NCBI GenBank assembly: GCA_030220185.1
Contig: JASPKZ010010203.1
Location: 1 to 64,000, forward strand
DNA length: 64,000 nt
Direction: 5' to 3'
DNA from: Diploptera punctata
Lineage: Eukaryota; Arthropoda; Insecta; Blattodea; Blaberidae
The translations under genes were made by a program, and so were the position numbers. Position 1 is the first letter of the stretch. Each line of letters begins with the position of its first letter. Under the pieces are notes generated by a model, which saw nothing but the letters and a program-made list of their open reading frames with translations, was not told the origin of the DNA and did no database searches. Shown piece after piece: positions 1-64,000 of this stretch.

Positions 1-371
1 TCTATAGATCTACATCCTCATAGAAGAATAATGAGCGCTCCTTTAGAGAATAAAAATATTCTCCATCCCATTCATCTTTTCACAAAAAACAAGGACAGAA
101 CTCGACAGTAAATATTAAAATAAACCACAATAAAACTGGGCTTTGTTATTCTTTTCTTTAGAGTATTATACTTACCTGAAATGTGATATCTGTGATAAAG
201 AGAATTTAAGCTAAGATTAGTCGAGCGAACTTTTTATGCGGGAACTTTGAAGAGATGAAAAGTGGTTCATTAATTCTTTTATTTTTTCCCAGCGATCACA
301 ACGGTCGAAAAAACCAAACCAGAGATAAAATATGTGTCTAGGATGAATGATAATGCCGAACGTATAGAAAA
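1..371. other. AT-rich unassigned sequence
   Basis: There is no long reading frame, tandem repeat or family that I recognise here. The stretch ends where repeat P copy 1 begins. Confidence 0.5.
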
Positions 372-1016
372 TAATCATAAGTAATGCCACGACTTATTTC
401 CATGTTATCTAGAGGATTTGGAAATCAAGAGTGGCATTTCTTAGGACTATGTAACGAATAAAATTAAGCTGTTTACTCACAAATCATTATTTAAATATAG
501 TTATTTAAACATATTTATATATTTTATGTAAACAGCGATGTTTGATAGCAAATGAAAAATGTTTAGCTATGTTTCATTTGTTCATCCACTGGAACTTGAT
601 CACCTTATTTATTGCCAAATAGCATCGCAATATTGTAAGATTGCACCCTAGTGGAGAAAAAATGAAACACACCAAACTGTAAATTATAAGCAACATTATA
701 GGTTAATTAATCTTTTAGGAAACAATTCAGTATAATCATTATTTAAAACACAATTATTGTACAAACAATTATCAAATGTGTAGTTCGAAGCAATCTGTTC
801 ATTATTTGCTATATTGAACGTATTTGTTGGAGAGTCAGTCACTGCAATATAATGCTCTGACCAGCTCAGAATATTAAAAAGGAGGAGCTTTCTTTATTTT
901 GGCAAACAGAATTCGATAAATATTGAGGTGAAACACGGCTGTGAATGGTTGTAAAACAAAATTCATTGAAACGTAATTGGTCATTGACTCCTATTTGGGG
1001 CCTGAGTTAAATATAG
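372..1016 (+). repeat. Dispersed repeat P, copy 1
   Basis: This is one of four copies of a non-coding repeat in the window; the others start near 23920, 37629 and 49758. It opens with an imperfect palindrome centred on TCTAGA, with arms reading roughly AATGCCACGAGTGATTTCC and its complement. It ends near a block reading TGATTGGTCATTGACTCCC. No coding capacity is visible. The short reading frame starting at 977 begins in the 3' edge of the repeat and runs into a microsatellite, so it is not a gene. The class of element is unknown to me. Confidence 0.75.
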
Positions 1017-1063
1017 TATATAATTGTGCCATTACTGTAATATTTAAAGTGACATTACAAACA

Positions 1064-1101
1064 ACACACACACATATATATAAATATATATATATATATA
1101 T

Positions 1102-1132
<31 letters not shown>

Positions 1133-1134
1133 TT
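1064..1134. repeat. Compound microsatellite (CA)n (TA)n (TTTA)n
   Basis: A CA run passes into TA and then into about eight TTTA units. It directly abuts the R1-like sequence that follows. Confidence 0.9.
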
Positions 1135-1441
1135 CAGCCTGCATATATTTGTGCTAGCAGAACTCCAAAAGTAGTTGGTCAATTGACATGAAAATTTGTA
1201 CATACAGGTTATCCGGTATGGGCACTATCTAAGACAAACATTTAAAGATTCTTCTAACGGTCGCAATTTTTACGTTTCGCAACAAATCTCAGTATATGCT
1301 GTTAAAATAAACCGACGTAGATATTGTCAAAAAACAGCAAAATCAGGTAAATAGAAGTGATGGTTTACGTGAAATCCGAAATTATAAATTGAATAAACAT
1401 ATACTTCATTTATTTAGGCAGTGCACGCCGGGTGTCAGCTA

Positions 1442-1475
<34 letters not shown>
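1135..1475 (+). repeat. Diverged repeat R1 fragment with (TA)n end
   Basis: The text around 1240-1340 (CGGTCGCAATTTTTACG, then AAACCGACGTAGATATT) aligns by eye with the better-preserved R1 copy at 31147-32085, in the same orientation. It ends in a (TA)n tract at 1447-1475. R1 is non-coding and is bordered by TA microsatellites at several places in the window. Confidence 0.55.
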
Positions 1476-2125
1476 TGCACCGATATTAGGTCTAGGCATT
1501 GTTTCCCTGTATCTAATAATAAAAAGGTATTTTATTCAAACGTAATATTAGGCCTAAATACAAAAAGAGTAATAACAATCCAAATTATGCCGAGTTTATA
1601 TTCAAAATAATCAGGAAACAATTTTTGTATAATAGAATTAGAAATAAATTGATAACTAGAACAATAGACGATTTTGATATATAGCTTTAAGCTATATCAT
1701 AAAGTTATTACTCAGGAAAAGCATGTATAATTCAGGGGTTTTCCAGTGGCAGCGTGTCGAATACAATGGGGAAAAGAATCTGAACTGTCCCTTTGTAACA
1801 AAAGACTCGGCCAGGTAGGTACCTGTCAAACTCGACACAAATCCCCAAGCTAACAGGTGACATTTCACACAATAAGATATTGACATGACAGGTGACGTCT
1901 TTATCGGAGACGTGTCATTAGCAAGACGTTATACGAAAATAAATATAATTAGTCTACCAGCATAAGAAACATATGCGGAAGATTCGAACATCCCAGTAAT
2001 GGAGAATGGGCGTAAACCAGCCCCAAAACTTGTTAAATTGGTTAATTTGTAAGGAGGTCCAAAGCACGTGTGGGCGGGATCACAAAATACCTAATACCAA
2101 AATAAATTAGTCGCGAGGAGAATCG
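1476..2125. other. Unassigned sequence
   Basis: I see no repeat copy, RNA gene or convincing coding region. A 64-codon frame on the minus strand at 1692-1886 has no recognisable motif and I do not call it. Confidence 0.4.
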
Positions 2126-2265
2126 CACATCAGTTAGTCGCTGGCCCTCAGCCTAACACATCAGTTAGTCGCTGGCCCTCAGCCTAACACATCAGTTAGT
2201 TGCTGGCCCTCAGCCTAATAGATCAGTTAGTTGTTCAAACAGTGCACACATCAGTTAGTGGTTAG
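2126..2265 (+). repeat. 31-bp minisatellite, three full units plus remnants
   Basis: A 31-bp unit beginning CACATCAGTTAGTCGCTGGC is present at 2126-2156, 2157-2187 and 2188-2218, with one C-to-T difference in the third. Two partial units containing ATCAGTTAGT follow near 2221 and 2250. There are no unique spacers, so this is a simple tandem array. Confidence 0.9.
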
Positions 2266-2353
2266 CCTTACTTCAAACAGGGCACATTGCTAGATCATCT
2301 CCTACATTGTGCTTTGGGGCTCTAGAAAGCAGTCGGAGGACCGACCAGTGTAT

Positions 2354-2779
2354 ATGAGGTACTTAGATGTAAACCAACAAGATACCTTCGCCGAATGTAC
2401 AGGAAAACGCTCACTGTGTTTACAAAGAGACCTAAAACACGTCTGGGGAAAAGAATCGTATATACTCAACCTAGGATTTAAGGAGAGATCAGGGCTTGCT
2501 TGGTTTAGGCTAGGGGCATGGAAATTTCTAAAAATAAGCGACGATCACGATATGCGAATATGTCCAATGTGCGGGAACTTTGAAGATGAGATACATATAT
2601 TAGGAAAATGTAATGATTTAGAATATTGGAGACGTCAGTTATTACCGGAAAGATTTCTAAATTCAAATCGGGAAAGATTGGCATGCTACGAGTTATTGGT
2701 AAATCCAGAAAATTGGATAAACCTCGGTAAATTTCTGGACAAAACGCGAAAAATAAGGACAACACTCATTCATGAATAA
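2354..2779 (+). pseudogene. LINE-T ORF2 C-terminal fragment with zinc knuckle
   Basis: About 142 codons survive from the end of a non-LTR retrotransposon polyprotein. The visible domain is a C-terminal zinc knuckle, CPMCGNFEDEIHILGKC, of the form CX2C...HX3C, lying downstream of the reverse transcriptase in the full element. The same residues occur in the long copy with one substitution (CPMCEN). The frame is open to TAA at 2777, but the reverse transcriptase and endonuclease are missing, so this is a dead 3' fragment. An open frame extends upstream to 2309 but that part has no match in the long element. Confidence 0.8.
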
Positions 2780-3115
2780 ATATTATGTTTTTTTAGTGTA
2801 TAATGCTATTGTGTTATTACTTAATTGTAATATTATTGTGTTTTCTTTATGTAATTGTAATGTTAATGTTTTTAGTGTATAATGCTATTGTGTTATTATT
2901 TAATGGTAATATTTTTATTGTGTTTTCTTTATGTAATTGTAATGTTATTGCTGTTTTTGTTTATTTTTCTTTACACTAGTACCAAGTATTACTTTATTGT
3001 AACGGACTGTCAACAGCACGTACGGCTTACTGCCCGTGCGACCCATATTTGTAAATAATATTGTAAATATCTTACTTTTTGTCTAATAAAGTCCTACTAC
3101 TACTACTACTACTAT
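2354..3115 (+). mobile_element. LINE-T, 5'-truncated 3' end with (TAC)n tail
   Basis: This matches the 3' end of the long LINE-T at 15687-20342 on the opposite strand. It has the end of ORF2, a 3' UTR with two copies of an about 80-bp internal repeat, the block ACGGACTGTCAACAGCACGT, and the terminus GTCTAATAAAGTCC followed by (TAC)n at 3094-3113 in place of poly(A). The 5' truncation lies near 2354. Confidence 0.85.
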
Positions 3116-3419
3116 ACCTAGTGAAATAAAGTAGTCAACTGTGTCAACTCCACGGCAGCCTCCAGTGATTTCATATTAACGTATCACGTTAATCTTCCTT
3201 GCGTTATTCCTGAGATAAGTTTCCTGATTGCTCACCGAACCCTACCTGACTAGACCGCGAGCATAAAATTCTCACATTCCGAGGATTCCTTATAATAAAC
3301 CCTTGGATCAAACCATCCCGGACTAATCCTGTCCCACGTGTCTCCCAACAGTGGGGCTTATATCCAAGTAACCAACGACAATAAAAATCCTGTCCCAATA
3401 TATATATATATATTAGCTA
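3116..3419. other. Unassigned sequence
   Basis: This is a short spacer between the LINE-T tail and the next repeat block. A minus-strand frame at 3204-3398 has no recognisable features. A short (TA)n tract sits near 3398-3412. Confidence 0.35.
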
Positions 3420-4350
3420 ATAACCGGCGTGCGCAGCTACGTCTAAATAAATGAAAATAATGTGCTTTTGTGTTTAGTTGAATAAGTATAAGGAGAAATA
3501 ATTATAAATTTATATTTTTTAGATACCACATGCTGATTACCCGGCGTTGCCCGGGAATCTATTATCCCCATCTTCTTGACATAAATGAACTGAAATGCGA
3601 AAATGAATATGTTTTATGTTTAGTTAGGGGAAAAATCTATATCGTAATTATTTTTAGATACCCCGTGCTGTTTACCCGGCGTTGTCGGGAATCTACTCAT
3701 CCCCGATCTTCCTGGCATAAATGAGCTGAAAGACAGAAAAATGAATGTACTTCTTATGATTAGTTGAATAAGTAAAATTGAAAAATAATTTTAAACGTAT
3801 ATCGTAATTATTTTAAGATTCCCCCTGCTGATTACCTGGTGTTACCCGGGAATTTACTTATCTTAATCTTCTTGGCATAAATGAGCTAAAAGACAAAATG
3901 TGTTATTGTGAGTTATCCGTAGATGAATACCCGCCATGTGCTGCTATGTTTGCACAGGAATCTACGTACTTGTCTCGATCTTCTTGGCATCAATGAAAGA
4001 CAAAAATGGTTACTGTGAGTTATCCATAAGATATAAACATATGCTGTCACGGACTTTTTTGTAGAGCTTTTTGAGATATTCAATTCTGTGTACATCAATG
4101 TTATGTATTTGTTATGGTTTAGGCAGCGTAAGCCATTTAAACGTCCAAAGACCTATTTTTTTCACGTTTTCACTATAAAGGGCGATTTTTAAGGATGTAG
4201 GAGTAGAGTATCACAACTCTCTTATAGCCTATGTTCATCCCGGGTATTTCCTGAACATTTTGCAAAAAGTCCCACCACAATCGGAACAACGGTATGGCCG
4301 CGCATAAAATACGAACAAACAAACAAACATTCATTTATATATATATATAT
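3420..4350. repeat. Degenerate tandem repeat with CCGGCGTTGCCCGGG core
   Basis: Units related to ATTACCCGGCGTTGCCCGGG occur near 3537, 3672 and 3830, with a weaker one near 3930. They are spaced about 135-160 bp and each is followed by CTTCTTGGCATAAATGA. This core is common in invertebrate dispersed repeats, but I cannot name the element. The right part (4100-4350) ends in a run of ACAAA units and (TA)n. The small frames inside are not genes. Confidence 0.6.
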
Positions 4351-4369
4351 ACTTAATTACTCACTGGTA

Positions 4370-4666
4370 CTATCGAACCCATAGGTTCATGGCCGCGCGG
4401 ACATCAGCTCTCCATACATCCCTATCCTGAGCTAATGCTTTCCAATCATTCCCTGTATAGTCTACTTCCCAAAAATCATAGTTAATGTTACCCTCCCACC
4501 TCATTCTTGGTCTACCAACTGGGCGTTTTCCGTTTGGCTTTCCTACAAGAAACTTCCATGCAAGTCTTTCATTCCACATACGTGCAACATGTCCTGGCCA
4601 TCGCAGTCTACGAGACTTAACTGTTCTTATTACCCCTATGAAGACCATGTAGTCTTCTCCATTCAC
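4370..4666 (-). pseudogene. RTE-P ORF C-terminal fragment
   Basis: The 98-codon frame ends with the conserved RTE-P tail: RRLRWPGHVARM, then GKRPVGRPRMRWEGN, then DWKALAQDRDVWRADVRAAM. In the long copy at 27875-31141 these residues form the last part of the polyprotein, after the reverse transcriptase. No catalytic residues are present, so this is a 5'-truncated relic. Confidence 0.85.
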
Positions 4667-4701
4667 TGTCTGTCATCTCTCTTTGGTCCAAACATTTTCC
4701 T

Positions 4702-5043
4702 CCGATTGAGGGTCTTTCCACTTTTCAGCGGTTGCCCTTTACCAGCCGGCTGCTGGCCCTTCACATCCACATGTGTCAATCACAGAGGTAGATGATCAAC
4801 AGCCAGTGTAGGGGTGGCATGTGGTTAGCATGTCGAGTCCCCCAGCCGTTATAGCTGGTTCCTCAACCTGGAGCCGCTACTTATTGTAGCTACCCAATTG
4901 TCTCACGATGCTGGGTGGGCACCGGTCCCATACTGGCCGAAATACCATGAGAAAATTTCTTCCCCCATGGAGACTCGAACCGGCGCAAGTCCCGTAGCTC
5001 TGCGCCAAGGCTTCCTACCTTAACCGCTCGGCTACGGCGCGGG
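4702..5043 (-). mobile_element. SINE-F, tRNA-derived, with 10-bp TSD
   Basis: On the minus strand the element starts at 5043 with a tRNA-like head: box A region GTAGCCGAGCGGTTAAGG and box B GGTTCGAGTCTCC. The duplicated target ACATTTTCCT lies at 4692-4701 and 5044-5053. A second copy at 54455-54802 has the same body and is also inside an RTE-P fragment. Transcription by RNA polymerase III and mobilisation by a LINE are inferred from the head and the TSD. Confidence 0.85.
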
Positions 5044-5390
5044 ACATTTTCCTAAGAACTTTATTCTCAAATACGTGTAAGCTCATTTCCTCCCTTAAAG
5101 TAAGAGCCCATGTTTATATATAAAGTACAGAGTTTAGAGACTCGGGTTCAAATCCCGACTCAAGCATTCATTTTTCTTTTCATATCAAATTTGCCTTCAT
5201 TGCCAAATGTCAAAAATATAGTTATAACATCTAAATATACAAGCCTTACTGCTATAAAGTAAATATTCTCTTTAAAAATTTCTTAACTGTTATGTTGGCC
5301 ACTAGATGGTGTTGGAACGAATTCCCACTACCTCTTGTGTGAATTGAGAATACTACATATATAAGAAAAATGTATGTTTGTGTTGGAATT

Positions 5391-5462
5391 CTTGAGTAGC
5401 TCAGTTGGTTAGAGCACTAAACGTACAGAGTTTAGAGAATCGGGTTCAAATCCCGACTCAAG
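5391..5462 (+). tRNA. tRNA-like sequence, array unit 1
   Basis: The 72-nt sequence folds as a tRNA: a perfect 7-bp acceptor stem (CTTGAGT with ACTCAAG), a D arm GCTC-AGTTGGTTA-GAGC, and a T arm CGGGTTCAAATCCCG. The anticodon arm is odd: the 5-bp stem CTAAA/TTTAG closes a 9-nt loop, or a 6-bp stem closes the 7-nt loop GTACAGA. CCA is not encoded. I regard it as a tRNA-derived module of a repeat, not as a working tRNA. Confidence 0.5.
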
Positions 5463-5688
5463 CATTCATTTTTCTTTTCATATCAAATTTGCCTCCATTG
5501 CCAAATGTCAAAAATATAGTTATAACATCTAAATATACAAGCCTTACTGCTATAAAGTAAATATTCTCTTTAAAAATTTCTTAACTGTTATGTTGGCCAC
5601 TAGATGGTGTTGGAACGAATTCCCACTACCTCTTGTGTGAATTGAGAATACTACATATATAAGAAAAATGTATGTTTGTGTTGGAATT

Positions 5689-5760
5689 CTTGAGTAGCTC
5701 AGTTGGTTAGAGCACTAAACGTACAGAGTTTAGAGAATCGGGTTCAAATCCCGACTCAAG
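5689..5760 (+). tRNA. tRNA-like sequence, array unit 2
   Basis: It appears identical to the unit 1 tRNA-like sequence, including the unusual anticodon loop. Identity at this level across units points to recent amplification or homogenisation. Confidence 0.5.
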
Positions 5761-5986
5761 CATTCATTTTTCTTTTCATATCAAATTTGCCTTCATTGCC
5801 AAATGTCAAAAATATAGTTATAACATCTAAATATACAAGCCTTACTGCTATAAAGTAAATATTCTCTTTAAAAATTTCTTAACTGTTATGTTGGCCACTA
5901 GATGGTGTTGGAACGAATTCCCACTACCTCTTGTGTGAATTGAGAATACTACATATATAAGAAAAATGTATGTTTGTGTTGGAATT

Positions 5987-6058
5987 CTTGAGTAGCTCAG
6001 TTGGTTAGAGCACTAAACGTACAGAGTTTAGAGAATCGGGTTCAAATCCCGACTCAAG
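5987..6058 (+). tRNA. tRNA-like sequence, array unit 3
   Basis: It has the same acceptor, D and T arms as units 1 and 2. The following spacer differs by a single A deletion in the CAAAAATATAG stretch. Confidence 0.5.
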
Positions 6059-6283
6059 CATTCATTTTTCTTTTCATATCAAATTTGCCTTCATTGCCAA
6101 ATGTCAAAATATAGTTATAACATCTAAATATACAAGCCTTACTGCTATAAAGTAAATATTCTCTTTAAAAATTTCTTAACTGTTATGTTGGCCACTAGAT
6201 GGTGTTGGAACGAATTCCCACTACCTCTTGTGTGAATTGAGAATACTACATATATAAGAAAAATGTATGTTTGTGTTGGAATT

Positions 6284-6354
6284 CTTGGGTAGCTCAGTTG
6301 GTTAGAGCACTAAAGTACAGAGTTTAGAGACTCGGGTTCAAATCCCGACTCAAG
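6284..6354 (+). tRNA. tRNA-like sequence, array unit 4 (variant)
   Basis: One base shorter than the others. It has CTTGGGT instead of CTTGAGT in the acceptor strand, giving a G-T wobble, and lacks the C after CTAAA, giving an 8-nt anticodon loop. It matches the variant seen in the partial first unit. Confidence 0.45.
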
Positions 6355-6367
6355 CATTCATTTTTCT

Positions 6368-6432
6368 TTTCATATCATATATATATATATTTATTTGTAC
6401 GTTACAATTAAACGTTTAACATTGATAAATGC

Positions 6433-6494
<62 letters not shown>

Positions 6495-6514
6495 AGTGTG
6501 TGTGTGTGTGTGTG
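6368..6514. repeat. (TA)n and (TG)n microsatellites
   Basis: A short TA tract follows the array, and a longer compound (TA)n(TG)n tract occupies 6438-6514. The second tract separates the plus-strand array from a minus-strand tRNA-like sequence. Confidence 0.9.
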
Positions 6515-6546
6515 TTTGAGTGACATGAAAAGAAAAATTAACAGCT

Positions 6547-6615
6547 GAGCCGGGAATTGAACCCGAGACCTCTAACTTTATAAATGAATGAGATACAACT
6601 TCTTCACTCAGGCTC
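6547..6615 (-). tRNA. tRNA-like sequence, divergent, minus strand
   Basis: On the minus strand GAGCC pairs with GGCTC as a shortened acceptor, and the T arm CGGGTTCAATTCCCG is intact. Its 3' flank on the minus strand (TTAATTTTTCTTTTCATGTCA) is the same type of flank found after the array units and after the tRNA-like sequence at 20919-20987, although the tRNA-like bodies differ. The D and anticodon arms are weak. It is probably not a functional tRNA. Confidence 0.4.
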
Positions 6616-6649
6616 CCAATACAAGCATTGATTTTTCTTTCCTTATATA

Positions 6650-7230
6650 CAATTATCTGTCATACGAGGCAGAGGGACATCGCTCGCAGTTCCATCTTAC
6701 GGCTTTTATAACGAGAAAGCATTTTAATGGGAATATTTTACTTTATATAAGTAATGATTTTTTCATTTCGATGTTATAATTAACTTTGACATTTAATAAT
6801 GAAGGCCAAATATGAGATGATTTTTTTTTCCCCTTTCGTGTAATATTTAACCTTCATTGCTAATTCTCAAAATTTAACTCACTCAACCCTGGAAATACCA
6901 GATAAGTCCAAAACTGTCACAAACAAGATAGGTCGATATATCTGTTTTTTTTCAGTGCACTGACTCCCTTTTAGTTTTATTCCAAACAAAAAATGTCGAT
7001 TATAGGTAATAGAATGAATTGACTTCATTGTTTTTACCATATGAAGTGGCATAAAACAATTAAGGCCTACATGAAGAAAATTAAACAAAAATGTAAAACA
7101 TTGACTTATCTGATTTTTCCTGGGGATAGGTTAATTATAACATCGAAATATATATAGAATGTTCGAAAATTCCGATTAGAATTTTCTGTAGAGGGACTCG
7201 GGGAAGACATTTTGAATAGCAATCTTTGAC
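6650..7230. other. Unassigned AT-rich sequence
   Basis: A possible plus-strand 3' flank of a tRNA-like unit (ACAAGCATTGATTTTTC) occurs just before this, near 6620. Otherwise I see no recognisable element. The 60-70 codon frames at 6588 and 6879 lack motifs. Confidence 0.35.
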
Positions 7231-7235
7231 CGATT

Positions 7236-7330
7236 AAAATACAAATACATAGAACCAAATTTTGTATTAACACAATATTTATGACTGGACACGGTAAATT
7301 TGGTCATTATTTGGAATGATTCAAAATAGG
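7236..7330 (+). pseudogene. Jockey/I-like LINE C-terminal scrap
   Basis: The short peptide FMTGHGKFGHYLE followed by a stop resembles FMTGHEKFGSYFRRF in the larger relic at 9885-10560. This is a conserved block downstream of RNase H in Jockey/I-group polyproteins. Only about 30 codons are recognisable. Confidence 0.45.
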
Positions 7331-7349
7331 TACATATACCTGTATTTGA

Positions 7350-7880
7350 AAGAATTCCACCCAGACTGTATCACATCTGTTATTTGAATATCCCGCTTTT
7401 GAATTCCAGGGACATGAATTTATTACCGAATTAAAGTGCAGCCACTGGATCGCTGGCTCTGACGATTAGGCTGAATGAGGGGAAAGGGGGGAAACTCGCC
7501 CTCTACTGCCAATAAGGAATTAGATGAAGTGTGAATGAACGTCTGCCACAACCGATCACTTCTCTTGACGCCGCTATAGCGTGTTAGTAATGTTTGAAAT
7601 TGCTGAGATGTTGTCAGCTGTATTTCTGCTAACCACATACATAAAGCGGCCTCTCCCGCTGAACATCCATATCGGCAACACTGTTATCAAAACGTCAGAA
7701 CCCGAGATACAGTGGCTGGACCATAGAAACATAGATTTCAACTGTTTTTGACATATACTGTATAAAATAAATGTAGCTTTAAGAAGTTGTGTGACTTTCT
7801 CTATCCCATTTTCAAGAGACATTGAGTTAGTTTATTTTATTGTAAGTTGGTTAATTTAGTTGTTTATATTACTTTACAAT
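7350..7880. other. Unassigned, higher-GC single-copy-looking sequence
   Basis: This part is less AT-rich than its surroundings and matches nothing else in the window. Two overlapping minus-strand frames (7423-7638 and 7574-7822) have no motif, signal peptide or membrane segment that I would trust. An exon or a diverged element cannot be excluded. Confidence 0.3.
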
Positions 7881-7892
7881 ATTATTGATATT

Positions 7893-8206
7893 GTCCAGCG
7901 TTGTGGTCTCGAGGTATCATGCTGCCTTGTCACGCAGCGGGCCCGGGTTCGATTCCCGGTCGGTACAGGCTCCTGGGTGAGGTTTCCCTCGGGGTTTTTC
8001 CTCACCTCTAAGACAAATGTCAGGAAACGTAGGGCCTAACGGTCCCCGAAAATCATCCAGCCATCATCATCATCTTTCACCGGTGTGGAAAGCAACGGGA
8101 AGCTACCACACCTATAATTCCCTAGTAAAGCTGCAAAGCATAGCATGAAAATGCTATGATTTCAGTGAACGACCTGCCCACCGGCAGAATTACTATGGAT
8201 GGATGG
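7893..8206 (+). mobile_element. SINE with Asp-tRNA-like head and tail type B
   Basis: The head contains CCTTGTCACGCAG, the tRNA-Asp type anticodon-loop sequence, and box B GGTTCGATTCCC. The body runs through GTGAGGTTTCC and ACAAATGTCAGGAAACGT. Tail type B contains GGGAAGCTACCACACC and ends in (ATGG)n. The flanking sequence ATTATTGATAT at 7881 is matched by ATTATTGACAT at 8207, a TSD with one mismatch. Confidence 0.85.
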
Positions 8207-8317
8207 ATTATTGACATGTAACTCTAGAGATTATGCATATTGTGAATTTATGTACACAATTGTCCAATTTTGTCAATCTATTTATTAAATCTCAATGATT
8301 TGGAGGCCTATTTTACA

Positions 8318-8545
8318 AATGTATGATATGACACACCAAGTGGGTTTCGTGGTGGACGAAACGGAGCTTGGGCAGGTTTTTCTCGGGGTTTTCTCCCGTT
8401 CCCCCCATTATTTCATTCCACCACTTCTCCATACTTATCTCATCCATTTCGTTTTTTTTTATTCATCTACCCCCGTGATGTAGCGTCTTCATCTCATCTC
8501 ATCCCTCGACCCGACCTCGAGATGGACGCGAGTTGAGGATATTAT
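8318..8545 (+). mobile_element. SINE-D, 5'-truncated
   Basis: This matches the body and 3' end of the full SINE-D at 48304-48659: GTGGACGAAACGGAGC, GGCAGGTTTTTCTCGGGG, then CATCTCATCTCATCCCTCG. The tRNA-like head is missing. The 62-codon frame beginning at 8295 is a by-product. Confidence 0.7.
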
Positions 8546-8580
8546 ATATGTACATTATATATAATAATAATAATAATAAT

Positions 8581-8815
8581 GTGGCACGAATGGTGAATGA
8601 AAGACGTGCATGGAAGATTATTGTAGGAAAACCAGAGGGAAAACGCCCAATTGGTAGACCAAGAATGAGGTGGGAGAATAACATTAACTATGATTTGAGG
8701 GCAATAGATTATACATGGGATGATTGGAAAACATTGACTCAGGATAGGGATATATGGAGAGCTTATGTCCGCGCGGTCATGAACCTATGGGTTCGATAAT
8801 GCCAGTGAGTTAGTT
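8581..8815 (+). mobile_element. RTE-P 3' fragment
   Basis: It encodes VARMVNERRAWKIIVGKPEG and then GRPRMRWENNINYDL, followed by the stop at 8797 and the terminal GCCAGTGAGTTAGTTA. A short (AAT)n at about 8559-8580 sits where the 5' truncation occurs, and SINE-D ends just upstream. Only the polyprotein tail is left. Confidence 0.85.
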
Positions 8816-8824
8816 ATATAATCG

Positions 8825-9277
8825 ATGATATTGAACGCAGAAGGCTAAAATGGTATGGACACGTAAGAAGAATGCCGAATGGAAGATTAATAAAGGCTGA
8901 ATAGTAAAATTTTTACTATTTTCTTTTCATTATTAATTAAAAAGGTTTGGTTAATAAAAGAGATTTGTAGAGAATTTATAATTAGGTCGATTGCAAGCGG
9001 AAAATTACATGGAAAATTAAAAGATGGAGCAGAAGAGGAATACCAAGAATAACCTGGAAGAATAACATTGAAAATTCAATGAGGAAATTGGTTGTGAACA
9101 GATAAAGACACAGAGGATAGAGAATCATGGAGAACTTTAATTAAGGGAAATTTGTGAGTGTTTGTTCCAAACTGATAATCTATAAGTCCGTAGTCATTTA
9201 TGTATTTTTTTTTAATTCGTGTTAATTACTAAGATTGGTTGGAGAAAACCCTCAATGATGAAGAAAATTCTCAAAAA

Positions 9278-9349
<72 letters not shown>

Positions 9350-9409
9350 TAAAAACTAAAACCTCTGCATACCGGAAGGTTGAATAAGATTTGAATTATT
9401 TGGAGATTC

Positions 9410-9470
<61 letters not shown>
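8825..9470 (+). mobile_element. LINE 3' fragment with (ATT)n tail
   Basis: A relic reading RRRLKWYGHVRRMPNGRLIK is followed, after a disruption, by RRGIPRITWKNNIE, the usual order at the end of a LINE polyprotein. It runs into (ATT)n at 9279-9348. A separate (AAT)n tract lies at 9408-9470. The family differs from RTE-P. Confidence 0.6.
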
Positions 9471-9471
<1 letters not shown>

Positions 9472-9474
9472 ATT

Positions 9475-9884
9475 TTCGTTTGTTTATTTGATTGCGAGTT
9501 GTTCACGAATACACATTTAATATATTTAGAATAAGTTGAACATTAGTAACAGGGGTGATGTAATTTCTCAAAAAAACATATTTGCATTCCTTTAGTTCCC
9601 ACTGATATTATCTTAAGTTTTCCCCAAGACAGACTTAAGATCATTTCCTATTCATGCTACAACTTTGTTGAAATTATGTTAATTTATGTTAATTCGAAAC
9701 TCCATTTTGTGTTACAGGGGAATATCAGAAATGTTAAGCCCGCGCCATATTCAGTTTTATCAACTACCGTTCCAGGAGGTGTAAGGCAGCGCCACGGGAG
9801 CATAAGTTAAGTGATGTAATTAATTCTAAGTAAATAATAGCGTACTCCATAATAATACTTCTATTACACAGCCATGAAATTCCA
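9475..9884. other. Unassigned sequence
   Basis: I see no repeat copy or coding region of note before the RNase H relic. Part of it may belong to the same decayed LINE. Confidence 0.3.
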
Positions 9885-10560
9885 AGAAAAAATGTTTAAG
9901 GCATCATTATTTAATTTAAACTCGAACTCAGTAGAAATTAGAAATAACATCAAAGATTGCACAAAACACGTGTCTTGGATACGAGGGCACCAGGGAACTA
10001 TGGGAAATGAACGTGCTGATCAGGTAGCTAAATCCGCGCCATCTTCTTAGCTTCATCATTCATTTTTAAAGTGTTCAATATCCTAAGTTAAAAATAAACT
10101 GTTGGACTATATCATCTTAGCTAAATCCGCGGCATCTTCTTAGCTTCATTTATCATTTTCAGTGTCCAATATCCTACATTAAAAAGAAACTGTTGGTCTA
10201 TATGATCACTGATTGGAATGATCTTTGGATAAGGAGTGTAAATGGTTCTTTTACTAAAGACATTTTCATCCCTACAACACATTACAAGCTAAATATAAAA
10301 CATGTTATTCCAATTTTCATTTTAACACAATTTATGACTGGCCATGAAAAATTTGGAAGTTATTTTAGGAGATTTTAATATTAACTCAGACAGTAATCAC
10401 AATATTGTAAATGTCAAGAATGAATACAATCTGTAAAACATGTTTTATTTGATTGTCCTATATTCGAAAGACAACGATTCTGGTGAAACTTTTAAACATT
10501 GGTGAGGCTTCTTCCTCAATGTGTGAAGTGATTTTTAACAAAACAATTATTATAAACATT
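9885..10560 (+). pseudogene. Jockey/I-like LINE relic with RNase H
   Basis: Near 9931-10040 the translation CTKHVSWIRGHQGTMGNERA followed by DQVAK matches the C-terminal part of a LINE RNase H domain, including the GH and the final catalytic-type D in ERADQVAK. Further on, ILTQFMTGHEKFGSYFRRF (10310-10375) and VLFDCPIFERQR are typical of the region after RNase H in Jockey/I elements. The frame is broken by stops and by a 92-bp tandem duplication. It is the only RNase H seen in the window. Confidence 0.65.
10026..10207 (+). repeat. 92-bp tandem duplication inside the LINE relic
   Basis: Two copies of a unit beginning TAGCTAAATCCGCG (10026-10117 and 10119-10207) share roughly 90 percent of bases by eye. 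The duplication begins at the AAATC that encodes the last RNase H residues, so it arose inside the element. Confidence 0.8.
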
Positions 10561-10578
10561 ACATGAAATTCATAACGA

Positions 10579-10842
10579 TATGTAATATTTTTTCTAAGAC
10601 TCTTATAGATATTTTATATAATTCATAATACTTATTCAAAACCATAAGTCAATATTTCTGTTTTACAATATATAGTATAATATTGTTATAGTAAGCTATA
10701 ATCCCAACATATGTAATATTTTTTTCCAAGACTCTTATAGATATTTTATATAATTCATAAAACTTATTCAAAACCATAAGTCAATATTTCTGTTTTACAA
10801 TATATAGTATAATATTGTTATAGTAAGCTATAATCCCAACAT
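10579..10842 (+). repeat. About 132-bp tandem duplication
   Basis: A block starting ATGTAATATTTTTT and ending AAGCTATAATCCCAACAT is present twice in direct succession with only a few differences. It is AT-rich and non-coding. The second copy has an extra pair of pyrimidines in TTTTTTTCCAAG. Confidence 0.85.
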
Positions 10843-11063
10843 GCTTTAGTGACGAAATAGAGTTTGAAAATATTTGGAAATTCAATTATAATAAATAATG
10901 CATTTTATCGCTAGCGTTCCATACAACACAAATTTTGAGAAAAATCTATTTAAAAAATTGGCAAACTTTAGAAAAAAACGTTGCTATTGGTGACTAGTAG
11001 AATTAGTTGAGGATAATATTTTCTACTTGTTTCCAATAACATAATGTTTATTGTTCATCATCT

Positions 11064-11330
11064 GTGGTCCTACTGCCCTCTTTCTTTAGCCTTGACCTCC
11101 TTAAGAATTGCCGCCCAATCCTCTCTTTCCAAAGCTATCTGTCTCCATCCCTTAATTACAGTCTTCACAAGGTCATCCTGGATATAATCTAACAACTGAA
11201 ATTTGGGACTTCCAACTCTTCTTTTACCACTTGGTTTGGCATTTAATAATATTTTAGGAATTATATTATTGTCCATCCTAATGATATGGCCCAGCCACTC
11301 CAACCGTCTGATTTTATATTGGTAAAACTA
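11064..11330 (-). mobile_element. LINE 3' fragment
   Basis: The minus-strand frame at 11070-11303 reads MEWLGHIIRMDNN, then PSGKRRVGSPKFQLLDYIQD, then ALEREDWAAILKEVKA. This is the organisation of the extreme C-terminus of RTE/CR1-type polyproteins, from a family other than RTE-P. No catalytic domain remains. Confidence 0.65.
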
Positions 11331-11549
11331 TTTGAGTCCTTGTATGATTCTCGTAATTCGGAGTTGGTTCAGATTCTCCTAACTGCCTTATCATAGACCT
11401 TTTTATTGTTATTTCATAATTAATGTACAAAGTTCGTGGAATGTTTTCCTATTGCATTTCACCAGGAAATAAGTGATATCTTTTCAAAAAAAATTGAGTC
11501 TTATGGATCAGATATATAACCACGAAAAATAAGTTACAAATATATAATT

Positions 11550-12010
11550 CAACAGTGAGAAGTACTGTCACATATGGAGCTGAAGTTTGGAAATTCAATA
11601 AAAACTTAGAACAAAAACTTATGTCGATGGAAATGGATTTCTTGAGGAGAGCAGCAAGGTGTTAAAAATTAGACAAAATAAGAAATACTGTCATAAGAGA
11701 AAAAATGAATATTGGTTATTCAATAGTAGATTATATACGGTATAAGCAATTAAATTGGTATGGGCACGTACGACGAATGCAAGAAGAAAGATTACCCAGG
11801 AAAACATTGGAATGGCGTTTACCTGGAAGAAGGAGGAGAGGAAGACCCCGAAACTCGTGGATGCAGGAAATAAGAACTGGAATGAGAGCAAGAGGATTGG
11901 AGGACATGGATTGGATGCAGAGAGACGAGTGGAGAAGAAAAATAAACCTTTAGGCACAGAAAGATATGTAAACATTAAAATTATGTATATAAAAAACGTT
12001 TTCAAAAAAT
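11550..12010 (+). mobile_element. LINE 3' fragment
   Basis: Reading starts near 11566 with VTYGAEVWKFNKNLEQKLMS (end of the reverse transcriptase region), continues MDFLRRAARC, then QLNWYGHVRRMQEERLPRKT, then GRRRRGRPRNSWMQEI, ending at TAG near 11951. One stop interrupts it near 11660. Overlapping frames on both strands are shadows. The fragment at 32640-33615 appears to belong to the same or a close family. Confidence 0.7.
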
Positions 12011-12029
12011 ATATATAAATTACAGTTGA

Positions 12030-12520
12030 ATATTTCAACAAAGTTTCAACAAAATATTTCATTATCTTCTTTCACGAATTAAGTCTTTGCCAGTTCCGAT
12101 CTCATATATGTTCAGCCCAGCGATCATGTGGGATTGCTGAGAAAGATCCTTTTATGTGGTGGGTTTCCAGCCCGACGCATAATCCCCAACCTGGAGGACC
12201 AGAGGTTTTCTGTTGGAATCCCTTTCTCTTAGAAATTAGCCTTCGTCTTGGCTAACGAGAGTCCTCTTCCCGGATTTATTTTTTGAGTTCTCCTTCTCCT
12301 ACTTCCTTATCAATACCTTAGGGTAAAGTGATTTTTTGGGGCTTTTTATCAACAGTCATGTCTAGATCCATTGTATTCAGTAGAGCAGAGCCACCTCTAG
12401 CAGGATGTTGTTCTTCACGTACGGACAGTCTTGGTTATAGCTTCATCAGAGATAAAAGTCTTGCATATCTTCTTATTCTTTTCTTGCTTCATGAAATTAG
12501 GCCTTTTGACCTGTTTTAAC
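12030..12520. other. Unassigned sequence
   Basis: I recognise no element here. The 63-codon plus-strand frame at 12328-12519 has no motif. The text could be a decayed LINE in reverse orientation but I cannot support that. Confidence 0.3.
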
Positions 12521-12521
12521 A

Positions 12522-12780
12522 TTAAGTGGGATTTAATAAATATTCCCATCTAGTAAACGGGCGTCCAACACTTCTGTGTCCTTTTGGTTTGTACTTTAAT
12601 AACAGTTGGAGGATTCTATCTGTAGGCATTTTTCTAACATGTTCATACCAGTTGTTTCTCATGTTGTCAATTCTATTTGTTAAATAAAAAATATTTAAGT
12701 CGTTTCTAATATCTTCATTTATTTTTCTGTCCAAAATTGTCACACCTGCTACTGAACGTAAGAACTTCATTTCTGCAGTT
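12522..12780 (-). mobile_element. LINE 3' fragment, related to 53940-54365
   Basis: The minus-strand reading MKFLRSVAGVTILDRKINED, then NMRNNWYEHVRKM, then YKPKGHRSVGRPFTRWEYLL is a LINE polyprotein tail. The copy at 53940-54365 on the plus strand begins with the same peptide (MKFLRSVAGVTILDRK), so both come from one family. Confidence 0.7.
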
Positions 12781-12784
12781 CCTA

Positions 12785-13145
12785 TTTACATATCTCCTCC
12801 ACTTAACCCTGGGTTGGTGAGGACCAGTGTAGGGTCTACCCCTAACAAAGGTGCTACCTCTACCTTCCCCATAACCCCCATAATATTTTTAACATCAATT
12901 TACTTGAAAGGATGGATTGAATATTAATATAATCCTTAATAAAATGGTCAATTTTCTTTCTGATCGCTCACAAAGCATGTTCAGGAGCTGTTTCAGAAAA
13001 ACACATCAATATATTGTTGCAGAACTTCTTGTGTTCATGTTGTATTATCTGCATTTATATTCAAACTAAAAGAATATGTTCCTTTTGCATGTCACTGAAA
13101 CTTTTACAAATGGTTTTAACAGAGTTAAAATGAAGGAATGTTTAA
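12785..13145. other. Unassigned sequence
   Basis: A slightly GC-richer stretch near 12800-12890 gives way to AT-rich DNA. I see no coding or repeat signal. Confidence 0.3.
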
Positions 13146-13378
13146 CATTTTGTTTATTCTTGGATGTAGATTGTATTAAGATATAAAATGGCTCTCTCAG
13201 TTTTATATCAGCATAAGGTAATGTTTCACGTTTGAATCTCACTAAATCAATTGTAGTAAAACATTTTGTTTATTGTTGGATGTAGATTGTGTATGATATA
13301 ATATGGCTTTTTCATTTTTTAGTTACCAAAAAGGCCATTTCTTACTTTTGAATATCGCTAATTCAATTGTAGTGCAAT
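13146..13378 (+). repeat. About 118-bp diverged tandem duplication
   Basis: Two successive blocks begin AACATTTTGTTTATT and contain TTGGATGTAGATTGT, and each ends with AATCNCTAANTCAATTGTAGT. They differ more than the other tandem pairs in the window, so the duplication is older. Confidence 0.65.
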
Positions 13379-13381
13379 ATA

Positions 13382-13561
13382 CAGGATGGTGCATAAGTCT
13401 CCATACAGGTAACAGAATTGAATAAGATCTATTTTTAAAGAATGTGTTCGATGTGTTCCACGTCACACACCATGCGTAGGTTAATATAAATATATACAAT
13501 AGGCTGTAAATAAACGTAAATTAAAAGACAACATCTGTATGGAGACTTATGCGCCACCCTG
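13382..13561. mobile_element. 180-bp MITE with 28-bp TIRs and TA duplication
   Basis: The ends are inverted repeats: CAGGATGGTGCATAAGTCTC on the left, and CAGGGTGGCGCATAAGTCTC when the right end is read on the minus strand. TA dinucleotides flank both ends (13380-13381 and 13562-13563), as for Tc1/mariner-type insertions. There is no coding sequence, so mobility would need a transposase encoded elsewhere. Confidence 0.8.
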
Positions 13562-13814
13562 TAGGCCTATATAAAGTACGCGTTTTCTCCTAATATGTGT
13601 TGCAGAATGGAATTGCTTCTAAATGTTCAGATCATAGGCTATTTTGAAAATTGTTGTAGACAGTTTAACATGAGGAATTGTATATCACGTGAACTCTAAA
13701 CTTGGGGAACCGTGACTCACTGCTGTACTTGGCGAAACAATAGGTGAATTAGTACTATTACTGACTTAAAAATATCGACTCACTTTCTTTTACTGTAGAG
13801 GCATTTCAAATACA

Positions 13815-14035
13815 AATTTGTGCTTGAAAGAGAACTGTCAACCATTGCATGATGAAACATATATTTAAATTTCTTCCGGAGAAGCGTTGTGATTTACAAA
13901 GGCTGTGTCTAATACAGAACTGCCGTTTTTAACTGTAACGTACGGAAATCCAAACTAGAATCCAGCAATGTCAATTCATTGTACGGAGCTGATGAACTCC
14001 CTGCTTGAGTAACAGCGGAGTGAAGTGAGACGGGA
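13815..14035 (+). repeat. Dispersed repeat Q, copy 1
   Basis: The block TTTAAATTTCTTCCGGAGAA through ACTGCCGTTTTTAACTG recurs at 47225-47345 on the same strand and at 47930-48130 reversed, with a scrap near 15095-15160. It is non-coding and of unknown class. Confidence 0.6.
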
Positions 14036-14114
14036 CACGGCAATGACGGAAAGTAGTGAGGGTTATCCAATCTATCAATTCATGTATTGCATTACTTCTC
14101 TATATTACTACACT

Positions 14115-14698
14115 TAGTCAATAAAAACCCAAATCACCAAATTAAAAAGTTAAAAAAAAGTTAACGAGTTTCAATAGTGACGCTATCATTATCAAGACTT
14201 ATTCTTGACTTACTTACTTACGTATTTATTTGCTTACTTACTCACAGGCACTATCGAACCCGTAGGTTCATGGCCGCGCGGACATAAGCTCTCCACATAT
14301 CCCTATCCTGAGATAATGCTTTCCAATCATTCCCTGTATAACCTACTTCCCCCAAATCATAGTTAATATTATTCTCCCAACCTCATTATTGGTCTACCAA
14401 CTGGGCGTTTTCCCTCTGGCTTTCCTACAAGGAGCTTCCATGCAAGTCTTTCATTCCCCATACGTGCAACATGTCCTACCCATCGCAGTCTACGAGACTT
14501 AACTCTTCTTATTATATAAAGACCATGTAGTTCATTGTTATGTAGTCTTCTCCATTCACCTGTCTGTTCATCTCTCTTTGGTCCAAAAATCGTATTATTA
14601 TTATTGACTTAAAATTATTATTGATAGTGATAGCGTCGCTATTGAAAAACGTTAACTATTGTAACTTTTCAATTTGGTGACTTAGGTTTTATTGACTA
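14115..14698. mobile_element. Foldback MITE with about 95-bp arms, loop invaded by RTE-P
   Basis: The left arm (14115-14200) and right arm (14612-14698) are inverted copies: TAGTCAATAAAAACCCAAAT against the complement of GGTTTTATTGACTA, and AGTGACGCTATCATTATCAA against the complement of ATTGATAGTGATAGCGTC. Without the inserted RTE-P piece the element would be an about 190-bp near-perfect hairpin. No transposase is present and the class is undetermined. Confidence 0.75.
14213..14599 (-). mobile_element. RTE-P 3' fragment inside the foldback loop
   Basis: It holds the minus-strand RTE-P polyprotein tail and a tail of TAAG-like units. It is bounded by ATTCTTGACTTA (14201-14212) and ATTATTGACTTA (14600-14611), a 12-bp TSD with one mismatch made from foldback sequence. 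The RTE-P piece is therefore younger than the foldback. Confidence 0.8.
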
Positions 14699-14699
14699 A

Positions 14700-15030
14700 A
14701 TAACTAACTCACTAGCACTATCGAACCCGTAGGTTCATGGCCGCGCGAACATAAGCTCTCTATACATCCTATCCTGAGCTAATGTTTTCCAATAATTACC
14801 TTATAATCTACTTCCTCAAATCATAGTTAATGTTATTCTCCCACCTCATTCTTGGTCTACCAGCTGGGCGTTTTTCCTCTGGTTTTCCTACAAGAAGCTT
14901 CCATATACGTATTTCATTCCCCATTCGTGCAACATGTTCTGCCTATTGCAGTCTACGAGACTTAACGTTTTTATTATATCTGGTTTCCTATAAAGACCAT
15001 GTAGTTCACTGTATGTAATTTCATCACCAA
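14700..15030 (-). mobile_element. RTE-P 3' fragment
   Basis: This is a second minus-strand RTE-P terminus immediately beside the foldback. It shows the complement of GGTTCGATAGTGCTAGTGAG and of the GKP..GRPRMRW coding block, with several small deletions. The 62-codon plus-strand frame at 14830-15018 is antisense to it. Confidence 0.8.
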
Positions 15031-15404
15031 GAAGGTCCTATATATTAATTTGCTTACCTGTAGTGTAAATGAGAGATTTGGCGCTGGATTATAGTGCCCT
15101 GCGGTTAAAATGGTAGATATATTTCTGAGCAATGATTGACAGTTCCCGCGTTAGGAAGGAAGAATCCAGTTACCGTATTTTGTTTTATTAGTAACATCTC
15201 TCACTGCAGTTAATTTGTGTAATTAGTAAATTAATTCAGTTGGGGAATTAATCAAAATTTGAAGGCTGCAGCTTTACAACACGGTATTAGAGGATACTGC
15301 CTGTGGTCAGGCAGCGGACTGAGAATTTAGCCACGGGACTTAATTGGAAATTAACATTACTTTTACACGTCTGTTCAACTAATTAGAAACATGAACTGTT
15401 TATA
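15031..15404. other. Unassigned, with a repeat Q scrap
   Basis: About 65 bp near 15095-15160 resembles repeat Q in reverse orientation (GGTTAAAATGGTAGATA). The remainder shows no signal I recognise. Confidence 0.3.
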
Positions 15405-15686
15405 ATTAAACTAGCAGACCCGACTGACGTCTTGCCCGAACATTCAATTCTCGTGTCATGGTCGGACGATACAAATATGTTACTTCTTTACCAATAAACT
15501 CACTAATTAATAAGTTCGCAAGAAAACTCCTCACTGTCATCTGCTGTTGCTCAAAAAGCGTACATGATGACGCCATATTGTTGTCGCACGGAATTTGTAT
15601 ATAATACAGATGACTATATATCTGACATGGAAAAAAATCATATAACCCTATCGCAGCGCCACCTATCGGGTCCAATTGTGAATCTA
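15405..15686 (-). repeat. Repeat R1 copy A, distal part
   Basis: Read on the minus strand it matches R1 copy B downstream of 31560 (AGGTGGCACTACGATCGGG region and CGGCCATGACACGAGAATTG). It ends exactly at the TSD TTGTGAATCTA (15676-15686) and continues beyond the LINE-T insertion at 20343. Confidence 0.7.
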
Positions 15687-16057
15687 GTAGTAGTAGGACT
15701 TTATTAGACAAAAAGTAAGATATTTACAATATTATTTACAAATATGGGCCGCACGGGCAGTAAGCCGTACGTGCTGTTGACAGTCCGTTACAATAAAGTA
15801 ATAAATGGTACTAGTGTAAGGAAAAATAAACAACAAAAAAAGCAATAACATTACAATTACATAAAGAAAACACAATACTATTACAATTAAATAATAACAC
15901 AATAGCATAATACACTAAAAAAATTAACATTACAATGACATAAAGAAAACACAATAATATTACAATTAAAATAATAACACAATAGCATTATATACCAATT
16001 AATTTATATGTAATTGTTAAGAATTAATGGTATTGCATTTTGATAACATATATTTAT

Positions 16058-19000
16058 TCATGAATGAGTGTCCTTATTTTCCGCGTTTTTGTCCAGAAAT
16101 TTACCGAGGTTTATCCAATTTTCTGGATTTACCAATAACTCGTAGCATGCCAATCTTTCCCGATTTGAATTTAGAAATCTTTCCGGTAACAACTGACGTC
16201 TCCAATATTCTAAATCATTACATTTTCCTAATATATGTATCTCATCTTCAAAGTTCTCGCACATTGGACATATTCGCATATCGTGATCGTCGCTAATTTT
16301 TAGAAATTTCCATGCCCCTAGCCTAAACCAAGCAAGCCCTGATCTCTCCTTAAATCCTAGGTTAAGTATATACGATTATTTTCCCCAGACGTGTTTTAGG
16401 TCTCTTTGTAAACACAGTGAGCGTTTTCCTGTACATTCGGCGAAAATATCTTGTTGGTTTATATCTAAGTACCTCATCTTCATTTTTCTCCACACGTTCT
16501 TGCGATTTTCAGTCCCTTTTTCCCATATCCAACCCATCCCAATCTTTTGGAGTTCTCTCCTAACCTCGTCTGCCCAAAATTTAACATCTATGTTTCTAAT
16601 TTGGTGGTCGTAACAAATTGCTCTAAGCATTGTTTGTACACCTTGGATAACTCGCAACCAATATTTGAGTACACGAATTTTACAGTTTATGTCGTCCTGG
16701 AATGACCCGAATTCATATAAAATTCCACAGTTAGAAACGGCCTTACTAAGTCCTGTAATATATTTTAGAAAATGCGTACATACCTTATTTAGTACTTCCG
16801 TTCTTTGGAAACCCCAAATCTCACTACCATAGTGCATTACTGGCATGACCATCGCTCCATACATTTTTTCTAATGAGCTGACGGAATATCAGGCACTCGA
16901 CCCAGAATACCGAGTACACTGTTAAGTTGTCCCCTCCCTTTAAATAATGCTATATCAATATGTTTGTTCCAATTCCCGTTCATTTTCAACGTCGTACCAA
17001 GATATCCAAAATGTTTCACGTTTGAAGTACTTGATCTTTGTATTTCTATTCCTCTGCTCTACCGTAAACCGTCCCATTTTTAAAGGTCATTGCTTTTGCC
17101 TTACTAACATTTACAGTCAATCCCCAATTCATACAGTATATTCCAGTAGGTCAAGACCTCTTTCCAATCCCTTGATTGTCTTGGAACAGATAATTAAATC
17201 ATCTGCATACAACAGGACTGGGACTTTAACATTTCTTATCTCCGGAGCCTCAATTTCTCCTTCTAGCATTACGTCTACAATATCATCAACGAATATATTA
17301 AATAGCATTGGTGATAAAATTCAACCTTGTCTCACTCCCCGATTGGCTTCACTGCTCTCTGTAATGTACCCTTGGTCTACTTTTATACAAAATTTAACAT
17401 ATTTATAAATTGACATTAAAGCATGTATCATTTTATGAGACAATCCTTTCCGATTTAATTTTTCCCAAAGTGCGCTTCGGTCCACAGTATCAAATGCCAT
17501 CTTAAAATCAATGAATGCACAAAATAATTTACCCCCCTTCATTTTCAGATTGTCATCAATTAATGTTCTCAGAACAAATACGTTGTCCACCGTGGAGTAC
17601 CCTTCTCTAAAACCTGCCTGATATTTTGAGAGCCTATTGTTCTCTTTAGCCCATTGTCTTATTCGTTCGTAAAGTACTTTACAATATATTTTTCCGAACA
17701 CTGACAAGAGACAAATTCTCCTGTAACTTTCTGGTATCTGTGCCCCACCTTTCCCTTTGTAGAGCGGTTGGATGACTCCTGTCGCCCAGGCTTCCGGATA
17801 ATCTCCTCCATTAAAAAGTTTGTTAAACGCAGTTTTCAAAACGTCTAATAATTTATTGGATGATATATTTTTCAAGAATTCCCTGGTATTCCATCAATTC
17901 CAGTGCTTTACCATTCTTTAAACATTAATGGAAGAAATCACTTCATTTTCGAAATATCCTGATCCAGTAATTGAATATGAATTGGGTCAGGGATCTCAAC
18001 TATATTTCCTTGATTATATCTTAACTTCTCATTTCCCAGCACACTATCAAAGTAACTTCTCCATTCCCCGGGCGTTATTCTTGTCCGATTTATGGACTTT
18101 ACTTTGAGTTCCCTTATGGCTTTCCATATGTCCGCAATGTTCCCACTTTCAGTCGCGACTCTCATTTCTTCGGATTTCTTATTTTGTCATGCTAGTTTGT
18201 TTCTCCCAATAATTCTTTATATTCCTTTCTCTCTTGCGCATAATTTTTTCTGCTTTGATCTGTGCTTTCTTTTCTAAACTTTAAAAGACTACTTTCGACA
18301 AACTTCTTCTTCTTCTTTCTACATGCATTATTGTACCACCCTTTGTCCTTCTGGTTCATTGCGCATTTAACCTTGAATTTTCCCCCTGCTTTCTGAAAAG
18401 CTAAGTTTTAATAATTTCCTCCCCGCTAAGATCATTTAATTGCAGATCCTGTATTAGCGTTTCCAAACTCCTGATAAATTCTTCTCTCAGATCCTCGATC
18501 CACCTGAAACGTGTAATTGGCCGCAATATTGTTGCCACCTCATCATTAACTGTCTCACTAATACCTTTCATATTTAAAATAAGTTTGTTTGGGAAGTGGT
18601 GTGATTCGATTCTGGAAACTATACAGAAATTACTTAGGACTGGAATCATGTCTTGTGTGCATATTGAATAATCCATTACGCTACCTCCATTTTTATTAAT
18701 AAATGTCAGTTCTCCATTTTTATCTTCCCCATATTTCCCATTCAAAATTTAAAGTTCAAATGCATCGCAAAAAGCTAACAATTTGTTTCCTTCTGAATGT
18801 ATAATCTTATCTTTGCTTCTCCTACCCTCACCTCGTGTTTCACTATCATCTGATTTTATAGTGATATTTTCCTCCCCAATCCTACAGTTAAAGTCCCCTA
18901 AAATTATTATTCCCGCTTCCGGAAACCTATATTTTATTTCTGCCAACGAGTCAGAAAATTCAACGAAAAAAATTGGATTGGCATACCTGGAATTTAGTGG

Positions 19001-19330
19001 TTGGCGGTAAATAGATAACAGACACATTTCTGCTCTTCCTGTATGGTAATATATACAAATTGTCTCTTTTAAAGCAATATTTACCTTTTTAATATATGGG
19101 TCTAAATTAGCTTTATATAAAATGGCAACCTCGCCTGGATATCTACCTCTCTTCCCTCCAGTTTCATTACCCTTAAAATAACCTTTCATATTACATATAT
19201 TTGCGCATTCATTAGCTTTTAACCATGTTTTTCTAGAGCTAATATATCAAAGTCTCAATAAACTCTACACATCTGTCCATTGAAAGTTTTTGTTTTAACC
19301 CTTCGATATTCCATGAACCGACTGTCAACA
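16058..19330 (-). pseudogene. LINE-T ORF2: endonuclease, reverse transcriptase, zinc knuckle
   Basis: The decayed polyprotein is spread over several frames. The endonuclease begins near 19305 with SWNIEGLKQKLSMD and includes GDFNCRIGEE (within 18749-19189). The reverse transcriptase has RRICLLSVFGKIYCKVLYER, CAFIDFKMAFDTVDRSALW and GVRQG (17321-17875), and a YADD catalytic box encoded at 17198-17209. A downstream part (16376-16864) has VMPVMHYGSEIWG, and the zinc knuckle CPMCENFEDEIHILGKC lies in 16058-16279. The encoded enzyme would nick DNA and copy its own RNA into the cut. The catalytic boxes survive but at least five frame breaks make this copy non-functional. Several plus-strand frames here are antisense shadows. 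Confidence 0.85.
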
Positions 19331-19334
19331 AACC

Positions 19335-20257
19335 CTATTGTGTTCCCTTATCATTAGTCTTACCTGTATTTTTCGAACTTCCCCCTCTCAATAGTCCCTT
19401 TTCTGCGGGTAAATTCAGCAGTCTTAGTGATTTTCTTGTTTGAGGTCTTGTGTCCCCCGGTCGTTCACCTCTTAGAGGTGGGGTATTCTTTTTGCGTTCG
19501 GCTGTTTTCTGCTGAATGTTTATTGGATTCCTCGGAGTTAGTATCATAGTGCTCCCTCTCTCTTTCTCTCGTGTAGAATTTTCTCCCTCCTCTGCTGTAA
19601 GGAGACCACCTGCTGTTGAAGCGTCCCCTGTAGGTTTTGGGGACTCGCTGTCTATGACCTCTTCAAATTCATTTTCAGAGTTGTCCATATTTGTAGTTGT
19701 TCCCTGCTCCAGATTCGTCCATTTATAATCAATTTATTAAATTGCAGGATTGCATGGCAGCCCTGCCTCCTCGCCTCGAGCATGTGTCGCTTAAGAAAGT
19801 CCCTTTCGCGACGCACCTTCTCACTAAAGTCTTCGGCAATATTGATACCGGTCCCTTTAAGATATTTACTGTCTCTAAGGATCCAACATTTTATTTTGTA
19901 GTGTGTTAATTTGCATACAATCGGTCTCTTTCCACTATTCCAACGACCTACTCTGTGCGCTCTTTCAATATCACTGTCCACCAAATGAATCCCGACTTGC
20001 GCCACTACTCTTTTAACTATATATTCAGTTTCCTCCCAGCTCTCCCTGTCTTCTTCATGCACTCCATATATCACAATATTATTACGGCGACTCTGGTTTT
20101 CGAGATAGTCTAATTTAGATTCCAGCCATTTCAATCAGTCCTCCATCCGATGCATGTTCGTCTCAATATCACGAATTTTTTCACCCTCGTTGCACTTTTC
20201 AAACCCCTCTTTCACTTCAGTTGACAATGTTTCAATCAGCTTTCTAACTTCTTCCAT
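19335..20257 (-). pseudogene. LINE-T ORF1, L1-ORF1-like
   Basis: The start at 20257 gives an N-terminal heptad-rich stretch (EEVRKLIETLSTEVKEGFEK) typical of a coiled coil, then LESKLDYLENQSRRNNIVIY, and then DSDIERAHRVGRW, the signature of the RNA-recognition region of L1-type ORF1 proteins. A TGA at 20135-20137 interrupts the coiled coil, and a frameshift near 19690 shifts to a charged, proline-rich C-terminus ending near 19335. Such proteins coat the element RNA and act as chaperones. It precedes ORF2 by a few bases. Confidence 0.75.
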
Positions 20258-20342
20258 AATGCTTTGTCCCCTGCACACTTCAACCACTCTAACAAAAACA
20301 CGTCCGCTCTTCTCGACGGCCTCCTTGGAAAAAGAAAAAAAC

Positions 20343-20724
20343 TTGTGAATCTAAATCATCCAGGGACCACTTAAACACACAAAAAACATTTCATCAAAAT
20401 CGGTCCAGTCATTTAGGCAGTTTCTATTTCGGATTTCAGGAAACCTCCGCTACTAAATGTCTGATTTCGCTATTTTTTTTACACTACCTGCCTCGGTTTA
20501 TTTTAATAGGATGTACTCGGTTTCGGTTTGAAGCATCGAAATATGTGACCGGTAGAGCGATTTTTAAATTTTCAGTACCGGTGAACTCCTTCACCCAGTG
20601 GTTTTAGAGGGGCCACTTGTAAATCTAAACCATCGAGGGACCCAGTCAGACACACACACAAAAATTAATCAGAATTGGTCCAGTCGTTTAGGAGGAGTTC
20701 AGTGACAAACACACGTACAGAAGA

Positions 20725-20730
<6 letters not shown>
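20343..20730 (-). repeat. Repeat R1 copy A, proximal dimer part
   Basis: The minus strand shows two successive R1 units, each with ACGACTGGACCAATT-like and GGTCCCTSGATGGTTTAGAT-like blocks. They mirror the order in copy B at 31147-31560. The outer edge reads TTCTTCTGTACGTGTGTTTG and is bordered by (TA)n. Confidence 0.75.
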
Positions 20731-20761
<31 letters not shown>

Positions 20762-20781
20762 GTATGATAAGATAAGAAAAA

Positions 20782-20818
<37 letters not shown>
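20731..20818. repeat. (TA)n microsatellites
   Basis: Two long TA tracts are separated by about 30 bp of GATAAGATAAG-like sequence. They lie between R1 copy A and the next tRNA-like unit. Confidence 0.9.
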
Positions 20819-20819
<1 letters not shown>

Positions 20820-20821
<2 letters not shown>

Positions 20822-21010
20822 CTTACTTGTCAGCTACTAGGTGGCAGTGAAGATCGAGTTGTCGCGACATCTAGTAATAATGGAGAATATAAGAAAAATA
20901 AGTGTTTGAATTGGATTCGCCTGGTGGTGTAATGGATAACACGCTGGGGTACCGACGCAGAGTTCCGGATTCGAATCCCGTCCAGGCATTTATTTTTCTT
21001 ATCATGTCAT
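20820..21010 (+). repeat. Second tRNA-like repeat unit (different tRNA module)
   Basis: The left flank (CTACTAGGTGGCAGTG, then GAGAATATAAGAAAAATAAG) and right flank (CATTTATTTTTCTTATCATG) resemble the corresponding parts of the 298-bp array unit (CACTAGATGGTGTTGG, ATATAAGAAAAATG, CATTCATTTTTCTTTTCATA). The tRNA-like sequence in between is unrelated in its stems. This is a single unit, not an array. Confidence 0.65.
20919..20987 (+). tRNA. tRNA-like sequence, Arg-like
   Basis: The 69-nt sequence has acceptor GCCTGG/CCAGGC, a D region TGTAATGGATAACA reminiscent of tRNA-Arg, an anticodon-arm pair GCTG../..CGCAG that is imperfect, and a T arm CGGATTCGAATCCCG with one mismatch. The anticodon cannot be assigned with confidence. 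I treat it as a tRNA-derived module. Confidence 0.45.
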
Positions 21011-21025
21011 ATATAAATATCAAAC

Positions 21026-21349
21026 CATAGTAATTCTGTCCGAAGGCAGGTCCTTTACTGCAATCATAGCGTTTTCATGCTATGCTTGCAGCTTTACTAG
21101 GGAATTGTAGGTGTGGTAACTTCCCGTTGCTTTCCACACCGGTGAAGGATGATGATGATGATGATAATGATAAAGATGATGATGGTGGCCATAATATTTT
21201 TGGGACCGTTTGGTCCCTGACATTTGTCTTACAAGTGAGGAAAAACCCCGATAAAAACCTCGCCCAGAAAAACTACCCCGACCGGGGATCGAACCCGGGC
21301 CCGCTGCGTGACAAGGCAGCACGCTACCTCGAGACACACAGCGGTGGGC
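21026..21349 (-). mobile_element. SINE with Asp-tRNA-like head and tail type B
   Basis: Read on the minus strand it starts in the head (CACCGCTGTGTGTCTCGAGG, GGTTCGATCCCCGG), continues with the common body ACAAATGTCAGGGACC, then tail B (GGAAAGCAACGGGAAGTTAC), ending at CAGAATTACTATGG. The opposing frames of 94 and 98 codons across it are by-products of the GAT/ATC repeats in the body. Confidence 0.85.
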
Positions 21350-21704
21350 AATATATATATACATATATATATATATAGATGTGTGTACTCGTAAGATACT
21401 AACAGATCTAACAGTTATTTCTTTTATATCCCAGGACTACAGACAACGGAAAACACGTGGTCACCGTTTGCGTTTGTGTAGACAAGGGAACATATGTCAA
21501 GATGAGGTGAACTATCATCCAGACATGAATGAGGTGATACATGGTCAGCATGACGGTACTCTCCCCCCAATTTGCTGGTTTCACATCCATAATGTTCAAT
21601 CTCAGATGTACATGATCTTCCAGCCAGCATAGAGATGACATGTCGTTAGCATGTCGGGTCTCTCAGCCGTAATGGCTAGATTTCTGCTGTTTGTTACTTA
21701 CAGT
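21350..21704. other. Unassigned with a degenerate SINE-F scrap
   Basis: After a short (TA)n tract, 21381-21640 has overlapping short frames on both strands but no motif. The stretch 21635-21700 (ATGTCGTTAGCATGTCGGGT) resembles an internal part of SINE-F. A 27-bp block (CTTTTATATCCCAGGACTAC...) at 21420 recurs at 22153. Confidence 0.4.
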
Positions 21705-22212
21705 AACTATTCACTCGCACTATCGGACCTTCAGGTTCAATAGCCTCGCGGACACAAGCTCTCTATATATCCCTATCCTGCGCTAATGTTTTCCAATCAT
21801 CCCCTGTATAACTACTTCCCTCAAATCATGGTTATTATTGTTCTCCCATCTCATTCTTGGCCTGCATATTAGACGCTTTCCCTCTGATTTTCCTACTATT
21901 TGTTTCCATGCCCCTCTTCCATTCCCAATTCGCAGCACATGTTCTGCCCATTGCAGTCTACGAGACTTAACTATTCTTATTATATTTGGTTTCGTATCTC
22001 ACTGCTAGGTTGTCTTCTCCATTCGCTGGTCTGTTCATCTCTCTTTGGTCCAAAAATTGTCATAAGAACTTTATTCTCAAATACTCGTAGGTTTAATATT
22101 TTCTTCTCCCTTAAACTAAGAGTCCATATTTCACATTCATATATGGTTTTTTTCTTTTATATCCCAGGACTACAGACAGCAGTTTTATATATTTTCAGTT
22201 TAACGTTTTTTT
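21705..22212 (-). mobile_element. RTE-P 3' fragment
   Basis: The minus strand carries the polyprotein tail and the upstream block that includes AACTGTTAATATAT-like sequence to the terminus CGATAGTGCGAGTGAATAGT. Near 22145-22178 the expected RTE-P sequence is replaced by the CTTTTATATCCCAGGACTAC block seen at 21420. The 120-codon plus-strand frame at 21900-22262 is antisense. Confidence 0.8.
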
Positions 22213-22289
22213 TTTATCAAAACAGATGCTTCATTAGTAAGTATGTGTTAAATTCATGGTAAAGAAAAAAAATGTTCGATGCCACCTGT

Positions 22290-22643
22290 TTGTCATTCGG
22301 CATTTCAGGTGTTCTCTCCTGACATTGGTGTATTGTAACCAACTTCTGAGGTTGGGGCGCCTTGATGACGGGGTTACACTGCCCCAATGATATGATAGGT
22401 GATGACGATGGGTAATGATGCGCCAGGAGAGGCCTTAAACTAAACTTAATCTAATGAGGTGAATATGATATTGATGATTATGATGGCCAGATGATGTTCG
22501 GGGACCGTTTGGGCCTTAAAGTACCCTGACATTTGTCTTACAGGTGAGGAAAAACCCCAAAAAGTACCTTCCGAGCGAGGATCGACCCCGGGTCCGCTGC
22601 GTGACAAGGCAGCACGCTACCACGAGACCACAGCGGTGGACGG
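22290..22643 (-). mobile_element. SINE with Asp-tRNA-like head and tail type C
   Basis: The head and common body match the Asp-headed SINEs (GCTGCCTTGTCACGCAGCGG, ACAAATGTCAGGGTAC). The tail is different: GGCCTCTCCTGGCGCATCAT, then AGGCGCCCCAACCTCAGAAG and CAGGAGAGAACACC. The same head-tail combination is seen at 60868-61252. The tail alone is shared with the SINE at 26360-26650, which has another head. Confidence 0.8.
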
Positions 22644-23021
22644 AAAGAAAAATATTAAGGAAGATATACGGAGCCGTACAGGAACAAAATTTATGGAGAA
22701 TTAGAATTGAAAGAATTATATAGGGATTTAGATCTGGTAGGAGATATTAGAATACAGAGACTGGAATGGACAGGACATGTGTTGCAGATGGAGCAAGAAA
22801 GAGGTGCAAGAAATATTTTAGAAGGGAAACCGGATGGAAGAAAAAAGGTTTGGTTGGAAGATAGAAACTAAGATGGTTATATTAGGTTGATGAAGACTTA
22901 AGACAACTGATGGTGAAAAGATGGAGGTAGAAAGCTAGTAATCGATAAGAATGGGCAGTTGTAATGAAGGAGTCCAAGTTTCTTAGAGGGCCGTAGAGCA
23001 AAAGGAAAATGAAGAAGAAGA
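22644..23021 (+). mobile_element. LINE 3' fragment with (GAA)n tail
   Basis: Starting with ERKILRKIYGAVQEQN, the reading continues through an RLEWTGHVLQMEQERGARNI block in a shifted frame. It ends in a run of GAAGAA near 23008-23021. The order (joint after the reverse transcriptase, then the WxGHV block) is that of a LINE polyprotein end. Several stops are present. Confidence 0.6.
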
Positions 23022-23095
23022 AGCTTTATTATAAACCTCATGGCCAAAGAAATGTAGGAAGACCAAAACGACGTTGGAAGGACGAGCTGCATATA
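23022..23095 (+). mobile_element. LINE C-terminal scrap
   Basis: About 25 codons read YYKPHGQRNVGRPKRRWKDE. It follows directly on the GAA tail of the preceding fragment and breaks off into another LINE 3' end. Confidence 0.55.
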
Positions 23096-23512
23096 TTGTG
23101 CATCGGGGAGCTGAACGGGCCAACAGGCCCATACCTTGACAGTAGCCTCTGCCCGCTCCTGGAATCTCCTTCCTCAAGATATAAGGGGTTGCCGCACACT
23201 TGGCACCTTTAAGCCACGCTTATACAGTTACCTGTTGTCTAATAATTATTTTTTCTCTATTTATTTAATTTTATACTATGCCATTAATCTTTTCCTCGTT
23301 TTTTATATATCTTGTACATATTATATATTTAATTCGTTAAATTTAGAGTAAATGAAAATACATTATAAATATTAATTGTATTGTATTCATAACTTGTAAT
23401 CGTTTATATATATATTGTAATTTATATTAAGACTATTTTTTTTGTATTTTTTAAACCTGGTTGAGTGGTAGTCAAGGCCTTAAGGCCTTAACTCTGCCAG
23501 ATAAAATAAAGC

Positions 23513-23582
<70 letters not shown>
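23096..23582 (+). mobile_element. CR1/L2/Jockey-like LINE 3' end with (TAT)n tail
   Basis: The frame around 23136-23225 reads VASARSWNLLPQDIRGCRTL then GTFKPRLYSYLL. This is the characteristic last block of CR1/L2/Jockey-type polyproteins (ARLWN.LP...F...L). A 3' UTR of about 280 bp follows, ending with AATAAAGC and (TAT)n at 23513-23580. The remainder of the element is missing. Confidence 0.75.
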
Positions 23583-23919
23583 ACGTCTTTTAAAAGGAAT
23601 TGGGACAACAAGAGTCCCTGTAATGCGTAATAAATTTAGATATGGGTACTACCCCAAGGGCCTCCGGACCTGTTGTGGGATCACTTTACTTTTTACAATA
23701 CAATTAACCAATAAACATGGTAGCCGTGTTAGGATATTAAAACCCGAATCCATCTTTATTCTAATCAAATAAATATGGATTTTCATCAAGTAAACACCAA
23801 ATCAATTGATTAATCAAATCTACTTTATGAACATAGACCTGTTCATTCTTAATAGAATGAAGCTTCGGTCAATGAAACTATTAAATTCATTAGAAATTAA
23901 AACACAGAAAACAATTGTT
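23583..23919. other. RTE-P scrap and unassigned sequence
   Basis: The first about 60 bp (GGAATTGGGACAACAAGAGTCC) match RTE-P on the minus strand. The block ATATGGATTTTCATCAAGTA at 23773 recurs at 25445 beside the foldback. The rest is unassigned. Confidence 0.45.
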
Positions 23920-24676
23920 AATCATAAGTAATGCCACGAGTGATTTCCAATTTATCTAGAGAATTTGAAAATCAAGAGTGGCATTTGTTAGGACTATTTA
24001 ACGAATACAATTAAGCTATTTACTCACAAATCATTATTTAAATATAGTTATTTTAAAATAGTTATATATTTAATGTAAATGGCGATATTTGGAAGCAAAT
24101 GAGAAACGATTGTTATGCTTCATTTGTTCGTTACTGCAACCAGATCATATTATTTATTGCCAAAGAATCACAACATTGTAAGAATGCGCCCTAGTGGAGA
24201 CAAAATGAAACACACCAAACTTTAATTAATATCTGATATCCTAGGATGTATATATGTCAATTATATTTTTTTGGAACGTAAGTTCCTAGAAAATAATACG
24301 TTTGATAAAGTGCAAACAGTGGTTTCTTTTTTTTTTGTAGTATAATCAATTGCTACAAATGTTTTTATACTTTATCCCACAAGCACTATCTGGTTACATT
24401 CGTGCACTATATATACAATCTGGTAGCCACATGCATTCTAGAAATCTTATCTCTTAATACATAAATTGTTATATTCAATGTATTTATTTGAGAGCCAGTC
24501 ATTGCAAAATACTGCTATGGCCTATTCAGAATGTTAAAAAGGAGAAGCTTCATTTTAAAGTGATAAAATTAAATTGATAAAATCGAGGTGAAAAACGACT
24601 GTGATTGGTTGTAAATCAGAATTCATTGAAATGTGATAGGTCATTGACAGCCATTTGGGGCATGAGTTAAATTGTC
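23920..24676 (+). repeat. Dispersed repeat P, copy 2
   Basis: It matches copies 1, 3 and 4 in order, including the TCTAGA-centred palindrome at the start and the TGATAGGTCATTGACAGCC block at the end. Like copy 3 it has about 200 extra bp containing TGCACTATATATACAATCTG. Confidence 0.8.
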
Positions 24677-25004
24677 TATCCAAATGTCTTAAAAAGTTAG
24701 TGTTATTATTATCGTCCCACTATGATGGCTGTCTGTTTATATAAAAGCAGGTGCCGCGCGACAATGCTTGACAATGATTGACATGCGGAATTATTATAGT
24801 GGCGGTAGTCAGCATCTTTGTATTTAATTATTTGTTTGTAATATTATTGTGTTTTCTTTATGTCATTGTAATGTTATTGTTTTCTTTTTTATTTTTCTTT
24901 ATATTATTACCAATTATTACATTATTGTAACGGACTGTCAACAGCACGTACGGCTTATTGCCCGTGCGACCCTTATTTGTAAATAATATTGTAAATATCT
25001 TACT

Positions 25005-25221
25005 AAAATAGAGGAATTAAACTCAACAATAGAGAAATACAGAACAAACTGGAAAGAACACTTGGCAAGGATGACTGAGAATAGAATACCAAAAGCAGCA
25101 TACAACTATTCACCACGAGGAAGAAGAAGCTTGGGAAGACCAAGGAAAAGATGGAAAGAGCAGCAATTTGGAGCCGGAACAGGCTAGTAAATAAGCCTAA
25201 ACCGTGAAGAAGAAGAAGAAG
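25005..25221 (+). mobile_element. LINE-A 3' fragment with (GAA)n tail and 12-bp TSD
   Basis: The 217-bp insert encodes EKYRTNWKEHLARMTENRIP, then YSPRGRRSLGRPRKRWKEQQ, and ends in GAAGAAGAAGAA. It is flanked by AAATATCTTACT at 24993-25004 and 25222-25233, a perfect 12-bp duplication of LINE-T sequence. Confidence 0.88.
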
Positions 25222-25237
25222 AAATATCTTACTTTTT

Positions 25238-25482
25238 ATTAATTAAATAAAAATAAAACGTAGTTTTATTTGATTTTCATATTTATTATATAATTCAGTG
25301 ACAGCTGTTTCGGTACACTGTACCTTCTGTTAAAATGTCTGAAGAAGCTACAGTGTACCGAAACAGCTGTCACTGAATTATATAATAAATATAAAAATCA
25401 AATAAAACTAGGGGCCTACGTTTTATTTTTATTTAATTAATGAATATGGATGTTCATCAAGTAAACACCAACTCAATTGATT
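25238..25482 (+). mobile_element. Foldback element with 12-bp TSD
   Basis: Arms 25238-25322 and 25349-25441 are inverted copies around a 26-nt loop. The right arm has an extra AGGGGCC. A 41-bp non-palindromic end (ATATGGATGTTCATCAAGTA...) follows. The whole is flanked by ATCTTACTTTTT at 25226-25237 and 25483-25494. The loop and right arm contain CTGAAGA and CGAAACAGCTGTC, reminiscent of a hammerhead core but without a good stem I. Confidence 0.8.
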
Positions 25483-25521
25483 ATCTTACTTTTTGTCTAA
25501 TAAAGTCCTACTACTACTACA

Positions 25522-25554
<33 letters not shown>

Positions 25555-25578
25555 GCTCCTACTACTACTACTACTACT

Positions 25579-25599
25579 AATAATAATAATAGTAATAAT

Positions 25600-25631
<32 letters not shown>
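25579..25631. repeat. (AAT)n microsatellite
   Basis: AAT and related units fill this stretch, which may be the (ATT)n tail of the minus-strand LINE piece at 25632-25737. Confidence 0.85.
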
Positions 25632-25632
<1 letters not shown>

Positions 25633-25737
25633 CTATCTCTATCTTCGGGTTTTTACAGCTGCTGCCGTCTTCCCGTGCCAAACCTCCAAAGCCTACGGTC
25701 TTGGGCATCTTCGATGCTTAGTCCTCTAGCTTGCATT
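25632..25737 (-). mobile_element. LINE C-terminal scrap
   Basis: The minus strand encodes LSIEDAQDRRLWRFGTGRRQ followed by a stop, a motif set common at the very end of LINE polyproteins. It is embedded between AAT microsatellites. Confidence 0.55.
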
Positions 25738-25759
25738 ACTGAATAATAATAATATTAAT

Positions 25760-25792
<33 letters not shown>

Positions 25793-25795
<3 letters not shown>

Positions 25796-25915
25796 CCAGC
25801 CACCAGGCAAGAGATCTTTGGGCAGACCCTTCAAACGTTGGATTGAGACCGTAACAGACCACTAGGTCTATCACATGAAAGGAAGAAGAAGAAGAAGAAG
25901 AAGAAGAAGATAATA
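25793..25915 (+). mobile_element. LINE C-terminal scrap with (GAA)n tail
   Basis: The reading QPPGKRSLGRPFKRWIETVT is followed by a stop and a GAAGAAGAA run, then by AAT units. This is another GRPxxRW-type terminus with a GAA tail. Confidence 0.6.
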
Positions 25916-25919
25916 ATAA

Positions 25920-26350
25920 TAATTATTTGTAACATCCGCGGATAACAAAGCAAGCTGCTGGACAACCATCATAGTGAGGCTAAAATATTTTTAGTTGAGT
26001 TCACAGTGAAATTTTTAAGCAACTCTGACAATTTTTGAAACGTGCAAAGGATTACAATCTTATATTTACCTTAGCAAATCCAATTTAACAAAACCTTTGA
26101 ATGTTGTATGAAATTTACATCCGTTTTATATCCTCTGTTCTCTTATTTGCTTAACAAAGTTGGAATGCATACTAACTTGTGAACCACTTGCAATGAAACT
26201 CCTCGACTTTCCCTGCAAGTTACTTAACGATCTGCCCTTCTCGTATATTCTATAATGGTTCAAACCACTTTCAATATTTTGCCGAAGTTCCATAATATAA
26301 GAAATCTGGATTTATATATCTCACACTTGATGTTTAAGAAATGATATACA
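25920..26350. other. Unassigned sequence
   Basis: I see no element or coding region. The base composition is ordinary for the window. Confidence 0.3.
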
Positions 26351-26359
26351 ATATTAGAA

Positions 26360-26650
26360 TAAAACGACCAGCCTCATGGGCTAGTGGTCAGCATTTCTGA
26401 CTACAGTTCATGAGGTCCCGGGTTCGATTCCCGGTCAATCCATAGGAATTTTTCCTTAAAGGGAATTATTCCTGTGGTTGCCCATGATCTGGAGTTTAGG
26501 TTAAGAACTCTTCTAGCGCTTCATTATCATTTATAATTCATCATATCATCGGCGTAACGTAACTCCGCCTTCTAGGCGCCCCAACTTCAGAAGTGGGTTA
26601 CAATTAAACCAATGCCAGGATAGAATACCAGAAATGTCGAAATGACAACC
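26360..26650 (+). mobile_element. SINE with a second tRNA-like head and tail type C
   Basis: The head has GGGCTAGTGGTCAGCA (box A region) and GGTTCGATTCCCGG (box B) and is unlike the Asp-type head. The tail (AGGCGCCCCAACTTCAGAAG, GGGTTACAATTAAACC) is the same type C tail found behind Asp-like heads at 22290 and 60868. The minus-strand frame at 26587-26949 partly overlaps it and is not supported. Confidence 0.75.
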
Positions 26651-27540
26651 TGGGGTATTGATAGACAAATTAAAATTAATTCTTTGTATGCGGATAAAAA
26701 AAGAAAGGCTGGGTTAAGGAAAGAGTGGAGAATGCTGAGTTTGCAGTGAAAGACCTGCTCTTGGGCACAAACACTTTGTATGTATGATGTTAATATAAGA
26801 ATTGAGTCTGATATGTTAGGTTTAGTTTGGTTATATCGCCTTAATTGAATTATGTTATGCATCAACCGGATAAGCGCCTTGTTTAATGAAAATTGATATT
26901 TAGACTGACATGTTGCCACCGACTCATTTGAAGTAAGTGTACGACACACTTTTAGCCGCCAAATCTTTTAATATAGCCTTATTATTTTTTAAAATGTGTA
27001 AACGCCATCAGTCCTATCAGAAAGATTCTATGTTTCATGCCAATCAGACAAGTCTATGAAGTCAGCGTCTTCATAAATGATAATCTAAAGTTTTGACATC
27101 GTGCGAGCTAAGCGCCAAATGTTCCTGCTCTTAGAAAATTGGGGGGGTTGATGCATAACTTTCCTTATAAGTATTGACTTAATCTGTAATACTACTGAAG
27201 AGACATTTTCAAGAATGGGAATTACTATTTAGAAGTGATTCTATATTAGGATAAACTTTATACCTGTAATATCATTTTATAATAGGTTTAATTTACTCAA
27301 ACAACTATTAGAGATATCAACCTGGCAGTGGCAAAAAGACGACCAGCACGCTACCACTCAAAAGTACATTTAGGATGCCCGCTGTTTCTGCTCTGAGGCC
27401 GAAACAGGTCAAACAATATGACCCTAAATATTCTATGAATGCTACCATGATGCATGAATATGTTTTAATTTCACAGTCCTGATTGCTGTTGCTGTCTAGG
27501 TCCAACAGGTGACGTTTTTATATTTTAATGCATGTTTTTA
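26651..27540. other. Unassigned sequence
   Basis: About 0.9 kb without a recognisable repeat partner in the window. A 120-codon minus-strand frame (26587-26949) and a 62-codon one (27317-27505) are present. Neither has a motif I recognise, and the first starts inside a SINE tail. Confidence 0.3.
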
Positions 27541-27839
27541 ACCGGTCATACGTTTGACATTTATGTATTGCGTATATACACACACGCGAGTATTCGAATG
27601 TAACCTCCTGTTAAATTTTAAAAGCACTCAGTGCAGAACTTTCGGAGATTTACAATTTTTGCAATAGATCGAAGATTTTCTATTCTACATCTCAGTACAT
27701 ATACTCGCTTAGATATTTTTTGTTTGGTTGTATGGCCAATGGCACAAATTTTAATTGCACTGTCTTCCGTTTGCCAACAATCTCAACCAATTCACTCACC
27801 TTAACAATTCGTAGATGTCGGGTACTAGTAGGAAGCCAG

Positions 27840-27874
<35 letters not shown>
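27541..27874 (+). repeat. Repeat R1 distal part and (TA)n
   Basis: It aligns with 31800-32085 of R1 copy B: GTCTTCCGTTTGCCAACAAT and CAATTCGTAGATGTCGG occur in the same order. It ends in (TA)n at 27842-27874, into which or beside which the RTE-P element is placed. Confidence 0.65.
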
Positions 27875-27879
<5 letters not shown>

Positions 27880-30800
27880 CCATGGTATCTTTACCTTGTC
27901 GTGGTGGAGTGGCTTGCGTGCTTAAATGATCCTGAGAGCTATGCCGGCGGTAGCATTGCTGCCGATAGGGTTACCCATGGCCGGACTGGTCGAAGGTGAT
28001 AAGCCAGACGAAAAAAGTACCTTGGGCGAAAGAGTGACGATCTTTCACCGTAAAAATACAACCGTCAAGAAATGCGGACATGGGTTCATCTGGGGTAAAA
28101 TTTTCCGGAGGTCAAATAGTCCCCCATTCGGTTCTCCGGGCGGGGACTACTTCAGGGAACCCATGCCAAAGGCTCAAACACAGGGACATGTTCCTAGGAA
28201 CATGGAATGTTAGGACTTTATACAATAGTGGGGCACTAGAGATATTAACGCGGGAACTAGATAAATCGCCCTTAGATATAGTCGCTTTACAGGAAATTAG
28301 GTGGCCAGGAGAAGGTAGTCAGGAATCAGGAACCTTTGCATTATTATTTCTATGGGGGTGCAGAAAGACCTGCATTTGGAACGGGTTTTTTAGTCAGAAG
28401 GAGGATCCTATCCGCTATACGAGATATTAAGTTTGTTAATGATAGGATATCATACATAATTCTAAAGGGTAAACGACATGATTTTATAATTGTAAATGTA
28501 CATGCCCCCACAGAAGATAAAGATGACAAGATCAAGGATGAGTTCTATGAAGAATTAGAATGCTTATTTGATAGCCTTTCACGATATCATATGAAAATTG
28601 TCATAGGAGATTTTAATGCAAAAGTGGGGCGGGAAGATATATTCAAACCAACAATAGGCAAATTCAGTCTTCATGAAGATAGTAACGACAACGGGGTTAG
28701 ATTAGTCACATTTGCCACATCGAAGAATCTGATTGTTAAGAGCACAACATTTCAGCATAAGGATATTCATAAATACACCTGGACGTCCCCAGATGGAGAA
28801 ACTCGGAACCAGATAGATCATGTATTAGTGGATAAACGCTGGCACAGTAGCATCATTGATATTAGATCAGTTAGAGGGATAGACTGCAATTCGGATCATC
28901 ATCTGGTCAGAGTGAAAATCAGACAACGGCTATCGCTTATGAGAGGAACGAATGCTAAAGATGATTCTGTAAAATATGAATTAAAAAACTTGAAAAATGA
29001 TGAAATGCGGCAAGAATACCAAATCAAAATTGCTAATAGATTTGAAGTACTGGAATCTTCAGATGACAATGTGGCAAACGAAGAAGAACCTGATATAAAT
29101 AAAGAATGGGAGGCTATAAGAGATACTATTAAATTGTCAGCATCAGAAAGCATTGGTTGTTTAAAAAAGAGGCAAAACAAGAAATGGTTTGACGAGGAAT
29201 GTGCCGACATTGTAAAGAAAAGAAAGCTAGCAAAAATGAAATTGTTACACGAGCCAAATGAGGTAAATTTAGAGCAATTGGGTAGTATTAGACGGGAAAC
29301 CACTAAGTTACTAAAGAGTAAAAAGAGGGAATATTTGAGAGAGAAGATTAATGATCTTGAGATGAATGCAAAAAATAGGAACATTAGAGAATTATATCAG
29401 GGAATTAGTATAGAGAAGAAAGGGTTTCAGGCTAGAACAAACATAATTCGAAATGAAAATGGGGATATGATTGCAGATTCTTGGAGTATATTAAATAGAT
29501 GGAAAAGTTACTTTAATCAGCTATTAAATGTACATACAGAACAGGACATTGAGGAGGTTAAGTTACAGACAGCAGAAATGCTAGTCGCAGAGCCAAGTGC
29601 ATTAGAGGTTGAAATGGCGATTGAAAAATTGAAGATGTATAAAGCATCAGGTTCAGATGAGATCCCAGCAGAACTCATAAAATCAGGAGGAGAAAAATTG
29701 ATAGACAAAATACGCTGGTTGCTTAGTATGATTTGGGAAAAAGAAGCTCTTCCAGATGAATGGAAGGAATCAATTATCGTACCAATTTATAAGAAAGGAG
29801 ATAAAACTGATTGCAACAACTACAGGGGCATCTCATTACTTTCAACTTCATACAAAATTCTTACAAATATATTAGTAAGCAGACTTACTCCCTACATTGA
29901 TGACATTCTAGGAGATCATCAATGTGCATTTAGAAGAAACAGGTCTACAACAGATCAGATTTTTAGTATAAGACAGATTTTAGAAAAGAAATGGGAATAG
30001 AATGGCACTGTACATCAACTATATGTAGACTTCAAAAAAGCGTATGATTCAATTAAGAGGGAGAAGTTATATAGTATCCTGCTGGAGTTCGGAATTCCTA
30101 AAAAGTTAGTTAGACTTATACGAATGTGTCTAAATGGCTCAAATAGTAGGGTACGTGTAGGCAAACAGTTTTCAGACACTTTTGAAATCCAGAAAGGGTT
30201 GAAGCAAGGAGATGCACTATCTCCTCTACTATTTAATTTTGTACTAGAGCATGCCATTAAATCTTTAGAGAATGAGGAAGGCTTACAACTGAATGGTATT
30301 AATAAGCTGTTAGTTTATGCTGATGATGTAGTACTATTGGCCGATAGCGAGGAGATACTAAAGGCCAACACGCACAGACTATTGAGTAACACTAAGAAAT
30401 TAGGACTGGAAGTAAATATCAGTAAAACTAAATATATGGTCACAGGTAGAAATTCAGTGTATAATGGAAATGGACAGCTAATGACAAATGAGGGAAATTT
30501 TGAGGAAGTGGCTGAATTCAAATACCTAGGAACAATAATCACAAATAGGAATGAGACGCACAAAGAAATTAAACATAGGCTCAATTCTGGAAATGCATGC
30601 TATTATGCATTGCAGAGACTTTTGATGTCCCAACTCCTTTCAAAAAACGTTAAGCTGAAAATATATAAAACTATTATTCTACCAGTTATATTATATGGGT
30701 GCGAAACATGGACTCTTACTTTAAGGGAGGAAAGGAGATTACGAGTATTTGAGAATAAAAGTTCTTAGGAAAATTTTTGGACCAAAGAGAGATGAACAGA

Positions 30801-31141
30801 CAGGTGAATGGAGAAGACTACAATAACAATGAACTACATGGTCTTTATAGGAAGCCAGATATAATAAGAACAGTTAAGTCTCGTAGACTGCGATGGGCAG
30901 GACATGTTTGCTCGTATGGGGAATGAAAGACGTGCATGGAAGCTTCTTGTAGGAAAGCCAGAGGGAAAACGCCCAGTTGGTAGACCAAGAATGAGGTGGG
31001 AGAACAACATTAACTTTGATTTGAGGGAAGTAGATTATACAGGGAATGATTGGAAAGCATTAGCTCAGGATAGGGATGTATGGAGAGCTTATGTCCGCGC
31101 GGCCATGAACCTACGGGTTCGATAGTGCCAGTGAGTAAGTA
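27875..31141 (+). mobile_element. RTE-P, near full-length RTE-type LINE
   Basis: The element starts with CCCTCCATGGTATCTTTACC (a 5' end also present at 36691), has about 310 bp of leader, one long polyprotein region and a terminus GATAGTGCCAGTGAGTAAGT with AGTA units instead of poly(A). The TA-rich flanks hide any TSD. A single APE-RT polyprotein and a short tandem-repeat tail fit the RTE clade. More than a dozen 3' fragments of this family are scattered through the window on both strands. Confidence 0.88.
28188..31125 (+). pseudogene. RTE-P polyprotein: APE endonuclease and reverse transcriptase
   Basis: From ATG at 28188 the reading is MFLGTWNVRTLYNSGALEIL (endonuclease start), with VALQEIRWPGEG, GDFNAKVGRED and SDHHLVRV completing the APE domain by about 28915. 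After a linker, the reverse transcriptase shows IVPIYKKGDKTDCNNYRGIS, VDFKKAYDSIK, GLKQGDALSPLLFNF and a YADD box at 30316-30327. The C-terminus is the GKPEGKRPVGRPRMRWENN block. The frame is broken by +1 insertions near 28340, 30757, 30820 and 30907 and by a TAG at 29998-30000 in a position that is Tyr in relatives I remember. Otherwise the domain order is complete. The minus-strand frames here are shadows. Confidence 0.88.
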
Positions 31142-31146
31142 AGTAT

Positions 31147-32085
31147 ATATAATATTCTTCTGTACGTGTGTTTGTCACTGAACTCCTCCTAAACGACTGG
31201 ATCGATTTCGATTATTTTTTATGTATGTCTGATTGAGTCCCTCGATGGTTTAGACTTACAATTGGAGCCTCTAAAATCATTAGGTGTAGGAGTTCACCTA
31301 ACACGAAAATTTAAAAATCACTCTAGCGGTCACATTTTTCGATGTTTCACAACTAAACTCAGTATATGGTATTAAAACAAACCGATGTAGGTATTATCCA
31401 AATATGAGCGAAATCCGACTAGCTATTAGACGTGAATATTTACTTGAAACCTAAATTAAAAACTTCCTAAATGACTGGACCGATTTTGATGAAATTTTTG
31501 TGTGTGTTTGAGTGGGTTCCTAGATGGTTTAGATTCACAATTTGAGCCAGTAGGTGGCACTACGATCGGGTTAAAGGATATTTTATGCCAGATGTATGGA
31601 CATCTGCATTATCTACATATTCCGCGCGATTACAATGTGACGTCATAATGCACGCTTCCTGAGCCACAACAGATGGCAATAAGGAATTTTCTTTGGGAAC
31701 TTATTAAGTAGTGAATTTGATGGTAAAATAGTAACTTATATTTTTATCGTCCGGCCATGACACGAGAATTGAACTTTCGGGCAGGACAACGTCTGACGGT
31801 TATTAGCTACCACATATATAAAAACACGCGTGCATTCGAATGCAAAGTTGCATCAACATTTCAAATCAATCAGTGAAGAACTATTGCAAATTTAAAATTT
31901 TGAACAAACGAACATTTTAAATGTTATTTATATAGATTTTTATTTTTGTAGGGCAGTTGTACAAATTGTCATTGTCAGTGCTTCCTGCGATGTCTTCCGT
32001 TTGGCAACAATCTTAACCAATTAATTAATCTTAACACTTCATAGATGTCGGTGCAAATTGTAAGCCAACATTATTGTGTATGTTT
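31147..32085 (+). repeat. Repeat R1 copy B, longest copy
   Basis: It starts with TTCTTCTGTACGTGTGTTTG after TA-rich sequence. Two related units of about 260 bp follow, each with GACTGGAYCGATTTYGAT and a GGTTYCTMGATGGTTTAGA-like block, then a distal part with GTGGCACTACGATCGGG and TCTTCCGTTTGGCAACAATC. It is non-coding. Related copies lie at 15405-15686 plus 20343-20730, 27541-27841, 35924-36610 and 56841-57250. Confidence 0.75.
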
Positions 32086-32460
32086 TTTTAAAGAGGTTGT
32101 TGAAAAGATGGAATTTTTTGAACGTTAAATTATTTTGTAGTAATGTCATTGATGTGGAAACATGAAGTACAGGGTGTGAGGTTTATTTAACATGGAATGA
32201 GTACATTTGTGGTAGCTGAAGGGATGCACTTAAGTACCAAAGACAGGGTTGTGTCAAGCCCAGTAACGAGCACAAAGAGGACGTCAGTTACAACAGTTAC
32301 CCTCAGAACTACTTCAAATGAATACATTCACAACACAAAGCTTTTCTTTGTGACACAAGGAACAGCTCTTGTCTCATCGTTCCCGATTCAACCTTTCTCT
32401 TGCTTTATTTTATACAACCATCATTCTGTAGCTCTAGAGACCAAAGAAACTATATTTATA
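32086..32460. other. Unassigned sequence
   Basis: A plus-strand frame from 32197 runs for about 85 codons before entering a (TAT)n microsatellite. It has a threonine/serine-rich composition but no motif, and I do not call it a gene. Confidence 0.3.
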
Positions 32461-32462
32461 TT

Positions 32463-32472
32463 TTATTATTAC

Positions 32473-32532
<60 letters not shown>

Positions 32533-32535
32533 GTA
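32463..32535. repeat. (TTA)n microsatellite
   Basis: About 20 TTA/ATT units in a nearly perfect run. Confidence 0.9.
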
Positions 32536-32639
32536 TATTATTTATATTAATATATTGTTGTTTTCTATCACTGATTTTGTTGGAAATATATGTACATGAA
32601 ATTTTGAAGAAGTGGAGGAGAAAATGTTCAAGCATGGGA

Positions 32640-33615
32640 ATTCATATTTCAAACTAATAAAACTTTATACAACTTACATTTTGCAGATGATCAGTCATTA
32701 ATTGCACAAGATTATGAAGATTTAGAATATATGACTATAAAATTAATAATAAGAGAATATAATAAATGGGGATTATTTTTTAACATAAAAAAAAAACAAA
32801 TATTTATCAATTGGTGAAACTGATCAATATTTAATTCTGGTGATTGTAGAAAAAATTAAATCTTGTAGTGAGATCACATATTTAGGAATTAAAATAAATA
32901 AAAATGGAAGTTAAGAAGAGGAAATAAGAAGTAGAAATAACAAAGGAATTTATGCATTTGCTTGCATCAATGGAATATTGTAGGATAAAAATATAAGTAA
33001 TAAAATAATTAAGTTATTTGGTCTGCATATTCTTACCTCTTATGGTTGTTTTTGTTGAATATATGTTTCTTCAGCTGAAGATAGGGCTAACAAACCTTGA
33101 AACATATGTTCAACAAAAACAACCATAATAAGAATATACAGACCAACTAACTTAATTATTAAGTAAACCTTTTAATGTTACTTCCTATTACATTTTTAAA
33201 ATTAAAATAAAATCAATATATTTCATGCAATTCTTAAAAGCATCTTTATTTACGGAGCAGAACTTGGACCATTAAAAATAAAAACACTTTTTTTGGCAAC
33301 TGAAATGGATTGAATTTTCAGAAGAGAAAAAAATAGAAATGTAATTATAAGGGAGAAAATGAAGATTGAAGACATTATTTTAATTTATATTAAAACTGAG
33401 CAATTAAAATGGTACAGACATGAAAGAGGATTGACTACAAAAATGTATTTTGGAATGGAAACCTAAGGGAAGACGAGGCAAAGGAAGATCTACAACTTCC
33501 TGGAGTCAGGGAATATATTTATACATGAAGGAGAAACATCTACAACCAGGAGATTGGATGGACCGAGAAAATAGGCTATTAGGAATCGGACAATGTCAAA
33601 GACATTAAATAACCG
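32640..33615 (+). mobile_element. LINE fragment interrupted by a foldback
   Basis: The left part encodes LHFADDQSLIAQDYEDLEYM, a reverse transcriptase catalytic box (FADD). After the foldback at 33004-33160 the reading resumes with NRNVIIREKMKIEDI, a QLKWYRH block and the usual polyprotein end, closing near 33610. Many stops show advanced decay. The C-terminal block resembles the fragment at 11550-12010. Confidence 0.65.
33004..33160 (+). mobile_element. Foldback element inside a LINE relic
   Basis: Arms 33004-33069 and 33098-33160 are inverted (AATAATTAAGTT with AACTTAATTATT; GTTGTTTTTGTTGAAT with TTCAACAAAAACAAC), and the loop is about 28 nt. The loop region contains CTGAAGA at 33075-33081 followed after 17 nt by GAAAC. 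It is similar in layout, though not in arm sequence, to the foldbacks at 25238 and 33638. Confidence 0.75.
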
Positions 33616-33710
33616 ATATATATTTATATATATATAATAAAATAAGTTAAAATATACCCCTTCTTAGATAAGATCCGTCGTCCTCAACTTATAAAATTTG
33701 TATTCTTTAT

Positions 33711-33752
33711 ACCTGTAAGCTTTTCAGAACATCCGTTCCATCATCAGCAGGT
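33711..33752 (-). ncRNA. Hammerhead-ribozyme-like motif, left arm
   Basis: On the minus strand the order is ACCTG, CTGATGA, a 15-nt segment TGGAACGGATGTTCT, GAAA, AGCTTA, CAGGT. ACCTG pairs with CAGGT as stem I (5 bp), GGAAC with GTTCT or GTTC as stem II, and AAGCTT forms a minimal stem III. One extra U follows the CUGAUGA core compared with the standard motif. Self-cleavage is not shown. Confidence 0.45.
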
Positions 33753-33874
33753 CTTTGTTCGCTACAATATCTAGTATGATGGTAGATGCTGCTGGTCGTA
33801 ACGTGGTGTTGTCGTGACTCCACGTTACGACCAGCAGCATATACCATCATACTAGATACTGTAGCGAACAAAGA

Positions 33875-33914
33875 CCTGCTGATGATGAAACGGATGTTCT
33901 GAAAAGCTTACAGG
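33875..33914 (+). ncRNA. Hammerhead-ribozyme-like motif, right arm
   Basis: This is the plus-strand counterpart of the left-arm motif: CCTG, CTGATGA, TGAAACGGATGTTCT, GAAA, AGCTTA, CAGG. Stem I is 4 bp here. Stem II is one mismatch weaker than in the left arm (GAAAC against GTTC). All conserved core bases of CUGANGA and GAAA are present. Confidence 0.4.
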
Positions 33915-34097
33915 CATAAAGAATACAAATTTTATAAGTTGAGGACGACAGATCTTATCTAAGAAGGTATATTTTAAGTTATTTTGTTTTATGACTCTCT
34001 ACCTCAACGGTTTTAATAATGAATGTTATTAGTATTGAATATATATGTGTATATATATATATATATATATAAATTACTAGTACTATTATTATTATTG

Positions 34098-34360
34098 TTA
34101 AATGTTTGGCCACGTAACGGGGATGTCAAATAACAGGTCATCTAAGAAGATACTAAATTTTAAAGCGGAGGCAACAGAAGAGAAGGAAGGCCCAAATAAC
34201 AGAGGATTCAAGGAGTGCATAGGAGTATGGTGTCGAGTGGATTATCAGAAAGTTATGAAGATAAGAGATGTACAGTATGGAGGAGTAAAATTTACAATGG
34301 GTTGTAGGAAATCTACTGTATTGTAGAGAAATTGCAAATAAAAATAATAATAATAATAAT

Positions 34361-34399
<39 letters not shown>

Positions 34400-34410
34400 T
34401 TATTATTTTA
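34098..34410 (+). mobile_element. LINE 3' fragment followed by (AAT)n/(ATT)n
   Basis: The 74-codon frame at 34102-34326 starts MFGHVTGMSNNRSSKKILNF and resembles the GHV...R..KKIL...GRP region of LINE polyprotein ends, with a frameshift before the GRP motif (EEKEGPNNRGFKECI). It runs into AAT and ATT units at 34345-34407. Confidence 0.5.
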
Positions 34411-34708
34411 GTGGAGTGAAGGGATTTTCCATCGATCTTCTGCCGCTCACAGAATGCTTCAGACATTCATATTGAGAAATACCTTCCTCTACCTGGTGTT
34501 CCGCCTTTAGCGATATATTTATTGCTTCTTCTATAAAAATTGTATAGGCCTGATATACATTATTCCATAGTCCTTTATGAAAAAGCATGTTCATTGTATT
34601 GGGTACTTTTTTGAATGATCACACAGTGTGCGTCTGTGTGTGAGTGTTGACGTGCTATTTTATTTTATATTAATTGGTTTAATAAACAGTATTCTCCGTA
34701 ATAACATT
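34411..34708. other. Unassigned sequence
   Basis: Two overlapping minus-strand frames end in the microsatellite and have no motif. The stretch stops at the TA duplication of the pogo-like element. Confidence 0.3.
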
Positions 34709-34710
34709 TA

Positions 34711-35677
34711 CAGTAAAACTTGCTCAAAGCGGAATCGCATGGGACCAATTTTTCCCACATTAAAAAATATTCCGCATTATAAAACAACTAAAACTTATTA
34801 ATAATCTTAGATTATATAGTACCGTATATGTCTTTTTATGTACCTTGAATTAATTGTAGTTCCGCTGCCTTTGAAAAATGAAGTATAGTATGTATGAGCG
34901 ATTTCGACGGTAACGCGCGAAAAACAGACTCGTTTCGTCAGCATTAAAAATTGCTCTTAGACGGGTATTCTGAAATTTAAGTATGCAGTTTCGGTTTATG
35001 CTCACCAACTTCACTTTCGTTCACATCCTTCGATCCCCCCCCCCCAAATTTCATTCCACACTACATAGTGCCGTCTTTTAAAACTGTCCAACCAACCTAA
35101 AGATACCTTGAAATCATTATTCGGTAGGGATTTAGCAACACTTAGAGCTTGACTTCGAGAAATCGGTCCGGAAATTTGGAGATATATCTTCAATCACTTT
35201 CACTTTTTCGTTTAATGACAATGATACGTACGTTTTAGCAAACTTTATTCCGTAAATTCGGGATGCTACCTGTGAAAGATCGGTCTCAGAACGAAAACTA
35301 ATTTCAGGTTTTACAGTGCAATGGTTATTTGTGAGACAGGTATCTGTATTTCGCATGATGGGTGTGCAGTGAGATCGAAAGAAAATTTCAGGTACAGGTA
35401 AAATCTCTACTTCACGCGGCGGCAGGAATCATTCCTTATTTTTTTTTTGGCCTAACGGAATTCAATGAAGTGAAACTAATTTATTTCTCTGTCTTTCCGC
35501 TTTATAATTTTTTCATGAATTATATAGAAATATGATTCCGTTTCCGCGTTGGATAGATTCCGTTTTATGCAAAATAAATACACGTAAAATTACTATTATT
35601 TCGCCGGGACCAATGGATTTGTTCATATTGGACAGATTTCCGCATTATTCATGTTCCGGATTAAACAAGCTTTACTA
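34711..35677 (-). mobile_element. pogo/Tigger-like DNA transposon, internally deleted
   Basis: The 967-bp element has inverted ends, CAGTAAAACTTGCTCAAAGC at the left and TAGTAAAGCTTGTTTAATCC at the right read on the minus strand, with TA on both sides (34709-34710, 35678-35679). The interior encodes part of a pogo-type transposase. Autonomous elements of this group are usually more than 2 kb, so most of the gene, including the catalytic domain, is gone. Confidence 0.75.
35011..35356 (-). pseudogene. pogo/Tigger transposase DNA-binding fragment
   Basis: The upstream frame contains YVSLSLNEKVKVIEDIS, a CENP-B N-terminal type helix-turn-helix start. After a small deletion and frame change the reading continues ISGPISRSQALSVAKSLPNN then DFKVSLGWLDSFKRRH, matching the second (Tc5/CENP-B type) DNA-binding helix-turn-helix. 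The DDE nuclease domain is absent. This protein class binds the terminal repeats. Confidence 0.7.
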
Positions 35678-35923
35678 TAGTATATCTACTGGTGGTTGGT
35701 GCGTTGACCCTTGCACCGGCTTTCTATTGTGTGTCGCAGCCTGGACTGGATTTGGTCTAATTGCTTTGCGAATCAGTTCACTGTAGCCACAATAGAAAAA
35801 GCTTTCTGTTTTGTTTTGCCAAACACGAAATACATAGATACATACGTAGTGTTCTGGCCAAGAGCAGGTATTTCACTGCAAACTCAAATAAATAATGTTA
35901 TATTTGAAACTATATAATATATG

Positions 35924-36610
35924 GTGTGCGTATCTACGCCTAAATAAATACAATATTAATGGTTAATTAAATTGTACGGAATACGCTGAGACGAATCAAA
36001 CATGGCGGTTGCTACTCAGTTTTTAATTTCGGATTTCAGGTAAACCTCCACTTCTAATTGTCAGATTTCGTTCATTATTGGATAATATCTACCTCTGTTT
36101 ATTTTAATAGGTTATACTGAGTTTAGTTGTGAAAGATCGAAAATTGTGACCGCTAGAGCTATTTTTAAATTTTCACTTTAGGTGAACTCCTAAAACTAAT
36201 GATTTTAGAGAGTCCAATTGTGAATCTAAACCATCCAGGGACCCACTCACACACACAAGAAATTTCATCAAAATCGGTCCAGTGGTTTAAACAATTTTTA
36301 ATTTCGGATTTCAGATAAACCTCCACTTTTAATCATCCGATTTCGCTCATTTTTTGATAAAACTTATCTCGGTTTATTGTAATATGATATACTGAGTTTC
36401 GTTGTGAAATATCGAAAATGTGACCGCTAGAGCGATTTGTAAAATTTTCACTTCAGGTTAACTCCTACACCTAATAGTTTTAGAGGGTCCACTTGTAAAT
36501 CTAAACCAACGAGGGACCCAATTACATATACACAAAAACGTACATCAAAATCGGTCCATCGTTTAGGAGTAGTAGTGTGACAAACATGCGTACAGAAGAA
36601 TTATATATAT
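35924..36610 (-). repeat. Repeat R1 copy C with internal 262-bp duplication
   Basis: The block TTTTTAATTTCGGATTTCAG occurs at about 36027 and again at about 36290, each followed by TAAACCTCCACTT. Both halves contain the minus-strand ACTGGACCGATTTTGATG-type motif. The dimer order matches copies A and B. The right edge is CAAACATGCGTACAGAAGAA and (TA)n. Confidence 0.75.
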
Positions 36611-36690
36611 ACATTTGCGAAGAATTATGATTAAATTGATACAAAATAGTCTATTAAACTTGAGAATTAAACATACAACTTTCCACAATT

Positions 36691-37470
36691 TCCCTCCATC
36701 GTATCTTTAACTTCTTATGGTTGGAGTGACTTGCGCGCTTAAATTACTCGGAGAGCTATACCGGCGTGTCGGTAGCATTACTGCCGAAAGGATTTGACTT
36801 ACCGGACAGATCGAAGATGGTAAGCCAGAAGAAAAAAGCACAGTGCCTTGGTCGAAAGAGTGACGGAGTGACGATCTTTCACCATAAAAGTACAACCGTC
36901 AGGAAACGCGGACATGGGTTCCAGTGGAGTAAAATTTTTCGGAGATAGACTAGTCCCCCATTCAGTTCTCCGGGCAAGGACTAGGACTACTTCAGAGAAT
37001 CCATGACAAACACGGGGACATGTTCCTAGGTACATGGAATATTAGGATTTTATCTTACTTTAAGGGAGGAAAGGAATTTACGAGTATTTGATAATAAAGT
37101 TCATAGGTAAATTTTTAGACGAAAGAGAGATGAACAGTCAGGTGAATGGAGAAGACTGCATAACAGTGAACTACATGGTCTTTATAGGAAACCAAATACA
37201 ATAAGAAGAGTTAAGTCTCGTAGACTGAGATGAACGTGACATTTAGCACGAATGGGAAATGAAAAATGAGCTTGGTAGCTTCTTGTAGGAAAACCAGAGG
37301 GGAAACCTTAGTTAGTAGACAAAGAATGTGGTGGGAGAATTGCATTAACCATGATTTGAGGGAAGTAGATTGCACAGGGGATGATTGGAAAACATTACTT
37401 CAGTATAGGGACGTGTGGAGAGTTTACATCCGCACGGCCGTGTACCTATGGGTTCGATAGTGCCAGTGAG
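36691..37470 (+). mobile_element. RTE-P internally deleted copy
   Basis: It begins with CCCTCCATCGTATCTTTAAC, the RTE-P 5' end, and follows the leader to the endonuclease start (GGAATATTAGGATTTTAT). It then jumps at about 37052 to CTTACTTTAAGGGAGGAAAG near the end of the reverse transcriptase region and finishes with the C-terminal block and CGATAGTGCCAGTGAG. About 2.5 kb is missing relative to 27875-31141. Both ends are retained. Confidence 0.85.
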
Positions 37471-37628
37471 TTTGTTAGTTATGTCCATGGTTACAAGCAA
37501 TAACAATAGCAGGCATATTCTGGTAAATTACCGTAAAATCGTACCATCATTGTCAAAATGAGATTCGCATACCTGTGCGATGTTCCCAGAATCTCCCTAA
37601 TTTAATTTAGGTGCGGCGGCTTTCTCAT

Positions 37629-38360
37629 GAGTAATGCCACGAGTGATTTCCAAATTATCGATAAATTCACGACTCACGAAGTGAGGAGTGAATTTATCTA
37701 GAGAATTTTGAAATCAAGAGTAGCATTTGTTAGGACTATTTAATGAATAAAATTAAGCTGTTTACTCACAAATCATTACTTAACTATAGTTATTTTAAAA
37801 TATTTATATATTTAATGTAAACGGCGATGTTTGAAAACAAATGAGAAACAATTGGTAGGCTTCATTTGCTTCTTTTGTTCGTCACTGCAACCAGATCATA
37901 TTATTTATTGCCAAAGGATCGCAATGTTGTAAGAATGCACCCTAGTGGAGAAATTTATAACCAACGTGATAGGTATTAATTAATTTCTGATGTCCTGTGA
38001 TGTAAATATGTCAATTATATTTTTCTGCTACGTCATTTCCTGTAAAATAATTCGTTTAAGGAAGTGCAGACAGTGTTTTTTTTTGTGGTACAATCAATTG
38101 TTTAAAATGTTTTTATATTATCTCTTTCTGTTGACATTCATGCACTATATATACAATCTGGTAGCCGTGTTACTTAGGGGGTCCGTCACTCCAAAATAAT
38201 GCTATGACCTATTCAGAATGTTAAAAAGGAGGTGCTTTCTTTATTATGATAAACTTTAGTTGGTAAATTCTAGGCGAAACACGACTGTGATTGGTTGTAA
38301 ATATAAAATCATTGAAATATGATTGGTCATTGACTCCCATTTGGGGCATGAGTTAAATTG
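37629..38360 (+). repeat. Dispersed repeat P, copy 3
   Basis: This is similar to copy 2. Its starting palindrome is split at 37660-37698 by a 39-bp perfect-ended hairpin (GATAAATTCAC ... GTGAATTTATC). The right end reads TGATTGGTCATTGACTCCC. Confidence 0.8.
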
Positions 38361-39212
38361 TCATTTAGAAGATATTTCAATTCAAAGATTTAAATTAGCA
38401 AAACGATATTGCGTTTTGCATGCTTACAGTTGCGGTCCATGCATATTTCAGTCAGGTAGCTGGTGTTGTTTGGTGGTTGGACATGCTAATACAAGCCCGT
38501 CATGAATTCAATGTTTACTGCGGTCGCCTGCAATGTGTGCCTTATTTATTAACCATACAGGGACGCCCTATCTCGGTCCACGTCGTAAATGGTTGGGTTT
38601 CTAGACAGAGCTTGTATGTGGGGTATTGCATTTATGTAATACAATACTGTGTTTTTGTCCTTTTTTCTGCATTTAGCATAAAAATTGAATTAGAGGAATC
38701 TTTATTGTGCGTGTAACACATGTTTTCCACATTCACAATTCATTAAATTTTCTGTTAAACTTTACAACCCGTGACTCTACTTTTTTAATTCCTGCCAATT
38801 TGTTTCTTAGGGTTTCATTTTTCAAATTATTTCCCATCATTTACAATGATTTTTACATGTTTTCTAACTATTATATCAATATATTTTTCTATGATATTTA
38901 CCTACATACGTAGCATGAAGACGTGGCACCCATATTGATTTTAACGAAAATTCTAATGCAACAACAAAGACATGTCCAGTGCAGCCAACATAGCGTATTA
39001 ATAATTAACTGCACATATATACTTCAGAAATTTCAGAACTTGCTAATTATTTTTAATTCTTTATCTAGTATCGGTTCTTTGTTAGCAATTCGTTCTGGCT
39101 GTACCTAAATCTTTATATTTTTATTTATTTTGGGCGTTACATTATTTCACGGGTTGGAGTGCTTAAATTACATTTGGTTAACTTTTAGGGCGGTCTTTCA
39201 CGGTTAGAGCAC
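38361..39212. other. Unassigned sequence
   Basis: Short plus-strand frames at 38420-38716 (98 codons), 38707-38913 and 38923-39108 have no domain I can name. There is no repeat partner elsewhere in the window. Confidence 0.3.
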
Positions 39213-39216
39213 TTAA

Positions 39217-39918
39217 GGGGGGTGTTGGGTGAAAGTTGACCATTTGAGATCAAAATTGATTTTTTTGTACTAAAAAAATAGGCTAAACTCTAACGTATAT
39301 GTTGGCAAAGTTTCAGAGGCCTATGGCGCTTCTAAGTGCCCTAAATTACGTCAGAGTTAAAAGGCTGCTCAAGTTAAATGCCACCTGCATGCAAATCTTT
39401 AAACTTGTTTTTTCATACTTTTATTTTCACTGCATTTTTGTAGATTCAAAATTGAATGGAATTCAGAAATTTTGTCCTAGAAGGTCCACATTTTTACTGC
39501 ATGTCCAATGGGTAACATAGTAGTGCATTGGTTTCATGATTGAAGTAGTAGGGCCTATTTTAAGAAATAAAAAATAAAAGTTATGCCATTATTATTATTA
39601 TTTTTTTGTTCTTCCACGCATGAGTTACCACATTAATGTTTTCTTCCTTTGTATTCACATTATAAGAATTCTAATGCATGATGTTTTCTAAATATTTTAG
39701 GGTCTTTTAAAAAATGAGACATTTTACTAAAAATTGTGGAACCCATTTAATTATAGCATATGCAATTTTTTTGAAATATATATTTAATAACTCGTAAAAT
39801 AAATGCCTCACAAGAATGAAACTTACATCATTACGTATCATGCAGTGAATGTGTGTACAAAAAATCAAACCCCTAGCTCAAAAAATGTAGAATATAGAAA
39901 TTTCACACATCAATCCCC
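39217..39918. mobile_element. piggyBac-like non-autonomous element, TTAA-flanked
   Basis: The 702-bp element lies between TTAA at 39213-39216 and 39919-39922. Its ends are weak inverted repeats: GGGGGGTGTTGGGTGAAAG, and GGGGATTGATGTGTGAAAT for the right end on the minus strand, 14 of 19 alike. TTAA duplication is diagnostic of piggyBac-type transposition. No transposase motif is seen, and the 73-codon frame at 39299 is not convincing. Confidence 0.5.
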
Positions 39919-40175
39919 TTAAATTACGTTAGGTTTGCTTTTAGGTGATTAAATATCGTTTATATGTCGGCTGCATCCCGTGATTCCATAGTGTAAACCG
40001 CCAAGCATTTATTCACCCATGTGCATGGTGTATAATAGGAAGTAAGATTTTTTTTTTGCGTCACACGTTGTGAAGTATTTCCAAATTTTCATTTAATATG
40101 TATGTTAATACACCAGCACAAATCACATGTATCACAAATTTAATATAATTTGATCAAAAGATATAAAGAAGAAAC

Positions 40176-41215
40176 TAACACACTGGCAGTATAGAATCAT
40201 AGATTCATGGTCGCGCGGTTATAACTTTCCATGCATCCCTATCCTTAGCTAATTACACTGGACAACAAAAATAAACTTTTTTTTTTGTCTCACTAAGAAA
40301 AATATGTGATTCTGATAGTATGTTTTCTCCTTAATTCAAATATGATATCGGTTTTTTCCATCACGCAAAGTTTCCGAGAGACAGGAATTTATAATTTCAA
40401 ACACTTTAATATTTTCTACATTCGTAACTACACACCATTCGAACATTCTTACTCACATAGAAAGTAAGAAAAGACAAGTTTCTGCTTATATTTCGCCTAT
40501 GGGGCATCCCTCTTGATGGTCCAACAATAATCGGCCAGCATATTAGGATTCCATTTGCCTTGATATCTCTTTTCCATAGCTGAAATCTCCTGAGTTAGCT
40601 CATTTGGTTTTATTTTACAATGGACAAATGGACAAAAAAAAGTTTATTAAAAAAATAATTATTTAAATCCATTAATTGGAATTGAAATAAAAAAACTTGG
40701 GTGTTGCAGAAATTCCGAATACATATTTGAAAATACGATAAAAACTGCATTAAGTACAATTATTGGTACTCATGAGACAAAATCATGTTGACCAGTGTTG
40801 TCTTCAATCTTCTCCTGCATAATCTACTTCCTTCAAATCGCAGATAATGTTATTCTTCCACCTCATTCTAGGTCTAACTACTGGGCGTTTTTTCCTGGTT
40901 TTCCTACAAGGAGATTCCATGACCCTCTTTCATTCCATATGCCCTGCCCGTCACATCTACGAACATAAATATTCTTATTATATCTGGTTTCTTATAAAGA
41001 TCATGTAGCTTACTGTTACGTAACCTTTTCAAATCGCCTGTCTGATCATCTCTCTTTGTTCCAAAAAAATTGCTATTCTCAAATTCTCATAATTTTTTCT
41101 CCTCCTTTTAAAGTCCATGTTTCACATCCATATAATATACCCTGGAGAGAATAACAGATTTATATATTTTCAGTTAAACGGTTTTGTGGTACCCTGGTAT
41201 AATTTTGTTGATATA
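40176..41215 (-). mobile_element. RTE-P 3' fragment split by family T
   Basis: The minus-strand RTE-P terminus lies at 40176-40255 and resumes at 40798 after the family T element. It extends upstream to the AAACCGTTTAACTGAAAATA block near 41165-41190, an equivalent of the RTE-P sequence before the C-terminal region. Confidence 0.8.
40256..40797 (-). mobile_element. TIR element family T, copy 1
   Basis: The ends read CACTGGACAACA on the left and CACTGGTCAACATGATTTTG when the right end is read on the minus strand. Read on the minus strand it contains the conserved coding scrap MEKRYQGKWNPNMLADYCWT and the following text. The TSD is unclear here (TTA against TTG). Confidence 0.7.
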
Positions 41216-41228
41216 ACTACTCGTTAAA

Positions 41229-41805
41229 CACTGGTCACCATAATTTTTGTCTCATGAGTACCAATAATTGTCCCTTAGTGCAGTTTTTTTATATCAGCGT
41301 TTTCAAATATGTATTCGGAATTTCCTCGATCACCCCACAGTTTTTTTTTATTTCAATTTCAATTACAATAGGATTAATAGGGGTGGTCAATATTTTTTTA
41401 ATTTTTTAAGTAAACATCTTTTCCGTCCATTTGTCCATTGTAAAATGAAACGAGGAACACTTTCATCACGAGATTTCAGCTATGGAAAAGAAGATATCAA
41501 GGCAAATGGAATCCTCATATTCTGGCCGATTATTGTTGGACCATCAAGAGGGATGCTCCACAGGCGAAATATAACAGAAAATCGCAATTTCTTACTTTCT
41601 AGGTGTGTCCGAATGCTCGAATATTGTGTAGTTACGAATGTAGAAAATATTAAAGTGTTTGAAAATTATAAATTCCTGTCTCTCGGAAACCTTGCGTGAT
41701 GGAGAAAACTCCGATAATATATCTGAATTCAGGAGAAAAAGTACTATCAGATCACATGCTTTTCTTTCTGAGACAAAAAATAGTTGCCTTTTTTGTTGCT
41801 CAGTG
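41229..41805 (+). mobile_element. TIR element family T, copy 2
   Basis: It runs from CACTGGTCACCATAATTTTT to TTGTTGCTCAGTG, 577 bp, directly beside an RTE-P fragment. The coding scrap is present but shifted by one inserted base (AAAAGAAGATATC), so the 143-codon frame at 41268-41699 follows a different frame and is not the ancestral one. Confidence 0.75.
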
Positions 41806-42307
41806 TATAGACTACATGTAGACTTTAATGTTAGATGTTTCACGAAGATTATGCTATTTTTCTCAAAGTTAAGGCCTGTATTTTGGAACAGTCTGTATAC
41901 TACCATATGGACTAGGTAGGACATGTTTTTAACATGCATCATTTGACAAAAAGAAACACACATAAATAGAACTTTTGGACGATGCAAATGCTGCCGGATC
42001 ATGATTCATGCTCTTTGCGAGAGTTTATCGTGGGTAACAAAGGTCCCACGTGATTTAACACGAGGTTATACCCATTGATTTCACATAAAAACAAATGAAG
42101 TTTAGACGTGTTAGATTCTGCGAGCTACAACCGTCTATATCCAGCTCAATCTAACGGTCCAACATAAATTGTCTGGAATAACATTTACACACCAGCATCG
42201 ATTCCATGTTACTCTGTGAAATCTTGTTTGGCAATTTAAAACGTTTTTATTCCACAATTCCTTTGTTATATTATTTAATTATTTTCCTAAAAAACAATTT
42301 TTTGCAT
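41806..42307. other. Unassigned sequence
   Basis: I see nothing recognisable between the family T element and repeat H. The minus-strand frame ending at 41592 is antisense to family T in its first half. Confidence 0.3.
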
Positions 42308-42395
42308 GATAGTTCGTTCTGTCGTACTTACAGGAATGGCGACCATGATTGAAAGTTCAATTTCCTATAAATTTCGGGGTTGCCAACCTACAAGT

Positions 42396-45300
42396 CATCA
42401 TCATCATCATCACTCCAAGGATTAGGCAATTGCCCGTTCCGACTTCATATTGCATCAGCCCAACGTCTTCTAGGTCTTCCAACATCACGCCTTCCTCTTG
42501 CTTGATAATTTCTGGCTAACAATGGATATCTCTCCTTGTTCATTCCATCCATGTGATCAATCCATTTCTGTCTGTAATTCGTGACTTTATCCAATAAAGG
42601 CTGTACTTTCAATTCTTCTCTTATATCCTCATTTCTTATTCTATCAAGTCTTGTACATCCTTTTACTTGTCTTAGGAACCGCATCTCTGCCGTCTGTATT
42701 CTATCCTTCTGTCTTTTCACTGGAGCCCAAGTTTCACATCCATACAATATTGTGGGAACCGCCATAACATTATACATTTTTATCTTGGTTTCTTTTCTAA
42801 TTTTATTTTTGAATGTTCTCTGTATTGTTCCACACACCGTCTGAAATTTATTTATTTTGGAGTCAATATCTCTTTCCACATTGTAGCCAACATCACAGCC
42901 CAAATATTTGAAACTAGACACCTGTTCTATACTTTGATTTTCTAAAATAATTTTGGTTCTCACTGGATCTCTTCCTCTAAAAGCCATGGTCTTCGTTTTC
43001 CTTACAGAAATTTTTAGATCGTATAATTTACATATTTCATTTAATGCATGCATTGATTTCTATAAGTCGTCTTCATTTTCTGTATTATGATTACATCGTC
43101 AGCAAATAAAAGATTATTTATGCACATTTTATTATCCATTCTTATTCCTGGATTTACTAAAACTTTCCATTTATTTAAAATATCGTCTATATATATATTA
43201 AACAAAGTGGGTGATAAACTACATCCTTGTCGTAATCCAGTATTTGTTTTGATTGCATCTGTTCTTTTGAATCCGGTATCTATAATTATATTTGTGTCTT
43301 CATATAATGTCTTTATTGTTTCAACAAGGCACAGCGGGTATCCTTTCATTCGTAAAATTTCCCATAATTTTTGTCTGTTTACTCGATCGAAGGCCTTATC
43401 CAAATCTATAAATCCTATGTGAGTTTCTAAGTTATGTTCTCTTCTCTTTTCTATGAGTTGTTTCAGTGTAAAGACATGTCTATACATGACCTTCCCTTTC
43501 TGAATCCACTTTGATTTCACTATTATTACTTCTGTTATGTTTCTCAATCTATTATTTATTATTTTCGTATATATTTTGTAGCCAGTATTCATTAAGCTAA
43601 TCCCTCTGTAATTCTCGCAATTTCTCCGGTCTCCTCTTTTGAATATATTCTTGACAATTGCTGTTTTCCAAGTGGTTGGAATCCCATAGGTCTGCCAACA
43701 TATATTAATTAGATGAAGTATTCGTAGTTTACACAATATTCCACTATATTTGATTAATTCCATATTTATATTATCTAATCCTGTTGCTTTCCTATTCTTA
43801 GTGGTTTTCAAAGCCATTTCTAATTCATTTATGTCTATTACATCAATATTTTCCACTTTTATTTCTTCCTCATTGTTCTCTTTTCCTTCAATTTCCTCCC
43901 TTTTCCAAAGTTTTTCATAATGCTGGATCCATTCTTGTTCTGGGATTATATTCAATCTGGCAGAATCTTTCTCAGTCTGATTTAGATGTTTCACTAATTT
44001 ATAACCTATTTCTTGTCTTCCATACATATCATGTTCTACTGAGCTTATAAATTTATCCCATGACTCCTGATGGGATTTTCTTATAATGCTTTTAGCAATT
44101 CTCCTTTTCATTTTATATTCTTCATAGGATTCTTCTGTTTCAGTCGTAAGTATGTATGATATGCTTTTTGTTTTTCATTCACTGCATTTTGTATATTCGC
44201 ATTCCAAGTTCTCAAGCCCTTCCTATTCCTTATTCTATTTTTCTTTCCTAATATCTCATTTGCTGTTTTATGTATTACATTTGATATATTTTCCCATTCA
44301 ATATTTATATCTTCTGACGTCGCTATCTCTGATATATATTTATTCATTCTGCTTTCATAATGTTGTCTATACTTTGATCTTGTAATAAATATATTTTATA
44401 TACTTCTTCTTGGTTTCTTTGTTCTTATGTTTTTTTTTCCTTCCGCCATTTAGCTATTATGTTTATTTTGCTTATCACGAGATAGTGATCAGAGTATATA
44501 TCGCTGCCTCTATGTAACTCTCACATCTTTTACCAAGGCTCCTAGCTTGTTGTTTACGATTAAATAGTCAATTATTGATCTTGAGTTATATCCACTTCTT
44601 GTATATTTATGTATGTCCTTTTTTCGGAAATAGGTATTCATTATTTTTAATTGATTATAGGCTGAAAACTGTCTCAAATCCTGTCCATTATCATTTATTG
44701 TTATTCTTCTCCATTATTTCCTATTACATTAGGTATAGGGACATTGCCTACTCTGGCATTTAAGTCTCCACTTATTATTAAATGATGATCTTTTGTATAT
44801 TTATCAACTAATGTTTGTAATGTTTTATAAAATTTTTTTGTTTCTTCTTTCTTTGCCTTCCTCTGGGGCATACACAGCAATTATCATCATATATCCTCTT
44901 TCAATTTTAAATCTGGCTATCAGGATCCTTTCATTTATAAACTCATAGCTATTCAATTTGTTCTTCCATTTTTCATCTATTAAAATTGCTACTCCACACT
45001 GCGCTCTTGTTGTCTGTTCTACTCCGCTATACAACATAGTATAGTGTTGTAAGTCCTTTGTTCCTTTTAGTTTCTTTTTTGTTTCTGGTATTGTTGCTAT
45101 ATTTATTTTCTTTTTTCTTTAATTCTCTTTCTAATTCTTCTTCTTTTGTATTTATTCCCCTTACGTTCCAATTCCTAATTTCAAAATGTCCTTTATTCCA
45201 AATCGTATCCTTTTATCTTGCTTGGGTCGGTTCCTTTTATGACAATCCGGCTGATTTCCATGAAGCTTCTCAGTAAGATAAATGTCTCCTGGAAGCGTTA

Positions 45301-45654
45301 CGAGCGCTTCGCAGGACAAGGATGGTGGAAGGGCTGCTTCCTCTGAGCCTCCAAACATGCTCCTCTGGGTATCCACCCCCCAAGAGAGGGCTGCTTCTTC
45401 CGCTCTTCAAGCCCTACAAGTTTAGCTGTGCTATTCCTTGTCGCCCTGTTGACCGTTGAAGACTTGACTTGACGAAGATGTGGCCGCCCAATATGGATAC
45501 AGACGCCATTCCTTCGTTGTGAGCTATACTTAGTTTCCCCTGCGCCTCTTACCCACCAGCAAGATTAACCTAAGTCAATCTTCCCCCGTAGAGTCGTCTG
45601 GTTCATCGGGTACTAAGCCCCCCCACCACGTCAAGGTGATAGCTCCTGGGGGGG
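42396..45654 (-). mobile_element. LINE-G, near full-length LINE with (GAT)n tail
   Basis: The 3.26-kb element is flanked by a perfect 12-bp TSD, CAACCTACAAGT, at 42384-42395 and 45655-45666. Read on the minus strand it starts with a C-rich leader (CCCCAGGAGCTATCACCTTG), has endonuclease and reverse transcriptase regions, and ends in GATGATGATGATGATGAC. RTE-like organisation is likely. Multiple frame breaks indicate it is inactive. Confidence 0.88.
42445..45185 (-). pseudogene. LINE-G polyprotein: endonuclease and reverse transcriptase
   Basis: The endonuclease opens near 45180 with RNWNVRGINTKEEELERELK. It continues with LYSGVEQTTRAQCGVAILID and YMMIIAVYAPEEGKERRNKK (44825-45037), and further with NARVGNVPIPN and SDHYLV in shifted frames. 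The reverse transcriptase frame (43041-44111) has ENYRGISLMNTGYKIYTKII, IGFIDLDKAFDRVNRQKLWE, GLRQGCSLSPTLFNIYIDDI and a FADD box at 43095-43106. The last frame (42445-43053) ends GRRDVGRPRRRWADAI. Catalytic boxes are intact but at least four stops or shifts separate the pieces. Confidence 0.85.
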
Positions 45655-45756
45655 CAACCTACAAGTAATTAAATAACTATACTGTAATATTAAAAATTAC
45701 CTACCTAGGCGGGATGTAAAACCACTGCACTTTATGTATGCTACGTACAAAATGTA

Positions 45757-46152
45757 TGTAAGCCCATATTTTCCTTAACAGAGATTTAGGCGCTCTCCCC
45801 CTACAGGGAAGAATTTGAACCATACTAATTTAGTTACAGTTGTTTTCGTAAAGATGTAATTTGAGTGGTCCGTGGTCAGCATTCTGCCTCATACTGACAT
45901 CTAGGAAAGCAAGGCAGTACTAGGACAAGAAAATTCGGTAAATTTTGCTTAGAGGTATTTTCATTCATGCTTTAGGATCTTTTACGAGCCTGAAAATCTT
46001 CAGACTCGAGACCCACGGCTTAAAGTCCCTCATGGAGGACCTGTTCCTTGGATTTTTCCATCCTAAAAAAATCCATCGACCCCGGCCGGGTTTGAATCCG
46101 CGACCCTCGGGACCAGAGGCAAGGAGCATAACCACTAGTCCAGCGCGGCCAG
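45757..46152 (-). mobile_element. SINE-E, full-length, tRNA-derived
   Basis: The minus-strand head is CTGGACTAGTGGTTATGCTC (box A region) with GGATTCAAACCCGG (box B). The body includes GATGGATTTTTTTAGGATGG. It is bordered by GTACAAAATGTA (45745-45756) and GTACAAAATATA (46153-46164), a 12-bp TSD with one mismatch, within repeat H. A partial copy lies at 47715-47885. Confidence 0.8.
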
Positions 46153-46221
46153 GTACAAAATATATAGGCCCTACAAAAAATCCATAAATAGTGTTAATAT
46201 ACATTATACGAAACAAATAAC

Positions 46222-46801
46222 TTCTTCTTCTTCCTTCCTTCCTTCGAAGTATTAGGCCAAGGCCTGTTACGATCCTATAGAAAATTTTCCCTCCAGCGTT
46301 CATAGGACGGCCCAGATATCTTCGTCCTCTCGGTATATAATTATAAACAGCTATGGGGATCCGATTTGAACTCATTCTTTCAAGATGGTGTTTCTAATTT
46401 AGTTGGTAGTGTTTAATATATTCAAAAATTGGCGTAGTCTTCAATTCTTCTAAGATATCGGTGTTCGTTTTCCGATTCCATCTGGTGTAACCTGCTGTTC
46501 TGCGCATGAATCTCATTTCACAAGCCGTTATTCTGCTTTCATGCTGTCTTTTTAGTGTCCATGCTTCACTACCATAGGTCAACACTGGTCTAGCCAAAGT
46601 GCTATATTAACGTAATCTGGTGTTTTTTTTTTTTTGTACAAGGGATGGTTTCATAACTTGATTAATAATTCTCAAACTTTTATTAGAACTAGTAATTTTT
46701 TCAGGGGTATCCTTTTCATCCCAGATAGAGAGATAATATCCAAGATATTTAAATTGATTAGATCTCTCTAAAATTTTATTCTGAGAAACAAGTCTTATAC
46801 A
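46222..46801 (-). mobile_element. LINE-A fragment with 11-bp TSD
   Basis: Perfect AAACAAATAAC copies at 46211-46221 and 46802-46812 flank the insert. The minus-strand reading includes NKILERSNQFKYLGYYLSIW, then ARPVLTYGSEAWTLKRQHES and MRFMRRTAGYTRW, the region after the catalytic core of a LINE reverse transcriptase. The tail is made of GAAGG and GAA units. It probably belongs with the LINE end at 25005-25221. Confidence 0.8.
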
Positions 46802-47224
46802 AAACAAATAACTTGATTTTAAATTAACTGAAATTTATTTGACACAATATAAAACAATAAATCCGTATTTGCCGTCATTTTATCCCTGATTGGTGTCACG
46901 GCCTGCTGTAGTCTCTACTAAATTCTTTTCGGCATTTACCGTATATGCATTGGCCAGACTGCTCAACGTCAGTCACTTGTTCATAATGAACGCAAATATT
47001 TACAACAAAAATGTTATTTTTTACTATTATTTATTATTTTGAAAACAGTATCTGCAAAAAATAATGTACAATGCATGCTTCTGAAGTGTTTTACAGAATA
47101 TCGAAAATTAATAACCCCGCTATCGCTCGGTTTTTAATAATTTCCTCGCTTCTGTAAAAACCACTTCCTAACTTCGCATTGTAATTGTACTATTTAACGA
47201 TGTTCAGGATTGTTCAAGAAAAAC

Positions 47225-47345
47225 CTAACGTGGGAACTGTAATCATTGCATGACAAAATCTACATTTAAATTTCTTCCAGAGAAGCCTTGTGATATACAA
47301 GGACCGTATAAAAAAACTGCCGTTTTTAATTGCAAGGCACTAAAT
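47225..47345 (+). repeat. Repeat Q, copy 2
   Basis: TTTAAATTTCTTCCAGAGAA and AAACTGCCGTTTTTAATTGC match Q copy 1 at 13815-14035 in the same orientation. It follows directly on repeat H. Confidence 0.55.
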
Positions 47346-47469
47346 ACCAGTCCCAAATACCTGATTTAAACTATGTGTGTTTGTACTCTATACGTCCCAC
47401 ATGGAGACATGGGTGCTCACTTGAGGGAGTTTATTAACCAAGCTAATTAACTTACGCTTATTTTCCTAA

Positions 47470-47656
47470 AGAGACTGCGATGGGCAGGACATGTGACACG
47501 AATGGGGAATGAAAGTCGTGCATGGAAGCATCTTGTAGGAAAACCAGAGGGAAAACCCCCAGTTGGTAGACTAAGAATGAGGTGGGAGAATAACATTAAC
47601 CATGATTTGAGGGAAATAGATTATACAGGAAAGGATTGGAAAAAACTGGCTCCTAG
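47470..47656 (+). mobile_element. RTE-P 3' fragment, truncated at both ends
   Basis: It encodes RLRWAGHVTRMGNESRAWKH then GRLRMRWENNINHDLREIDY and stops abruptly before the usual terminus, at a junction with the sequence leading into SINE-E. Confidence 0.8.
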
Positions 47657-47714
47657 TAGGCAACTAAGGTATTGCTTGGATGGAGGAAGGTTGGTTACAT
47701 ATTTGCACAGAGTC

Positions 47715-47885
47715 CTTTTTTATTCAGGCTGAAAATCTTCAGACTCGGGACCCACAGCTTAAAGTCCCTCCCTAAGGACTTTTCACTTGGATTTTTCCAT
47801 CCTAAAAAATCCATCGACCACGGCCGGATTTGAGCCCGCGTCCCTCGGAACTAGAAGCAAGGAACATAACCATTAGTCCATCACA
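47715..47885 (-). mobile_element. SINE-E, partial
   Basis: It matches the head and first half of the full SINE-E on the minus strand: GTTATGTTCCTTGCTTCTAG, box B equivalent GCTCAAATCC, then GGATTTTTTAGGATGG and GACTTTAAGCTGTGGG. The outermost head bases are replaced. Confidence 0.7.
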
Positions 47886-47929
47886 AGGAAGAAATACAAC
47901 TCGTGAATTTGTTGATTGGATATGCATTC

Positions 47930-48130
47930 GTCCCGCATAACTCTACTCCGATCTTACTCAAGCAAGGGGTCCATCTGCTCCGTACAGTGCGTTGATATTG
48001 CAGGATTGTTCATTCGATATCTGTGCCTTGCAGTTAAAAACGGTAGATACTTTTTTGGACACGATCTCGGTACATCACAACGCTTCTCTAGAAAAAATTT
48101 CATGGTAGATTTCGGCATGTCATGGGGCAG
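47930..48130 (-). repeat. Repeat Q, copy 3 (reversed)
   Basis: In reverse orientation it shows the CTTGAGTAAG, CAGTTAAAAACGG and CACAACGCTTCTC blocks of Q copy 1. The 77-codon frame at 47916-48149 arises across it. Confidence 0.5.
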
Positions 48131-48303
48131 TTTCTACGTACAAAAATAAAGATAGATGACTGCAAGTAGAAAAATCGTAGTGAAAAATGTAGATTAAGAA
48201 GTAATTAGAATAATGGCAATATTATTTTAAAATTTTGGAAAAAACCTAATTTATTATTATAGATTATTTTTATCTTATTTTGATTTGTTTTATATTATTA
48301 ATT

Positions 48304-48659
48304 TAAGGCGGCTCAGTGGCGCAAGTGATTAGATGCTCGTCTCTCACCGCTGGAGTCCCGAGATAGAGTCTCGGTCACTCAATGTAGGTTTCGTGGTGTA
48401 CGAAACGGAGCATGGGCAGGTTTTTCTTGGGGTTTCTCCCGTTTTTCCCTGCCACAAATTTCATTCCACCATTTTTCCAAACTCGTCTTATCCATTTAGT
48501 TTCATTTTGTTCATGCGCCCCTGTGACGGTGCGTCAGGAGTGGTCGGCCGGCACCCTTGTACTGTAGTTCACAGACCTCTATAAATATAGGAGCACCATC
48601 TCATCTCATCCCTCGGTCCCACCCTGAGTTGGACACGATTTGACGATATTTTTATAGGT
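48304..48659 (+). mobile_element. SINE-D, full-length
   Basis: The head GGCTCAGTGGCGCAAGTGAT with GATTAGATGCTCGTC is tRNA-like although box B is degraded. The body has GTGTACGAAACGGAGCATGG, and the 3' region CATCTCATCTCATCCCTCGG recurs at 8485-8510. An 11-bp TSD, TATTATTAATT, lies at 48293-48303 and 48660-48670. Confidence 0.8.
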
Positions 48660-48791
48660 TATTATTAATTGACATTTCCTTTGTAAAAATTCAGTAAACA
48701 AAGGATTTTAGGAAATCTAACTCTTTGGTAGTTGAAATGTATTAGAGAATGTCAGATGACAAAATGTCAAAATTAATATAAAATGTCCACC

Positions 48792-48935
48792 CTTATAGTC
48801 TCGACGTAGCGTGCTGGTTTGTCACGCTGCGGGTTCGGTTACATCTCCGGCCTAGACAAGTTTTTTTTTTGATGACATTCTTTTCGAGGCTTCTGCTCAA
48901 TTGTAAGGTAATGTCAGGTAAACCATCATAACAAT
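48792..48935 (+). mobile_element. Degenerate Asp-headed SINE
   Basis: TAGTCTCGACGTAGCGTGCT and TTTGTCACGCTGCGGGTTCG parallel the Asp-type head, and TAAGGTAATGTCAGG the body. The stretch is diverged and lacks a recognisable tail. Confidence 0.5.
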
Positions 48936-48961
48936 CCATGCCATTTGTTTAAAAATATACA

Positions 48962-49330
48962 ATAACTAACTAACTGGCACTGTCGAAGACATAGGTTCAT
49001 GACCGCGCGGACATAAGTTCTCATACATCCATATTTTTTGACAACGTGTTCCAATCAATCCCTGTATATTCTACTTCCTTCAAATTACGGTTAATGTTAT
49101 TCTCCCAGTTCTTGGCTACCAACTGGGCGATTTCCCTCTAGTTTTCCTACAAGAAGTTTCCATACGCTTAATTTATTCCCCATCAGTGCCATATGTCTTG
49201 TTCATTGCTGTCTAAGACACTTAACTGTTCTTATTATACCTAGTTTCGTATAAAGATCAAGTAGATCACTGTTATATAGTCTTCTACATTCGCCTGTATG
49301 TTCTTCTCTTTTTTGTTCCAAAAATGTTCA
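48962..49330 (-). mobile_element. RTE-P 3' fragment
   Basis: It has a minus-strand terminus (complement of TGCCAGTTAGTTAGTTAT) and C-terminal coding block with several small indels. It begins upstream near the TTTTTGGAACAAAA site. Confidence 0.75.
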
Positions 49331-49757
49331 CACAATACAAAATATCTAATAGAAAAACAAAGATTAATAGTTACACTTAAACATGTTAAGATACGTATTT
49401 GGTGATTGTAGAGAACATTCGGCTTTTATGTAACATTTTCCCTTTCCTTTATTTTTTTCTAAACAATTTTAACTTTATCTTTTAAAGTATTTAAATTGTC
49501 TCTTCTTCAGAGAAATTCAATATTCACTAGTGATATACCATGTGAAAGTTTTGTGGCTATGTTTTATAGGGTTATTGAATTTTAAAATATTTAAATTACT
49601 TCATATTATTTGCAGCATTAGTTAAAGAAAAATCAATGTAAGATTTTTATTAACGTATATGAGTGAAATTGGTTCGCAATATTGTATATTTTAACAATAA
49701 GGTATCAATAAATTCATGCAGAAATTTTATGCATGAATTATCATATATTATCATACG
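49331..49757. other. Unassigned AT-rich sequence
   Basis: No coding or repeat signal is visible. The right edge is the start of repeat P copy 4. Confidence 0.3.
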
Positions 49758-50345
49758 AAATGCCACGAGTGATTTCCAAATTATCTAGAGGATTTGGAAA
49801 CCGAGAGTGGTATTCGTTAGGACTATTTAACGAAAAAAATGTTGCTGTTTTCTAAAAAATCATTATTTAATTATAGTTACCGATTTTTAAAAATATTTGT
49901 ATATTTAATGTAAACAGCGATGTTTTAAAACAAATCTGAAATGTGAGGTTATGTTTATTCACTGCAACTTGATCATATTTATTTATTGCCAAAATAGGCT
50001 CGCAATATTGTAAGAATGCACCCTAGTAGAGAAACACTGAAACACATCAAACTGTATATTATAATCAACATTATAGGTTATTAATTTAGTTTTTTAGTAA
50101 AACACGCAATAAAATCAAGGAATCTGTTCATTATTTGCTATATTCAATGTATTTGTTGGAGAAAATTAATACTCTGTGCTTTTCAGAATATTAAAGAGGA
50201 GCTGTTTTTAATCACGAAAGCAGAAGCTGATAAAGAGAAATCGATAAAGAGCGAGGCGAAACAGGACTGCCATTAGTTGTAAAATAAAATTCTTTGAAAC
50301 GTGATTGGTCATTGACTATCATTTGGGACATAAGTTAAATAGTCA
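49758..50345 (+). repeat. Dispersed repeat P, copy 4
   Basis: It has the TCTAGA palindrome at the left end (ATGCCACGAGTGATTTCC ... GAGTGGTATT) and TGATTGGTCATTGACTATC at the right. It is the shorter subtype, like copy 1, without the extra about 200 bp. Confidence 0.8.
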
Positions 50346-50359
50346 ATGGAATGTTAATT

Positions 50360-50505
50360 TCTATTCAAAGCTATCGAATATGTCTAAAAGGAACAAAGAG
50401 TACCGTACATGTAGGCGAAGAATTTTCAGATAATTTTCAAATTCACAATGGGTTAAGGCAAGGAGATGCACTATCTCCTTCCTTATTCAATTTTCTACGA
50501 AAGTA
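50360..50505 (+). mobile_element. RTE-P reverse transcriptase fragment
   Basis: The translation RICLKGTKSTVHVGEEFSDN is followed by QIHNGLRQGDALSPSLFNF, matching the LKQGDALSPLLFNF block of the long RTE-P. It is then cut by the LINE-T insertion and is not recognisable past it. Confidence 0.75.
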
Positions 50506-50897
50506 GTAGTAGTAGGACTTTATTAGACAAAAAGTAAGATATTTACAATATTATTTACAAATATGGGTCGCACGGGCAGTAAGCCGTACGTGCTGTTGAC
50601 AGTCCGTTACAATAAAGTAATAATTGGTACTAGTGTAAAGAAAAATAAACAAAAACAGCAATAACATTACAATTACATAAAGAAAACACAATAAAAATAT
50701 TACAATTAAATAATAACACAATAGCATTATACACTAAAAACATTAACATTACAATTACATAAAGAAAACACAATAATATTACAATTAAGTAATAACACAA
50801 TAACAATAACATTACAATTACATAAAGAAAACACAATAATAATATTACAATTAAATAATAACACAATAGCATTATACACTAAAAACATTAACATTAA
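50506..50897 (-). mobile_element. LINE-T 3' UTR with (TAC)n tail and TSD
   Basis: On the minus strand it ends in TAC units. The target TTTCTACGAAAGTA is present at 50492-50505 and 50898-50911, although the last three bases could be tail. The insert contains only 3' UTR, with three tandem copies of the about 80-bp internal repeat (AACATTACAATTACATAAAG). The minus-strand polyhydrophobic frame at 50630-50872 is an artefact of this repeat. Confidence 0.85.
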
Positions 50898-50911
50898 TTT
50901 CTACGAAAGTA

Positions 50912-51314
50912 AAGTCGATGTATAGACCGGCAGCGAATCACAGAATAGCTTTTTGTCAACTAACTGCTTCAATAACAGTGTCCGTCGCCGAGGCCACGGG
51001 CCAACTGACACAAGTCACATTTACAAATAATTTTACAGTATTGCCAAGTCTACCCTTGTATTACTACCGGTATTGTCACACTCTTTTTCCATATACAATC
51101 TCTAACGTTTACGAATGTTTGCGAATTGACAGTCTTCCGACTTCTCCGCAGCATTATGACGGTTAAAATACACATATAACACCACACTGAGAAATAATAC
51201 TCCAACTGATTCATTTTCAACACAAGTCAGTACTGACTTGACAACGTCGCTTTGTTTTGTGAACCACGAGAAACGGTCCCGCCGAAAATCGGGTAGGTAT
51301 GGTCACTCAGGATA
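50912..51314. other. Unassigned sequence
   Basis: A plus-strand frame at 50918-51166 reads without motif, although the local composition is less AT-biased. I see no repeat partner in the window. Confidence 0.3.
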
Positions 51315-51844
51315 CACTGGTCAACATAATTTTTGTCTCATGAGTACCAATAGTTGTAATTAATGCAGTTTTTTTTATCGTGTTTTCAAATATGTATTCG
51401 GAATTTCTCTTTCATCCACAGTTTTTTTTATTTCAATTTCAATAATGGTTGTAATAATTATTTTTAATAAACGTTTTTTTCGTCCATTTGTCCATTGTAA
51501 AATAAAACCAAATGAGCTAACTCAGCTATGGAAAAGAGATATCAAGGCAAATGGAATCCTAATATGCTGGCCGTTTATTGTTGGGCCATCAAGAGGGATG
51601 CTCCACAGAAGAAATATTGCAGAAAATCGTCATTTCTTACTTTCTAGGTGAGTCCGAATGTTCGAATATTGTGTAGTTACGAATGTAGAAAATATTAAAG
51701 TGTTTAAATTATAAAAGCCTGTCTCTCGGAAACCTTGCGTGATAGAAAACCGATATCATATTTGAATTCAAGAGAAAAAAATACTATCAGAATCACATCT
51801 TTTTCTTTGTGAGACAAAAAAAAAGTTTGTTTTGTTGCTCAGTG
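51315..51844 (+). mobile_element. TIR element family T, copy 3
   Basis: 530 bp from CACTGGTCAACATAATTTTT to TTGTTGCTCAGTG, with ATA immediately outside both ends (51312-51314 and 51845-51847), a probable 3-bp TSD. The frame from 51528 to TAG at 51645-51647 encodes MEKRYQGKWNPNMLAVYCWA then IKRDAPQKKYCRKSSFLTF. Confidence 0.8.
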
Positions 51845-51879
51845 ATATTAGAACGACTCGACTATACATTAAGTCATCA

Positions 51880-53285
51880 AAATTTTAGAGTATGAAGAAG
51901 GCCTACAATACAATGATATTAATAAGCTGTTAGTTTATACTGATTATGTAGTATTATTACGTGATAGCGATGAGATACTAAGGGCCAACACACTCTCTAT
52001 TGTGTAACACTAAGAAATTGGGACTCGAAGTAAACATCAGTAAAATTAAATATATGGTAAAACATTTAAATTCACTATATAATGGATATGGACAGTTTCA
52101 GACAAATGAGGGAAAATTTAAAGAAGTGATTTATCTCAAATAATAGGAATAACATTTACAAACAGGAATGAGACGAAAAAAGAAATTAAACGTAGGCTTT
52201 ATTCTGGAAATGCGTGTTGTTATACATTATAGACTCTTGTCATTCCAACTCCTTAAAAAAATAAAATGAAAATATATAAAACTGTTATTCTCCCAGTTAT
52301 GTAGATGAGAAACGTGGAATCTTACTTTAAGGGAGGAGAAAAGTTTGCGAGTATTTGAGAATAATAAAATTGTTACGATATTTTTTTAACCAAAGATAGA
52401 CGAATGGGCAGGCGAATGTAGAAGACTACATAACAGTGAGCTACATGATCTTTGTAGGAAACTAGATATAACATGAACTGTTAAGTATCATAGACTGCGA
52501 TAGGCAGTACATGTGGTACGAATGGGATATGAAATAAGATATGGAAAATCAGAGGGAAAAACTCCCTGTAGGTTGGCCAAATAAGAAGTCTCAGAATAAC
52601 ATTAGCCATAATTTGTGGGAATTAGATTACACTGGTCAACATGATTTTTGTCTCATGAGTACCAATAGTTGTACTTAATGCAGTTTTTTTATCGTGTTTT
52701 CAAATATGTATTCGGAATTTCTCCATCACCCACTGTTTTTTTATTTCAATTTCAATTAATGGATTTAAATAATTATTATTTTAATAAACTTTTTTTCGTC
52801 CATTGTCCATTGTAAAATAAAACCAAATGAGCTAACTCAGGAGATTTCAGCTATGGAAAACATATATTAAGCCAAATGGAATCCTAATATGCTGGCCGAT
52901 TATTGTTGGACCATCAAGAGGGATGCTCCACAGGCGAAATATAGCAGAAAATCGCCATTTCTTACTTTCTAGGTAAGTCCGAATGTTGGAATATTGTGTA
53001 GTTACGAATGTAGAAAATATTAAAGTGTTTGAAATAATGCCTGTCTCTCGGAAACTTTGTGTGATGGGAAAAAAAAAACCGATATCATATTTGAATTCAG
53101 GAGAATAAATACTATCAGAATCACATATTTTTCTTTCTGAGACAAAAAAAAATTATTTCGTTGCTCAATGTTATCCAGGGAATGATTCGAAAATATTACT
53201 TCAGGATAGGGATGTATGGAGAACATATGTCCATGAGGTCAAGAACTTGCGGGTTGGAAAATGCTAGTGAATTAGTTATAAAGCT
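51880..53285 (+). mobile_element. RTE-P fragment, decayed, split by family T
   Basis: It begins in the reverse transcriptase (NKLLVYTDYVVLLRDSDEIL, equivalent to LLVYADDVVLLADSEEIL with the catalytic ADD altered to TDY), runs to the C-terminal block and, after the insert at 52630-53170, ends near GAAAATGCTAGTGAATTAGT. Extensive indels show this is one of the older copies. Confidence 0.8.
52630..53170 (+). mobile_element. TIR element family T, copy 4
   Basis: 541 bp with CACTGGTCAACATGATTTTT at the left and TTGCTCAATG at the right. TTA flanks both sides (52627-52629, 53171-53173), and removal restores the RTE-P text GATTATCCAGGGAATGATT. The coding scrap is at 52853-52972, with one internal stop before KWNPNMLADYCWTIKRDAPQ. 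Confidence 0.85.
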
Positions 53286-53637
53286 GTGATAAACTTACAG
53301 TAGTTTGGAAGTGTATGTCTCATTGTATTTCTGAGCAAACCAAACTAGTAAAGCGATGTTATCCTGTTTCTCTCTTCTTCTTTTTTTCCCCCTCTCTAAG
53401 AGCGCGAACTGCTACCTGACGGTTTTAGCAAGAAAGCTCCAGAGTTAATGTATGTGAAGTACGTATAGATAAATCCAGCGGATTTCTTGCTACAACACCG
53501 ACATCAGCGCTAGCTCGCTTAAACTTAAATACAAGCTACTAAAACTTCGTCAAGTTCCTATCTATGCAGCAGGGAGAAGATTGAATATTTAAACTTTATC
53601 ATACAAGAATACATTGGAGAACGAATAAATCATAACT
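53286..53637. other. Unassigned sequence
   Basis: No coding or repeat signal is visible between two RTE-P fragments of opposite orientation. Confidence 0.3.
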
Positions 53638-53925
53638 AACAACTCCACTAGTTACTGAAACCGTAGGTTGTGGCGGCGAGGACATAAGCTTTCCATCAAC
53701 CCTATTCTCAGTTAAAATTTTCAAATCATCCCTGCATAATCTACTTCCCTTAAATCGTGGTTAATATTATTCTTCCACCTAATTCTTAGTCTACCACTGG
53801 GCGTTTTTCCCTTTGGTTTTCCTACAAGAACCTATCATTGTCCCTCTTTCAATACTCAATCGTGCACATGTCCTGCCTATCGGAGACTACGAAACTTGAA
53901 TGGTCTTATTATACTGTTTACCTAT
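53638..53925 (-). mobile_element. RTE-P 3' fragment
   Basis: This is a minus-strand terminus and C-terminal block with several deletions (complement of GGTTTCAGTAACTAGTGGAG at the end). Confidence 0.7.
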
Positions 53926-53939
53926 CAATATGTGGCACT

Positions 53940-54365
53940 ATAAAACGGACACTATAAAACTTTGAGGAGTACACAATTAAAATTTTACAAAATTAGGGCA
54001 GTACCTGTTTTAACATATGCAGTGAAAATTGGAATCTTAAACGTTCAGACAGAAACAAAATGAAATTGCAGAAATGAAGTTCTTACGTTCAGTAGCAGGT
54101 GTGACAATTTTGGACAGAAAAAGAATTGAAGATATTAGAAAATACTTAAATATTTTTAATTTAACAAATATAATTGACAATATGAGAAACAACTGGTATG
54201 AATGAACATGTTAAAAGGATGCCTAAAGATAGAATCCCCAGCTGTTATTAAAGTACAAACCAATTTGACGCCCAATACTAGATGGGAAGATTCATTAAAT
54301 CCCACTTGATGTGAAAACAGGCGAAAAGGCCCAATTTTGGAAGTAGAAGAAGAAAAAGACCTATA
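53940..54365 (+). mobile_element. LINE 3' fragment, same family as 12522-12780
   Basis: The reading includes LRSTQLKFYKIRAVPVLTYA then MKFLRSVAGVTILDRKRIED and a WYE.HVKRMPKDRI block with one frame break, followed by a GRP-type end. The peptide MKFLRSVAGVTILDRK is shared with the minus-strand copy near 12.7 kb. Confidence 0.7.
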
Positions 54366-54454
54366 ATATCGGTTATTAGCCTTCTTCATTCGCCTGTCTG
54401 TTCATATATCTTTGGTACGAACAAAAGTTTTCCTAAGAAATTTATTCTCAAATA

Positions 54455-54802
54455 AAAACTCCTAGCGAGACAGGCCTACAAGGCCCTTATCCTACCAGCT
54501 AGCTGCTGGCCCTTCACATCCACATGTGTCAATCACAGAGGTAGATGATAATCAGACAGTGTAGGGGTGACATGTGGTCAGCATGTCGAGTCCCCCAGCC
54601 GTTATATAACTGGTTTTCTCAGCCTGGAGCCACTACTTATTGTAGCTACCCAAATGCATCACGATGCTGGGTGGGCATCGGTCCCATACTGGCCGAAATA
54701 CCATGAGAAAATTTCTTCCCCCATGGAGACTCGAACCAGCGCAAGTCCCGTAGCTCTGCGCCAAGGCTTCCTGCCTTAACCACTCAGTTACGACGCGGGA
54801 CC
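54455..54802 (-). mobile_element. SINE-F, full-length, with 13-bp TSD
   Basis: The second SINE-F copy, with head ACTGAGTGGTTAAGGC and GGTTCGAGTCTCC on the minus strand. Perfect TTATTCTCAAATA copies lie at 54442-54454 and 54803-54815, both from RTE-P sequence. Confidence 0.88.
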
Positions 54803-54988
54803 TTATTCTCAAATACTCTTAATATTTTCTCCTCCTAGTAAGTAAGAGTCCATGTTTCACATCCTTATAATATAATTGGAAGAATAACATATTTATATAT
54901 TTTCAGTTTAATGTTTTTTGAGAGACTTAAATATGCTCTCAATACATCCCAATCCTGACTAATATTTTCCAACCAATTCCTTGTACAA

Positions 54989-55538
54989 CACTGATCAATA
55001 AAAAAGAAACTTTTTTTTTGTCTCAGAAAGAAAAATATGTGATTCTGATAGTATTTTTTCTCCTGAATTCAAATATAATATCGGTTTTTCTCCATCATGC
55101 AAGGTGTCCGGGAGACAGGTTTTTATACTTTCAAACACTTTAATATTTTCTACATTCGTGACTATGCAATATTCGAACATTCGGACTCACCTAGAAAGTA
55201 AGAAATGACGATTTTCTGCTATATTTTCGCCTGTGGAGCATTCCTCTTGATGGTCCAACAATAATCGGCCAGCATATTAGGATTCCATTTGCCTTGATAT
55301 CTCTTTTCCATAGCTGAAATATCCTGTTGAAAGTGTTCCCCGTGCTCATCGCTCAATGGACAAATGGACGAAAAAACGTTTAATTAAAATAAATATTTAA
55401 ATTCATTAATTGAAATTGAAATAAATAAAAAAAACTGTGGGTGATGGAGAAATTCCGAATACATATTTGAAAATACGATAAAAAATGCATTAAGTACAAC
55501 TATTGGTACTCATGAGACAAAAATCATGTTGATCAGTG
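54989..55538 (-). mobile_element. TIR element family T, copy 5
   Basis: 550 bp. On the minus strand it carries the longest coding scrap of the family: EHGEHFQQDISAMEKRYQGK, then WNPNMLADYCWTIKRNAPQA. The ends are CACTGATCAACATGATTTTT and the complement of CACTGATCAATAAAAAAGAA. Flanks CAA and TTA do not give a clean TSD. Confidence 0.8.
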
Positions 55539-55800
55539 TTATTTACCCTTCCTAAGGCATGGTAAATATTATCTCCAACTTAAATCTTGGTCTTGCCACT
55601 GGACGCTTTCACTTTGATTTTCCTAGAACTTTCCATTCCTCTCTTTCATTTCCCATTCCCACATGCCCTACCCATCGCAATGTATGATTTATGAGAATTA
55701 ACAGTTATTATACCTGATTTGTCAAAGATCATGTAGTTCAAGTAGTTTTAGCCGTTCGCCTATCTCTTTGTTTCTCTTTGGAATAAATATTTTCCTAAGA

Positions 55801-56266
55801 ACGTTTCACTAAAATAAACGAAATATTTTGCAAGTGTCACTATTTTTCACGACTTGTTCTGAGCTCTATCAACCCTCAAATTGGCATAACACAAATTTAT
55901 TCTGGTAGTTATTTGAATGTGGCGGACCGCAGTGAAAACGGAATCTTGTGTAACTATTATTATTAGGTATATTGTATATTTGACATACATTTAAGTGATT
56001 TATTTTTGTTCGTCTTCTTCTGATTGATTTAAAATATTAAATTAATTAAACCAACTGATGTATCCAAATGGATACATTACGAATTTAAGGGTTAATCTAC
56101 TATCATTCTCCTGAACATCGCTCTGTCATTCCAATTTACATGTCCAATCCTTTTTTACTCATGCTACTCAAAACACAATCGACGTTATCTTTTACCGTTC
56201 TCTTCTTCTTCTGATTTTAGATGACGGACGTGGAAAAATAAATGCATATGATGCATATATATATAT
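55801..56266. other. Unassigned sequence
   Basis: AT-rich with a short (AT)n near 56255. No repeat partner or coding signal. Confidence 0.3.
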
Positions 56267-56485
56267 TTGGTAAGAAAAATTAGTGCACATGGAAGTCATT
56301 ATGCTGAAATTAATGAGAGAATAAATAAGGGTAAATCAGCAATATCAGAATTAAATGGTGTTTTGTGGGATCACAATAAATGTTCCAAAACAAAAATAAA
56401 CATTTTATACAATAATAAGGAGTGCAATGGCATATGGTGCATAAAAATAGGAATAACAACTGTGTGGAATTGCGAGGAATAGGAC
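56267..56485 (+). mobile_element. LINE reverse-transcriptase tail fragment
   Basis: The frame reads EINERINKGKSAISELNGVL then WDHNKCSKTKINILYN, which resembles the R...G..AI..LN..LW......K..IY block following the catalytic core of RTE/CR1-type reverse transcriptases. It stops at TAG near 56480. The family is not otherwise seen here. Confidence 0.55.
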
Positions 56486-56506
56486 AAATAAAGTAAAAAA
56501 ACAGAT

Positions 56507-56575
56507 GCAGCGAAAATCGAACCCCATCCAGCATATTACCAGACAGTGCGTTTGACCACTATACTATTTGCACTC
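56507..56575 (-). tRNA. tRNA-like sequence, probably a SINE head or pseudogene
   Basis: On the minus strand TAGTATAGTGGTCAAACGC (box A region) and GGGGTTCGATTTTCGC (box B) are spaced as in a tRNA. The acceptor stem does not pair well and no CCA or body follows that I recognise. Confidence 0.35.
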
Positions 56576-56840
56576 AAATATCTTTTGATGTGGTTTTACA
56601 GCTTCATATAGTCCATTCAGGTGAAATATTCTGGGAACTTGAAAAAGGCACCTACCTGTTTCTCTTCACAAAGTTAAAGTTTCAGCAAATCGGCTATACA
56701 GTGTAGGCCATTCTTTAACGGCCTTCTCTCATCCCCTAAGAAAACTAAGCTAATATTACAACTACCACGCGCCATTGTTGCCACGTCCACATTACTCTTT
56801 AAAAAGATAATTTTAAAATTAAACAATGTTATGCTATACC

Positions 56841-57250
56841 AGCTAATACCGGGTGTGCGCTGCTACGCCTAAATAAATTAAATATTGAGGGTTAATTATT
56901 ATATGGTATACATTGCGACGAACCAAACGGTGGTTGCTAGAGGAAATTTTTTATTTCAAATTTCAGATAAACCCTCACTTCTGTTAGAATTCGCTGATTT
57001 TTTGATAATACGTACCTCACTTTATTTTAATAGGATATTCCGAGTTTTGTTGTGGAACATCGAAAATTACGATCGCTAGAGCGATTTTTAAATTTTTGTT
57101 TCAGATTAACTCCTACACCTAATGATTATAGAACATAATACATAAAGGCTAAAAACTCGCCGCATATGAAAACCTGTATATAGAAATTTTCACGAAGATC
57201 GATTGAACGGTTTAGAAGTCTATAAAGGACAAACAGACAGATAGGCATAT
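56841..57250 (-). repeat. Repeat R1 copy D
   Basis: The sequence GGGTGTGCGCTGCTACGCCT followed by TTTCAGATAAACC and TAGAGCGATTTTTAAATTTT matches the order in copy C. Only one of the two internal units is present. Confidence 0.65.
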
Positions 57251-57270
57251 ATTCGTTTTTATTTATATAG

Positions 57271-57712
57271 TAGTAGTAGTAATAGGACTTTATTAGACTA
57301 CAAGTATGATATATACAATGTTATTTACAAATATGGGTCCCACGGGTAGTAAGCCGTGCGTGCTGTTGACAGTCCGTTACAATAAAGTAATATTTGGTAA
57401 TAGTATAAAGAAAAAGACAAAAAGAAAACAATAATATTACAATTACATAAAGAAAACACAATAATATTACAATTACATAATAATACAATAACATAATACA
57501 TTAATTAAGTTATGTAGAATTATTAACAATTAATGATATTGCATTTTGATAACATTTATTTATTGATGAATGAGTGTTGTTCTTATTTTCCGCGTTTTGT
57601 CCAGAAATTTTCCCAAGTTCATCCAATTTTCTAGATTTATCATTAACTCGTAGCATGCCAATCTTTCACGATTGAAATTTAGAAATCCTTCCGGTGATAA
57701 CTGTACTGGACG
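57271..57712 (-). mobile_element. LINE-T 3' end with (TAC)n tail
   Basis: On the minus strand the last about 45 codons of ORF2 (ACYELMINLENW-type, frame broken) are followed by the 3' UTR with one internal repeat unit and the terminus AGTCTAATAAAGTCC with TAC units. It adjoins R1 copy D. Confidence 0.82.
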
Positions 57713-58560
57713 GATGCCCTAATGCTGAATCTAGTGACAGAGTTATTTATATATACTAACGTGTACATACCTGTAAAAAGATGGGTTAGTTGATTTGACA
57801 ACTTCGGAATATCTCCGTCTCTTTCTCTCTAATGAGGGTTGAAAGGCGGTCGGCTTTTGTTAAGTAACATTCAGGAGGATGGTTGAAACCGAAAATGTTT
57901 TGTCAGTTGCAGGAAATGAGGCCGTTAAAGCATGGCACGAATTATACCCTCGCCCTTGTTAGTGCAAAGGATATGTTAACATCACATTAGAATCACCCTA
58001 TAGATACTCAATGCAAGTTTATATCTTACAAAAGCAAGATTGTATCTGGCGCTAAGATTTGTGTAGTGACAAAGGATTAATGTTGGCCAAAATTGTAAAG
58101 GTGACGTATGTGAGAAAATGTCGCGCATATTTTCAATAGTCTTGTAAGCAAACAGAAATGCCTGCATGTGGAGCAGAGAGTAGGCTACGTTTTTGTAAGG
58201 AGCGCAGATTACCTACAATCTCTGGCACTGTACTTCTGTCATTTATCATGCGAACAGGAAGATAGTGTTTGTATTCCCACCGAGTTGCACATTTGTGAAA
58301 TTCGATATGGAGACATCCAGGATCCGAGTGTCAACTGTTCCAATTCAGTTTCTGTCATCAAAAAGAGAAAAAGTGCCTGTTCTTCGATCGAAAGAATATC
58401 AGCTTCTATATTTGATTTACGTCTTGCCATTCTATAGGAGCGCTTTCTCTCCTTTTCTACGTATCTAACACTCGTGCAGACAGTTCCACATTAGAATATT
58501 GTACATTTATAATTTATGTAATATCCTGTTTATTTGATATTTATTTGACAACATCTCTGC
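57713..58560. other. Unassigned, less repetitive sequence
   Basis: About 0.85 kb with more balanced composition and no partner elsewhere in the window. Overlapping short frames lie between 57982 and 58468, of which the minus-strand one at 58239-58430 is entered separately. Confidence 0.35.
58239..58430 (-). CDS. Uncharacterised small ORF, 63 codons
   Basis: The frame starts MARRKSNIEADILSIEEQAL and ends CSHDK before TGA. It has a charged N-terminus and mixed composition that look more protein-like than most short frames here. I do not recognise a family. It could be the start of a transposase, an exon or chance. No promoter or splice signal that decides the matter is visible, and three other frames overlap it. 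Confidence 0.15.
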   Translation of the reverse strand: MARRKSNIEADILSIEEQALFLFLMTETELEQLTLGSWMSPYRISQMCNSVGIQTLSSCSHDK

Positions 58561-59060
58561 CCTACCCAACTCCTTTTAAAAAACGTTAAACTGAAGATAT
58601 ATAAAACTGTTATTATCTCAGTTATATTATATGGTTGTGAATCATGGACTCTAACTTTAAGGGAGGATAAAATATTACGAGTATTTGAGAATAAAGTTCT
58701 TAGGACAAGTTTTAACCAAAGAGAAATGAACAGACAGGCTAATGGAGAAGATTTCATAACAGTGAGCTATACGATCATTATAGGAAACCAGATATAATAA
58801 AACAGCTAAGACTCGTAGACTGCGATAGGCAGGACATGTGGCACGAATGGGGAATGAAAGAAGTGCGTGGAAGCTTCTTGTAGGAAAACTAGAGGTAAAA
58901 CGGCCAGTTGGTAAACCAAGAATCAGAATAGCATTATCCATGATTTGAGGGAAGTAGATTATACATGGGACGATTAGAAACATTAGCTCAGAATAGGGAT
59001 ATATGGAGAGCTTATTTTCGCGCGGCCATGAACCTACGGGTTCGATAGAGCCAGCGACTT
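58560..59060 (+). mobile_element. RTE-P 3' fragment
   Basis: From LLKNVKLKIYKTVIISVILY (after the reverse transcriptase) through the C-terminal block to CGATAGAGCCAGCGACTTAG. Frame breaks occur at several points and the GRPRMRW motif is disrupted. The minus-strand frames of 75 and 102 codons here are antisense. Confidence 0.82.
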
Positions 59061-59092
59061 AGTTAATTAGACATCTGTCCTATATGGAGACT

Positions 59093-59405
59093 AACTAACT
59101 AAATCACTGGCACTAACGAACCAATAGCTTCATGCCTGCGCGGACATAAGCTCTCCATACATCCCTATCTTGAACTGTTTTACAATCATCCTCTGTGTAA
59201 TCAAATTCCCTTAAACCATGGTTAATGTCATTTTCTACCTCATTCTTGGTGTGCCAACTGGGCGTTTTCCCTCTGGTTTTCCTACAAGAAGTTTCCATGT
59301 CCCTCTTTCATTATCAATTCTTGTTACATGTCTTACCCATTACACTCTACGAGACTTAACTGTTCTTATTATATCTGGTTTCATGTAGTTCATTGTTACG
59401 TAACC
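59093..59405 (-). mobile_element. RTE-P 3' fragment
   Basis: Minus-strand terminus and C-terminal block. The 61-codon frame at 59113-59298 reads METSCRKTRGKTPSWHTKNE, a degraded GKPEGKRPVG region. Confidence 0.78.
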
Positions 59406-59446
59406 TCCTACATGTATTTGTATATCCATCTCCCTTCACATACTTT

Positions 59447-60280
59447 CTTACTTACTCCTGGCACTATCGAACCCGTAGGTTCATAGCCATGAGGACATAA
59501 GCTCTCCATACATCCCTATCCTGAGCTAATGCTATCCAATCGTTACCTGTATAATCTACTTACCTCAAATCGTAGTTAATGTTATTGTCCCATCTCATTC
59601 TTGGTCTACCAACTGGGCGTTTTCCCTCTGGCTTTCCTACAAGAAGCTTCCATGCACGTCTTTCATTTCCCATACACGCAAGATGTCCTGCCCATTGCAG
59701 TCTATGAGACTTAACTGTTCTTATTATATCTGGCTTCCTATAAAGACAATGTATTTCATTCTTATGCAGTCTTCTCCATTCACCTGTCTCTTCATCTCTC
59801 TTTAGCCCCAAACGTTTCCTAAGTACTTTAATCTCAAGTACTCGTAATCTCCTTTCCTCCCTTAAAGTAAGAGTCCACGTTTCGCACCCATATAATATAC
59901 TGGTAGAATAAGGGTTTTACATATTTTCAGTTTAACGTTTTTTTAAAGGAGTTGGGACATCAAAAGTCTCTGCAATTCATAATAGCACGCATTTCCAGAA
60001 TTGAGCCTATGTTTAATTTCTTTTTGCATCTCAGTTCATCTCTCTTTAGTGCAAACATTTTCCTAACAACTTTATTCTCAAATATTCGTAATATTTCCTC
60101 CTCCCTTAAAGTAAAAGTTCTTGTTTCACATCCATATAATATAACTGGAACAATAACATTTCTATTTTCAGTTTAACGCATTTTGAGAGCAGTTGGGACG
60201 ACAAGAGTCTCTATAATGCATAATAGCATGCATTTCCGGAATACGTTGCTTATTTGAGATGTATTTCAGAAATCAATTAC
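59447..60280 (-). mobile_element. RTE-P 3' fragments, partly duplicated
   Basis: The minus strand holds a well-preserved tail (AGHLACMGNERRAWKLLVGK, then GRPRMRWDNNINYDL in 59560-59811) continuing upstream to about 60030. The segment 60031-60280 repeats the block from TTTTCCTAAG to CATTTCCGGAAT, so a second RTE-P piece is joined in the same orientation. Confidence 0.82.
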
Positions 60281-60317
60281 CCTCTATGCAGACTATTTTT
60301 TTATTTATTTATTTGAG

Positions 60318-60500
60318 GTCACCGCTGTGGCCTGAGGTTAGCGTCGCTGCCTCTACGCAGCGGACCCGGGTTCGATCTCCAGGTCCTGGGTCATGGATTT
60401 TTTCCGGGTTTTTTCCTCGCCTGAATGACAAATGTCAGGAAACGTTAAGGCTTAAACTGTACTCGAACGTTATCTGGCCATCATTATCATTATCATATTC
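60318..60500 (+). mobile_element. Asp-headed SINE, 3'-truncated
   Basis: CACCGCTGTGGCCTGAGGTT and GGACCCGGGTTCGATCTCCA form the head, and ACAAATGTCAGGAAACGTTA the body. It stops in the ATTATC repeats before any tail type can be assigned. Confidence 0.75.
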
Positions 60501-60504
60501 GCCA

Positions 60505-60856
60505 TGTTTAGTATGCAAGTGTGTGTGTGAGTTTAAATAGTGTGTTTCGTGTTAATGTTGTGTTGTCTCAGAGGTGGTATTGACATTGAGCTGATCTCTC
60601 ATTCCTGGAGGTCCTCCATGTCCTTGTGTGGTCAAAGAACTATTTGGCAATGTATCGTATAGGCTACATCAATTGGTTGGATTTATTTAGTGCTAGCTAA
60701 TGAAACAGAAGAAAGCGTACGAATAGCAAAACTTAAATGTGTGTCGAATTACACAATAAATTTAATACTAATAACAGACATGCGTGATTTGGTTTACAGT
60801 GCGGTCCGACATATTTAAATAACTGGCAGGCGAAATTAGTGTTCTGCCAATTAAAT
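60505..60856. other. Unassigned sequence
   Basis: There is no recognisable feature between two Asp-headed SINEs. Confidence 0.3.
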
Positions 60857-60867
60857 AATTAAAATCC

Positions 60868-61252
60868 GTCCACCGCTGTGGTCTCGAGGTAGCGTGCTGC
60901 CTTGTCACGCAGCGGGCCCGGGTTCGATCCCCGGACGGGACAGTTTTTCTGGGTGAGGTTTTTATCAGAGTTTTTCCTCACTTGTAAGACAAATGTCAGC
61001 AAAACTTTAAGGCCCAAACGGTCCCCGAAATCATATGGCCATCGCATTCATCATCATTCATATTGATCTTAGTTAACTTAGGATTAGGGACTCTCCTGGC
61101 GCAGCACTATCATCATCATCACCCATCATATCATCGGGTAAACGTAACCCCGCCTTCCAGGCGCCCCAACCTCAGAAGTGGGTTACAAGTACGCCATGCC
61201 AGGAGAGAACACGAGGAATGTCGAAAGACAGCCTGGGGCATTTGCAAAAAAA
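60868..61252 (+). mobile_element. SINE, Asp-like head and tail type C, full-length
   Basis: The 385-bp element starts CGTCCACCGCTGTGGTCTCG... and has box B GGTTCGATCCCCGG, the common body, the type C tail (AGGCGCCCCAACCTCAGAAG, CAGGAGAGAACACG) and a short A-run. A perfect 11-bp TSD, AATTAAAATCC, lies at 60857-60867 and 61253-61263, so head and tail were mobilised as one unit. Confidence 0.88.
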
Positions 61253-61379
61253 AATTAAAATCCTTCTCCCGAGAAGTCGTGCCACTGTAAGGCCAGGGTA
61301 CGTGTGTGGCACGTAAAAGTGCCTGTAAGGTGAGATATCAAACTTTGGTAATGGAATGGAATATATTTGGAAATTAGAA

Positions 61380-61665
61380 TAAATGGTTTGAGGAAATCCA
61401 ACTTAGATGTTATGGGCATATAATGGGAATAATAAACACAGAAACAAACAAAGAAGTATTGAAATGGATACCTCTTGGAAAAAGGAAACGTGGTAGACCA
61501 AAGCCACGTGGATAAAGGGGATTCAAGACAACATGAAGAAGAGAAATATGACAGAAGCAGACACACAAGACAGGGAAATGTGGAATAAAAAGATTGTATT
61601 TGGTTCAGGATACCTGTGTAAGTAACAGAAACAATCATGAAATAAAATAAATAATATAAAGGATA
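61380..61665 (+). mobile_element. LINE 3' fragment
   Basis: The reading RCYGHIMGIINTETNKEVLK then WIPLGKRKRGRPKPRG is a LINE polyprotein end. It is followed by an ALDRE-like MTEADTQDREMW block with one frame break. The family is uncertain. Confidence 0.6.
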
Positions 61666-61987
61666 AATAGGGATGCAATAAAAGGTAGGGTGAACTCATA
61701 GACTTTTACACAATAGTGCGTTTTGTCGTACTTACAGCAATGGCAAACACGATTGAAAGTTCAACTTTCTAAATTTCAGGGTTTGCAACCTAAATAACTA
61801 TATTGTGATAGTACATATTAGCCGACCTCGTGCGGGAAGTAAAACCACTCTCTTTTATGTATACTACCAACAATGTATATATATAAACATATATCCAAAA
61901 GTAGTGTTAATATGCATTATACGAAACAAATCACTGCATTTTAAATGAACTGAACTTTATTTGAAACAATATAAAAGAATAAATTCG

Positions 61988-63041
61988 ACACAGTCAAGAG
62001 ATCAAAACTCTTCAATATATTGGAAGACAGAAATATAGTCAAGACATCAAATCTCTTCAATATATTGAAAGACAGAAATATACCAAATTTACTTCTGCAG
62101 AACATACAAAAGATTTACAAAGACAACACCATAAAGATTAAATTAAATAACAGATTTTCTGAAGAAGGAATTATAAATCGTGATGTGAGACAAGGCTGCT
62201 CCATTTCCCCAACACTCTTTGCGATTTATATCAACGAAGTAATATGTTGCTGGAACAAGAAATATAAATTTGGAATAAGAATATCAGAAAATAGAAAATT
62301 AAACACCCTATTGTTTGCAGATGACCAAATAATAATAGCAAATAGAGAATATAATCTACAGAAAGGTCTGTATGAACTTAACAAAATTACAGAAGAATAT
62401 GAATTGAAGATATCTACAGAGAAAACAAAAATTATGGCATTTCAAGGTGTAGATCCTGTCAGAAGTAAAATTGTACAGAACAATAAAATTTTGGAGCAGG
62501 TGAATAATTTTACGTATCTAGCATGCAATATCTCATATGAAGAAGAAAAGGATGTAAATGCAAAAATATCTAAACTTTTAAGAATTTTAGGGTTAATAAA
62601 TTCTACCTTCAAGCCACAGTTAGTCCAAAAACATTCAAGACTAAAAGTGTATAAAACACTGGCTCTTCCAACTCTTTTGTATGGTAGCGAAGTATGGACA
62701 TTGAAATAGAAGGATATACAGAGACTTAGATCTGCTGAAATGAGATACCTTCGGAGGACTGCAGGGTACACACTACTAGATCACAAAACAAAAATGAAGA
62801 CATCTTAGAATAATTACACATGGAAACTATAGAAAACAAAATTCCTGATTATAAGTCAAGATGGATGCAACATGTTCATCGAATGGAAGATCACAGGACA
62901 CCCAAACAAATGTTAAGATATCAACCTGCAGGAAGAAGAAGACCAGGACGTCCACTCAAAAGACTTCTGGATGGTGTTTATCTTGAGACCGAAATAGGTC
63001 AACAAATGGCCTAAATTCGTGAATGTACTATGATGATGATG
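61988..63041 (+). mobile_element. LINE fragment with (ATG)n tail and 7-bp TSD
   Basis: AAATTCG at 61981-61987 and 63042-63048 flanks the insert. The 5' edge has an about 45-bp tandem duplication (TCAATATATTGGAAGACAGA). The tail is ATGATGATG. It is related to LINE-G in domain layout and tail type. Confidence 0.8.
62020..63014 (+). pseudogene. LINE reverse transcriptase C-terminal half
   Basis: The frame to 62709 contains GIINRDVRQGCSISPTLFAI, a catalytic box LLFADDQIII, YELKISTEKTKIMAFQG and LALPTLLYGSEVWTLK. After a TAG the reading continues in a broken form to RWMQHVHRMEDHRTPKQMLR and GRRRPGRPLKRLLDG. The endonuclease and the N-terminal half of the reverse transcriptase are lost by 5' truncation. 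Confidence 0.82.
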
Positions 63042-63350
63042 AAATTCGTACTTGCCGCCATTTTATGCCTGATTGGTGTCACGACCTGCTGTAGTCTCAA
63101 CTAATAAACATTGCCTACACTGTTAACGTTAGTCAGTTGTTTATAATGAACGCAAATATTTCCAACAAATATATTATTTTACTATTATTTATTATTTTGA
63201 AAACACCATCGCGCAAAAAATAACGTACAACGCACGTTTGTGAAGTGTTTTACAGAATCTCGGAAATAAAAAAATCACTATCGCTCGGGTTTTAATTATA
63301 TCTTCCTTCTGTAAAAACCACTTCCCAATCTCGCATTGTTATATACTATT

Positions 63351-63683
63351 CCTCGCGGTAGCAAGTTCTATTAGGATATTGTAGGCAGAAAATCCTCTAG
63401 TTATGTAGTTATGTAACACAGAGTTTGATTCCAAATTCAAATAATTATCTCTCAATAACTCTATTGGACGTTCAGTACAAGTATCGCGGTTGTTATGTAA
63501 ATGTACCCGAGGCTCCTCTTCCTCGAAATTATATTTGACCTCATTTATAACATAACCTAACAAAAGCTACACAACTTGTACAGTGCAAATCCAGTGTTAC
63601 TATAAATGATCTTTCCGATTACAAACTTTAATAACTATCCTTGGGAAACACTTAGAAACATGAAACTTATTTTATTTAAATAT
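63351..63683. other. Unassigned sequence
   Basis: A 74-codon minus-strand frame at 63339-63563 has no motif and partly overlaps repeat H. Nothing else is visible. Confidence 0.3.
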
Positions 63684-64000
63684 TACGCAGCGGGCCCGGG
63701 TTCGATCCCCGGCGGGACAGTTTTTCTGGGTGAGGTTTTTATCAGGGTTTTTCCTCACCTGTAAAACAAATGTCAGGAAAACTTTACGGCCCAAACGGTC
63801 CCCGAAATCATATGGCCATCGCAACCATCATCATCCTTATCATTATTATCATTACCATCATCATTATCCTTCACGGGTATGGAAAGTAACGGGAAGCTAC
63901 CACACCTACAATTCCCTTGTAAAGCTGCAAAGCATAGCATAAAAATGCTATGATTGCAGTGAAAGACCTGCCATCGGGCAGAATTGCTATGGATGGATGG
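63684..64000 (+). mobile_element. Asp-headed SINE with tail type B, runs off the window
   Basis: The 5' part of the head is missing. It starts at TTACGCAGCGGGCCCGGGTT, continues through the common body and tail B (GGGAAGCTACCACACC) and reaches the (ATGG)n end at the last base of the window. Confidence 0.85.

Follow-up and report, generated by a model that had tools for sequence, protein, structure and literature searches.

Mirror-image foldbacks with hammerhead-like motifs in the genome of Diploptera punctata are probably short insertions of a Penelope-like element

The DNA analyzed here, referred to below as the window, is a stretch of 64,000 nucleotides of the Diploptera punctata assembly GCA_030220185.1 (contig JASPKZ010010203.1, positions 1 to 64,000). 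An inverted-repeat search of the window retrieved two arms, 33651-33809 and 33817-33975, which were 94% complementary and separated by a 7 nt spacer, as well as an outer repeat pair at 33632-33658 and 33966-33992. The initial annotation had described a foldback at 33638..33988, that is, a two-arm element of ~350 bp. The inverted repeat is real and its arms stand head to head, but the insertion extends from ~33634 to 34038 and is asymmetric, with a 46-bp tail on one side that fell outside the coordinates first reported. The parts of the foldback are listed in Table 1. Because the left arm abuts an AT repeat, its outer edge carries an uncertainty of 1-2 nt, and because the insertion sits in this AT repeat, a target duplication was unreadable for the window copy. 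The tail of the window copy is a few bases off the family tail 40-mer used below. Two further loci, L009 and L010, have the flanks of the window copy at 97-99.7% identity. Low-scoring Rfam matches in the window (MIR837, mir-633, and similar) were all below their gathering scores, and were attributed to the long hairpin.

Table 1. Parts of the foldback insertion in the window (PLE, Penelope-like element).
Feature	Position	Strand	Description
Left arm	33634..33819	-	PLE leader/pLTR copied in antisense, ~184 nt, reaching from the tail start site (outer end) to where the PLE stop codon lies (inner end)
Intact hammerhead-like motif	33711..33752	-	Stem I ACCTG/CAGGT, CTGATGA, extra T, stem II GGAAC/GTTCT, GAAA, palindrome AAGCTT
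Head-to-head junction	33816..33822	.	3-nt overlap ACT (BLAST)
Right arm	33820..33992	+	Sense copy of the same leader, ~174 nt, inner end 10 nt shorter
Damaged hammerhead-like motif, sense arm	33874..33914	+	Stem II broken (GAAAC)
One-sided 46-bp tail	33993..34038	+	Closes the insertion

As the initial annotation had noticed, each arm carries a hammerhead-like motif on its own strand. It had also stated that 15 nt within the motif can form stem II in both arms. This was true of the minus-strand copy but not of the plus-strand copy, which has an A where stem II requires a G. In energy folding, the hammerhead shape of the minus motif, with stems I and II of 5 bp each, was no more than 0.2 kcal/mol above the best fold; the best folds of the plus motif were other shapes. 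When folding energies were compared with those of shuffled sequences, the minus motif showed a weak separation (z -1.1 to -1.6) and the plus motif none (z 0.2-0.4). For the minus motif, helix III was predicted to form between two molecules via the AAGCTT palindrome. By hammerhead rules, cleavage would presumably fall between 33716 and 33715 in the minus motif and between 33910 and 33911 in the plus motif. A relaxed hammerhead descriptor gave two matches in the window, the minus-strand motif being one of them, as compared with a mean of 0.05 matches per 64 kb and a maximum of 2 in 200 first-order Markov simulations. This descriptor was drawn up after the motif was seen, and it is weak evidence alone; the hammerhead case is carried by the family and its PLE context. 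The second match, at 43102 on the minus strand of the window, has a loop III of 12 nt.

The initial annotation had called for covariance models to be run. The Rfam hammerhead models had no match on the window at E ≤10, yet the same search also missed the motifs of seven PLE loci of this genome, and its silence on the window is therefore uninformative. The exact motif had no match in viral contigs, and phage records gave short weak matches only, with E at least 0.5 among the matches listed. Judged by their sequence, the window motifs look like PLE-type hammerheads with a minimal stem III, the minus copy being intact and the plus copy damaged, with cleavage as a prediction.

A linked PLE, predicted by the initial annotation, was found: the arms continue into the 3' end of a GIY-YIG endonuclease, a domain that stands at the end of the element in Penelope. 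In six copies (L092, L097, L128, L131, L136, and L140), the arms run on into the endonuclease end ...EIDNKLLINESTPRLNNPLYDIVRKKL or a variant of it. Several tail-selected copies contain coding sequence beyond the usual arm end that terminates in ...NNPLYDIVRKKL, followed by the stop codon where unmutated, and in L140 the endonuclease, leader, hammerhead, and tail all lie in a single piece. The longest endonuclease stretch (L128:2-469, minus strand) is a GIY-YIG fragment. Its peptide reached 19.5 bits against the Pfam GIY-YIG model (E 0.0012), which is below the cut-off of 22.6, and matched 30 of 30 sampled GIY-YIG loci of this genome in tblastn (E ≤1e-3). Searching the fragment against solved structures and NCBIfam returned nothing useful. 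Among the 30 matched loci is L062, a sister locus with a GIY-YIG frame of 37.5 bits, in which two open stretches adjoin each other on the same strand and, according to Pfam, encode RVT_1 first and GIY-YIG after it; the GIY-YIG is followed by a decayed motif with GACA in place of GAAA. Another locus, L075, combines RT-like frames, a GIY-YIG match, and an undamaged motif, all on the same strand; RVT_1 was confirmed there solely on a second, minus-strand copy.

The same architecture was seen at other GIY-YIG loci, which, together with the endonuclease linkage, bears out the earlier reading of the window motifs as Penelope-type hammerheads. With a descriptor that included the extra T and a stem II of at least 3 bp, a motif was found within 450 nt at 13 of the 30 GIY-YIG matches. 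It lay on the endonuclease strand in 11 of these loci; in L049 it was on the opposite strand, and L076 represents a second foldback family. Stem I at the 13 loci measured 0-5 bp, mostly 3, with 0-1 bp in four, and by eye a palindrome (CTGCAG, TCGCGA, or ACATGT) replaces helix III in 10 of them. The extra U after the core had been raised as a caveat. In this genome it is usual: a T follows CTGANGA in all 16 motifs that were found, without requiring the T, within 450 nt of a GIY-YIG match. An extra nucleotide at an equivalent place has reportedly been described for a viroid hammerhead. Both the 31-copy alignment described below and the minus strand of the window present CUGANGA, GAAA, a UH cut site, and stems I and II in the order of a type I hammerhead. 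As for the second foldback family, it was seen in L076 (~1275-2050) and L059 (near 19), has hammerhead-like motifs with ACATGT replacing helix III, and in L076 bears the motif in both arms.

Other copies in the genome were looked for, as the initial annotation had proposed, in the assembly to which the window belongs (10165 contigs, 3.12 Gb in total), and a large family came to light. The foldback search gave 80 matches, corresponding to 40 places, each on both strands. Allowing ≤1 mismatch, the hammerhead 41-mer occurred at 2264 places genome-wide (1121 + 1143), among which one foldback may count twice; the reversed control gave 0. For alignment, 9 of the 40 loci were removed for shared flanks, and L010 and the window were both kept, so that the 31 aligned copies stand for 30 independent insertions. 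The arms of their consensus are exactly complementary. Conservation of the core among other copies, on which the initial annotation had made its reading depend, was observed in the 31 aligned copies; as these had been picked by similarity, it is no proof of selection. The commonest changes in the motif fell at what we take to be the free position 7, loop II, and the loop of helix III.

A further sample was drawn with the exact family-tail 40-mer, which occurs at 87 places in the genome (reversed control, 0), a foldback not being required for inclusion. We read 63 of these places; of the others, 4 belonged to the first set already and 20 were left out. Removal of 5 duplicates from the 63 left 58 distinct copies, 3 more of which overlapped the first set. 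Both arms were present in 43 of the 58, the right arm only in 11, and the left arm only in 4. For the analysis of junctions, 86 copies yielded 72 with both arms parsed and, after 6 with centres >60 nt were dropped, 66 parsed copies, namely, 31 similarity-selected and 35 tail-selected ones.

In all 31 aligned copies, the tail was on a single side. On that side 22-31 of 31 positions matched; elsewhere, the opposite strand offered 15-17 at best, which was taken as background; a second tail was found in none of the 31. In 57 of the 66 parsed copies, the left arm has its outer end ≤3 nt from the tail start. With A/T-only repeats excluded, exact flanking repeats of 9-15 bp, some of them containing a few letters of the element start, were observed in 20 of the 31 aligned copies, repeats of 6-7 bp in 5 further copies, and none was callable in 6. 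A one-sided tail combined with target duplications of ~8-15 bp is what is expected of Penelope. The perfect inverted repeat of the consensus and the high copy number would also suit a MITE or a foldback DNA transposon bearing hammerhead-like letters by chance, but such an element leaves the one-sided tail, the flanking repeats, and the varying centre described below out of account and is contradicted by the continuity with the PLE endonuclease gene. We thus hold this origin to be barely credible.

A retrozyme, which would have its hammerheads in direct tandem repeats, was considered too and rejected: 12 hammerhead pairs lay <1 kb apart among the 100 listed of the 2264 places, 11 of them head to head and 1 direct. 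Endonuclease pairs <2 kb apart numbered 7 among the 151 matches listed, all head to head. L141, known from both ends only, bears a tail with an inverted arm of 134 nt and, ~1.1 kb further on, an endonuclease match in sense orientation.

Arm lengths were measured from the tail start, with L140 as the reference. The 66 parsed copies had 57 distinct junctions, at which the arm ends either overlapped or were separated by an insert (-19 to +19 nt). Because its centre varies, the foldback is not a constant unit, and one of the two window motifs is damaged; the earlier idea of a defined 350-bp element with two ribozymes was therefore abandoned. Five junctions were found more than once: one was common to five copies, another to three, and each of the remaining three to a pair of copies, one such pair consisting of the window copy and its duplicate L010. 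The five-copy junction (152/152, 19-nt overlap) was shared by L086, L098, L116, L134, and L137, which lie at different sites. Given such recurrences, some foldbacks may have been inherited as units. A possibility was that this holds for the family at large, with one RNA running across both arms and gene conversion from arm to arm. The high copy number and the junctions shared by two to five copies are in line with it, and the arms of palindromes can undergo conversion. Still, it is hard to square with so many distinct junctions, with the fact that some arms extend into the endonuclease on one side only, and with the near absence of mirrored private variants reported below, so that we consider it improbable.

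The left arm was the longer one in 38 of the 66 parsed copies and the right arm in 22; in the tail-selected subset, each was longer in 15 of 35. In 34 of the 66 copies, one arm, and never both, ended 181-184 nt from the tail, which corresponds to the stop codon. The size of this pile-up is biased by selection, as it comprised 26 of the 31 similarity-selected copies vs 8 of the 35 tail-selected ones. We infer that it marks the 5' end of the RNA, near the stop codon, at AGTCACGAC. Cleavage at the predicted hammerhead site would give an RNA end at CAGGCATAAAG and arms of 80 nt. Only 1 of 132 arms ended ≤2 nt from there, which suggests that the template is usually not RNA cut by the hammerhead.

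If the arms of a copy shared a template, variants in one arm should recur in the other. For the mirror test, 85 of 89 copies were kept (the window copy and three others were dropped), and 51 of them were well aligned. Non-CpG variants present in at least 8 copies were mirrored in 116 of 140 carriers, when 44 would be expected if the arms were independent. The corresponding figures were 59 of 156 carriers (8.5 expected) for variants in 4-7 copies, 35 of 198 (2.8 expected) for those in 2-3 copies, and 15 of 30 (4.6 expected) for CpG variants in at least 8 copies. Private variants were mirrored in 2 of 115 cases. Nine diagnostic sites were compared as well: arms within a copy agreed in 373 of 392 comparisons, as against 58% for arms of different copies; 37 of the 51 copies agreed throughout, 9 differed at one site, and 5 at two. 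These five could derive from two RNAs. Concordance of the common variants within copies indicates that in most copies both arms derive from a single RNA, or else one arm derives from its partner, and the rarity of mirrored private variants makes conversion after insertion look rare. An earlier count on a MAFFT alignment that included the divergent centre (98/198 for variants in at least 6 copies, 8/109 for private ones) was superseded by the 51-copy test.

One arm would derive from the other if the tail-side cDNA folded back at its 3' end and copied itself, the left arm then being a copy of the right. Concordant arms are what such self-priming predicts, and the 19-nt overlap class lies at an imperfect palindrome that occurs naturally in the leader. 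There is also a precedent, as the part of PMC3846280 that deals with inverted pLTRs of PLEs infers self-priming on an antisense template from palindromes at the inverted junctions. However, simple copying of this kind should have duplicated the tail too, and no aligned copy has two. Moreover, the tail-side arm, being made first, should be the longer, when the tail-less arm is in fact the longer one in more than half of the parsed copies (38/66). Hence, we regard self-priming as unlikely, though less so than inheritance of the foldback as a unit.

We regard a by-product of insertion as the best explanation of the inverted pair and infer twin priming on one RNA. Two-ended priming on a single RNA is favored because it would explain together the concordance, the presence of just one tail, the repeats at the flanks, the difference in arm length, and the variation of the centre, all of which, like the PLE linkage itself, were read directly in the copies. 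The hammerhead would sit within the leader (pLTR) of the PLE RNA, flanked by the endonuclease stop codon on one side and by the start sites of reverse transcription on the other. The PLE enzyme would cut both strands of the target with a stagger of ~9-15 bp, and each 3' end would prime reverse transcription on one shared leader RNA, from the inner start site at one end, giving no tail, and from the outer site at the other, giving the 46-bp tail. Both cDNAs would head toward the 5' end of the RNA and halt at different points. Joined head to head, they would present the leader and its hammerhead twice, in mirror image. Hammerhead cleavage may or may not happen, and would be unnecessary for this model. 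The model takes the absence of a tail at one end as given.

We put the probability that the foldback is a short insertion of a GIY-YIG PLE, which in this family is known from partial copies, at about 0.75, a figure that covers the whole of this explanation, two-ended priming on one leader RNA included. A bolder proposal, to which we would give slightly less than even odds, is that working from both ends is inherent in PLE insertion. A dimeric enzyme would cut both strands and prime both ends on one RNA, from the outer site and the inner site, respectively. As reverse transcription would start inside the leader in the two-ended reading, monomeric transcripts could yield nothing but leader-only mirror insertions. 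Foldbacks would then be a main output of the element and no rare accident, and the hammerhead would be carried along without setting the ends of the cDNA.

PLEs are known to have inverted pLTRs, tails, and minimal hammerheads, and a new family member with these features is expected. In the sections of PMC3846280 on the Pen families of Adineta vaga, these have an inverted pLTR at the 5' side, an optional 31-bp tail on one pLTR, target duplications of 8-10 bp in the described cases, and palindromes at the inverted junctions. The Diploptera family resembles them in all four respects. In contrast to Pen as described there, the sampled Diploptera insertions are mostly leader-only foldbacks without an ORF, and they form a high-copy family. 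A closer mechanistic parallel is provided by Poseidon of Anolis (PAc), a lizard PLE. According to the portion of PMC11167929 concerned with it, its protein cleaves and extends both strands, two RT start sites bound the tail, the hammerhead lies near the junction of pLTR and ORF, and hammerhead mutants still insert. The two-site layout of the tail and the extension of both strands would thus be shared, but PAc is a lizard element known from biochemistry, and that portion of the paper does not deal with inverted twins in the genome. Animal retrozymes, as presented in the relevant part of PMC7229834, are short non-autonomous repeats of ~170-400 nt with type I hammerheads, expressed from tandem repeats as circular RNA. 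The window family is likewise short and has a type I hammerhead, but consists mostly of head-to-head pairs instead of tandem ones. Helix III, whose place is taken by palindromes here, is absent from PLE hammerheads according to the pertinent passage of PMC6155905.

In the open-access literature searched, we found neither this family nor leader-only mirror insertions at such abundance, nor an argument from concordant variants that one RNA serves both ends. PLEs are a distinct class of retroelements whose insertion pathway is poorly known and whose frequent pLTR inversion is unexplained. The present genome offers many short and simple insertions in which each end of the reaction is readable by itself, and the concordant-variant test and the arm-end statistics make the insertion mechanism countable.

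A few other arrangements were encountered. At L104 (731-1308), four copies of the left arm stand in tandem, 136-146 bp apart, ahead of a usual right arm. Elsewhere in the window, a 298-bp unit is repeated in tandem in 4.2 copies (5121-6377); ARAGORN reported four tRNA-like stretches in this array, three as tRNA-Cys (anticodon aca) and one as undetermined. Finally, a LINE-like element of non-PLE type occupies positions 28336-30768 of the window, with two open frames that encode an endonuclease/exonuclease/phosphatase domain and RVT_1.
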